From contig NZ_KQ969506.1 of assembly GCF_001578875.1 (NCBI RefSeq), positions 1,188,984-1,233,882 of the forward strand: a stretch of DNA of 44,899 bases, given 5' to 3'. Shown here piece by piece: positions 1-44,899 of the stretch; positions within the stretch are counted from its first letter, which is position 1; each line of letters starts with the position of its first letter. The stretch is from Streptococcus sp. DD13. Its GTDB lineage: Bacteria; Bacillota; Bacilli; Lactobacillales; Streptococcaceae. Made by a program: the position numbers and the translations under genes. The notes beneath the pieces were generated by a model. That model did no database searches. It was not told where the DNA came from and saw only the letters and a program-made list of their open reading frames with translations.

Positions 1-340
1 TTGAGATTTCCACGCGGGTCCCCCGCAAAAGGTTCTCCACTTGCCGTATAGACATCACAAATCAACCCAGCTACAGCACCATTTTCATCTCCCCAAGGGA
101 AAACCGTCCAGGTGTTAAGGTCCGGATATAGGTACATATCTGATTCATTGATTCGAACAAACCCTTCGATCGAAGACCCATCGAACATGACTTTATTCGA
201 AAGCACCTTTTCCAATTGTTCCTCGGTCGCTGGAATCTCGACATTTTTCATCGTTCCCAAGATATCTGTGAACATCAATCGTAAAAAGGTTACGTTTTTT
301 CTTCAACTTCTCGACGGATATCAGCTGCTGTAATAGTCAT
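1..340 (-). pseudogene. glnA: Glutamine synthetase type I, N-terminal part; frameshifted as given and cut by window edge
   Basis: This is the 5' end of glutamine synthetase, which makes glutamine from glutamate, ammonia and ATP. It starts with ATG at 340 behind a GGAGG site and reads [15 protein letters not shown]. It then hits a TAA because the A run at 295-300 has six bases where seven are needed. In the next frame the reading resumes as [20 protein letters not shown] and continues without a stop to the window edge, through the conserved [10 protein letters not shown] and [12 protein letters not shown] segments. The gene follows glnR as in other streptococci and belongs to the glnRA operon. 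One missing base in a homopolymer of an otherwise perfectly conserved core gene points to a sequence error more than to decay; a -1 slip at the AAA codon would restore the normal protein exactly. Confidence 0.92.
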
Positions 341-369
341 TCAGTACTCCTCCTAAAATGAGCGATTGC

Positions 370-729
370 TTAGTGTAATGGACGAAACGGATGAGAGGAT
401 GTCGTAAACCCACTTTGATGAGATAATTCAGCCCGCAATAAACGACGAACCTCACTATCGGATAAAGATTTCTTCTTATTCGCTTCTCGTTTCGCATATT
501 CTCTTTTAATATCTGCGATCAAAAAACCTTCCGAAAGAAAATCCTTAATTTCTAAAAGTCGGTCCATATCATTCAAAGAATACAACCTACGGTTTCCTTC
601 GTTTCTTTCCGGAAGAATCAATCCTTGATCCTCATAATAACGAATTTGACGTGCTGTCAGGTCCGTCAATTTCATCACAGACCCCATCGGAAAAACGGCA
701 AGGGAACGCCGGAGCTCTTTTTCTTTCAT
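370..729 (-). CDS. glnR: GlnR, MerR-family nitrogen regulator
   Basis: GlnR represses glnRA and other nitrogen genes when glutamine is plentiful, acting together with glutamine synthetase. The 119-residue protein starts MKEKELRRSLAVFPMGSVMK. It has the MerR winged helix with the hallmark TARQIRYYEDQGLI near residues 26-39 and a C-terminal tail (SEVRRLLRAEL) like the one that senses glutamine synthetase in the family. I chose ATG at 729 because AGGAG lies six bases before it; a TTG at 735 touches that site. A consensus promoter and a perfect GlnR box lie upstream, so autoregulation is expected. glnA follows 29 bases downstream. Confidence 0.95.
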   Translation of the reverse strand: MKEKELRRSLAVFPMGSVMKLTDLTARQIRYYEDQGLILPERNEGNRRLYSLNDMDRLLEIKDFLSEGFLIADIKREYAKREANKKKSLSDSEVRRLLRAELSHQSGFTTSSHPFRPLH

Positions 730-749
730 GAACAACTCCTATCTAGGTT

Positions 750-778
750 ATTATAGTACGATTTTCTAACACGGTCAA
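750..778 (-). promoter_or_regulatory. Promoter of glnRA
   Basis: On the minus strand TTGACC (773-778) and TATAAT (750-755) are separated by exactly 17 bases. The start of glnR lies about 20 bases beyond the -10 box. A degenerate second GlnR-like half site (TGTTA) falls in the spacer. Confidence 0.85.
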
Positions 779-785
779 GAGGCAA

Positions 786-802
786 TGTCAGAACTTCTAA
801 CA
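786..802. promoter_or_regulatory. GlnR operator
   Basis: TGTTAGAAGTTCTGACA, read on the minus strand, fits the GlnR consensus TGTNA-N7-TNACA at every fixed position. It lies just upstream of the -35 box of the glnRA promoter, so GlnR bound here would control its own operon. Confidence 0.85.
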
Positions 803-815
803 TAGCTGAAATTTT

Positions 816-1367
816 TTACTGATCCACTGCTTTATCTGGGCTCTTCCTTCTTCGAGATAAAAAGGATTTGATTCGGTCGATATCGTAATTGACCAAAATA
901 GCAATAAAGACGCCGATAAATGTCTCAAAAATGCGGGTAAACACATACATAAATGTTTCACCTGGTGCAATTGACAAGGTAATAATGAGCATGGCAGAAA
1001 CACCACCGATAACACCTGATTTATTTTCCATCGCGACATTCGTCATGATTGTTAACATGGTCATCACCGGAACTAAAAAGAGTGTGACCCAATAAGCCCC
1101 GTTAAAATACTGGTTTACAATAAAAAAAAGAAGGGCAAAAAAACCGCCAATACTATTTCCTAGGATACGTGAAACACCGAAATGCACACTTTGATCAAAA
1201 TCTTCTCGCAAGCTAAAAACCGCTGTCAATGCCCCAATTTGCAATCCTCGCCAACCAAATATCGCAAAAACGAGCAACACAATAAAGACCGCAACACCTG
1301 TCTTAAAGGTTCGCATTCCTAATCTAAATTTTGAGACATCAAATTTATGTTTTTTAAAATAATCCAT
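816..1367 (-). CDS. Aromatic acid exporter (ArAE/FUSC-like) family membrane protein
   Basis: This is a 183-residue integral membrane protein with about four to five hydrophobic segments (for example residues 26-45, 90-125 and 150-175) and a basic C-terminus (RRRKSP). The FKTGVAVFIVLLVFAIFGWRG opening, the GALTAVFSLRED stretch and the SRILGNSIGG stretch are typical of the small ArAE_1/DUF939 family, whose substrates in streptococci are unknown. It starts at ATG 1367 behind GAGG. It lies between pgk and glnR, a neighbourhood I know from other streptococci. No terminator is visible after its stop, so its transcript may run into glnRA. Confidence 0.75.
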   Translation of the reverse strand: MDYFKKHKFDVSKFRLGMRTFKTGVAVFIVLLVFAIFGWRGLQIGALTAVFSLREDFDQSVHFGVSRILGNSIGGFFALLFFIVNQYFNGAYWVTLFLVPVMTMLTIMTNVAMENKSGVIGGVSAMLIITLSIAPGETFMYVFTRIFETFIGVFIAILVNYDIDRIKSFLSRRRKSPDKAVDQ

Positions 1368-1387
1368 GCCCTACCTCACTTTATTCT

Positions 1388-1417
1388 ATTCTACCATATT
1401 CCCTCCTAAATGTTCAA
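1388..1417 (-). promoter_or_regulatory. Promoter of the ArAE-family gene
   Basis: On the minus strand TTGAAC (1412-1417) and TAGAAT (1388-1393) are 18 bases apart and lie about 25 bases before the start codon at 1367. Confidence 0.6.
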
Positions 1418-1548
1418 AAACTATGAAACTCTAGACCCTTCTTCCTAGTCTTTTGCTGAAGTTTAATCAGGCAGAGACCACAAAAGAATGAGCTGTTCCC
1501 CTTCAGTAAATGAAGCTTTGAAAATACAGTAAATCTTTGAACAACAAA

Positions 1549-1727
1549 AAGAGAGTGGGACAGAAATCGGTCATTCGTTAGAATTCGATTTCGTCGTCCC
1601 ACCTCCGCACAGTTGAGTCGAGCTGTAAAAGCTGATGAAATCAGCGCATTAGAGTCCACTCAACCACTGCGTCTTGCTCGACAATCCAAAAACAAAAAAG
1701 AGACTAGGACTTTTGTCCCAGCCTCTT
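1549..1727 (+). repeat. 180-bp structured repeat, copy A
   Basis: One of six related copies in this window. It runs from GAGAGTGGGACAGAAATCGG through GTCGTCCCACCTCCGCACAG to a terminator-like end hairpin GACTAGGAC-TTTT-GTCCCAGCCTC. It lies about 65 bases downstream of the pgk stop, with the hairpin end nearest pgk. In this copy one pair of the end hairpin is broken (GAGACT against AGCCTC). The two ends form imperfect terminal inverted repeats. The family is described under findings. Confidence 0.9.
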
Positions 1728-1753
1728 GTTACCATTTCAGTTTTGTTCCTTTT

Positions 1754-1775
1754 CTACAAAATCAGGATTTTGTAG
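1754..1775. other. Perfect inverted repeat after pgk
   Basis: CTACAAAATC and GATTTTGTAG form a perfect 10-bp stem with a two-base loop, 18 bases after the pgk stop. Neither strand has a strong T run directly after it, so it may be an mRNA-stabilising 3' stem, with termination left to repeat copy A beyond it. Confidence 0.6.
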
Positions 1776-1792
1776 AGACTAACGGGCTGAAA

Positions 1793-2992
1793 TTATTTTT
1801 CTGTAAGTGCAGCCAAACCTGGCAATACTTTACCTTCAAGGAGCTCCATTGATGCCCCTCCGCCCGTACTAATCCATGAGAATTTGTCTGCACGTCCAAG
1901 GTTGATCGCTGCAGCAGCTGAGTCACCACCACCGATGATGGATTTCACGCCTGGTTGTTTCACGATCGCGTCCATGACACCGATTGTACCAGCTTGGAAG
2001 TCAGGGTTTTCAAAGACACCCATTGGTCCGTTCCATACAACTGTTTTCGCACCAGTCAAAGCTTCGTCGAATTTAGCGATTGATTTAGGACCGATATCCA
2101 AACCAAGGAAACCTGGGTCTACTGCTTCACCTTCAGTGTCTTTCACTTCAGTGTAGTCAGCAAATGCGTTTGCTTCTTTTGAGTCAACTGGCAAGATCAA
2201 TTTACCGTTTGATTTTTCAAGAAGAGCTTTCGCAACATCCAGTTTGTCTTCTTCGACAAGTGAGTTACCGATTTCGATTCCTTGTGCTTTGTAGAAGGTG
2301 TAAGTCATCCCACCACCAATCAAAACTTTATCCGCTTTTTCAAGCAAGTTTTCGATAACACCGATCTTATCAGAAACTTTTGAACCACCAAGGATGGCTA
2401 CGAATGGACGTTCTGGAGCTTCAACTGCTTCTTGGATGTAAGCAATTTCGTTTTCAAGAAGGAATCCAGCAACTGCTTTTTCAACGTTTGCTGAGATACC
2501 AACGTTAGATGCGTGTGCACGGTGAGCAGTACCGAATGCATCGTTTACGAAGATACCATCTCCAAGTGATGCCCAGTATTTACCAAGATCAGGATCATTT
2601 TTAGATTCTTTCTTGCCGTCAACGTCTTCATAACGAGTGTTTTCAACCAAGAGAACTTGTCCGTCTTCAAGAGCGTTAACCGCTGCTTCCAATTCAGCAC
2701 CACGCGTCACACCTGGGATGAAGACAACATCTTGACCCAATTTAGCAGCCAAGTCAGCCGCTACAGGAGCAAGAGATTTGCCTTCTTTATCCGCTTCTTC
2801 TTTTACACGTCCAAGGTGTGAGAAGAGGATTGCACGTCCACCTTGTTCAAGGATGTACTTGATCGTTGGAAGCGCAGCAGTGATACGGTTGTCGTTGGTA
2901 ATCACGCCGTCTTTTACAGGTACGTTGAAGTCAACACGAACGAGAACTTTTTTCCCTTTCAAGTCAACGTCTTTAACAGTCAATTTAGCCAT
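1793..2992 (-). CDS. pgk: Phosphoglycerate kinase
   Basis: Pgk transfers the acyl phosphate of 1,3-bisphosphoglycerate to ADP in glycolysis and is cytosolic. The 399-residue length matches the streptococcal enzyme. It opens with [20 protein letters not shown] and carries [10 protein letters not shown], the N-domain HLGR motif, the [13 protein letters not shown] segment and the nucleotide-binding [11 protein letters not shown] stretch near the C-terminus. The codon bias is strong, as expected for a highly expressed gene. The start at 2992 has AAGGAG upstream and an extended -10 promoter about 30 bases further. It stands next to gap, apart from the inserted endoglycosidase gene. Confidence 0.98.
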
Positions 2993-3024
2993 TTGGAAAG
3001 ACTCCTTCTTTTTTATACGTGTTA

Positions 3025-3033
3025 ATTATATCA
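3025..3033 (-). promoter_or_regulatory. Extended -10 promoter of pgk
   Basis: On the minus strand TGATATAAT gives a perfect TATAAT with the upstream TGN of an extended -10 box. No good -35 hexamer is seen at the usual distance. Confidence 0.6.
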
Positions 3034-3177
3034 CAAAATCAGCAAAAGAGATAGAAAAAGCCTAAACTTTTCTTGTTCTCTATTTCATCTAGCAGAATTG
3101 ACATTACCTTTGCTTATCAGATGAAACCTTTATTCATTTTCATCTTTCATTAAACCTGTCCTGATACAGTAAATTAA

Positions 3178-3436
3178 ACAGCCACTGAAGGTTGATGAGG
3201 GGCTTAGATTGTACATCAAGTACGACTTTCAAACGCTCTTTAGGACCTTTCTTAGACACAAGCAATACATCATAAACACACTAGCAACGGACTATTCAAA
3301 CGCGAAACTTGAAGCGATTAACAAGCTGATTAAAGACATCAAGCATCTAGGATTTGGGCTGAGAAACTTCATCAACTATAAGAAGGGTGTCTTCATTACT
3401 CTAAAGATACAAAAGAGGCTGGGACAAAAGTCCTAG
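3178..3436 (+). pseudogene. ISL3-family transposase C-terminal remnant
   Basis: The frame beginning around 3209 encodes YIKYDFQTLFRTFLRHK, SNAKLEAINKLIKDIKH and GFGLRNFINYKKGVFI. This is the C-terminal DDE part of ISL3-type transposases, which carry the motif YSNAKLEATNNLIK and then FGFRNF in intact copies. Everything upstream is missing, so it cannot transpose. The frame runs on into repeat copy B, which supplies the stop codon. It lies in the gap between pgk and the endoglycosidase gene. Bases 3060-3177 show nothing else I can name. Confidence 0.75.
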
Positions 3437-3592
3437 CCTCTCAATTGTATTTGGATTGTCGAGCAAGACGCAGTAGTTGAGCGGGCTCTACTAGGCTGAT
3501 TTCATCAGCTTTTACAGCCCGACTCAACTGTGCGGAGGTGGGACGACGGAATCGCATTCTAACGAAGGACCGATTTCTGTCCCACTCTCTCT
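3413..3592 (-). repeat. 180-bp structured repeat, copy B
   Basis: Inverted relative to copy A: GAGGCTGGGACAAAAGTCC comes first on the plus strand and GTCCCACTCTC last. It lies 50 bases after the stop of the endoglycosidase gene, with the GAGAGTGGGAC end nearest the gene, and directly abuts the ISL3 transposase remnant. Here the middle stem is extended and well paired (GTTGAGTCGGGCT against AGCCCGCTCAAC). Confidence 0.9.
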
Positions 3593-3641
3593 TTCAACAG
3601 GTTTAGAGTAACCTTTTAATTCGCTCCTTCCGACCTCTGGC

Positions 3642-6600
3642 CTAACCTTCTTTTTTCGTTGACACAAGCAACAAAGAAGCAGACAATAGACCAAGCGCAG
3701 CAAGAGCCAGTGCATGAGATGAAGCTTTCTCTCCAGTCTCAGGCAAGGTTTGCTCTGATGCAGTTTCCTTAGTAGCCTTCTTTTCCTCAAGTGGTTTTGT
3801 AGAAAGCGGAACGATCTTCTTTGGCGACTGGATTTCATTTGGCTCTGAAATCTCTTTGTCAGCCGGATCTTGTGGCTTGTCCGTTGTTGAATCAAGCGCC
3901 TTATAAACCACTGTATAGTGGGTAAAGTGAGGCGCTGTGAAGACCACATAACCCTCTACCACTTCAAATGACAATTCCTGAATTGGCTGATTTTCTGGCA
4001 AGAAGAGAACCTTCTCAACTTCTCGGCCTTCTTCGATTGGAATGCGAACGAGAGAGGCGTACTGTAGATCGATATCCTGTCCATCAGCATCGACCGCTTC
4101 AATGTCAAAGAGGCGACCATTCTTTGTTGTCTCTGAGGAAAGAACGTCTACCTTCAAGCCCTTAATCGCAATTGGTTCCTTAGCAGAGAAGTGAACCTCA
4201 ATTCCTGTCTTGTCATCTTTGAAGATGATTCTCTTCTCTTCATCTAAAGCAGCAATCGCTTTCTCTAAGCTGGTTTTTGCATCTGCCAATTCTTCAGGAG
4301 TTACTGAGTCTTTCTCTAGGAGAGTTTTGACTTGCGCAATCGCTTTTTCCAATCCTTCACGAGCAGGGTGATTTGGCAAGTGAGCTTGTTTTTCTTGTGC
4401 TTGAGCTGTTAAGCTTGTCATCTCAAGAACAGCTTCCTTAAACCGCTCTTCACCGTCTAGATTATCCAGGGCTTCTGTTAAGATATTGAGACGTTCATTG
4501 ACCTGGGCTTGCGTGCTGGTTTCATGCTCTTCCAGGACCAGTTGAGCTTCTGTCACTGCTTCTTCCAAAGCCAGCTTGTTTTCATGGCTAGCAAAGCTAT
4601 AGATAGGTTTTTCCATCACTTTTTCAGCTTCCGCTAGTTTTTGCTTAAGGTATTCATCGTTGAGCGCCGCTTTTGGCGAGACTAAGACTTCGAAGCTTGC
4701 GAGTTGGTCTCGATAGAGAAGTGTCACTGTTTGGCGACCTTCTTTTGATTTATCGTAGCCAAATACATAGACTTCTTGATCTTCCATCGATAGTTCTTCA
4801 GACGATCCATCTTCAAACGTTACTTTGAGGCGTCCTTCTGACAAGTCCAAGTTTTCACCAACAGTGTATTCCGTCTTTGGAAGACTTGCAATTCCAATGG
4901 CTTGCACAGTCTTTTCCTCCTCATCCGGCTTGGCTTCGACCTGGACGGTAAAGCCCTTGTCTAGAGTTTTTCCTAGATAGGATACCGTCAGGTTTTGCTC
5001 TCCCAAATCATTTGCTTTATATCCTGTTACCACGACTGCCGTATTGGTCAATTGAATCAGCTCATCTGGCAAACCATTTTGGTAACGAACTCGTAACAAG
5101 CCACCTTCTAGTTGCAAATCTTCTCCCTGAGTATAGGAGGTCTTCGTTGGAGCTTGTTCTAAGCTGACAGATGCAATGGTTTTTTCTTGCTCTGGCACAG
5201 AAATGGCTAAGATATTGCTCAATTCTTTCCCTTCTGTTTGAGCTCGGTAGTAAAGCAGATTTGGCTTTTTGTCAAAGTGGATTGGTGCCAACACCAAATC
5301 CCCAGCTTCATCTACACTTCCCTGGCCAATTGCCTTGGTGGCTGTTGGTGCATCGTAGACAAAGACTGTCGTCTTAGCCGCTACGTCTTTGAATCCAACT
5401 TGGAGGTAGCCATCTCCGAGGTCCCGAACCGCAGCATGTTTCATTGGAACATTAACGGTTTCGGTATCAAGGCTTTCATACATTCTCCAGTTGTAAATCC
5501 GGATCGCCTGCCAAGGAGTACCATTATCAGCCGTAATGACATGTAGACGCCATTCTTGTGCCGTAATTGGCTTATCTAGTGTAACATCCGTTACATGCGC
5601 CCGATTGCCACGAATTGCTTTAGCTAATTTCCACTGGTTGTCCGCATCTTTGTAGTAAAGATCAAAGTCGCGGGTGTTCATCTTCCCATCATCGACTGAC
5701 TCTCCACCCGCACCAGCGTGGTCCATCGCCCAACGAACAATGGTCCGAGGTTGAGTCAAGCGGATATCAACCGTACCGCTGAGTTGAGCAGAGGACCATT
5801 TGTCTGACAAACTGGTGATTGTCCCATTGAGCATTCCTTCCATACCTTCGCTTCCCTCTGATTTAGGGAAACTGGAATCAATGACCTTGGCTCCTAACAC
5901 CACATTAGGGGCTAATGCTCTAGGTAATGTCGTATCTCCTGTTGTCATCCCCCAATCAAAGTCCACTAAGCCAGCATCAGAACGTAGACCGTTTTTACCA
6001 ACCGCTACGACTTTGAGGGTTTGTTTAGTGCCTTGGGCCTGAGCAGAGCGACTTAATTTTGCCAAATAGACCGTTGTGCCTGATGAACCCGTCACGATCC
6101 GCCAACCATCTCCATCTTGTTCGTAGACTTCATAATAGTCAGCTCCTTCACTACCTTGGAAATGAATGATTGCCTCTGCTTCTTGTGCATTTTGTAATCG
6201 CTTGGCTTTCACAGACACTTGGCTCGGTGCCGCTGGTTTTTCTGTCTGACTATATACAGACAACTGTCCTAGATGGAATTGGAAGTCATCCACTGTTTGA
6301 TCGCTGTTAAAGTGTAGACCAATGGAGTAAATCGTTTGCCCTTTCAAATCCGAAAGATCAAAAGTTTGCGCTTGCCAATCATCACTCGGACTCAATTTGT
6401 AGCGACGAACCGTTTTGTATTCCGGATCTGTCGTGATCGTCACATAGGCCTCTGACTGCAACCCACCCTTGTGAACCAGACTTAATCGGCTGGTATCTTG
6501 GACAGCAATTTTTGTAGAGTAGAGCATCACATGCTGATTACTATTTGCTTCTAACTTCCCTGAAAAGGCGATAGAATTCCCACCATTGTAGGCTTGGTCG

Positions 6601-8276
6601 AAATCATAGCCGCCTTTTAAGGCCTGGGTCCCTTCTGCATGCTGAATCCACCACCGCCAAGTCGGCAATATACCCGAAACCGAGCGATAATTCCATTCAC
6701 CGTCCTTAGAAACTACTCCATCTACAAACCACTTTTTCCCGTGACCAGTATTAAAGCTAGTACTGAAATTTGGAGAGATAATCACTGTTCGGTCAGCAAT
6801 TAAATTAGCCAAACCATACCATGATTTATCTCCAGGTTTCCCCTTGGTCGGATCCCCTTGGTAACCTGTCCAGAAGATATCTTCGTGTTTATGGTATCCA
6901 TCTCCAGTCTTGCCAAGACCCGTTATCGTATCCGGAGCATAAAGACCCAAAGACAATCTCAATTTCCCGTTTGCATCTAAAATAGCGTCCCAGTCTACAT
7001 TGGTCAAGTAGGACCCGCCACGTTGCAGTTCCAATCCAGCCAGCACATCATATTGGCTTCGTTTGACATAATCAGCTGTGTTGATAGAATAGTCAACATC
7101 TGCTTTGTTCCAGTTAAAGTTGGCAAAGAAAGTATCTACCGGCTTATCCCCTTTTTCGTTCTTTTCCATAAACTGGTAGTTATACTCTCCTAAAGCATTT
7201 TCATGATACCGACCATATTCATAAGTCATGGCATCATACCAAGAATACTGGATGGGATAGCCAACAGAACGGGCATACTCCTTGGTATAAAGCATAAAGT
7301 CCCGCATTTTTGGTCCTAACGGTTTCACCAGACGTCCTGTTGTCTCTTGGTTGATAAAATAACCATCAAAACCATAATATTTCGCTAAATCCACCAGTTT
7401 TCGTGCGATTGGAAACGTCTTGGATCCTTCACTATCCTCTTTTAGCGACTCGACAAAGCGCTCTTGATCCTTGAGACTATCAGACCAGTTGTAAAAGAGG
7501 GTACCGTAAATAGGAACACCATTCCGATGGGCCGCATCAATCACATCTGGACTTGGAACCAATCCTTCCCAAAAGACCATTGAATCCAAATATTGCCAGT
7601 AATCAAAAGCGTAAGCCTTGAATTCTTCCCCACCGACAGAAGCATGGTCCTTAGCTTTGGAATTCATATTGGACAAGGCCTGAACCTTAGCATCAGGATT
7701 CGCCTGCTGATTAACAAGCGTCCCACGATAGCGTTCTGCCAATGCAACCGAAGCACGATTGATTGCATCATCTTCTCTAGCCCCAGGTTGCCAGTTCAAC
7801 AAGTCGGTCCATGTTTCAAACTTCACTTCTTTTGGCCGAATAGATTTCTCCTCTTCTACCGGAGAGTCTGCAACAGCCTTTTCTTCAACCGCCCGAGGTT
7901 CTTCAGCAGCTGGTCCAGTTTGTGCTCCCGTTTCTCCTGTACCCTCGATAGTAGATGGCGCAGTGACCACTTCTTTATCAACCAGTTCTTCATCTGTACT
8001 CGCTGATGTAGATGTGCCATTCTCAATAGTCGTACTAGATTCGGCTTGAGGAGTTAGAGGCGTTTCTTCTCCATCTTGTGCGCTGACTTCATCTATGTTT
8101 GTAGATCCTAGATCCCCTTCCACCACAGTAGAACTGACCTCGGAAGCCACAGCATCATCTGCCGATACAAGAGGCGCCCCCAATAAAAAAGCTCCTATCA
8201 AAACGGAACAGACTCCTACTGTGTATTTACGAATGCTAAACCGACTTCTTTTTTCAAATAATTGACCTTTCATCAT
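3642..8276 (-). CDS. Cell-wall-anchored endo-beta-N-acetylglucosaminidase (GH85, EndoD-like)
   Basis: This surface enzyme of 1544 residues should cut the chitobiose core of N-glycans on host glycoproteins. A YSIRK-type signal (SRFSIRKYTVGVCSVLIG, residues 11-28) probably ends after VSA at 39. A Ser/Thr/Glu-rich stretch follows to about 145. The GH85 domain covers about 150-560, with catalytic Asn309 and Glu311 in YFINQET. A jelly-roll module (about 560-700), a fibronectin-like module (about 710-800), a discoidin-like module (about 810-970), two Big_3-like domains (about 1080-1240) and two FIVAR-like helical repeats (about 1250-1400) come next. The end is LPETG (1511-1515), a membrane segment and KKEG, for sortase A. 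A second ATG at 8273 is better spaced from GGAGG and may be the true start. It sits beside pgk, where pneumococcal endoD also lies. A cre site is upstream. Confidence 0.93.
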   Translation of the reverse strand: MMKGQLFEKRSRFSIRKYTVGVCSVLIGAFLLGAPLVSADDAVASEVSSTVVEGDLGSTNIDEVSAQDGEETPLTPQAESSTTIENGTSTSASTDEELVDKEVVTAPSTIEGTGETGAQTGPAAEEPRAVEEKAVADSPVEEEKSIRPKEVKFETWTDLLNWQPGAREDDAINRASVALAERYRGTLVNQQANPDAKVQALSNMNSKAKDHASVGGEEFKAYAFDYWQYLDSMVFWEGLVPSPDVIDAAHRNGVPIYGTLFYNWSDSLKDQERFVESLKEDSEGSKTFPIARKLVDLAKYYGFDGYFINQETTGRLVKPLGPKMRDFMLYTKEYARSVGYPIQYSWYDAMTYEYGRYHENALGEYNYQFMEKNEKGDKPVDTFFANFNWNKADVDYSINTADYVKRSQYDVLAGLELQRGGSYLTNVDWDAILDANGKLRLSLGLYAPDTITGLGKTGDGYHKHEDIFWTGYQGDPTKGKPGDKSWYGLANLIADRTVIISPNFSTSFNTGHGKKWFVDGVVSKDGEWNYRSVSGILPTWRWWIQHAEGTQALKGGYDFDQAYNGGNSIAFSGKLEANSNQHVMLYSTKIAVQDTSRLSLVHKGGLQSEAYVTITTDPEYKTVRRYKLSPSDDWQAQTFDLSDLKGQTIYSIGLHFNSDQTVDDFQFHLGQLSVYSQTEKPAAPSQVSVKAKRLQNAQEAEAIIHFQGSEGADYYEVYEQDGDGWRIVTGSSGTTVYLAKLSRSAQAQGTKQTLKVVAVGKNGLRSDAGLVDFDWGMTTGDTTLPRALAPNVVLGAKVIDSSFPKSEGSEGMEGMLNGTITSLSDKWSSAQLSGTVDIRLTQPRTIVRWAMDHAGAGGESVDDGKMNTRDFDLYYKDADNQWKLAKAIRGNRAHVTDVTLDKPITAQEWRLHVITADNGTPWQAIRIYNWRMYESLDTETVNVPMKHAAVRDLGDGYLQVGFKDVAAKTTVFVYDAPTATKAIGQGSVDEAGDLVLAPIHFDKKPNLLYYRAQTEGKELSNILAISVPEQEKTIASVSLEQAPTKTSYTQGEDLQLEGGLLRVRYQNGLPDELIQLTNTAVVVTGYKANDLGEQNLTVSYLGKTLDKGFTVQVEAKPDEEEKTVQAIGIASLPKTEYTVGENLDLSEGRLKVTFEDGSSEELSMEDQEVYVFGYDKSKEGRQTVTLLYRDQLASFEVLVSPKAALNDEYLKQKLAEAEKVMEKPIYSFASHENKLALEEAVTEAQLVLEEHETSTQAQVNERLNILTEALDNLDGEERFKEAVLEMTSLTAQAQEKQAHLPNHPAREGLEKAIAQVKTLLEKDSVTPEELADAKTSLEKAIAALDEEKRIIFKDDKTGIEVHFSAKEPIAIKGLKVDVLSSETTKNGRLFDIEAVDADGQDIDLQYASLVRIPIEEGREVEKVLFLPENQPIQELSFEVVEGYVVFTAPHFTHYTVVYKALDSTTDKPQDPADKEISEPNEIQSPKKIVPLSTKPLEEKKATKETASEQTLPETGEKASSHALALAALGLLSASLLLVSTKKEG

Positions 8277-8345
8277 TTCCTCCTAAGAAATGTACTTTAT
8301 GAGTATCGTTTCTAAACAGAGCAGTGACAAACTTCTCCTTTCTAT

Positions 8346-8359
8346 TGTAACCGCTTACA
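8346..8359. promoter_or_regulatory. cre site (CcpA operator)
   Basis: TGTAACCGCTTACA matches the catabolite-response consensus TGWAANCGNTNWCA at every position. It lies about 70 bases before the endoglycosidase start, so CcpA repression of the glycosidase during growth on preferred sugars is the natural inference. Confidence 0.85.
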
Positions 8360-8467
8360 TATTTCTGTTAGAACCGCCAATCACTGATAGTGTACGCTCT
8401 TTGTCGGAATATTGTCAAGATATTTTTAAAAATTCTAGAAATAGATGAATTTTCAATAAAAAAAAGA

Positions 8468-8493
8468 GAAAAAAAGAGGAGCTAGGCTCCTCT
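8468..8493 (-). terminator. Terminator of gap
   Basis: On the minus strand GAGGAGC-CTA-GCTCCTC is a perfect 7-bp stem (8476-8492) followed by a run of T. It begins about seven bases after the gap stop codon. Confidence 0.9.
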
Positions 8494-8499
8494 TTTGGA

Positions 8500-9507
8500 T
8501 TATTTAGCGATTTTTGCAAAGTACTCAAGAGTACGTACAAGTTGTGAAGTGTAAGACATTTCGTTGTCATACCATGAAACAACTTTTACCAATTGGCTTC
8601 CATCAACAGTTTGAACTTTTGTTTGAGTTGCATCAAACAATGAACCATATGAAATACCTACGATATCTGAAGATACGATTGGATCTTCAGTGTAACCAAA
8701 TGATTCGTTAGATGCTGCTTTCATAGCTGCATTTACTTCTTCAACAGTTACTTCTTTATCAAGAGTTGCAACCAATTCAGTTACAGATCCTGTTGGAACT
8801 GGAACACGTTGTGCCGCACCGTCCAATTTACCGTTCAATTCTGGAATTACAAGGCCGATAGCTTTTGCAGCACCAGTTGAGTTAGGAACGATGTTTGCAG
8901 CACCAGCACGTGCACGACGAAGGTCGCCACCACGGTGTGGTCCGTCAAGGATCATTTGGTCACCTGTGTAAGCATGGATAGTGGTCATCAAACCTTGTTT
9001 TACACCGAAGGCATCATTAAGAGCTTTTGCCATTGGTGCCAAACAGTTAGTTGTACATGAAGCACCTGAGATAACTGTTTCAGTTCCATCAAGTGTGTCG
9101 TGGTTTGTGTTAAATACGATTGTTTTCACATCGTTTCCACCAGGAGCTGTGATAACAACTTTCTTAGCACCACCTTTAAGGTGTTTTTCAGCAGCTTCTT
9201 TCTTAGCAAAGAAACCAGTTGCTTCAAGAACGATTTCAACGCCATCAGTTGCCCAGTCGATTTGTTCTGGATCACGTTCAGCTGAAACTTTAACGAATTT
9301 TCCGTTTACTTCAAATCCACCGTCTTTTACTTCAACAGTTCCGTCGAAACGACCTTGAGTTGTGTCATATTTCAACAAGTGTGCAAGCATTACTGGATCT
9401 GTAAGGTCGTTGATACGAGTTACTTCAACACCTTCAACGTTTTGGATACGACGGAATGCAAGACGTCCGATACGACCGAAACCGTTAATACCAACTTTAA
9501 CTACCAT
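8500..9507 (-). CDS. gap: Glyceraldehyde-3-phosphate dehydrogenase
   Basis: The NAD-dependent glycolytic enzyme oxidises and phosphorylates glyceraldehyde 3-phosphate. The 335-residue protein begins [15 protein letters not shown] (NAD-binding Rossmann motif) and has the catalytic Cys151 in SGASCTTNC. The substrate-binding GAAKAIG and SWYDNEMSY motifs are also present. Codon use is strongly biased. It is transcribed alone: its own promoter lies at 9618-9646 and a strong terminator follows. In streptococci this protein is also found on the cell surface, but it has no signal peptide here. Confidence 0.98.
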
Positions 9508-9617
9508 GAATGATTTCCTCCTTATGAAAATCGCGTTAAATTTTTTAAAAGGTTTCCCTTTTAACCATTATGTGAAAATAATAACTTGAATGATTACAAG
9601 TATTTTTCAACAGTCTT

Positions 9618-9646
9618 ATTGTACCTCAATTCCCAACAAAAATCAA
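9618..9646 (-). promoter_or_regulatory. Promoter of gap
   Basis: On the minus strand TTGATT (9641-9646) and TACAAT (9618-9623) are separated by 17 bases. The leader is about 100 bases. A GGAGG ribosome site lies just before the start codon. Confidence 0.75.
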
Positions 9647-9649
9647 GGA

Positions 9650-9861
9650 TCTTCCCTTCACTTCAAGCAGGATGAACTTAATTTTCTTTCAGCCTGTCTC
9701 TCATTGACTCTTGTTCTTCATATTCTATCTTGACCAACAATTCCTCTAGCCCTCAAGGGAAACGTTCATGTACGGACCGCTAGGAGAGAAGCTTCTTATC
9801 AGTTGAAGCATGTTTTTAGAGGATAAACCTCTAATAATAGGTAGAGAAAGGAGGATTTAAC
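9650..9861. other. Intergenic stretch without recognised content
   Basis: Between the gap promoter and the fusA terminator I see no gene. A plus-strand GGAGG near 9851 has no reading frame behind it, and a small hairpin AGAGG-ATAAA-CCTCT lies near 9820. The stretch may be a degraded remnant. Confidence 0.4.
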
Positions 9862-9896
9862 CAAAAAAAGAGTCTGAAAGAACCTTTCAAACTCTT
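9862..9896 (-). terminator. Terminator of the str operon after fusA
   Basis: On the minus strand GAGTTTGAAAG and CTTTCAGACTC pair through 11 bp with one G-T pair and are followed by seven T. The hairpin starts about 20 bases after the fusA stop. Confidence 0.85.
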
Positions 9897-9912
9897 CATT
9901 TGGAAGAAGCGA

Positions 9913-11994
9913 TTAAGCTTCACCCTTGTTTTTCTTGATAATTTCTTCTTGTACTGATTTTGGTACATCTTCGTAGTGGTCAAAGACCATCATAAAGGTA
10001 CCGCGACCTTGAGTTGCTGAACGAAGAACAGTTGCATAACCAAACATTTCAGCAAGTGGTACATACGCACGAACGATTTGGCTTGATCCATGTGCTTCCA
10101 TACCATCTACACGACCACGACGTGCCGTAACATGCCCCATAACATCCCCAAGATTTTCTTCAGGAACAGTTACGGTAACCAACATCATTGGTTCAAGGAT
10201 TGCTGGTTGAGCAGACTTCGCTGCTTCTTTAAGTGCAAGAGAAGCCGCCACTTTAAAGGCTGTTTCAGATGAGTCCACATCATGGTATGATCCATCATAC
10301 AATTTCGCTTTGATGTCTACCATTGGGTATCCTGCAAGGACACCGTTTGCCATCGATTCTTGCAATCCTTTTTCAACTGCAGGGATAAATTCGCGAGGAA
10401 CGACACCACCAACGATAGCGTTCTCGAATTCAAATCCTTTCCCTTCTTCGTTTGGTGTAAATTCAATCCAAACATCACCGAATTGACCTTTACCACCAGA
10501 TTGACGTTTGAAGAATCCACGTGCTTGAGTAGCCGCACGGAAGGTTTCACGGTAAGATACTTGAGGAGCACCTACATTCGCTTCCACCTTGAATTCACGA
10601 CGCATACGGTCAACCAAGACATCCAAGTGCAACTCTCCCATACCAGAGATAACAGTTTCACCAGTTTCAGGATTTGTTTCAACACGGAAAGTAGGATCTT
10701 CTTCCGCCAGTTTTTGAAGGGCAATACCCATCTTATCTTGGTCAGCTTTGGATTTTGGTTCTACCATCAATTGGATAACAGGTTCTGGAACTTCGATAGA
10801 CTCAAGAATGATTTTTGCTTTTTCATCGGTCAATGAGTCACCAGTTGTCGTATCCTTCAATCCAACTGCAGCCGCGATATCTCCCGCATAAACAGTTTCG
10901 ATTTCTTGACGGCTGTTCGCGTGCATTTGAAGGATCCGTCCGATCCGCTCACGTTTTCCTTTAGAAGTGTTCAAGACATAAGAACCTGAGTTCAAGACAC
11001 CTGAATACACACGGAAGAAAGTCAAACGACCAACGAATGGATCTGTCATGATCTTGAAGGCAAGCGCAGCAAATGGTTCGTTATCAGAGGCTGGACGAGT
11101 TTCTTCTTCGTCTGTATCTGGATTGACACCCTTGATCGCTGGAATATCAACCGGACTTGGCAAGTAGTCGATAACAGCATCCAACATCAATTGAACCCCT
11201 TTGTTCTTGAAGGCAGATCCACACAATACTGGGAAGAATTCAACATTAATTGTTGCTTGACGGATAGCCGCCTTCAACTCATCGTTGGTAATTTCTTCAC
11301 CTTCAAGGTATTTCATCATGAGTTCTTCATCAGTTTCCGCAACTGCTTCCACCAATTTTTCACGGTATTCATTTGCTTGATCCACATATTCAGCTGGGAT
11401 ATCTTCTTCCAAAATATCTGTACCAAGGTCGTTGGTATAGATTTCAGCTTTCATCTTGATCAAGTCAATGATTCCACGGAAATCATCTTCAGCACCGATT
11501 GGCAATTGAATAGGATGCGCATTTGCTTGCAAACGATCATGAAGTGTACTTACTGAGTAAAGGAAGTCTGCCCCGATTTTGTCCATCTTGTTGGCAAAAA
11601 CGATACGAGGAACTCCGTATTCCGTTGCTTGACGCCAAACAGTTTCAGTTTGAGGCTCAACACCTGATTGCGAGTCCAAAACAGTTACGGCTCCATCCAA
11701 TACACGAAGGGAACGTTGTACTTCGATGGTGAAGTCCACGTGTCCTGGGGTATCGATGATATTCACACGGTGACCATCCCATTGAGCCGTTGTCGCAGCA
11801 GACGTGATGGTAATCCCACGTTCTTGCTCTTGCTCCATCCAGTCCATTTGGGATGCACCTTCGTGAGTTTCACCGATTTTGTGGATTTTACCAGTGTAGT
11901 AAAGGATACGCTCAGTTGTAGTTGTTTTACCGGCATCGACGTGAGCCATGATACCGATGTTACGAGTTTTTTCAAGTGAAAATTCGCGTGCCAT
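9913..11994 (-). CDS. fusA: Elongation factor G
   Basis: EF-G is the GTPase that drives tRNA and mRNA translocation on the ribosome. The 693 residues match the family length. Domain I has AHVDAGKT (residues 17-24), the switch II motif DTPGHVDF and NKMD. Domains II-V follow, including [14 protein letters not shown] in domain III and [10 protein letters not shown] near the C-terminus. The start at 11994 has AGGAG upstream. It is the last gene of rpsL-rpsG-fusA, but 263 bases with several stem-loops separate it from rpsG, suggesting extra control or RNA processing. Confidence 0.98.
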
Positions 11995-12021
11995 GAGGTT
12001 ATTTCTCCTATTATTTTTCTA

Positions 12022-12063
12022 TTGGATTTTATCCAACAAAACGGATAGGCAGGACCTACCCGT
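12022..12063 (-). promoter_or_regulatory. Leader hairpins just upstream of fusA
   Basis: On the minus strand ACGGGTAGG-TCCTG-CCTATCCGT forms a 9-bp stem (one G-T pair) followed by TTTTG, which resembles a weak terminator. TTGGAT-AAA-ATCCAA follows at 12022-12036. Both lie between rpsG and fusA, close to the fusA ribosome site. Confidence 0.6.
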
Positions 12064-12153
12064 TGTCATCATTTATATTACATGTTGGTGTCAACTTACG
12101 ATAAAAGTTGAATTGTACTTGGGCTAAAAGCTCAAGTTAATTGATTTGAACCC

Positions 12154-12243
12154 GAGCGAGGCCCGGCGCAAAAAAGATAAACTGCTTTGTGTTCACGGAA
12201 CACTGCATCAGTTTCCTATTTTTGCCTTGGGCCTTTGTCGCTC
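12154..12243. promoter_or_regulatory. Long imperfect stem-loop between rpsG and fusA
   Basis: The outer arms GAGCGA/TCGCTC and GGCCC/GGGCC, then GGCGCAAAAAAGATAAACTG against CAGTTTCCTATTTTTGCC, enclose the small stem GTGTTC-ACG-GAACAC. The whole folds into one interrupted hairpin of about 90 bases starting 14 bases after the rpsG stop. It may be an attenuator, an RNA-processing site or a small RNA. This is inference from base pairing only. Confidence 0.6.
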
Positions 12244-12257
12244 TTAGTATCATTTTC

Positions 12258-12728
12258 TTACCAACGGAAGTGTGCGAAGGCACGGTTGGCTTCAGCCATA
12301 CGGTGGGTGTCTTCACGTTTCTTAACAGATGCACCTGTATTGTTGGACGCATCCAAAATTTCTTTTGCAAGACGATCCACCATAGTGTGCTCACCACGGT
12401 TCCGCGCGATGGTTACCAACCAACGCAGTCCAAGAGTAGTACGACGCTCAGGACGAACTTCAACTGGGACTTGATAGTTAGATCCACCTACACGACGTGC
12501 ACGTACTTCAAGTACAGGCATGATGTTTTCCATTGCTTGTTCAAAGACTTCAAGAGGCTCATTTCCTGTTGCTTCCTTGATTTGATCGAACGCACCATAT
12601 ACGATAGATGCTGCAGTACCCCGTTTACCATCTAGCATAAGACGGTTGATCAAACGAGTTACCAATTTTGAGTTGTACAATGGATCTGGCAATACTTCGC
12701 GCTTAGGCGCTTGATTTTTACGACTCAT
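12258..12728 (-). CDS. rpsG: 30S ribosomal protein S7
   Basis: S7 nucleates assembly of the head of the 30S subunit by binding the 3' domain of 16S rRNA. The 156 residues match the bacterial family from [20 protein letters not shown] to the tail [15 protein letters not shown]. It is preceded by rpsL with a 17-base gap and shares its promoter. Nothing unusual is seen in the protein. Confidence 0.98.
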
Positions 12729-12745
12729 TTAGCTAATCTCCCTTC

Positions 12746-13159
12746 TTACCCTTTTGGACGTTTCGTACCGTATTTAGAACGGCTTTGTTTCCGGTCAGTC
12801 ACACCTGCTGTATCAAGTGCACCACGAACGATATGGTAACGTACCCCTGGAAGGTCTTTTACACGTCCACCACGAAGAAGCACCACGCTGTGCTCTTGCA
12901 AGTTGTGTCCGATACCTGGGATATAAGCAGTTACTTCAATCAAGTTGCTCAAACGTACACGAGCAAATTTACGAAGGGCTGAGTTTGGTTTCTTCGGTGT
13001 CATCGTTCCAACACGCGTTGCAACTCCACGTTTTTGTGGGGAAGAAACATTTGTTTGAACTTTTTTACGGCTATTGTAACCAACGTTCAAAGCTGGTGAT
13101 TTAGATTTTTCTACTTTTGATTTACGCGGTTTGCGAACCAATTGGTTAATTGTAGGCAT
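12746..13159 (-). CDS. rpsL: 30S ribosomal protein S12
   Basis: S12 sits at the decoding centre and controls accuracy. The 137 residues match streptococcal S12. Lys56 (in [11 protein letters not shown]) and Lys101 (in [11 protein letters not shown]), the positions where changes usually give streptomycin resistance, are both wild type. The gene opens the rpsL-rpsG-fusA operon and has a strong promoter and a structured leader. Confidence 0.98.
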
Positions 13160-13192
13160 CTACATTCTCCTGTAAAATTTTTATTTTTGGTT

Positions 13193-13220
13193 GATAGGGC
13201 ATTTGGTGACAACCCCTATC
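13193..13220 (-). promoter_or_regulatory. Leader hairpin of the str operon
   Basis: On the minus strand GATAGGG and CCCTATC form a perfect 7-bp stem about 34 bases before the rpsL start. Neighbouring GGTTG and CAACC segments (13189-13214) could pair in a competing way. A role in regulation of S12 synthesis is possible but is inferred only from position. Confidence 0.5.
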
Positions 13221-13297
13221 TGTGTGTACTTTTGCAACATTTGTCAGCACGTCTCTGTACACTTTTGAGAGACCAAAAGTAAAAAGTACCGTCTATC

Positions 13298-13326
13298 ATA
13301 ATACCATAGAAGTCCCAGTGTGTCAA
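13298..13326 (-). promoter_or_regulatory. Strong promoter of rpsL-rpsG-fusA
   Basis: On the minus strand a perfect TTGACA (13321-13326) is followed after exactly 17 bases by TATTAT (13298-13303). The leader to rpsL is about 130 bases. Confidence 0.9.
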
Positions 13327-13339
13327 TAGTTATTCCCGG

Positions 13340-13556
13340 AAGACGGATGTTTTTGTTCCTACCCTATTTCAAGGAAAGGTAGCGGATTGCATTCGCTAAA
13401 AAGAGTGTGAGATCACTTCTACTGAGCATCAATGACCAGGTCTTGCTGGTATTGGCTTTTCGAAGATTCCGTTCCATCAAGAGCTCTGACGCAAACCTGC
13501 CGATCCATTTTTGAATCTTCTTCCACTATCCTTGACTATCCAGCTATAGGACAGAT
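13340..13556. other. Intergenic stretch between groEL and the str promoter
   Basis: No gene is supported here. A short minus-strand frame (MDRQVCVRALDGTESSKSQY and onwards) exists but has no clear ribosome site and resembles nothing I know. Confidence 0.4.
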
Positions 13557-13558
13557 GA

Positions 13559-13592
13559 CAAAAAACAGATTCAGAGTTTCCTCCAAACCTGT
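13559..13592 (-). terminator. Terminator of groESL
   Basis: On the minus strand ACAGGTTTGGAG-GAAA-CTCTGAATCTGT forms a 12-bp stem with several G-T pairs and a GAAA loop, followed by six T. It begins about 17 bases after the groEL stop. Confidence 0.75.
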
Positions 13593-13608
13593 CCTTGTAT
13601 TAACGTTC

Positions 13609-15523
<1,915 letters not shown>

Positions 15524-15543
15524 ACGAACATTACCTCCTGTTT

Positions 15544-15570
15544 TTAGCACTCTAACCAACCGAGTGCTAA
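15544..15570. promoter_or_regulatory. CIRCE operator (HrcA site) of groESL
   Basis: TTAGCACTC, nine bases, GAGTGCTAA: a perfect CIRCE inverted repeat between the promoter and groES. It shows that groESL is repressed by HrcA and induced by heat. Confidence 0.98.
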
Positions 15571-15583
15571 TGGTTACTCTTCT

Positions 15584-15611
15584 ATTGTATCATTTAGTCA
15601 GAATTAGTCAA
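15584..15611 (-). promoter_or_regulatory. Promoter of groESL
   Basis: On the minus strand TTGACT (15606-15611) and TACAAT (15584-15589) are 16 bases apart, directly upstream of CIRCE. Confidence 0.8.
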
Positions 15612-15646
15612 GAATTTATTCCGATTTTCTATATCAACTGAGAGAC

Positions 15647-15712
15647 ACAAAAAGAGAGTTGAACCAAACCAACCTTTATCAGATTTGGTTGCAGCCCTTC
15701 CCTCTACAACTC
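15647..15712 (-). terminator. Probable terminator after ssbB
   Basis: On the minus strand GAGTTG and CAACTC form an outer stem and AACCAA/TTGGTT an inner one, followed by TCTTTTTG. It would end transcripts coming from ssbB before the groESL promoter. A second perfect hairpin TTCGTTC/GAACGAA lies at 15727-15748. Confidence 0.5.
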
Positions 15713-15790
15713 GTATAAAACACCTTTTCGTTCCATATGGAGAACGAAGTTTTTGCCATCTTCCATTTTTAACTTTTTATGACCCCACAT
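15704..15790 (-). CDS. Possible 28-residue ORF downstream of ssbB
   Basis: This small frame reads MWGHKKLKMEDGKNFVLHME and then RKGVLYEL. It begins 40 bases after the ssbB stop and has no strong ribosome site. One frame away and upstream, NPCGKCG resembles half of a zinc ribbon, so the two pieces could be one small zinc-ribbon protein broken by a one-base shift at the GGGG at 15782-15785 region. I do not recognise it, and it may be non-coding. Confidence 0.25.
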   Translation of the reverse strand: MWGHKKLKMEDGKNFVLHMERKGVLYEL

Positions 15791-15829
15791 TTACCACAAG
15801 GATTCGTCAAGTGGAGCCATAGCATCTAC

Positions 15830-16225
15830 TTAAAAAGGAAGAGGCTCTTCTTCTAGCGTGACAGTCGTTACTACATCCATACTGCCATTTTCCCTCATCG
15901 CACGTTGCGTTTTACTCTCTAACAACTGGAAGGAGTGACCCAAGACTTCTGTCACATAATGCGTCTTCCCGTCCTTTTCATAACGCCGCGTCCGGAGTTC
16001 ACCATCCAAGGAGATCAGACTCCCTTTGGATCCGTATGCCACCAAATTTTCTGCTAATTTTCCCCAGAAGGTGACTGAAATAAAATCCGCTTCGCGGTCC
16101 CCATCCATTGTCTTAAAACGCCGATTCACTGCTAGGGTAACCCGCGTCAGGCTTTTCCCCGTACTGGTCTGTTGCAACTCCGGTGTCGCTGTCAGACGTC
16201 CAATTGTGATTACTTTATTGTACAT
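15830..16225 (-). CDS. ssbB: Single-stranded DNA-binding protein, competence-type SsbB
   Basis: The 131-residue protein has one OB fold (MYNKVITIGRLTATPEL at the start, VTFWGKLAENLVAYGSKGS in the middle) and a short acidic tail ending EEEPLPF, the partner-binding tip. It is shorter than the replicative SsbA (about 155-165 residues) because it lacks the Gly/Gln-rich linker. Its position in front of groESL and a cin-box-like sequence upstream match pneumococcal ssbB (cilA), which protects incoming DNA during transformation. The start at 16225 has GGAGG seven bases before it. Confidence 0.88.
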   Translation of the reverse strand: MYNKVITIGRLTATPELQQTSTGKSLTRVTLAVNRRFKTMDGDREADFISVTFWGKLAENLVAYGSKGSLISLDGELRTRRYEKDGKTHYVTEVLGHSFQLLESKTQRAMRENGSMDVVTTVTLEEEPLPF

Positions 16226-16245
16226 ATCATTTCCTCCTATCTATT

Positions 16246-16253
16246 TATTCGTG
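16246..16253 (-). promoter_or_regulatory. cin-box-like ComX promoter element of ssbB
   Basis: CACGAATA on the minus strand differs from the ComX consensus TACGAATA at one base and lies 20 bases before the ssbB start, as expected for a -10 type box with a very short leader. Confidence 0.7.
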
Positions 16254-16267
16254 AAAGAGGAGACAAA

Positions 16268-16303
16268 GAAAAAATCCTAGAAAATAGTTCTAGAATTTTT
16301 GTT
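16268..16303 (-). terminator. Terminator after ytpR
   Basis: On the minus strand AAAATTCTAG and CTAGGATTTT pair with one G-T pair and are followed by T residues. It separates the ytpR operon from the ssbB promoter. Confidence 0.75.
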
Positions 16304-16309
16304 CATTCC

Positions 16310-16933
16310 TCATTTCCAATGTCGTTTAGGATCAAAAGCTTGGCCAACTTCAATTTCAGCGTCTAGTTCAATAATCCCTCGTTTTTGAGGAGCGTTCGGC
16401 AAAGCCAATTCACGAGGGCTACACAACATCCCAAAACTCTCGACTCCACGCAAACTTCCTGGGAAAATCAAGGATCCATCTGGCATCATGGCCCCAGGTA
16501 GGGCTGCAACTGTCTTGAGCCCCAAAGAAGCATTTGGAGCTCCACAAACGATTTGAACAACTTGACCATCTTGAATTTCCACCTGACAAATATGCAAGTG
16601 GTCGCTATCTGGATGATCTTGAATCTCTCGTATTTGGGCAACAACCAACTTAGGATCCTGATCGTTTTCTAAACGTTCTGCAAATCCTTCTTTTTCCATT
16701 TCAGCATTGAGAACTGCAATCTCATCATCTGTTAAGAAAACCTGGCCTCGACCGCTTATAGGAAACAATTTGGAGATATCAAAAATATTCCAGGCCCTCA
16801 CTTCATTCGTTTCGGGGTTGAAGACACGCGCGATCTTTCCACATCGCTCTACTTGGACTTTCTCATCGTTTGTATTTGTCAAAATTACCAGGAGGACATC
16901 TCCTACTTGTTGCTTATTATATGAAAATATCAT
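16310..16933 (-). CDS. ytpR: YtpR-family tRNA-binding domain protein
   Basis: This 207-residue protein has an N-terminal DUF4479-type region (about 1-85) and a C-terminal OB-fold tRNA-binding domain (about 90-200). The domain shows VVAQIREIQDHPDSDHLHIC, VQIVCGAPNA and GMLCSPRELAL, as in the N-terminus of the phenylalanyl-tRNA synthetase beta chain and in EMAP II. It has no catalytic synthetase part and its role is unknown. It starts one base after the stop of the thioredoxin-like gene, so both are one operon. Confidence 0.9.
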   Translation of the reverse strand: MIFSYNKQQVGDVLLVILTNTNDEKVQVERCGKIARVFNPETNEVRAWNIFDISKLFPISGRGQVFLTDDEIAVLNAEMEKEGFAERLENDQDPKLVVAQIREIQDHPDSDHLHICQVEIQDGQVVQIVCGAPNASLGLKTVAALPGAMMPDGSLIFPGSLRGVESFGMLCSPRELALPNAPQKRGIIELDAEIEVGQAFDPKRHWK

Positions 16934-16934
16934 C

Positions 16935-17249
16935 TTAACATCCTTCTAAAAACTCGATTACTTGCTCTTTCGTCTTCCGATTTTTATCGACAAAACGAGC
17001 GATTTCTTTTCCATTTTCTATCACTAAAAAACTCGGAATCCCAAAGATATCCCACTGCTGGGCTAAGGGCATGAACTCATCCCGATCCAACTCCACAAAT
17101 ATCCAATCAGGAAAATGCGCTTCAATCGTTGGATAGTGGGGCTTCAAAACTCGACAATCTCCACACCAATCCGCCGTAAAGACAAATACTGTTTTTTTCC
17201 CATTTTGGATCAAGCCTTCGACTTCTTCCATTGATTTCGCCCGAATCAT
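16935..17249 (-). CDS. ytpP: Thioredoxin-family protein with WCGDC motif
   Basis: This 104-residue cytosolic thioredoxin-fold protein has the active-site motif WCGDC (near residues 28-32) instead of WCGPC, and the cis-proline in GIPSFLV. The Asp between the cysteines should shift the redox potential. The family is of YtpP type, thought to reduce cytosolic disulfides. It overlaps the DUF4651 gene by four bases (ATGA) and precedes ytpR. Confidence 0.88.
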   Translation of the reverse strand: MIRAKSMEEVEGLIQNGKKTVFVFTADWCGDCRVLKPHYPTIEAHFPDWIFVELDRDEFMPLAQQWDIFGIPSFLVIENGKEIARFVDKNRKTKEQVIEFLEGC

Positions 17250-17533
17250 CGTGTTTCCTCCTCAATCGTTAATGCCTGTCCGAGCATTTCATAAGAAAAG
17301 ACTCGACCATCCTCTAAAACCGCTCCTCCAATCAGGTCATCTCCAGACGATTCTTCTTCCAAAATATAAAAGCCAGCGATTTCTCCTTTTCGCAGAAGCT
17401 CTGCCCGAATGGCCAGTATCTTTCGCTCTTTCTTTTTCTGCTCTAATTTATTCTGCACTATTTGAAATCCTACCATCAGACCAGCAAAACCAGCAAGTCC
17501 AATCCCTAGTAGACGTTTATTTTTCTTCTTCAT
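17246..17533 (-). CDS. DUF4651-type small membrane-anchored protein
   Basis: This is a 95-residue protein with an N-terminal membrane segment (LLGIGLAGFAGLMVGFQIV, residues 8-26) after a lysine-rich start. A charged helix (KLEQKKKERK) and a small soluble domain (GEIAGFYILEEE, GGAVLEDGRVFSYEM) follow. Function is unknown. It is the first gene of the operon with the thioredoxin-like gene and ytpR, divergent from pepA, an arrangement I associate with streptococci. Confidence 0.8.
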   Translation of the reverse strand: MKKKNKRLLGIGLAGFAGLMVGFQIVQNKLEQKKKERKILAIRAELLRKGEIAGFYILEEESSGDDLIGGAVLEDGRVFSYEMLGQALTIEEETR

Positions 17534-17556
17534 AGCTCACATTTTATCACAATTTC

Positions 17557-17565
17557 TGCTAAAAT
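17557..17565 (+). promoter_or_regulatory. Extended -10 promoter of pepA
   Basis: TGCTAAAAT on the plus strand lies 22 bases before the pepA start, followed by the ribosome site AAGGAGGAG. Confidence 0.6.
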
Positions 17566-17587
17566 AGTAGCTATAAGGAGGAGCAAA

Positions 17588-18661
17588 ATGGAAGACTTAA
17601 CACTATTTCATAACATCAAAAAAGTAACAGAATTAACAGGTGTCTCTGGATTTGAAGGCCCTGTTCGCACCTACTTACGTGACCAACTTACTCCCTACGT
17701 GGATCGGATCGAGACAGATGGCTTAGGAGGTCTATTCGGTATAAAAGAATCCAGCCAACCCCAAGCACCCCGAATCCTGGTCGCATCGCATATGGATGAA
17801 GTCGGGTTTATGATCCGTGAAATCAAATCAGACGGAACCTTTCGAGCAGTGGCTCTGGGTGGGTGGAATCCTCTCGTCATCTCTAGCCAACGCTTTCAAT
17901 TACATCTTCAAGACGGTCGTATCATCCCTGTCATTTCTGGTTCTATGCCTCCACACCTCCTACGTGGAAGCAACGGAAACCCTGGTTTACCGAGCGTAGA
18001 TGAGATCATTTTTGATGCTGGATTTACCGATAAGGAAGAAGCAGAGACATTCGGAGTCCGTCCTGGAGATCAAATCATCCCTGAAAGCGAAGCTATTTTG
18101 ACTGCAAACGGAAAAAATGTTATTTCGAAAGCCTGGGACAACCGGTATGGAGTGCTGATGGTATCTGAACTCGTAAGAAGCCTTGAAAATCAATCACTAG
18201 GCAATACCTTAATTGCTGGAGCAAATGTCCAAGAAGAGGTTGGCCTCCGTGGTGCCCATGCATCAACAACAAAGTTTGACCCAGAAATCTTTCTCGCAGT
18301 AGATTGCTCTCCAGCAGGAGACGTCTTTGGAGACCAAGGAGCCATTGGACAAGGAACCCTGCTACGATTTTATGATCCCGGCCATATCCTCTTGCCAAAT
18401 ATGAAAGACTTCCTTCTAACGACTGCGGAAGAAGCTGGCATTAAATATCAATACTATTGCGCAAAAGGTGGGACAGATGCTGGAGCCGCTCATCTCAAAA
18501 ACCAAGGAATCCCATCAACCACCATTGGCGTCTGCGCCCGTTATATCCATTCACATCAGACTCTCTACAGCATGGATGATTTCTTACAAGCCCAAGCCTT
18601 CTTACAAGCCTTGGTGAAAAAACTCGATCGCTCTACCGTTGATTTGATCAAACGATATTAG
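17588..18661 (+). CDS. pepA: Glutamyl aminopeptidase, M42 family
   Basis: This cytosolic dinuclear metallo-aminopeptidase removes N-terminal Glu or Asp from peptides. The 357 residues show the M42 metal ligands: His68 (ASHMDEVGF), bridging Asp183 (KAWDNRYG), general base Glu216 with ligand Glu217 (VQEEVGLRG), Asp239 (AVDCSPAGD) and His321 (RYIHSHQT). It forms large tetrahedral shells in the family. It is one of the few plus-strand genes, with its own promoter, an AAGGAGG ribosome site and a strong terminator. Confidence 0.95.
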   Translation: MEDLTLFHNIKKVTELTGVSGFEGPVRTYLRDQLTPYVDRIETDGLGGLFGIKESSQPQAPRILVASHMDEVGFMIREIKSDGTFRAVALGGWNPLVISSQRFQLHLQDGRIIPVISGSMPPHLLRGSNGNPGLPSVDEIIFDAGFTDKEEAETFGVRPGDQIIPESEAILTANGKNVISKAWDNRYGVLMVSELVRSLENQSLGNTLIAGANVQEEVGLRGAHASTTKFDPEIFLAVDCSPAGDVFGDQGAIGQGTLLRFYDPGHILLPNMKDFLLTTAEEAGIKYQYYCAKGGTDAGAAHLKNQGIPSTTIGVCARYIHSHQTLYSMDDFLQAQAFLQALVKKLDRSTVDLIKRY

Positions 18662-18678
18662 CCATCCTGACCTATTCA

Positions 18679-18714
18679 AAAGGAGACCGACCTGGTAGGG
18701 TCGGTCTCCTTTTT
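18679..18714 (+). terminator. Terminator of pepA
   Basis: GGAGACCGACC and GGGTCGGTCTCC form a perfect 11-bp stem with a short loop, followed by TTTTT. It begins about 20 bases after the pepA stop. Confidence 0.93.
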
Positions 18715-18762
18715 AGGGGATAGCGTTACCAATTCATGCCTGTCTACGCAGACGGTCATGTT

Positions 18763-19329
18763 TTATTTCTTTCTCGTCAAGCCCATCAAACGACGGACCT
18801 CCGGAATTTTTTGAAGCGGTGGAATCAAAGCCATGGTCACCAGTACGCGAACTGGTATTTCAAATACTTTGAAAATCCGTCCCGATGCATACTGTGCCAA
18901 AATCGGCACTCCGTTATAAATCCAATTCAAAATCGGGGTGACAATAAAGGTCCCAAGGAGCATGATCGCTAACGTTGCCAATGTTACTCGTAACCAAGAT
19001 TTTGGTTCCTTAGCATCTAACTCATTTCCATAATAAAAATAACCGTATAAAGCTCCTTGGACAGCCTCTAACAAGGTAAACCAGATAATAAATTGCCCCA
19101 TTCCACCACTTAGGGCCATACCAATGACATCACCAGCCGCTAATCCTACAAATCCCCAGAAGGGACCACCAACCATCCCAATCAACGTATTGGCGACAAA
19201 CGCAAAGGACACTTTCAAGAGTCCGGGAATAATCGTAATCGTCCCTAAACGCTTGATCACGATCGAGAGGGCAATCAACATCGCAATAGTTGTAATGCGT
19301 TGAATAGTAAATACTGACTTCTTTTGCAA
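18763..19329 (-). CDS. folT: Folate-family ECF transporter S component
   Basis: This 188-residue membrane protein has about six hydrophobic segments. It shows the N-terminal RITTIAMLIALSIVIKRLG segment typical of ECF S components, then GPFWGFVGLAAGDVIGM. It should bind folate and work with the shared EcfA/A'/T module encoded elsewhere. The assignment to folate rests on the THF riboswitch in its leader. The start is TTG at 19329, because GGAG lies seven bases upstream and the protein opens MQKKSVFTIQRIT. An ATG at 19348 is in another frame. Confidence 0.9.
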   Translation of the reverse strand: MQKKSVFTIQRITTIAMLIALSIVIKRLGTITIIPGLLKVSFAFVANTLIGMVGGPFWGFVGLAAGDVIGMALSGGMGQFIIWFTLLEAVQGALYGYFYYGNELDAKEPKSWLRVTLATLAIMLLGTFIVTPILNWIYNGVPILAQYASGRIFKVFEIPVRVLVTMALIPPLQKIPEVRRLMGLTRKK

Positions 19330-19378
19330 AATAAGGCTCCTTTATCATTGGGGGGAGCTGTCCTAGAGAATTCTATCG

Positions 19379-19466
19379 ACAGCGGATGCAATGGTTCACC
19401 GCGTTTTCACTTCGTTGTATAGCAACATCCCGTCCATACACACTTGACGCAAACCACCTACTCTGT
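19379..19466 (-). ncRNA. Tetrahydrofolate riboswitch aptamer (folT motif)
   Basis: The minus strand runs from ACAGAGTAGGTGG through GTGTGTATGGACGGGATGTT and ACAACGAAG to AACGCGGTGAACCATTGCAT and CCGCTGT. This follows the known streptococcal THF riboswitch closely in order and sequence. P1 is closed by ACAG and CTGT. Downstream, GCTGTC can pair with GGACAGC, and AGCTCC can pair with the ribosome site GGAGC before the TTG start. That fits translational shut-off when folate is bound. Confidence 0.93.
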
Positions 19467-19524
19467 TCTTTTCCTGTTCATCATACCATAAAAAAGGACA
19501 TTTGTACAGTATCCGTTTTCAAAA

Positions 19525-19701
19525 AAGAGAGGGGGACAGAAATCGGTCCTTCGTTAGAATTCGATTTCTATCCCACCTCCGCACAGTTGAGTCGAGCTGT
19601 AAAAGCGGATGAAATCAACCTAATAGAGCCTACTCAACCACTGCGTCTTGCTCGACCATCCAAAAACAATGGAGAGGCTAGGACTTTTGTCCCAGCCTCT
19701 T
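19525..19701 (+). repeat. 180-bp structured repeat, copy C
   Basis: Same orientation as copy A. It lies only a few bases after the ackA stop at 19706, with the end hairpin GGCTAGGAC-TTTT-GTCCCAGCC nearest ackA and able to serve as the ackA terminator. The first stem is the most degenerate of the six (three bases are missing before the second CCCACC). Confidence 0.9.
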
Positions 19702-19705
19702 TGTT

Positions 19706-20896
19706 TTAATTTTTTAGTCGTTCAACATCGCGTGCAATGACCAATTCCTCGTCTGTCGGAATGACCAGTACCTTCACTTTTGATGCCGGTGTTGAAATTT
19801 CACCCGTATAACCAAAGACATTCTTTTCTGGGTCCAATTCCATTCCAAACCAAGATAACCCCTGGACAATGTCATTTCTCATCATCACAGCATTTTCACC
19901 CATTCCTGCTGTAAAGACAATGGCATCTGCCCCATTTAACACAGCAAAATATTGACCAATAAATTTCTTCAGTCGATCAATAAACATATTGTAGGTCAAG
20001 ACCACTTGTGGATCATGATTTTGAAGACCAGCTTCAATATCACGCATATCACTAGATACTTGCGAAACTCCCAAGAGGCCTGATTGTTTGTTCAGCATGT
20101 TGATCACATCCGCTGCGTCATTCAAATCTGGATCATTTGCAATCAAGTAAGGAATAATCGCTGGATCAATATCACCTGAACGAGTCCCCATCATTGGACC
20201 AGCTAGCGGTGTGAAGCCCATAGAAGTATCAACAGACTCCCCGTGATAGTTAGCCGTAATGGAAATCCCATTCCCGATATGAGCCGTGATCAGCTTTAAT
20301 TTATCTAAAGGCTTGCCAAGTACTTTAGCAGCTTCTTGCGCTACATAATAATGGCTGGTCCCGTGTGCCCCATATTTACGAACTTTATTTTCCTTGTAAT
20401 ATTTTGTAGGAATTGGATACAAGTAAGTTGCTGGTTGCATGGTTGTATGGAAAGCTGTATCAAATACCGCCACAGAGGTAATATCTGGCAAAATTTCACG
20501 GAAAGCTCGAATTCCAGCTGCATTTGCTGGATTGTGAAGCGGAGCCAACTCAGACAAACGTTCAATCTCTGCTAAGACTTCATCGTCTACCACAACGGAT
20601 TCTTTGAAGCTTTCTCCACCAGCTACTACCCGATGTCCTGCTCCAGTAATCTCACTAAAATCTTGAATAATCCCCAGTTCAATAAGGTCATTTAACAAAA
20701 TTTTTACAGCTTGTACATGGTCTGCAATATCAAGAACCAGTTCATGTTTTTGGTCACCATACTTGACCGTCGGAACAGAGTCCTTAAGCCCAATTCGCTC
20801 AATTAATCCTTTCGCGAGAACCTTCTCTTCTGGCATTTCGTAAAGTTGCCATTTCAAACTAGAGCTACCTGCATTGATTGCAATTGTTTTTGTCAT
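19706..20896 (-). CDS. ackA: Acetate kinase
   Basis: Acetate kinase makes ATP and acetate from acetyl phosphate, the last step of the Pta-AckA pathway. The 396 residues begin [20 protein letters not shown] (phosphate-binding NAGSSSLK) and carry [20 protein letters not shown] and GTRSGDIDP. It is the last gene downstream of the comG operon and the methyltransferase gene, as in pneumococcus, but has its own -10 box at 20932-20937. A degenerate cre-like sequence lies between that box and the start. Confidence 0.97.
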
Positions 20897-20909
20897 ATTA
20901 TTCCCTCTC

Positions 20910-20923
20910 TAAAAGCGTTTTCC
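20910..20923. promoter_or_regulatory. Weak cre-like site before ackA
   Basis: GGAAAACGCTTTTA on the minus strand fits the cre consensus at 12 of 14 positions. CcpA control of ackA is known in Gram-positive bacteria, but this site lies downstream of the -10 box TATACT (20932-20937), so its effect is uncertain. Confidence 0.4.
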
Positions 20924-20948
20924 TTAGTCTAGTATAGCAGAATTCTGC

Positions 20949-21902
20949 TTATTTTGCATTCTCTTCTTGCCACTTTTTAAACTTTAAGGTGAAATCTCGC
21001 ATTTCGTCTGCATTTTGTAAATCCCGAATCGGATACACAAAAACTTCCTTTTCCACTTCTTTTTTCCGTTGCAAGATAAAAATGGACTTGCTCATGTGCT
21101 TTGCACGAAAAACATTTTGTGGCAGAGCAATAATGGCTAATAGACTCGCTTGTTCTTGAAGCCATTTTTTTAATAGGTCTGCTTGGGGACTAGACAAGAG
21201 ATCGTTCGGCGCCAGAAAGATGGCAAATCCATCTTTTTTTAAGTATTTTAAAGCCTGCTCCATCAACAAATGATGGGCATAGGTGTGTTCTTCTTTTGCA
21301 GCCACTTGATAGCGATGTGCGATGGTATCATCTGGATAATAGCCAATCGGAAGATCTCCAACAATGACTTGACTTTCTTTTAAAATTTGAGGGCGAACAG
21401 CATCTCCTTGGGCAAAACCAAGCTCTACCCCCATCACGTCAGCGATACTAGCAGATAAATCAATCAATAAATCATCCACTTCGATGCCGTAGTAGTCTAG
21501 AGTCCGCTGGCTGTGATTCAGGATGGTATAAGCAAGATTCCCCGTCCCTGAACCAATTTCTAGAACGGTTACCGTTTCTGACTCTGTGAGTTGGTCTATT
21601 AAATAGGTCATCAAAAAGCCGATGCTGTCTGGGGTAAACTGGTGGTTAAACTGCAAAGGCTCTGTTTGATTGCCTTTGATAAATAAAAATTGGAAACTTC
21701 GTCTCCATTCTTCTACGGTTAGGTCAAGCTGACGCAACCGCTGATTATTTTCTTTGACCCGATCCCAATCTCCTTCACCAGTCGTATAGGCGACATTCTG
21801 CTCAATCAAGGCATCATAAAAGTTGGTAGAAAGGGCATTTTGAATCGTTTGAACATTTTCTAGCAGGAGTTCATAAGCCTGCTCAATCTTTTCGAATTCC
21901 AT
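20949..21902 (-). CDS. Class I SAM-dependent methyltransferase (YtxK-like, N6-adenine type)
   Basis: The 317-residue protein has an N-terminal helical region (1-105), the SAM-binding motif VLEIGSGTGNLAYTIL (about 112-127) and, later, GDLPIGYYP. The latter stands where N6-adenine methyltransferases have (D/N)PPY-like catalytic residues. It resembles the M subunit of type I enzymes but has no target-recognition domain and no restriction genes beside it. It lies between comGG and ackA, as in other streptococci; a role in transformation is not established. It may share the late-competence transcript, since comGG ends only 20 bases upstream. Confidence 0.85.
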   Translation of the reverse strand: MEFEKIEQAYELLLENVQTIQNALSTNFYDALIEQNVAYTTGEGDWDRVKENNQRLRQLDLTVEEWRRSFQFLFIKGNQTEPLQFNHQFTPDSIGFLMTYLIDQLTESETVTVLEIGSGTGNLAYTILNHSQRTLDYYGIEVDDLLIDLSASIADVMGVELGFAQGDAVRPQILKESQVIVGDLPIGYYPDDTIAHRYQVAAKEEHTYAHHLLMEQALKYLKKDGFAIFLAPNDLLSSPQADLLKKWLQEQASLLAIIALPQNVFRAKHMSKSIFILQRKKEVEKEVFVYPIRDLQNADEMRDFTLKFKKWQEENAK

Positions 21903-21921
21903 GCCTCTATCATATCAAAAT

Positions 21922-22269
21922 TCAACTGCTTTTGCTAGGAGGCGCCATCTGATATTCATAGCTTTCTCCAGTAGGCAAACGGACGATTAGAACCATCCAA
22001 TCCTGCTCTATAACATAGTCACAAAGCCCTTCTTGGTAGGTCAACGTCCCTTTACGTTTTTGATCTTTTAGCAACTCTTTACTCGAGCGCAATTCCTGTT
22101 CAGATACATAGGCAATAGCACGCGCTTGCTGGTTTTTTGCGATTTCTTTATGCAAGTCCATTGCGGCAGTTTGACGGTGGAGATAAAAGTTCAACAAGAG
22201 AGAAAACACAGCGAGCATAAGCAGTGCATACAGTAGTATTCCTGCCTTAACTTGCTTTTTGAAAAGCAT
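21922..22269 (-). CDS. comGG: Competence minor pseudopilin ComGG
   Basis: This is a 115-residue protein with one N-terminal membrane segment (AGILLYALLMLAVFSLLLNF) and a basic start (MLFKKQVK), but without a prepilin peptidase FTLIE motif, as usual for ComGG. It is assigned by being last in the comG operon. I chose ATG at 22269, which has GGAG seven bases upstream; it overlaps the end of comGF. Confidence 0.8.
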   Translation of the reverse strand: MLFKKQVKAGILLYALLMLAVFSLLLNFYLHRQTAAMDLHKEIAKNQQARAIAYVSEQELRSSKELLKDQKRKGTLTYQEGLCDYVIEQDWMVLIVRLPTGESYEYQMAPPSKSS

Positions 22270-22687
22270 ATGCAAACTCCTTTATAACTCCATTTTCAAA
22301 CGTGAATTGAAAGTGAACAAGACCATTTTTTTCACGAACCCTGACAGTAGATAATCCATACAGCATGGGTTGGTAGCCCTTCCCTTTATGATCGGTCTTT
22401 CTGAAATCCCCTGCCCCAGATAAAGCAAAAGCTAACTGTTGCTTTCGTTTCCGAACCAGCAGGCGGTTCTGCTCCACCTTCTCTAGAACGACTCCATCCA
22501 GCTCTGTACGAAATTGATCGACAAACAAGGACCAATCTTTCTGCACATTTGTCGAAAGATACTGCACTTCTTGATGAACGAGACTGGTCAATCCTTGAAA
22601 CACCAGCAAACTTCCTGACATCACAAATAAGGCCACGAGACACTCTAATAAGGTAAAGGCAGGAACTTCTTTATTTTTTAAGAACAT
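22247..22687 (-). CDS. comGF: Competence minor pseudopilin ComGF
   Basis: This minor pseudopilin of the transformation pilus has 146 residues. A prepilin peptidase site lies in VPAFTLLECLVALFVMSG: cleavage before Phe, Glu at position 5. A longer frame opens at 22732, but the ATG at 22687 sits behind GGAGA and gives the expected short leader. It overlaps comGE by 17 bases, so the two are translationally coupled. Confidence 0.88.
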   Translation of the reverse strand: MFLKNKEVPAFTLLECLVALFVMSGSLLVFQGLTSLVHQEVQYLSTNVQKDWSLFVDQFRTELDGVVLEKVEQNRLLVRKRKQQLAFALSGAGDFRKTDHKGKGYQPMLYGLSTVRVREKNGLVHFQFTFENGVIKEFAYAFQKAS

Positions 22688-22964
22688 GAAGAATCTCCTT
22701 TCCTTCTGATTGAATCCGGACCCCTTCTTCACTTCGCTGAACTTCGACTTCTATCCCATTTAGATTGAGGCGTGTTTGACCGGTTTGGAGGGCAATCAGC
22801 GCTGTCTCTCTCTCCTCTCGTTGATGATGCAAGCTTTCTTGGTTGAGTCTCAAACCTCTGACACTCTCCAGAAGAAGACTGACAATCATTGCAAATATAA
22901 ACAAACTAAACAACGCTTCAACGAGAATGTAGGCATTAACGGTTCTTTTTCTGATAACGACCAC
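22671..22964 (-). CDS. comGE: Competence minor pseudopilin ComGE
   Basis: This 97-residue protein has an N-terminal pilin-like segment VNAYILVEALFSLFIFAMIV, with Glu at position 5 after a likely cleavage before Tyr. The start is GTG at 22964, inside the end of comGD; AGGAA lies too close to it, so the exact start is uncertain and translation may depend on coupling. Confidence 0.82.
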   Translation of the reverse strand: MVVIRKRTVNAYILVEALFSLFIFAMIVSLLLESVRGLRLNQESLHHQREERETALIALQTGQTRLNLNGIEVEVQRSEEGVRIQSEGKEILHVLKK

Positions 22965-23367
22965 TTCCTATATACAATTGATACTCTACGAAACCATTTC
23001 TTGATTGAAAAACGACTTTCTGCAAAGAAGAATTCCCACCTGTCCCGGGCGCAAAGACAATTCGATAGGACTGCGCTGGCCGAACCCCTTGGGGGTAGAT
23101 ACTCGTTTGACGGCCATTTGTGATACTCGTCTCATTGATTTGGAGGACAACCTCTTGATGCGAGTGAAGAGCCCTATCTTGACTTTCCCGATAGAGAGCT
23201 TCGAAGTCTTGAAAAAATAATTGTTCTTGTGCCTGATGAAAGCCCTCGCCTACACCCGAGTAAAAGAGCAAGGTTACAAAACTGACAACAAACAAGGTCA
23301 AAAGAGACTCAACCAAGGTAAAGGCCTTAATTTCCAATATTTGCCGTTTGGTCCGAATGTTTTGCAT
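22936..23367 (-). CDS. comGD: Competence minor pseudopilin ComGD
   Basis: This 143-residue minor pseudopilin has the prepilin peptidase motif IKAFTLVESLLTLFVVSF, followed by a long helix and a variable beta-rich C-terminal part. ATG at 23367 is preferred over the longer frame from 23385 because AGGA lies six bases before it. It overlaps comGC and comGE at its ends. Confidence 0.88.
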   Translation of the reverse strand: MQNIRTKRQILEIKAFTLVESLLTLFVVSFVTLLFYSGVGEGFHQAQEQLFFQDFEALYRESQDRALHSHQEVVLQINETSITNGRQTSIYPQGVRPAQSYRIVFAPGTGGNSSLQKVVFQSRNGFVEYQLYIGSGRYQKKNR

Positions 23368-23641
23368 AATATTCCTGATAGGCACTTGACTGCTCCTTCG
23401 TAATCATCCCTTGACTGACCAGCTTCTGAAGGGAGGCCGTATCCGTATGCGACATCTCATATAATTCCGCTTGACCTTCCACCACCTTGACAATCGCTGC
23501 ATTACCGGTTTCTTTTACATTTTCTTTTTGATTGGATAAATTGGGAACGAATAAAAGAAGAAGAACACTAATAATCAGTAAGACAATTAACATCTCGATT
23601 AATGTAAAAGCAGAAACATATTTTCTTTTTAATTTTTCCAT
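23327..23641 (-). CDS. comGC: Competence major pseudopilin ComGC
   Basis: ComGC is the main subunit of the transformation pilus that captures DNA outside the cell. The 104 residues have a short basic leader (MEKLKRKYVSA) and the motif FTLIEMLIVLLIISVLLLLF for cleavage and methylation by ComC. A helical body and a C-terminal part ending HSDQTANIGN follow. It starts directly at the end of comGB. Confidence 0.95.
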   Translation of the reverse strand: MEKLKRKYVSAFTLIEMLIVLLIISVLLLLFVPNLSNQKENVKETGNAAIVKVVEGQAELYEMSHTDTASLQKLVSQGMITKEQSSAYQEYYAKHSDQTANIGN

Positions 23642-24721
23642 TTAAAACTCCATATTCTGATATATCGGCAGTAGCATTGCTACATAAATGAGGACAATTA
23701 TGAGGGCGACAAACAAAAAGACCATGGGTTGAATCCACTGCATTTTCTGATGGAGCCGCCTAAAAAAGTCTTTCCAACAGCGCTCTGCATAAATCACAAG
23801 CTCCTTTCCGAGCTTTCCTTTCGCGTCTCCATATTCGATCATAAGAGGCAACTCCCGTCTAAAGAAAGGATAAAGGGCTACTTGATTATGAAAGCCTCTG
23901 CCACTGGCTAGCGCTTTTGTAAACTCTTCTCCAAGCTCTTGAAATAAGCGGGATCGTTGCTGAGTCATGACGGAAACAACCGTTGCCAAATCGAGCCCCT
24001 GGTCGATTAAATTCCCCCACTCGCGTGCGTAATAAGCCGTTAGATACAACTGAATCAAGGGACCAACTAGGGGCAATCGACTCAACCGTGTACATACAAG
24101 GATTTTCTTACTTTTTCGGAAGTAGAGAGTCGCCCCATAGACCAACACAAGTACACTTCCAAAAAGGAGCAAGAATATCGTCGGTAAATGTCCGATCAGC
24201 TGCGTCGCAAGGTTTTCATCCTCCATCTGAGGGATTAAATAATTTTTCAAACCTATCATCATCAGGATTAAAAAAAGCAGTAAAATCAAAGGGTAAGTTA
24301 AAACTTCTACTAATTTATTTCGGACTTGGGACAGGCTTTTCAGGTAGTCTGAAATTTTCAGAAGACTGTGTGTCAAATGGCCATGCTGTTCCGCTAAGGC
24401 GACCTGGGTGGTGACCGAAGAGGAAAAACCAAGGTCTTCTAAAATTTTCGAAAAGCTTGCCCCCTCTAACAAGCCTTTTTCCATATGGTCTGTGTATTTC
24501 TCTGGAAGCAGACAGCTTCTTTTTAAAAATGAAATACTTTCGGATAAATGAAAACCACTCGAGAGAAGATTGTAGAAGAGATCAATCACTTCAAGCTGTT
24601 GTTTGATCTTTAATTTTTTCGGTGGCCGCTTCGGATGAAAGAATCCGACCTTCTTCCACCAGACGATCCATTTTGCGGTTCCAAGCCTGTGGTGAATGGT
24701 CCTTAAAATTTTCATTCGCAT
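23642..24721 (-). CDS. comGB: Competence pilus assembly platform protein ComGB
   Basis: ComGB is the GspF/PilC-like inner-membrane platform of the pilus machine. The protein has two cytoplasmic helical-bundle repeats and three hydrophobic segments (about residues 155-175, 200-220 and the C-terminal VFLFVALIIVLIYVAMLLPI). The ATG at 24721 lies behind GGAGGAGGAG, so the gene seems to start about 130 bases inside comGA. TTG at 24730 is an alternative, and family members start somewhat later. Confidence 0.88.
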   Translation of the reverse strand: MRMKILRTIHHRLGTAKWIVWWKKVGFFHPKRPPKKLKIKQQLEVIDLFYNLLSSGFHLSESISFLKRSCLLPEKYTDHMEKGLLEGASFSKILEDLGFSSSVTTQVALAEQHGHLTHSLLKISDYLKSLSQVRNKLVEVLTYPLILLLFLILMMIGLKNYLIPQMEDENLATQLIGHLPTIFLLLFGSVLVLVYGATLYFRKSKKILVCTRLSRLPLVGPLIQLYLTAYYAREWGNLIDQGLDLATVVSVMTQQRSRLFQELGEEFTKALASGRGFHNQVALYPFFRRELPLMIEYGDAKGKLGKELVIYAERCWKDFFRRLHQKMQWIQPMVFLFVALIIVLIYVAMLLPIYQNMEF

Positions 24722-25541
24722 AATCGACAACTCCTCCTCCTGCTATTAATCGCTGATAAAACACTCCTTGAAGAGCCTTATCAAGTTCCTCCGGCGCAAC
24801 TCCTAGCTCCGTCATCCGATGATAGACTCCGGGAATCCCCTTGGCATGAATGGTTGAAAAAACGGTGAGGCCTGTTAAGCTAGCTCGGAGAACAGCTTGT
24901 GCCGTTTTAGAATCTCTAATTTCTCCAATAATCAAGAGATCTGGGCGATGGCGTAGCGAGAGCTTAATTAGATTTTCATAAGTGAGTCCGATTGCTTCAT
25001 TTACTTGCAGTTGCAACATCTGTTCTTGTTGAATTTCAACAGGATCTTCAATCGTCAGAATTTGTCGCTCCGCAAAACATTCTTGGGCCAAGCGATACAT
25101 GAGACTGGTCTTCCCTGACCCCACCGGTCCTGAAAACAAGTACAGACCTCGACCAGAAATGACAGGTTTAAAATCTGTCATTTGATCAAACCAAAAGGTC
25201 AAATTATCTAAATCGGGATAGAGGAAGCGCACCACCATACTTTCACGGTTTTGGTAATCCGCAACAGTTGATAAGCGCATCGCAATGTGACCCGAACCAT
25301 ACTCATAGTCACAAGACCCCAACTGACTTCGACGCTTCTCTCCAACATTCATCCCTGCCAAAAATTTAAAATGACTGATTAAGGCGTTGTAAGTCGCGCT
25401 TTCCACCTTGCGAAACCAGGTTCGTTCTTCCCGAATTCTTCCATAAAGATGATACTCTCCTTCTTTTGGAAGGAAATACAAATCACTGACTCGCTTGGTG
25501 ACAGCTTCCTGAATAAGTTCCTGTGCTAATGCTTGTACCAT
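24591..25541 (-). CDS. comGA: Competence pilus ATPase ComGA
   Basis: This secretion ATPase of the GspE/PilB family powers assembly of the transformation pilus. The 316 residues show the Walker A motif GPVGSGKTS (about residues 136-144), an Asp box, LLIIGEIRD as Walker B and STIHAKG as the His box. It lacks the N-terminal extension and the zinc motif of larger PilB proteins, as expected for ComGA. It is the first gene of the comG operon and has a cin-box-like site 20 bases before its start. Confidence 0.95.
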   Translation of the reverse strand: MVQALAQELIQEAVTKRVSDLYFLPKEGEYHLYGRIREERTWFRKVESATYNALISHFKFLAGMNVGEKRRSQLGSCDYEYGSGHIAMRLSTVADYQNRESMVVRFLYPDLDNLTFWFDQMTDFKPVISGRGLYLFSGPVGSGKTSLMYRLAQECFAERQILTIEDPVEIQQEQMLQLQVNEAIGLTYENLIKLSLRHRPDLLIIGEIRDSKTAQAVLRASLTGLTVFSTIHAKGIPGVYHRMTELGVAPEELDKALQGVFYQRLIAGGGVVDYANENFKDHSPQAWNRKMDRLVEEGRILSSEAATEKIKDQTTA

Positions 25542-25560
25542 ATTTTTCTCCTCACTCTTT

Positions 25561-25568
25561 TATTCGAA
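25561..25568 (-). promoter_or_regulatory. cin-box-like ComX promoter element of comGA
   Basis: TTCGAATA on the minus strand differs from TACGAATA at one base, 20 bases before the comGA start. The spacing is the same as at ssbB, which supports both sites as promoters for the competence sigma factor. Confidence 0.7.
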
Positions 25569-25754
25569 AAGGTCTTGCCCCTTTTCTTACTTATATCAAA
25601 ATAAAACAAGTGATTTTGGAGGGAGCTATAAAAAAACTGATTCCCTAAGACCACACTCGTATTCTCAAGCCCTTCTCTTCTATCCAGAGTATGGAAGGAG
25701 AAGTAACGGTTGACACAGAGCAACTGTCCATCCATTTTGACACAGACTAGCAAA

Positions 25755-25933
25755 AAGAGGCTGGGACAAAAGTCCTAGCCTCTTAATTGTTTTTAGATTG
25801 TCGAGCAAGACGCAGTGGCTGAGTGGGCTCTACGACGCTGTTTTCATCAGCTTTTACAGCCCTACTCAATTGTGCGGAGGTGGGACGACGAAATCGAATT
25901 CTAACGAATGACCGATTTCTGTCCCCCTCTCTT
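25755..25933 (-). repeat. 180-bp structured repeat, copy D
   Basis: Orientation as copy B. The stop codon TAA of the DUF1033 gene runs directly into the first bases of the repeat (AAAGAGAG on the minus strand), and the other end faces comGA about 215 bases away. The end hairpin GAGGCTGGGAC-AAAA-GTCCTAGCCTC is intact. Confidence 0.9.
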
Positions 25934-26281
25934 TTAGTTTTTCAGGCGACAAGGTCGGACCTTGTATTTCCCCGTTTTTTGCTGCAGCCCCTTGGGAAGA
26001 GCATCTTTAGTCTCCATCAACATGAGGGAGTGATACTGTTGCAAGTACTCATCACACTCATCACACCAGAGCTGGTCTGTCGTATCCCAGAAGGCTGCCA
26101 TGGTCCCTTTTCGAGTATCTCGTTGCGAAAATTGCTCGGCTAAATGAACCCACTCTCGCTGATAGTAGCGCAAGGCTTCATCATACTCTTCAAAAAAAAC
26201 ACTACTAACGATATCCTCTTCCCAGCCATCTAGGAACCACCAAGGTTCGGCATCTCCATACATGGTAATTACTTGATACAT
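25934..26281 (-). CDS. DUF1033 family protein
   Basis: This is a 115-residue acidic, aromatic-rich cytosolic protein (MYQVITMYGDAEPWWFLDGW, WCDECDEYLQQYH). The family is confined to streptococci and relatives and has no known function. It lies between rpoC and comGA, as in pneumococcus. It has its own promoter, and its stop abuts repeat copy D. Confidence 0.88.
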   Translation of the reverse strand: MYQVITMYGDAEPWWFLDGWEEDIVSSVFFEEYDEALRYYQREWVHLAEQFSQRDTRKGTMAAFWDTTDQLWCDECDEYLQQYHSLMLMETKDALPKGLQQKTGKYKVRPCRLKN

Positions 26282-26308
26282 GATTTACTCTCTCTTCCTT
26301 TAGACAAT

Positions 26309-26336
26309 ATTATACTGCTTCCTCACGAATACGCAA
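26309..26336 (-). promoter_or_regulatory. Promoter of the DUF1033 gene
   Basis: On the minus strand TTGCGT (26331-26336) and TATAAT (26309-26314) are 16 bases apart, with an AAGGAAGAG ribosome site before the start. Confidence 0.65.
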
Positions 26337-26428
26337 CTATTGTGAACTCATGAATCCGGAATTCCCGAATATTCTACAGAAAATACCTATCATCTTCTGG
26401 ATGAGAGCGCACGGATGCTACCAACTAA

Positions 26429-26460
26429 AAAACAAGCCTGCACAATGGCAGACTTGTTTG
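26429..26460 (-). terminator. Terminator of rpoBC
   Basis: On the minus strand AAACAAGTCTGC and GCAGGCTTGTTT form a 12-bp stem with one G-T pair, followed by a T run. It lies seven bases after the rpoC stop. Confidence 0.9.
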
Positions 26461-26466
26461 TCCTTC

Positions 26467-29400
26467 TTATTCAGAAATATAGGCAGTTTCTTCAGTTGTT
26501 ACATCTACTTCTCCATCTGTCAATGGGACTTCTTCGATGATTTCAACTTCGTTAATCGCCTGTGGCTCTAGATTGCGGTAACGAGCCATACCGGTACCGG
26601 CTGGGATAATCTTACCAATGATTACATTTTCCTTCAAACCAAGGAGGTTATCCCGTTTTCCACGGATAGCTGCATCTGTGAGGACACGAGTTGTTTCCTG
26701 GAAGGAAGCCGCTGATAAGAAACTATTGGTCTCAAGAGAAGCCTTCGTAATTCCCATCAGGATTGGACGAGCTGTCGCAGGAACGCCCCCTGAGATAACA
26801 GTTGCCGCATTGGCATCCGTAAAGTCGGTAATATCCATGAGAGTTCCCATGAGGAGGTCAGTATCTCCTGGATCCATGACACGCACCTTGCGAAGCATTT
26901 GGCGAACCATCACTTCGACGTGTTTGTCACCGATTTCTACCCCTTGACTCCGGTACACTTTTTGTACTTCAGAGAGTAGGTAAGTTTCTACCGATAAGAC
27001 ATCCCGAACTTCCAACAAGCGTTTTGGCTGGATAGAACCTTCTGTCAGGGCTTCTCCACGAGCTACTTGATCTCCAACGGCTACCTTCATTCGAGCTGTA
27101 AATGGTACCACGTATTCCCCATGGCCGGTCTTGCCTTCCACAAAGACTTTTTTAGTACGAGTAGCCGCGTCTTCGACAATTTCAGTGACTGTTCCTTTAA
27201 CTTCCGTGATGACCGCTTCCCCTTTCGGATTACGGGCTTCAAAGATTTCTTGGACACGAGGAAGACCTTGAGTGATATCGCTGTTTGAAGCTACCCCACC
27301 TGTGTGGAAGGTCCGCATGGTCAGCTGAGTACCAGGTTCACCGATGGATTGTGCCGCAATCGTTCCGACTGCTTCTCCAACTTCAACCGCATCTCCCGTC
27401 GCTAAGTTGATACCGTAACAGTGACGACAAACCCCATGACGAGTGTTACATGTAAAGACCGAACGAATCGTCACTTCCTCTACACCAGCTTGGACGATTT
27501 CACGTGCCAAGTCTTCAGAGATCAACGTATCTGGACCAACAATCACGGCACCTGTTTCAGGATGTTTGACTGTCTTCTTCGTATAACGACCAACTAAGCG
27601 CTCTTCCAGAGGTTCAATCATTTCTTTCCCATCTGTAATCGAACGGATGTTTAGACCACGATCCGTACCACAGTCGTCCTCACGGATGATAACATCTTGC
27701 GCCACATCCACCAGACGACGGGTCAAGTAACCTGAGTCGGCGGTCTTCAGGGCGGTATCGGTCATCCCTTTACGGGCACCGTGAGTAGAGAAGAACATCT
27801 CCAGAACAGAGAGACCTTCACGGAAGTTAGATAGGATTGGCAACTCCATGATCCGACCATTCGGAGCAGACATGAGCCCCCGCATTCCGGCCAGCTGGGA
27901 GAAGTTGGAAATATTTCCCCGGGCTCCAGAGTCCATCATCATAACGATTGGGTTCTTAGGATCTTGAGACTCGGTCAAGCGTTTTTCAAGTTTTTCCTTA
28001 GCAGAGCGCCATTCATCTGTCACAGCATTGTAGCGTTCGTCATCCGTAATCATCCCGCGACGGAATTGTTTTTGAATTTGTTCCACGCGTTTGTGGGATT
28101 CTTCGATGATTTCAGCCTTATTCTCAATCACTGGAATATCCGCAATCCCTACGGTGAGTCCAGCCAGAGTTGAGTGATAGTAGCCCAAATCTTTTAAACG
28201 GTCCAGCAGGGCAGATGTTTCTGTCGTACGGAAGCGTTTGAAGATTTCTGCAATGATATTTCCAAGGTTTTTCTTCTTGAAAGGCTGATTCAAGGACAAT
28301 CCAGAGATGGCTTGGTGAATATCTTGTCCTGGCTCCAAGAAATACTGATCTGGAGTTGACTGGGTTAGGTTTTCATTGGTTGGTTCTTGCAGATAAGGCA
28401 ACTCGGCTGGCATGATGCCATTGAACAAGATTTTTCCGACAGTCGTCATCAAAATCTTATGTTGTTGCTCTTCTGTCCAAGGTTTGTTGAGACTATCTGT
28501 CGCAATCCCCACACGGCTGTGCAAGTGGACATATCCGTTGCGGTAAGCCATAACAGCTTCATCCGCATCCTTGAAGACCATTCCTTCTCCCTCACGTCCG
28601 GCCTCTTCCATGGTGAGGTAATAGTTCCCCAAAACCATGTCCTGTGATGGAGTAACGACTGGTTTTCCATCTTTCGGGTTCAAAATGTGCTCAGCAGCCA
28701 ACATCAAGATGCGGGCTTCTGCTTGGGCTTCTTCTGAAAGCGGCACGTGGATGGCCATTTGGTCCCCATCAAAGTCGGCATTATAGGCTTCACAGACCAG
28801 AGGATGCAAACGAAGGGCCTTCCCATCGATCAAAACAGGCTCGAAGGCTTGAATACCAAGACGGTGAAGGGTCGGTGCCCGGTTTAGTAGAACAGGGTGT
28901 TCTTTAATAACTTCTTCCAAGATGTCCCAAATCCGCTCATCTCCTCTGTCAACAAGGCGTTTCGCCGCCTTGACATTTTGGGCGATGTCTTTTGCGACGA
29001 TTTCTCGCATGACAAACGGTTTGAAGAGCTCAATTGCCATTTCACGTGGGACTCCACATTGGTACATCTTGAGTGTTGGACCAACGGCGATAACAGACCG
29101 TCCTGAGAAGTCAACCCGTTTCCCTAGCAAGTTTTGACGGAAACGTCCTTGTTTCCCTTTCAACATGTGACTAAGGGATTTGAGCGGACGGCCACCAGGT
29201 CCAGTGATCGGACGACCCCGACGGCCATTGTCAATCAGCGCATCGACCGCTTCTTGCAACATCCGCTTTTCATTTTGCACGATAATCCCGGGAGCATTCA
29301 GTTCCAAGAGACGGGCCAAGCGATTGTTCCGGTTGATAACCCGACGGTAGAGATCGTTGAGGTCAGAAGCGGCAAAGCGTCCACCATCCAACTGCACCAT

Positions 29401-30123
29401 CGGACGCAAATCTGGTGGAATAACAGGCAGGATGTTCAGAATCATCCACTCTGGCTTATTGCCAGACTTGTAGAAGGCATCCAGCACATCCAAACGACGA
29501 ACTGCCTTCACCCTTTTTTGTCCAGTAGCTGATTTTAATTCTTCCTTGAGAGCTGCAATTTCTGTTGGTAGGTCAACTTGTTTCAAGAGATCTTGAATCG
29601 CTTCTGCTCCCATTTTTGCGACAAAAGAGCCTGCGCCGAACTCCCGAAGACGTTCACGATACTCCCGCTCCGTCATAATGGACTTGTGTTCTAACGGCGT
29701 ATCTTTTGGATCAATAACGACATAAGCCGCAAAGTAGATGACTTCTTCCAGGGCACGTGGACTCATATCCAAGGTCAATCCCATGCGAGATGGAATTCCT
29801 TTGAAATACCAGATATGTGAGATCGGTGCTTTCAACTCAATGTGCCCCATGCGTTCACGACGAACTTTGGCACGAGTCACTTCTACGCCACAGCGGTCAC
29901 AAACGATTCCTTTATAACGGATTCGCTTGTATTTTCCGCAGGCACATTCCCAGTCTTTGGTTGGACCGAAGATGACTTCATCAAAGAGGCCATCTCGCTC
30001 TGGTTTTAAGGTCCGGTAGTTGATTGTTTCAGGTTTTTTAACTTCTCCGTAGGACCATGAACGGACTTTATTGGGTGAAGCTAGCGTGATTTGCATACTT
30101 TTAAATCGATTTACGTCAACCAC
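26467..30123 (-). CDS. rpoC: RNA polymerase subunit beta'
   Basis: This is the 1218-residue catalytic subunit of RNA polymerase. It contains the N-terminal zinc finger ([11 protein letters not shown] then CDRCG), the metal-binding catalytic loop [10 protein letters not shown], the trigger-loop region [10 protein letters not shown] and the second zinc-binding cluster [13 protein letters not shown]. The start is GTG at 30123 ([16 protein letters not shown] follows). It is cotranscribed with rpoB, with an 87-base gap holding a small TAGGC/GCCTA hairpin. The variable acidic C-terminal tail is short. Confidence 0.98.
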
Positions 30124-30210
30124 TTTTATTCCCTTTCTTTCTTTTTCTTGTGGGCTTTCCCACCTATCAGTTGTTTTTCTTTATTAGGCTTCCTTCTGTG
30201 CCTAAAAGGG

Positions 30211-33200
30211 TTATTCTTCGGACCGAGCAAAGGCTGCGGCTGCATCTGCTGCCGCTTTTGCACGAGCTTTTTCGAGATCATCTACGTGGATAATATCGTC
30301 ATCATCGCCTTCGTCTAAGTCACGAAGCTCTACTTCATGATCATCTTCGTCCAGAACACGCATATCCAAACCAAGCGACTGTAGTTCCTTCACGAGGACA
30401 CGGAAGGATTCTGGCACCCCTGGTTTTGGAATTGGTTTTCCTTTAGTAATCGCTTCATAAGCCTTCAATCGACCATTCACATCATCTGACTTGTAGGTCA
30501 AGATTTCTTGAAGGACGTTTGAGGCACCATAGGCCTCAAGGGCCCACACTTCCATTTCCCCGAACCGTTGTCCACCAAACTGTGCTTTTCCTCCAAGCGG
30601 TTGTTGGGTGACGAGTGAGTACGGTCCGACAGAACGTGCGTGAAGCTTGTCATCGACCATGTGGTGAAGCTTGATCATGTACATGACCCCAACTGACACA
30701 CGGTTGTCAAATGGCTCTCCGGTCCGACCATCATAAAGAACAGTCTTGGCATCAGAGTCCATCCCTGCTTCGCGAACGGTATCCCAAAGATCTTCTGATG
30801 TCGCTCCATCAAAGACTGGTGTTGCGATGTGGATTCCCAAGTTACGTGCTGCCATACCAAGGTGAAGTTCCATAACCTGACCGATGTTCATCCGAGATGG
30901 TACCCCAAGAGGGTTCAACATGATATCAACAGGTGTACCGTCTGGCAAGTAAGGCATATCTTCCACAGGAACAATGCGAGAGACAACCCCTTTGTTTCCG
31001 TGACGACCAGCCATCTTATCTCCGACTTTGATCTTCCGCTTTTGAGCGATGTAGACCCGAACCAGCATATTAACACCCGATTGGAGCTCATCTCCATTGG
31101 CACGAGTAAAGATCTTCACGTCACGAACAACTCCGTCACCACCGTGAGGGACACGAAGTGAAGTATCGCGAACTTCACGAGACTTGTCTCCAAAGATGGC
31201 ATGAAGCAGGCGTTCTTCGGCTGATAAGTCTTTTTCGCCTTTTGGCGTCACTTTTCCGACCAGGATATCGCCTTCTTTTACTTCCGCACCGATTCGGATA
31301 ATTCCCATCTCATCTAGGTTTCGAAGAGCATCTTCCCCAACATTTGGAATTTCGCGGGTGATTTCTTCAGGGCCTAACTTGGTATCACGAGTTTCAGATT
31401 CAAACTCTTCTAGGTGAACAGATGTATAGACATCATCTTTGACGAGGCGTTCGCTCATGATAACGGCATCCTCAAAGTTGTACCCTTCCCAGGTCATATA
31501 CGCGACGACAGGGTTTTGTCCGAGGGCCATTTCACCATTTTCCATAGATGGGCCGTCCGCGATGAAGTCGCCTTTTTCAACGATATCGCCTGCTTTTACC
31601 AAGGTCCGTTGGTTGTAAGCAGTCCCTGAGTTGGAACGACGGAATTTTTGGATATGATACACATCCAATGAACCATCTTCACGGCGCACTTCTACCTTGT
31701 CCGCATCTGCGTATGTGACACGTCCATCATGTTGAGCAATCACCGCGGCACCTGAATCGTGAGCCGCTTGGTATTCCATACCAGTCCCGACAAACGGCGC
31801 TTTGGGATCAATCAAAGGCACGGCCTGACGTTGCATGTTGGCACCCATGAGGGCACGGTTGGAGTCATCGTTTTCCAAGAATGGAATACATGCGGTCGCA
31901 ACAGCAACTACCTGCTTCGGTGACACGTCCATGTAATCCGCTGAATCTGCAGCGTATTCTTGGTTGTTTCCGCGATGACGACCCATCACGATATCATTTA
32001 CAAAACGACCTTCTTCATCCACTGGTGAGTCGGACTGCGCTACAATAAACTCATCTTCTTCATCCGCTGTTAACCAGTGAATTTCATTCGTGACCACACC
32101 ATTCTTACGGTCAATCCAACGGTAAGGAGTTTGAATAAAGCCATATTTATTCAGATGTCCGTATGAAGCTAAGTTATTGATCAACCCGATATTTGGTCCT
32201 TCAGGCGTCTCAATCGGACACATCCGACCATAGTGAGTCGGGTGTACGTCACGGACTTCATAACCAGCCCGGTCACGAGTCAAACCACCTGGTCCTAAGG
32301 CTGACAAACGGCGTTTGTGAGACAACTCAGAAAGCGGGTTGTGTTGGTCCATGAACTGGGACAACTGGGATGAACCAAAGAATTCCTTGATCGCAGCGGT
32401 CACCGGACGAATGTTAATAATTTGTTGTGGTGTTAGCGCCTCATTGTCTTGGACAGACATCCGTTCGCGTAGGTTACGTTCCATCCGAGTCAAGCCGATT
32501 CGGACTTGATTGGCCAGCAATTCACCAACAGCACGAATCCGACGGTTTCCAAGGTGGTCAATATCATCGACACGTCCTAGTCCTTCTGCAAGGTTTAAGA
32601 AATAGCTCATTTCCGCCAGGATATCCGCTGGGGTCACTGTCCGGATGTTTTCAGTAGGATTTGCATTTCCCACGACTGTAACCACACGATCTGGATCAGT
32701 CGGAGCTACAATCTTGAACTTCTGCAATACTACTGGTTCTGTCAGCACAGCAGAATCATTTGGAATATATTCGAACAAGTTCAGGCGATCAAATTGTTCT
32801 CCGAGTGCTTCCATCGCCTCACGGCTCAAGACAGCACCTGCTTCAAAGACAATCTCCCCTGTCTCAGGATCTACAACGTGCTCCGCCAAGGTTTGTCCAA
32901 CCAAGCGTGTCTTTAAACTCAATTTTTTATTGATCTTGTAGCGACCAACTGGTGCTAAATCATAACGACGTGGGTCAAAGAAACGAGCGGTCAAAAGTGA
33001 ACGAGAACTGTCAGCGGTTTTTGGTTCACCTGGACGTAACCGTTCGTAAATTTCTTTCAGGGCTTCGTCTGTCCGAGAGTCCGCTGGATTCTTATGGATA
33101 TCTTTTTCAATCGTATTGCGAACAAGATCACTGTCTCCAAGGATATCGATGATCTCATCGTCGCTTGAAAAGCCTAATGCACGAACCAAGGTTGTGAATG

Positions 33201-33771
33201 GAATTTTCCGAGTCCGGTCGATACGCGTATAGGCAATGTCTTTTGAGTCTGTTTCCAACTCCAACCAAGCTCCACGATTTGGAATCACCGTTGAACCATA
33301 ACCTACCTTACCGTTTTTATCAACTTTGTCATTGAAGTAAACACCTGGAGAGCGAACCAACTGAGAAACGATAATCCGCTCGCCACCATTGATGATGAAG
33401 GTTCCCATTTCCGTCATGATCGGGAAATCTCCAAAAAAGACTTCTTGTGTCTTAATCTCACCGGTTTCCTTATTGATCAAGCGGAAGGTTACAAAGATAG
33501 GAGCAGAGTAGCTCGCATCATGAATCCGTGCTTCTTCTAAGCTATACTTCGGTTCCTTGATTTCATAACCAACAAACTCTAGCTCCATGGTATCTGTAAA
33601 GTTCGACACAGGAAGCACATCTTCAAAAACTTCCTTTAGACCATGGTCTAAGAATTCTTGAAATGAGTCCGTTTGAATCTCGATTAGATTTGGTAAGTCA
33701 AGAACTTCTTGAATTCTTGAAAAACTTCGACGTGTACGGTGTTTTCCGTACTGAACTTCATGTCCTGCCAA
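30211..33771 (-). CDS. rpoB: RNA polymerase subunit beta
   Basis: This is the beta subunit of RNA polymerase, 1186 residues. The rifampicin region ([20 protein letters not shown] then [10 protein letters not shown]) is wild type. I chose the TTG at 33771 (the protein then opens [16 protein letters not shown]) because AAGGAG lies eight bases upstream and other streptococcal RpoB proteins start here. A frame open further upstream to 33819 is a leader artefact. The C-terminal tail is alanine-rich and shorter than in pneumococcus. The promoter is about 340 bases upstream with a terminator-like stem in the leader. Confidence 0.98.
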
Positions 33772-34007
33772 GATAGTAACTCCTTTATAAAAGATCGGAG
33801 AGCGTCTTTTCAAAACCATTCCCCTCCAAGCTGAGCCTGAAACTTAGGCGATTTTGAATCATCCGCTCCAATGCAATATGCTTCGACCACGAGACATCGC
33901 TCGTTTTCTAACTCTTTGCCAGATGCAAAGGAATTTGCCCGATTTGACTGAATTTTTAGAATCTTTAAGAATAGGTAACAATTCTCTAGCTTTTCTAAAA
34001 TAAAGCA

Positions 34008-34054
34008 CAAAAAGAGCAGCTAAATCTTTCTTCGAAAAGCTTGATTTAACTGCT
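34008..34054 (-). terminator. Terminator-like stem in the rpoB leader
   Basis: On the minus strand AGCAGTTAAATC and GATTTAGCTGCT pair over 12 positions with one mismatch and are followed by CTTTTTG. It lies between the rpoB promoter and rpoB, so both tadA read-through and rpoB transcripts must pass it. It may work as an attenuator. Confidence 0.7.
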
Positions 34055-34109
34055 GTTTCGCCTACTTGGACAATATTTCAAGTGAGCAAGACGACAAATA
34101 ATTTAATAA

Positions 34110-34138
34110 ATTATACCATGAATTTCAAAAAATAACAA
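34110..34138 (-). promoter_or_regulatory. Promoter of rpoBC
   Basis: On the minus strand TTGTTA (34133-34138) is followed after 17 bases by a perfect TATAAT (34110-34115). Confidence 0.8.
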
Positions 34139-34162
34139 GCCTTTTTTAAATAGGAAATCCTT

Positions 34163-34672
34163 TTACGAGTCTTGCTGCAGGAGGTCTGTCTGCCTGCTGT
34201 TCTTTTTCTTCTCACGTCCTTGTCTAAAGAAGTCTTGCATGATGGCTGCACAATCTTGTGCCAAAACCCCTGTTTCTAGAGTCACACGGTGGTTGAGCCG
34301 GGAATCTGTCAGGATGTTGTACAAACTACCTGCTCCACCAAACTTTTGGTTGTTGGCTCCATAAATGACCTGAGGAATACGGGCGAGGCCGATCGCTCCA
34401 GAGCACATCACACAAGGCTCAATCGTGACGAATAAGGTACAGTCCAGCAGGCGCCAGTTTTTCAAGGTGCGATTGGCTTCTTGGATAGCCATGATTTCAG
34501 CATGTAGAATGGCTTGTTGCTGCTCCTCACGCGCATTGTGCCCCCGACCGATAATGACCCCATCTTTTACGATAACACAGCCGATCGGAATTTCGTCTTT
34601 GTCTAGTGATTTCTTCGCTTCTTTCAAGGCTTCTGCCATGAAAAATTCTTTTTCTTCTTGTGAGTATTCCAT
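34163..34672 (-). CDS. tadA: tRNA-specific adenosine deaminase
   Basis: TadA converts adenosine 34 of tRNA-Arg(ACG) to inosine. The 169-residue protein has the zinc deaminase signature HAEIMA and PCVMC with GAIGLARIPQVIYGA between the two halves. The start MEYSQEEKEFFMAEAL at 34672 matches the family. The longer open frame to 34750 has no ribosome site. There is no Shine-Dalgarno sequence before 34672 and an extended -10 box ends six bases upstream, so the mRNA may be leaderless. Confidence 0.93.
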   Translation of the reverse strand: MEYSQEEKEFFMAEALKEAKKSLDKDEIPIGCVIVKDGVIIGRGHNAREEQQQAILHAEIMAIQEANRTLKNWRLLDCTLFVTIEPCVMCSGAIGLARIPQVIYGANNQKFGGAGSLYNILTDSRLNHRVTLETGVLAQDCAAIMQDFFRQGREKKKNSRQTDLLQQDS

Positions 34673-34678
34673 AGAGTT

Positions 34679-34687
34679 ATTGTACCA
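34679..34687 (-). promoter_or_regulatory. Extended -10 promoter directly before tadA
   Basis: TGGTACAAT on the minus strand is an extended -10 box whose end is six bases before the tadA ATG, so transcription should start at or next to the start codon. Confidence 0.6.
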
Positions 34688-34732
34688 CAAACAGATAAAA
34701 AGAAAATCGAGCACCTCGCTTCGGGCGATACA

Positions 34733-34763
34733 AAAAAGACTGAGACACATGCCTCAGTCTTCA
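34733..34763 (-). terminator. Hairpin terminator between copy E and tadA
   Basis: AAGACTGAG and CTCAGTCTT form a perfect 9-bp stem. On the minus strand it is followed by TTTTTTG. It would stop transcripts coming through copy E from the nitroreductase gene. Bases 34770-34975 beyond it contain no gene I can support. Confidence 0.75.
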
Positions 34764-34980
34764 TTTTAGGGAGATGATGAAAAATTTGTTTCCTAACTTA
34801 TTAGGATGTTACTAGTATAGCGTCCGTTACTTAAACGAATCTTAAAGATTGTCCAGGCCGTCACTTGTGTTCTTCCACCAATCATCGGGCAATCGGAACA
34901 ACGGCTACAATTGTGGATGGACCAAACGACCATTCCAAGGGCCAAGGGAGGGTCACTTTTGACCGTTCAACACTATTCAA

Positions 34981-35156
34981 AGAGAGTGGGAGAGCAATCG
35001 GTCATTCGCTAGAAGTCGATTTCGTCGTCCCATCTCCGCACAGTTGAGTCGAGCTGTAAAAGCGGATGAAATTGGCCTAGTAGAGCCCCCTCAACCACTG
35101 CGTCTTGCTTGACCATCCAAAAATAATTAAGAGGCTAGGACTTTTGTCCCAGCCTC
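34981..35156 (+). repeat. 180-bp structured repeat, copy E
   Basis: Orientation as copy A, 14 bases after the nitroreductase stop at 35170, with the end hairpin GAGGCTAGGAC-TTTT-GTCCCAGCCTC nearest that gene. It has more changes than the others in its first stem (GTGGGAGAGCAATCGG). Confidence 0.9.
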
Positions 35157-35169
35157 GTGTCTTAATCGC

Positions 35170-35769
35170 TTATTCTCCAAAAACCTTGAAGCGGTTTTCT
35201 GTTTGCACTTCTTTGTCACTAGCTGGCGCCTGGATAGAACCAAATGGGGCTTGGGCACGGAGTTTCCAGTTTGCAGGGATATCGTATTTTTCAGCCACTT
35301 GTGCATCCACCAATGGGTTGTAGTGTTGCACGTTCATACCGACATTCTTAGACGCCAAGGCCATCCAAACGGAGTAAAGCGCAATCCCGTGGGCTTGTTC
35401 AGACCAGATTGGGAAGTTTTCCGCATAGAGAGGGAAGTTTTCTTGCAAGCCTTTGACCACGTCTTGGTCTTCAAAGAAAAGGATGGTTCCTTTTCCGGCT
35501 GCAAAGCTAGCCAATTTTTGTTTGGTGCCTTCAAAAGCTTCAGCTGGTGTTACTTTTTCTAATTCAGAAGCAGCGATTTCATTCCAGAAAGCATCTGACT
35601 CTTCGCCAAAGAGGACGACGATGCGAGATGTTTGGGAGTTGAAGGCTGATGGGGCTTGAAGCACAGCTTCTTCAATCAGTTCAACCAATTCTTGGTTTGA
35701 CAGAGCGACATCTTTGCCCAAGGCATAGATAGAGCGACGTTCTTTTTGCAATTCAGTAAATGTTGACAT
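35170..35769 (-). CDS. Nitroreductase family protein
   Basis: This 199-residue FMN-dependent oxidoreductase belongs to the small nitroreductase group that includes fatty-acid-sensing or nitro-compound-reducing proteins of lactic acid bacteria. The N-terminal ERRSIYALGK contacts the phosphate of FMN, and VLQAPSAFNSQTSRIVVL and HGIALYSVWMALASKNVGMN are family signatures. It starts at 35769 behind GAGG. The promoter carries a 21-bp dyad over the start region, so it is probably repressed and induced by a redox or electrophile-sensing regulator. The physiological substrate is unknown. Confidence 0.88.
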   Translation of the reverse strand: MSTFTELQKERRSIYALGKDVALSNQELVELIEEAVLQAPSAFNSQTSRIVVLFGEESDAFWNEIAASELEKVTPAEAFEGTKQKLASFAAGKGTILFFEDQDVVKGLQENFPLYAENFPIWSEQAHGIALYSVWMALASKNVGMNVQHYNPLVDAQVAEKYDIPANWKLRAQAPFGSIQAPASDKEVQTENRFKVFGE

Positions 35770-35799
35770 AGGATTACCTCTTGTGATTCATTTTGTTTT

Positions 35800-35820
35800 T
35801 TGTAATAACCTTAGTTACAA
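35800..35820. promoter_or_regulatory. Dyad operator at the nitroreductase promoter
   Basis: TTGTAA and TTACAA arms are separated by nine bases (ATAACC TTA on the plus strand), with further inner symmetry. It lies just downstream of the -10 box, a position expected for a repressor of MarR or HxlR type. The regulator is not in this window. Confidence 0.6.
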
Positions 35821-35825
35821 TTACA

Positions 35826-35854
35826 TTCTACGCTAACTTCCTCCCAAAAGCAAG
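35826..35854 (-). promoter_or_regulatory. Promoter of the nitroreductase gene
   Basis: On the minus strand TTGCTT (35849-35854) and TAGAAT (35826-35831) are 17 bases apart. Confidence 0.65.
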
Positions 35855-35873
35855 AATTTTGCTCAATTATTTT

Positions 35874-35995
35874 TAATTAGTGATAATTGGATTGTTTTTG
35901 AGATGACAGCTAACCAAAAGAACAGCCAAAGCTAGAGTTGTGAGGCCTGCTATCAGGACGAAGCAAGGGCAGTCGCAAAGACAATCTTCAGTTTA
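35874..35995 (-). pseudogene. Remnant of a transporter C-terminus
   Basis: The minus strand reads LKIVFATALA, shifts frame by one, and continues FVLIAGLTTLALAVLLVSCH then LKNNPIITN and stop. This looks like the last membrane helix of an MFS-type transporter. It abuts the broken monooxygenase-like gene. The assignment rests only on hydrophobicity and one helix. Confidence 0.35.
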
Positions 35996-36325
35996 GATAG
36001 GTCAACTGCCCCTTTGAGACCAAAAGATCCAATTTTAGAGACAGCAGGTCTTTTGCGATGACCAAGTCTTTGGTTTCTTTTATATAAGTTGTAAAATAGG
36101 GCCTTTGCCGATGGCTTTCATAGGCAGCGTCATCTTGGTAGAGCTCGATAAAGAACCACTGGTCCTTTTGCCCTGCCAGCTGGCCGGCAAAAAAGCAAAC
36201 TGAGCACCATTGGGATTCGTTTGCGGATTCTCACGCCACTCTCGCAGAACTTTAAATTTTGCCTCGGAGTTGCTGTCGATATTTTGAGGATGACCCCCTT
36301 TTGTTTCGACGACATAGCATTTCAC
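35988..36325 (-). pseudogene. Antibiotic-biosynthesis-monooxygenase (ABM)-like protein, frameshifted
   Basis: From about 36325 the frame reads KCYVVETKGGHPQNIDSNSE, then AKFKVLREWRENPQTNPNGA and QFAF. It goes out of frame at an A run of six (36189-36194 on the plus strand). One extra base gives FAGQLAGQKDQWFFIELYQD, DAAYESHRQRPYF and a helical end, closing with TGA at 35988 after about 112 residues. The length and the WFFIELYQDDAAYESHRQ block fit small ABM-fold enzymes. The start is unclear because it overlaps the adhC terminator. It may be a true pseudogene or another homopolymer error. Confidence 0.6.
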
Positions 36326-36331
36326 AGAAGA

Positions 36332-36376
36332 AAAAAGCAAGAAAATCCGCAGATTGCTGGATTTTCTTGCTTTTTA
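36332..36376 (-). terminator. Terminator of nmlR-adhC
   Basis: On the minus strand AAGCAAGAAAATCC and GGATTTTCTTGCTT form a perfect 14-bp stem followed by TTTTTTC. It starts about eight bases after the adhC stop. Confidence 0.93.
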
Positions 36377-36384
36377 AGATGTGA

Positions 36385-37428
36385 TTAGTCCACTACCAAC
36401 ATAGACTTGATGGACTTGCGGTCGTCCATGTCTTTGTAGGCTTGGTTGATGTCTGAGAGTTTGTAGGTATTGGTAAAGACGCGTCCTGGGTTGATGGCAC
36501 CGTCAAGGACAGCTTTAAGGAGCTCCTCTTTGACATAAGTGGTAACAGAGGCTGGTCCTCCACCCACGATGGTGTTTTGAGCGAAGGTTGACCCTAGCGG
36601 TGTTTTGTCGTAATGAGGCACACCGACAAAGCCGACCCGGCCTCCATTGTGGAGGACACCCAGGGCTTGGTCAATGGCTGCCTCGGTACCGACACATTCT
36701 AGAGCGACGTCTGCACCGTTACCACCCACGATTTCACGGACTTTGGCAATCCCTTCTTGGCCACGTTCAGCCACTACTGCTGTCGCACCAGATGCCAAAG
36801 CCATGTCTTGGCGGTCCTTGTGACGGCTCATCAGGACAATCTGAGAAGCCCCCCGCATCTTGGCTGCGATAACCGCACATTGGCCAACGGCTCCGTCACC
36901 GATAACGACCACCCGGTCACCCGGTTTGACATCGGCCACACGCGCAGCGTGGTAGCCTGTCGGCATAACATCTGCCAAGGTCAAGAGCGACTTAAGCATG
37001 CCTTCCATGTAGTCAGACGGTTGACCAGGGATTTTAATCAATGACCACTCGGCATGTTGGAAGCGAATATACTCGGCTTGGACCCCACCTGAGAAGTTAT
37101 CTCGGCCCTGATGGCGGTCACAAGAACCGTCAAATCCGGCACGGCAGGCATCACACTCCCCACAACCATGCGTGAAAGGTGCAATGACAAAGTCCCCAGC
37201 TTTTACAGTCGTTATGGCATCGCCAACTTCTTCGACAATCCCAATCGCTTCGTGACCACTGTTGCCATGACCTTCTTCGATGTCAGGATTGCGGTAGCTC
37301 CATAGGTCAGAGCCACAAACACAGGTACGGACAATCCGGATGATGGCATCATCTGCTGCCTGCAGTTGAGGGCGGTCAATTTCTGTCAGACCGACTTGGC
37401 CTGCTTTGGTGTAAATAGCTGATTTCAT
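36385..37428 (-). CDS. adhC: Zinc-dependent alcohol dehydrogenase, AdhC-like
   Basis: This 347-residue medium-chain dehydrogenase shows catalytic zinc ligands Cys38 (TCVCGSDLWS) and the GHEAIG motif. It has the structural zinc cysteines in GCGECDACRAGFDGSC and the Rossmann motif VIGDGAVGQCAV (about residues 173-184). In pneumococcus the homologous gene downstream of nmlR takes part in defence against nitric oxide and formaldehyde stress. It overlaps nmlR by four bases, so it is controlled by the nmlR promoter. The exact substrate is not evident from the sequence. Confidence 0.92.
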   Translation of the reverse strand: MKSAIYTKAGQVGLTEIDRPQLQAADDAIIRIVRTCVCGSDLWSYRNPDIEEGHGNSGHEAIGIVEEVGDAITTVKAGDFVIAPFTHGCGECDACRAGFDGSCDRHQGRDNFSGGVQAEYIRFQHAEWSLIKIPGQPSDYMEGMLKSLLTLADVMPTGYHAARVADVKPGDRVVVIGDGAVGQCAVIAAKMRGASQIVLMSRHKDRQDMALASGATAVVAERGQEGIAKVREIVGGNGADVALECVGTEAAIDQALGVLHNGGRVGFVGVPHYDKTPLGSTFAQNTIVGGGPASVTTYVKEELLKAVLDGAINPGRVFTNTYKLSDINQAYKDMDDRKSIKSMLVVD

Positions 37429-37781
37429 TTAGCTGTCTCCTTTTGATAGTATGTAATTTTGTGGTCCAGTCGATGAAGGGCGGTCTCTAATTCGCTAATG
37501 CGCTGGGCCAGCTCGTCTCGTTCATCCCGCAAGATGTCTAGGCGAGCAGATTTTGTGGCATCCCCCTCTTGATAGAGGGACATGTAGGCGACCAAACTCT
37601 CTACCGACACACCTGCCGACCGAAAGCACTTGACGAATTCCAGAGCCTCCATGTCGGACGCCTGAAAGTCACGGATGCCCGCAGCCGACCGCGTGATGGG
37701 TGGCACCAGCCCGATACGCTCATAGTAGCGAATGGTATCGGCAGATAGTCCCAGTTCTTGACTAGCGGATTTGATGTTCAT
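37425..37781 (-). CDS. nmlR: MerR-family regulator NmlR
   Basis: This 118-residue protein has a MerR helix-turn-helix (NIKSASQELGLSADTIRYYE, residues 2-21, then RIGLVPP) and a long C-terminal coiled coil (RDERDELAQRISELETALHR). The single cysteine in FVKCFRSAGVS corresponds to the one in NmlR/AdhR regulators that sense carbonyl, NO or other electrophile stress. I chose the ATG at 37781 behind GGAG. It is followed directly by adhC. A MerR-type promoter with a 19-base spacer lies upstream. Confidence 0.92.
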   Translation of the reverse strand: MNIKSASQELGLSADTIRYYERIGLVPPITRSAAGIRDFQASDMEALEFVKCFRSAGVSVESLVAYMSLYQEGDATKSARLDILRDERDELAQRISELETALHRLDHKITYYQKETAK

Positions 37782-37820
37782 GCCCAACTCCTTTCCCCTC
37801 TCTCATTAGTGGATACCCTT

Positions 37821-37851
37821 ATTATAAACCTTAGAGTTCGCTCCAAGTCAA
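37821..37851 (-). promoter_or_regulatory. MerR-type promoter/operator of nmlR-adhC
   Basis: On the minus strand TTGACT (37846-37851) and TATAAT (37821-37826) are 19 bases apart, two more than normal. The spacer contains the dyad CTTGGAG-CGAA-CTCTAAG, close to the known CTTGGAGT-ACTCCAAG operator of NmlR/AdhR proteins. Confidence 0.9.
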
Positions 37852-37878
37852 GCCTTTGGCTCAATTTTTATGTTCATA

Positions 37879-39033
37879 CTATGAAAAATCACGTTCATTT
37901 GCAGTTACATCAGGATGAGGCACCTTATTTTGCTCCCGCACGCGACGGCGATAGCTCATCCCTGTCCGAGTCAAGGCCCGAGAAAGTCCTGCCAAGGTCA
38001 GACCCAGAAGGGCTAGCTGTTGCCCAAATAAGTAGAAAAGCCCCATGGCGACAAGTAAGATGAGCCCGTATTGGACTACCACACGGCGGTCCAGACGGTA
38101 GAGTTCGATATTATAGTGGGAAGTAGATAAGGTTCCAACAAAAAATGCCAGAATAGACAGCACAAAGAAATGCAGCCCTAGATCATGATGGTGGCTGTCT
38201 TTTAAGAATTCCAAACCAACCGTAAAGAACAAGAGACTGGCCACAATGACATAATGGGCATAACAAAGGGCCTTAACAGACACCCTTTGGTGGTGATTGA
38301 TATTGATAAAGGTCTGAATGATATAAAAGACAAACATAAAGCCCAAGCCCATAAAGAGCGTTAGACCTTCCCAAAAATGTTGAGCCAAGGGATAGGTTTT
38401 AAGCACAGCAATAACACTCTCCCCAAAGGTGATAATGGTCAAGAGCTGGCAACGTTCCAAATAATGCGGGAAATTCATCGAAATGGGGCGTTTTTTCGAG
38501 TTTAAAAACAAGGGCACTACTAGTGGTAGGTAGTAAAGAGGCAGAGCATAAACCGAAAAAGGCAGAAGATCCAAAGCCCTAGGGAGAACAGCTAGCGCAT
38601 ACACCACCAGTAAGGCAATGGATAGATATATGTCCTTGTTAAAACCTAGCTTTCTCCCTTTTAGGACGTACTGGAGGGCAATGGTCCCATAACTCAAAAT
38701 CAAAAGGCTATTAAAGTTGAGCGGGTTTTCCAAAAAAGAGTTGAGGGTAGTCGGGTCAAAGGTGATAGACAGAGCCAGATTCCCCACAAGGAGCATGAGG
38801 ACGATGACCGTGTAGATGTCAATCTGCCTCGAATCGCCGTATTTATTGTAGTAAAAAGCTTCTTGATTCCAAACATTGAGCATAACGATAATGGTGGTCA
38901 AAAAGTAAAAGATATGCTCAAGCTGCACATGAGGGACATGGATGGCGCCAGTCAGCTGACTAATGGTCAAGACAAAAGCCAAATCAAAAAAGAGTTCATA
39001 ATTGGAAACACGTTTGGAGCGAATAGGTGTCAT
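37879..39033 (-). CDS. ltrA: Low temperature requirement protein A (LtrA) family membrane protein
   Basis: This 384-residue integral membrane protein has about ten to twelve hydrophobic segments. It opens with the family signature KRVSNYELFFDLAFVLTISQ and contains LLTIITFGESVIAVL. The family was named from a Listeria locus; its molecular function is not known. I chose ATG at 39033, behind AGGA, over TTG at 39051. It stands alone between nmlR and a helicase remnant, transcribed on the minus strand. Confidence 0.88.
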   Translation of the reverse strand: MTPIRSKRVSNYELFFDLAFVLTISQLTGAIHVPHVQLEHIFYFLTTIIVMLNVWNQEAFYYNKYGDSRQIDIYTVIVLMLLVGNLALSITFDPTTLNSFLENPLNFNSLLILSYGTIALQYVLKGRKLGFNKDIYLSIALLVVYALAVLPRALDLLPFSVYALPLYYLPLVVPLFLNSKKRPISMNFPHYLERCQLLTIITFGESVIAVLKTYPLAQHFWEGLTLFMGLGFMFVFYIIQTFININHHQRVSVKALCYAHYVIVASLLFFTVGLEFLKDSHHHDLGLHFFVLSILAFFVGTLSTSHYNIELYRLDRRVVVQYGLILLVAMGLFYLFGQQLALLGLTLAGLSRALTRTGMSYRRRVREQNKVPHPDVTANERDFS

Positions 39034-39189
39034 GAAGAGTCCTTTCGTCAATTTTTAGAGTGGTAGACTTGATGGAATAGAGTAGGGATAGAGTAGAGGC
39101 GTGAAACCAGACTTATCCAACTTCGTTGCAGTGGAAAATAAGAGCTTATCCAAAAGGAGACAGGACCTTCTTTGGGTTATAGGTTCGTT

Positions 39190-39276
39190 CTTGTTTGTTT
39201 CCCAGAGCTCGGATTCTAGCACCCGCTGTTGGTAATCCCGCCATTTTCCCTTAAACTCTAATGCTTGCAACATCAT
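39190..39276 (-). pseudogene. N-terminal stub of a DEAD/DEAH helicase family gene
   Basis: From ATG at 39276 (or 39273) the frame gives MMLQALEFKGKWRDYQQRVL, which resembles the start of a DEAD/DEAH-type helicase family protein (FKGxWRDYQQRVLDEL then a Walker A in intact copies). The resemblance ends after about 25 residues, and the rest to 39055 is unrelated. A GGAG site and a TGCTATAAT extended -10 box at 39312-39320 are still in place, so only the front of the gene survived a deletion. Confidence 0.5.
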
Positions 39277-39432
39277 CCTATCTTTACTCCGATTTCTACC
39301 GTTCCTTCTATTATAGCATGGAAAGAAAGATAGAATAACCCTTGTCATCACATACTCTGGTAGCTGGAGAAAAATCTTGAGAATAGAAAAGAGTCTGCCC
39401 ACGATAGAACCCGACTATTAGGATGTGAATGT

Positions 39433-40641
39433 TTATCCGATCCATCCGAGTAACAAGTAGTAACATAAAGCAAAGACAATCGTTGCAAAGGAGTAAGGCA
39501 AAGTCTTTTTCATGAGCTGTAGGAGAGACGTATCGTAATACTCGGAAACAACCGTGAGACAGATATGAGTGGGAGATACCTGACTAGCCGCATGTGTCGT
39601 TGCCATTAGGAGAACCATAAGGGCGACACCCCCATCCGGAACGGCCGCAAAAGCAATCGGTGTCCCAAGAGCAATGATCCCAGAAGCCCCACTGATCACT
39701 CCTCCCAAGAAAAAGAGGAGAACAAAGATAAGAAAACTTGGAATGGGTAAGCCCTGAAGAAGTTTTGGCAAGCTAGCAAGAACTCCTGTACTATCTAAAA
39801 AGACTTTAAAAACAAGAACAAGAAACATATTTCCAATGAGTCGACCTTCAAAGGCCGTCTTCAGAAAAAGCACTCCTTGTTTAAGAGATAAACGATAAAC
39901 AAGCAGGGCAAGCACGATGGTGATGAGAGCCGCAGGAACCACCCCAAGACCCAAGACAATCATTAGAACTAGCATGAGAATCAAGGTCCACAGATGCTTC
40001 AAGAGCTGGACAGCAGCCTTCCAAGGATGCGAAGATTTTGGAGTATCCGGTTTCCTAGGAATCTGACGGATGTATTTCCAGTAAACAACCAGCAATAAGA
40101 AGGTGATAATGGGGAGCATCGCCAGCATAAACCTAGCCACAGGAACCCCTGATAAAGTGGACATCAGAAGAACAGCCGGATAAGTTGGTAAAAAAGCCTC
40201 CGGTACATGGCGAACCCAAGTCGTTAAAAACGCCTGATCCTTGCGCTTTAAGTAACCATCCGTGGTCGATGTGACGATATCTCCACAGAGCAACATGGCT
40301 GCCGCCGAAGGCAAGAGACCGATAAAAAGCGGAGCAACCATCGTATTTACTCTACGATTATGGAAAATACCATCTAAATCCCGCTCCGCTTTTTTGATTT
40401 GTTCTTTCTCTTCTAAAATACGTTGTAGGTAGGTAATCAGATAGAGAGAAAGCAAGATGGAGAAACTCCCCCAATCCACAAAGACCGATCGGATCAAACT
40501 CCACCAGTTGCTGGGTGCGATTTGAAAGAAGAGAACGGTTGCTAGAATCCCCGCTAGCATAGCCTGGTAGAGTGGTCGCTTTAACCCTAATAAGAGAATG
40601 ATGAGGAGAAAGATAAGAATCAGGAAAAACACAGCAAACAT
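39433..40641 (-). CDS. DUF401 family integral membrane protein
   Basis: This 402-residue protein has about ten to twelve hydrophobic segments, a cytoplasmic loop near 185-215 and the conserved-looking stretches GLLPSAAAMLLCGDIV and HAASQVSPTHICL. It resembles anion-transporter-like families with two inverted halves, and the PTYPAVLL and SPTHICLTVV segments may be re-entrant loops. The substrate is unknown. It is divergent from an XRE regulator and is probably controlled by it. Confidence 0.8.
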   Translation of the reverse strand: MFAVFFLILIFLLIILLLGLKRPLYQAMLAGILATVLFFQIAPSNWWSLIRSVFVDWGSFSILLSLYLITYLQRILEEKEQIKKAERDLDGIFHNRRVNTMVAPLFIGLLPSAAAMLLCGDIVTSTTDGYLKRKDQAFLTTWVRHVPEAFLPTYPAVLLMSTLSGVPVARFMLAMLPIITFLLLVVYWKYIRQIPRKPDTPKSSHPWKAAVQLLKHLWTLILMLVLMIVLGLGVVPAALITIVLALLVYRLSLKQGVLFLKTAFEGRLIGNMFLVLVFKVFLDSTGVLASLPKLLQGLPIPSFLIFVLLFFLGGVISGASGIIALGTPIAFAAVPDGGVALMVLLMATTHAASQVSPTHICLTVVSEYYDTSLLQLMKKTLPYSFATIVFALCYYLLLGWIG

Positions 40642-40671
40642 GTCGACTCCTTTTTGATGATTAATGCTTCT

Positions 40672-40700
40672 ATTCTAGTGCTTCTCGTTTCTCTTTTCAA
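40672..40700 (-). promoter_or_regulatory. Promoter of the DUF401 gene
   Basis: On the minus strand TTGAAA (40695-40700) and TAGAAT (40672-40677) are 17 bases apart. GGAG lies before the start codon at 40641. Confidence 0.7.
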
Positions 40701-40710
40701 AACTTCTTCT

Positions 40711-40727
40711 GTTTCATTTAACGAAAC
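40711..40727. promoter_or_regulatory. Palindromic operator in the DUF401/XRE divergent region
   Basis: GTTTCATTTAACGAAAC is symmetric at all but one pair of positions. It lies ten bases upstream of the -35 box of the DUF401 gene and about 50 bases upstream of the -10 box of the XRE gene. It is a plausible site for the XRE regulator. Confidence 0.55.
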
Positions 40728-40741
40728 TTTCCTTCCAATAG

Positions 40742-40760
40742 AATCTATTTTGAATAGATT
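40742..40760. promoter_or_regulatory. Second dyad in the divergent region
   Basis: AATCTATT-TTG-AATAGATT is a perfect 8-bp inverted repeat directly upstream of the XRE promoter -10 box (TGTTATACT, 40775-40783). It could be a second operator, or part of the -35 region, which otherwise lacks a good hexamer. Confidence 0.5.
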
Positions 40761-40847
40761 TTTTTCTTTTTTCATGTTATACTTTTTGAAAAAGCAGACA
40801 TTCCCTGTGAAAATCATTCATTTGTCTATTTTGAGGAAACTTACATA

Positions 40848-41549
40848 ATGATTAATGACGTTATCGGCCAACATATCCGGACCTTTCGCAAGAAAAAAGG
40901 TCTCACCATTCAAGAACTGGCCGACCTCTTACACAAAAGTAAAGCAACGGTTTCAAAGTATGAACGAGGGGAAATTACCCTAGATGTGGTTACTTTGCAC
41001 GAGCTCGCAAAAGTTCTTTCCGTGGACCTAGCTCAACTCTTGCACATGGAAGAGAACATCACTCGCCCGGATAGCAAGCAATCGAACCCCGCCTTTTTCG
41101 CTGATGCCAACCAGTTTTACTCCTATCTCTATGATGGCCGGAGCAACCAGTTGATCCGATGTGTCTTCGACATTGTGCCAAGCGACCATGAGATGGGAAA
41201 CACTGTATACATGTACATGAATTTTGAAGACTATGCTAACTATCAAAATTCAGAAAACACCTATAAGGGCACAATTGAACACTACGATGCACTGACCAAT
41301 ATCATCATGAGAAACCAAGACACCCTCATGGAGCAGGTCACCGTTAGCATCTTAGCTTCCTTCCTCGACTCCAATACCAAGTGGGGACTCTTTTTTGGAA
41401 TCTCGAGTCGGCCAATGATGCCGATCGCTGTCAAAATGCTCTTTTCAAAGCAACGATTAGAAGAGAATGAAGAACTCATTCAAAAACTGAAAGTGTCCAA
41501 GGAGGACCTTCGCTTGCTCAAACTCTACAATATGTTTTCTGCCACTTAA
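40848..41549 (+). CDS. XRE-family transcriptional regulator
   Basis: The 233-residue protein has an N-terminal Cro/C1-type helix-turn-helix (IRTFRKKKGLTIQELADLLH, then KSKATVSKYERGE, residues 11-43). A C-terminal domain of about 150 residues (FYSYLYDGRSNQLIRCVFDI, FGISSRPMMPIAVKM) may sense a ligand and does not resemble a peptidase. It is divergent from the DUF401 membrane gene with two dyads between them, suggesting control of itself and that gene. The inducer is unknown. Confidence 0.85.
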   Translation: MINDVIGQHIRTFRKKKGLTIQELADLLHKSKATVSKYERGEITLDVVTLHELAKVLSVDLAQLLHMEENITRPDSKQSNPAFFADANQFYSYLYDGRSNQLIRCVFDIVPSDHEMGNTVYMYMNFEDYANYQNSENTYKGTIEHYDALTNIIMRNQDTLMEQVTVSILASFLDSNTKWGLFFGISSRPMMPIAVKMLFSKQRLEENEELIQKLKVSKEDLRLLKLYNMFSAT

Positions 41550-41692
41550 CCAAAGACCATTCAAAAAGTAGCACGGATACAATCCCTCATTCATACCAAC
41601 AACGAACTCAAGCACTCATTGCGTCAGGCTCTTATTTCCATTATTTACCGAACTGGGATACTTTTGGGTCAGCCTCCAGAAAGGAACTGATG

Positions 41693-42088
41693 ATGACAAT
41701 CGCAATTGAACACATCGGCGTCTGGGTCAAAGACCTAGAAAATATGAAAACCTTCTACCAAACCTACTTCAAGGCGACAGCTAGCGAAAAATACCACAAC
41801 CCAAGAACTGGTTTTTCTTCCTATTTTCTTAGTTTTGAAGATGGTGCCCGCTTGGAACTCTGCCACCGCCCCGACATTGTCGCTGGAGACAAAAATACCT
41901 TTGGTTTCACCCACTTGGCCATCGCTGTTGGCAATGAGGCCGACGTGGATGCCTTTGCCCAGCGCTTTGAAGCTGACGGCTACCCCATCCAATCCGGCCC
42001 ACGTACGACAGGGGACGGCTATTACGAAGCAATCGTACTGGATCCAGAAGGCAACCAACTCGAACTGACCACCCAATTGAAGAAATAG
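41693..42088 (+). CDS. VOC-family protein (glyoxalase I-like)
   Basis: This 131-residue vicinal-oxygen-chelate protein is made of two beta-alpha-beta-beta-beta modules. Likely metal ligands are His in IEHIGVWVKDLE, Glu in ARLELCHRPD, His in GFTHLAIAV and Glu in NQLELTTQLKK, the glyoxalase I pattern. It probably acts on methylglyoxal adducts or a related small substrate. Two adjacent ATGs (41690 and 41693) follow AGGA; the second is better spaced. Bases 41550-41689 before it hold no supported gene. Repeat copy F follows the stop. Confidence 0.85.
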   Translation: MTIAIEHIGVWVKDLENMKTFYQTYFKATASEKYHNPRTGFSSYFLSFEDGARLELCHRPDIVAGDKNTFGFTHLAIAVGNEADVDAFAQRFEADGYPIQSGPRTTGDGYYEAIVLDPEGNQLELTTQLKK

Positions 42089-42116
42089 CGGCCAAAAAAC
42101 GCTCTAACAACATAAA

Positions 42117-42297
42117 GAGAGAGTGGGATAGAAATCGGTCATTCGTTAGAATTCGATTTCGTCGTCCCACCTCCGCACAGTTGAGTCGGGCTGTAAATGC
42201 TGATGCAATCAGCCTAGTAGAGCCCACTCAACCACTGCGTCTTGCTCGACAACCCCAAAAAAATTGAGAGTCTAGGATTTTGTCCCAGACTCTTTTT
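42117..42297 (+). repeat. 180-bp structured repeat, copy F
   Basis: Orientation as copy A, 30 bases after the stop of the VOC gene. Its end hairpin reads GAGTCTAGGA-TTTTG-TCCCAGACTC: compared with the usual GAGGCT/AGCCTC one pair has changed on both sides, so the stem is preserved. It is followed by seven T and then closely by a BOX element. Confidence 0.9.
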
Positions 42298-42324
42298 TTA
42301 ACGGGGTTTGTGGGAAACAAAGCT

Positions 42325-42440
42325 AATACTCTTCGAAAATCTCTTCAAACCACGTCAGCTTCCATCCACAACCTCAAAGCAGTGCTTTGAGCAGCCTGCG
42401 GCTAGCTTCCTAGTTTGCTGATGATTTTCATTGAGTATAA
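42325..42440 (+). repeat. BOX element (boxA-boxC, shortened)
   Basis: The stretch begins TAATACTCTTCGAAAATCTC, continues TTCAAACCACGTCAGC as in boxA, and ends with the boxC block CCTCAAAGCAGTGCTTTGAG, CAGCCTGCGGCTAGCTTCC and GATTTTCATTGAGTATAA. The middle of boxA with the common GTCGCCTTGCCGTAG part and any boxB are missing. BOX elements are non-autonomous repeats of pneumococcus and relatives. This one lies between copy F and the 3' end of the CMD-cupin gene. Confidence 0.88.
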
Positions 42441-42470
42441 CACGAATTGCTGTACAATTTGTCTCGCTTC

Positions 42471-43235
42471 CTACTCCTGTGCTTTCAGGTAATCTTCCTC
42501 GGACACCGGCTCCTGCCAAGTTGTTGCGGTCGCTTCACCAGGAATTTCAAAGGCTAGATGAGAAAACCACTGGTCTTTGCTGGCCCCATGCCAATGTTTG
42601 GTATTTGCAGGAACGGTAACGGTATCCCCAGGGAGCAGTTTGAGGGCTGGCTTGCCCCATTCTTGGTAATACCCCTCGCCACCGACACAGATGAGCAACT
42701 GCCCGCCACCTGCTTTAGCCTTATGCGTATGCCAATGATTGCGACACCCAGGCTCAAAGGTCACATTAAAAACAGGGAAGGCCTCCTCTGCAATTGGCTC
42801 CAAGTAAGACTGGCCACTGAAGTAATCTGCAAAAGCTGTATTTTTTTCACCGATGGGAAAGAAAAGTGTCGCTTGGTAAGCCTCTTTATCGCTGGCTTTG
42901 CCTTCTGCTTCTTCAACAGGCCAAATCTGTTTGGCCAGATTGAAAACCGCCCAGGCTTTAGGCCACCCTGCATAAAAGGCCGTATGGGTAATAATCGCTG
43001 CTATTTCCTTTTGGCTAACCCCCTCTTTTTTGGCATTTTCCAAATGGTGCACCATGGCACTATCCGTTATTCCCTGAGCCATCAGGGCGACAACTGTGAT
43101 AATCGCCCGTGTTTTTAGTGGAATCGTCCGATCATTCCAATTTTCACCAAAGAGAACATCATCATTAAAATGGGCAAAGTTGGGAGCAAAGTCCCCTAAG
43201 AGGTCTCGTCCTGCCGTTTGTTTTATACCTGTCAT
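42471..43235 (-). CDS. Carboxymuconolactone decarboxylase-cupin fusion protein
   Basis: The 254-residue protein joins an AhpD/CMD-like helical domain (about 1-115) to a cupin barrel (about 135-250). The helical domain contains HHLENAKKEGVSQKEIAAII and HTAFYAGWPKAWAVF, without the CxxC of peroxidase-type members. The cupin carries metal-binding HWHTH in GCRNHWHTHKAKAGGGQL and a second motif PGDTVTVPANTKHWHG. Such proteins are common beside aldo/keto reductases and are thought to act on small reactive carbonyl compounds, but no reaction is established. It is the last gene of the operon with the MFS pump and the reductase. Confidence 0.88.
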   Translation of the reverse strand: MTGIKQTAGRDLLGDFAPNFAHFNDDVLFGENWNDRTIPLKTRAIITVVALMAQGITDSAMVHHLENAKKEGVSQKEIAAIITHTAFYAGWPKAWAVFNLAKQIWPVEEAEGKASDKEAYQATLFFPIGEKNTAFADYFSGQSYLEPIAEEAFPVFNVTFEPGCRNHWHTHKAKAGGGQLLICVGGEGYYQEWGKPALKLLPGDTVTVPANTKHWHGASKDQWFSHLAFEIPGEATATTWQEPVSEEDYLKAQE

Positions 43236-43285
43236 ATCTTATTTCCTTTCATTACTTGCAATCACATCGACTTAGCTCGACCAAG

Positions 43286-44473
43286 TCAGACACTCTTTTT
43301 GATTTGTGGGACATTCTTGGCTAGCAAGGTCGTCAAAAAGGCGAGGGCAACAGAGACCAAGATGATGGTCACCATAGCGCCAGGGTGGCCATTTGTCGCT
43401 GCAAAGCTTGCCAGAAGTGCTGACGAGAGAATCCCACTCCCGTATTGGAGGGAACCGAGTAAGGCCGAAGCGGAGCCCGTCATCTCGTCAGAGACAAAGG
43501 CTAGAGCCGCCGCATTGCTACAGGCAGCGATAATCCCATTCATGCTAAAGACGAAAAAGACAGGGATGGCCAAGGTCCAAATACTCGACCCATTGCCCAG
43601 ATTGAGACCCCACAAGGCCAGACTAGCCAAGAGAGCGATGACACTAGCGCAACGCAACAAGAACCTCAGTGAAAAACGCTCCACCAAACGTCGGTTAAAG
43701 AGATTGAGCCCGACAATCCCTAAGACATTGACCCCGAACAAAAAGCCGTAATCCTGTTCAGGCACATGGAAATAGGTGATGTAAACCGTGGAAGAACCTG
43801 TGATAAAGGCATAGGCGCCCACATAGTAAAAGGTCACACAGAGCGTGTAGAGCATAAAAGAGCGATTGGTCAAGAGTTGCCCGTAGTTGCTAAATGACCT
43901 TAGCAGACTCATGTGGCCTCTTTTTTCTTTTGGTAAGGTCTCAGGCAAACGGTAAACCCCATAGAGCATGAGGGTCCCAGCCAGCGCCATAAAGTAAAAA
44001 ATCACATGCCAACTCGTAAAACTAACGATAAAGCCACCGATAAAGGGGCCTAGGATAGGGGCCACTGCTGCGATAATCATGAGGGTCGATAACACCTGGG
44101 CCGCTTCTCGACTATCAAACAGGTCGCGACTCATGGCCCGACTTAACATCGGCCCCACGCAGGCTCCAAAAGCTTGAAAGACCCGCCAGATGATGACCTG
44201 GGTCATATCCGTCGACAGCGCACACCCCAAAGACCCAAGAATAAAAATTACAAGACCTAGATACAGAGGGATTTTCCGCCCGATCCGGTCACTGATAGGG
44301 CCCCAGACCAACTGGGCTAGGGCAAAGCCCACCAAAAAACCGGTTACCGTCAACTCTACTTGCCCACCCAGTTCTTTTTCCATAGTAGGCATAGCGGGCA
44401 AATAAACATCCGTCGACAGCGAGGTGAAGGCCATGAGTAGGCCAGAAATGATGAGAAAAGATTTGTTTTTCAT
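43286..44473 (-). CDS. Bcr/CflA-type MFS drug-resistance transporter
   Basis: The 395-residue protein has twelve hydrophobic segments. It shows the loop 2-3 motif WGPISDRIGRKIPLYLGL (about residues 57-74), the drug:H+ antiporter motif C region APILGPFIGGFIV, and STDVYLPAMPTM in the first helix, as in Bcr/CflA pumps. It probably exports small toxic molecules by proton exchange; the substrate is unknown. AAGGAG stands four bases before ATG 44473. It is 18 bases downstream of the aldo/keto reductase stop and 50 bases before the CMD-cupin gene. Confidence 0.92.
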   Translation of the reverse strand: MKNKSFLIISGLLMAFTSLSTDVYLPAMPTMEKELGGQVELTVTGFLVGFALAQLVWGPISDRIGRKIPLYLGLVIFILGSLGCALSTDMTQVIIWRVFQAFGACVGPMLSRAMSRDLFDSREAAQVLSTLMIIAAVAPILGPFIGGFIVSFTSWHVIFYFMALAGTLMLYGVYRLPETLPKEKRGHMSLLRSFSNYGQLLTNRSFMLYTLCVTFYYVGAYAFITGSSTVYITYFHVPEQDYGFLFGVNVLGIVGLNLFNRRLVERFSLRFLLRCASVIALLASLALWGLNLGNGSSIWTLAIPVFFVFSMNGIIAACSNAAALAFVSDEMTGSASALLGSLQYGSGILSSALLASFAATNGHPGAMVTIILVSVALAFLTTLLAKNVPQIKKSV

Positions 44474-44491
44474 GGTTCTCCTTTTACCTGT

Positions 44492-44899
44492 TTACTTATC
44501 GGCTAAGTTCATAAAGAACTCCGCCGTCTCAGGGTCTTGATGGTCAAAGAAAAGCGATTCTTCCTGATCCAGAGCCGCAATAGCCTGCATATCCTCCTCG
44601 GTTAATGCAAAATCAAAGATATCAAAGTTTTCCTGCATGCGTTCTTTGCGGACTGACTTGGGAATCAGGACCACATCACTTTGCAACAAGAAACGCAGGG
44701 CGACTTGGGCGACTGACTTGCCGTATTTGTCCCCAATCGCTTTCAAGACAGGGGTGTTAAAGAAGTCATTGCGCCCTTCGGCAAAAGGTCCCCAAGACTC
44801 GATCTGGCAATGGTATTTGTCCAAATAGCTTTTGGCTAGCTTTTGTTGCTGGAAGACATGGGTTTCGATTTGGTTGACGGCAGGCTTGATGTCTACAAA
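44492..44899 (-). CDS. Aldo/keto reductase, C-terminal part (cut by window end)
   Basis: The visible C-terminal part, about 135 residues, reads VDIKPAVNQIETHVFQQQKL at the window edge. It continues through SWGPFAEGRNDFFNTPVLKA, VAQVALRFLLQSDVVLIPKS and RKERMQENFDIFDFALTEED. These are the substrate-pocket NQIE and the NADPH-binding IPKSxRxxRMxEN motifs of the AKR family. It should reduce aldehydes or diketones with NADPH. The start lies outside the window. It heads the operon with the MFS and CMD-cupin genes. Confidence 0.93.
   Translation of the reverse strand, partial: FVDIKPAVNQIETHVFQQQKLAKSYLDKYHCQIESWGPFAEGRNDFFNTPVLKAIGDKYGKSVAQVALRFLLQSDVVLIPKSVRKERMQENFDIFDFALTEEDMQAIAALDQEESLFFDHQDPETAEFFMNLADK

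Follow-up and report, generated by a model that had tools for sequence, protein, structure and literature searches.

How bacteria set the amount of their RNA polymerase is an old question. Antitermination RNAs of the put and EAR types act on RNA polymerase. In E. coli, rpoBC is described as being attenuated, and set apart from the ribosomal protein genes, by a terminator that lies between rplL and rpoB (PMC4670729), and read-through at this site has been tied to the rifampicin response (PMC6181997). In B. subtilis, the L10(L12)4 leader of rplJL is described as a protein-responsive leader RNA (PMC4538822). In the Lactobacillales, an RNA ahead of rpoB was published in 2010 as Lacto-rpoB (Rfam RF01709), in a table row with ‘y’ for cis-regulation and ‘n’ for switch (PMC2864571). 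It is listed in 5′ UTRs of E. faecium (PMC7724050), and Table 1 of a study of S. pyogenes has it among 36 5′-UTR ncRNAs, 35 of which had their start characterised (PMC6431027). In S. agalactiae it lies in the core genome and is counted among the RNAs for which one strain or more shows a probable promoter and terminator signal (PMC6064168); as that study counts terminator signals with this RNA, a terminator near Lacto-rpoB had already been noted in print. RNA-seq of the same species gave 23 Rfam leaders possibly acting by premature termination, Lacto-rpoB not being named in that part of the text (PMC4448216). The hairpin itself is not new, and terminator signals near it were reported earlier in one species; the first-pass annotation of the DNA described here erred in knowing of no such leader in streptococci, since the RNA was reported from both S. 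agalactiae and S. pyogenes. Our literature searches on the leader or its parts returned no tested function for this RNA, known since 2010, and no description of the repeats downstream of it; nor did they return an order-wide terminator, although supplementary tables, which may well record it, were outside the search. Published text, with supplementary tables again outside the search, gave a mapped 3′ end at the stem for no species.

The window, a stretch of 44,899 nt from Streptococcus sp. DD13 (contig NZ_KQ969506.1), carries rpoB and rpoC on its minus strand behind a leader with its own promoter, hairpin, terminator-like stem and U-tract (Table 1). A promoter, a 12-position stem about 50 nt further on, a CTTTTTG tract and a distance of 237 nt from there to the TTG of rpoB had been annotated previously, and re-reading of the window sequence confirmed these coordinates and counts. 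The ORF list opens rpoB at an in-frame ATG (33819), 48 nt upstream of the TTG at 33771; the TTG was taken as the start because a LAGH start at this codon is common to 32 of 33 compared leaders. From the position of the −10 box, transcription is predicted to begin at about 34103. RF01709 matches the leader over model positions 1-58 of 58, above the curated cut-off, and this is its single match in the whole DD13 genome. Judged by membership, as a 5′ leader of rpoB in the Lactobacillales (rpoB by TIGR02013, with promoter and start, and with Streptococcus relatives), the leader is a Lacto-rpoB RNA. It has the hairpin, the loop and the position before rpoB in common with the curated family; unlike the leader in the window, however, the model stops inside the 5′ arm of the terminator and draws it unpaired. 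At its 3′ end the model has 13 unpaired nucleotides (AGCAGUUAAAUCA in the window), of which bases 1-12 are the terminator 5′ arm, and the curated family therefore halves the terminator. Elsewhere in the window, a THF riboswitch (RF01831, 66.8 bits) lies at 19378-19467 on the minus strand.

Table 1 Features of the rpoB leader and neighbouring genes in the window.
Feature	Position	Strand	Details
tadA, upstream neighbour outside the module	34750-34163	-	NF008113, 175 bits (cut-off 150)
rpoB promoter TTGTTA-17-TATAAT, TG before −10	34138-34110	-	−35 TTGTTA, 34138-34133; spacer 17 nt; −10 TATAAT, 34115-34110; 10/12 consensus matches
Lacto-rpoB RNA (RF01709), complete model	34099-34042	-	57.7 bits (curated gathering cut-off 40)
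Possible streptococcal antiterminator	34097-34050	-	UUGUCGU (34097-34091) with ACAGCAG (34056-34050), P1 extended into the terminator 5′ arm; from folding of transcripts ending before the 3′ arm
Hairpin P1	34092-34055	-	10-nt conserved loop AAAUAUUGUC (34078-34069), G-C closing pair; from the RF01709 alignment and cross-family covariation
Terminator hairpin	34054-34015	-	Arms AGCAGTTAAATC (34054-34043) and GATTTAGCTGCT (34026-34015)
U-tract CTTTTTG	34014-34008	-	Predicted 3′ end of a leader RNA of ~95 nt
Degenerate direct repeat TGTTAC-N5-CTTAAA-N3-TCTAAA	33980-33955	-	First half-site 28 bp past the T-run
Ribosome-binding site AAAGGAG	33786-33780	-	Ahead of rpoB
rpoB, from TTG start	33771-30211	-	TIGR02013, 1704 bits for ORF 30211-33819; start set by comparison
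rpoC	30123-26467	-	TIGR02386, 1818 bits

The stem by itself is unremarkable. Its 12 positions comprise 11 Watson-Crick pairs and one G-U (−15.3 kcal/mol), and a lax scan of both strands of the window returned 81 stems at −13 kcal/mol or better, this one included; a consensus terminator scan restricted to loops of 3-8 did not list it, and the whole leader folds slightly better than its shuffles (z −1.33). What exceeds chance is conservation. By one fixed criterion, a terminator hairpin is present in 76 of 77 distinct rpoB leaders, against 26 of 385 dinucleotide shuffles, and the stem that the first-pass annotation called terminator-like is a conserved terminator of the rpoB leader. A conserved stem with a U-tract lies between promoter and gene, the arrangement expected of an attenuator. 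A free terminator scan also found a candidate at each of 84 loci, several of them mis-set on a longer or different hairpin (e.g. L071, L080-L082, L145, L148, L157, L177); for this reason its result was set aside and the case is based on the fixed criterion, pair counts, covariation and named streptococci.

The named streptococci are the best 80 of 563 matches to the RpoB N-terminus of the window, all from Streptococcus and 94-97% identical, which places the DD13 genome in this genus. Among these best 80 of 563, the terminator 5′ arm is identical in 79 of the 79 leaders compared and the 3′ arm has two forms; with both arms nearly invariant, the terminator shows no covariation within streptococci, and this near-invariance suggests a constraint beyond pairing. 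In the other families the five basal pairs (CAAAA/UUUUG) hardly vary, while the upper part varies with some double changes. Counted alone, the terminator is modestly above shuffles there (over 45 distinct arm pairs, 79% paired as against 71%); the count omits 8 of the 64 leaders outside the streptococcal family f1, dropped as unanchored. Right after the T-run, non-streptococcal leaders (families f2, f3 and f4) carry a partly conserved GC-N-N-AAAA, which is more than a terminator needs.

The distribution of the module was established from loci found by the RpoB protein, so that the motif was not used to find itself: rpoB was located in 128 genomes of the order and 61 of the class, and the DNA ahead of it was then read. 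The 91 order loci comprise 31 from searches, the window’s own included, and 60 regions picked to cover genera. The loop motif precedes rpoB at 84 of 84 loci of eight Lactobacillales families (f1-f6, f8 and f9; the window’s own locus is one of the 84), and at 0 of 7 loci of the ninth family (f7) and none of 26 loci from elsewhere in the class; the pattern for this count was written after the sequences had been seen and admits one variant (CTATTATCC) for leader L179. Loop, terminator and half-site were all recovered by pattern in 79 of the 80 named streptococci (best 80 of 563 matches), and in the 80th, L281, all three are present by eye, with a loop variant outside the narrower pattern. RF01709 (E 0.001) finds 154 of 395 genomes of the order, 114 of them above the cut-off. 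An extended model (R1) covers P1 together with the terminator; 45 of these leaders served to build it and match it by construction. In the 128 genomes searched with both models RF01709 finds 42 and R1 81, with one match per genome, and all 81 R1 matches lie within ~300 nt upstream of rpoB, as compared by eye. R1 misses streptococci, as was to be expected of a model to which none contributed. A search of 151 genomes of the class with R1 gave five matches, all from Lactobacillales.

The rpoB leaders of the rest of the class (L102-L127) and of f7 (L150-L153, L169, L172, L173), which are without the Lacto-rpoB loop, have features of their own. A terminator-like stem is found in their last 200 nt in 17 of 26 and 5 of 7 cases, respectively (mononucleotide shuffles 19/130 and 8/35), and several show, by eye, ATGCC soon after a −10. 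An Rfam search of 14 of these loci gave no match. They possibly represent a separate, undescribed attenuator.

Upstream of P1, 69 of 77 leaders carry a promoter scoring 10 or more (2% in mononucleotide shuffles), while in the last 95 nt before rpoB such a promoter is found in one of 77 (shuffles 3%), and a second promoter before rpoB is unsupported in this stretch. On the minus strand of window positions 33300-34500, the only promoter-like sites are the one at 34138 and an overlapping one at 34128. The first-pass annotation named a main rpoB start beyond 34008, on the rpoB side, as a result that would speak against its proposal; such a start is without sequence support, both in this part of the window and in the last 95 nt of the 77 leaders.

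In the window, tadA lies immediately upstream of rpoB on the same strand, and it had been suggested that the stem may simply end tadA transcripts, with rpoB transcripts passing by another route, antitermination. This adjacency speaks for the idea, but the terminator lies downstream of the rpoB promoter and the module stands before rpoB whatever lies upstream. A survey of 20 loci, in which 12 upstream ORFs gave no identification, identified eight: a penicillin-binding protein, a gamma-glutamyl cyclotransferase, two methyltransferases, a Clp ATPase, a carboxypeptidase, an aminotransferase and a helix-turn-helix protein, the last on the opposite strand. tadA is not among the eight, nor does it lie within 1 kb upstream of rpoB in any of the 80 named streptococci (best 80 of 563 matches). 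Because upstream genes vary in this way, the stem is assigned to rpoB, and an origin as a mere tadA terminator is very improbable. On this evidence, transcripts coming from tadA, like those begun at the rpoB promoter, would have to pass the terminator to reach rpoB. The placement of tadA directly before rpoB in the window is unusual, perhaps a local rearrangement.

We conclude, with a probability of roughly 0.8, that this stem serves as the intrinsic terminator of the Lacto-rpoB leader and, as an attenuator, stands in the way of every rpoBC transcript. Sequence and comparison establish that the module exists, is conserved and is tied to rpoB, and that no conserved promoter follows the terminator in the stretches scanned. 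The earlier idea that the leader controls rpoBC is borne out to the extent that attenuation, by a conserved terminator behind the rpoB promoter, is the best reading. As in E. coli, a partial terminator would stand directly before rpoBC; unlike in E. coli, where ribosomal protein genes lie upstream, here the terminator would gate rpoBC’s own promoter. Transcription would start at about 34103, P1 with its conserved loop would form, and the polymerase would then reach the terminator, where some of the polymerases would terminate at about 34008, freeing a ~95-nt leader RNA; read-through polymerases alone would make rpoBC mRNA. The read-through fraction is presumably regulated, with the P1 loop the probable site at which a regulator, likely a protein, would act. 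As with RNAs of the put and EAR types, a structure in the nascent transcript lies ahead of a terminator; action on the polymerase in the rpoB leader would be hypothetical.

A regulated read-through fraction has to be weighed against a fixed attenuator that cuts rpoBC transcription by an unchanging factor without sensing anything. The terminator is predicted to be strong in all families (mean pairing 0.85 over 69 leaders), as such a brake would have it. Nor is any antiterminator or competing helix common to all families, in which the rpoB leaders differ from the protein-responsive rplJL leader of B. subtilis; the two are alike in combining a leader RNA with transcription attenuation for genes of the expression machinery. 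The behaviour of P1 argues the other way, since free covariation in its stem goes with an almost unchanging loop, and a constant brake needs no loop. A brake of this kind alone is therefore unlikely.

The covariation of P1 and terminator was counted without f1 (alignment A2), because an alignment of all families (A1; MAFFT, 52 of the 77 distinct leaders) mixed up streptococcal and other terminators. Of the 64 leaders outside f1, five were left out of A2, then 14 of the remaining 59 by choice (near-duplicates, all remaining f9 leaders, and L156-L158), and neither A2 nor R1 contains f9. For the resulting 45 distinct leaders (f2-f6 and f8), the covariation score is 0.527, a value that none of 500 shuffles reaches (0.194); sliding by 1 to 3 columns gives 0.173 or less. 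Of the five measures, two are not remarkable: the count of pairs with both partners changed (15 vs 13.8; reached in 45 of 500 shuffles) and that of pair types (54 vs 51.6; 112 of 500). P1 is the main source of the signal, 84% of its cells being paired in 56 f2-f9 leaders compared with 52% after shuffling, with a loop that hardly varies and a stem that changes freely. A near-invariant loop on a freely covarying stem indicates recognition by something, and a factor bound at the P1 loop is likely.

In streptococci, P1 could itself take part in the switch. The 5′ flank UUGUCGU can pair with ACAGCAG, extending P1 and blocking the terminator 5′ arm, so that P1 could act as a direct antiterminator, with a ligand or protein on P1 setting the balance between two states. 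In modelled transcripts ending before the 3′ arm, the 5′ arm pairs with the 5′ flank at a mean probability of 0.58 in 13 streptococcal leaders, and the extended P1 occupies the terminator base in the predicted structures. Elsewhere, however, the mean falls to 0.03-0.12 (f2-f6), 0.23 (f9) and 0.33 (f8); the UUGUCGU/ACAGCAG helix contains mismatches and G-U pairs and hardly varies among streptococci, and the complete terminator has by far the greater stability. We regard the two-state switch as doubtful: by these predictions a pairing antiterminator would be best supported in streptococci, weak elsewhere, and not the shared rule. Because overlap of P1 with the 5′ arm is weak or absent outside streptococci, a bound factor is the more likely basis of a mechanism shared by all families.

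Small hairpin-pseudoknot riboswitches use pairing of a loop with an arm, and an equivalent can be drawn here between UUGU of the P1 loop (34078-34069) and the start of the terminator 5′ arm (34056-34051; ACAG in streptococci, ACAA or GCAA elsewhere). As regards a metabolite riboswitch, what is seen is a single hairpin with a conserved loop plus a terminator, compatible with these small types. In 66 of 69 leaders the start of the arm allows all four pairs (UUGU with RCAR). A purine precedes CAAAA in 54 of 56 non-streptococcal leaders; in 30 of these the purine faces G and is unpairable in the terminator. Against this, the pseudoknot would comprise four pairs only, both partners are nearly invariant, and the sole loop variant (L179) is not compensated in the arm. 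A UUGU match is moreover cheap, as the leader tail is A-rich: one occurs anywhere in the tail in 68 of 69 leaders, compared with 59.8 of 69 expected in shuffled tails (streptococci 13/13 vs 7.4). Mean loop-arm pairing in RNAfold is 0.01, a value that does not bear on the pseudoknot since RNAfold cannot model such structures. An antiterminator of this form seems quite unlikely.

The leader might instead act mainly after transcription, its 5′ end pairing downstream or the short RNA acting in trans. The streptococcal 5′ heptamer AUUUGUC pairs (score 12 or more) with a downstream GACAAAU-like stretch in 52% of 50 leaders, against ~8% in two controls. A large block of closely related leaders is without this pairing, however, and the changes are one-sided, which makes a mainly post-transcriptional role improbable. 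In the window, GGGCAAAT (33933-33940) downstream can pair with the heptamer (34099-34093).

Attenuation at the conserved terminator, the preferred reading, may also involve a second, DNA-level component. Past the U-tract lies an array of TGTWAY repeats, in its fullest form TGTWAY-N5-TKTAAY-N3-TGTAAY-N5-TGTAAY. Of the 77 leaders, 35 carry the two-half-site repeat in its strict form and 62 in strict or loose form (expected 0.15 and 0.5); the strict form is absent from f1, where the second half is degenerate, and the loose form is found at none of the 7 f7 loci and at one of the 26 loci from elsewhere in the class. Measured from where the T-run ends, TGTWA copies cluster at 25-28, 36-38, 45-48 and 56-59. 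Within the 90 nt after the T-run, 117 of 127 copies in f1-f6 and f8 fall in 16 register positions, which were picked after the data had been seen (~24 expected; L159, with no T6 run, is excluded). The agreement is 12/12 in f1 (13 leaders, 2.2 expected) and 105/115 in f2-f6 and f8 (54 leaders, 21.4 expected); the f9 register is looser (13/21, 3.9 expected). In all 79 pattern-matched named streptococci (best 80 of 563 matches) the first half-site is at 27 or 28, while the intervening sequence varies. A streptococcal hairpin around the repeat box was also considered (alignment A3, in which 3 of 51 streptococcal leaders were unmatched and three duplicates were removed); it is broken in several leaders by eye and is not claimed.

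The array was compared with the operator of OmpR-family (WalR-like) regulators, which we take to be a direct repeat TGTWAH-N5-TGTWAH. Unlike a regulon site, the four-copy form matches only before rpoB in 128 genomes: its strict pattern, written from these leaders, gave nine matches, each just before rpoB, and a reversed control gave none in the same genomes. As a regulon site would be expected elsewhere too, a dedicated factor or a role in RNA is possible. The spacing of the repeats would suit a protein bound to DNA ahead of a polymerase at the terminator. We tentatively suggest, at somewhat less than even odds, a two-part gate in which P1 and the terminator act in RNA while a dedicated DNA-binding protein on the in-register TGTWAY repeats would bias a paused polymerase to stop or go. 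For the regulator acting at the P1 loop, the polymerase itself or a polymerase subunit, exerting feedback, is an attractive but purely hypothetical candidate, possible at best.

New here are the identity of the motif’s conserved tail as a terminator arm, the nearly order-wide occurrence of the module and its tie to rpoB, and the repeat array at a near-constant distance. If the attenuator reading is true, streptococci and most of their relatives probably set their RNA polymerase supply by the frequency of read-through, and an orphan RNA motif would become a switch that can be tested, acting on the polymerase supply of lactic acid bacteria, enterococci and streptococci.
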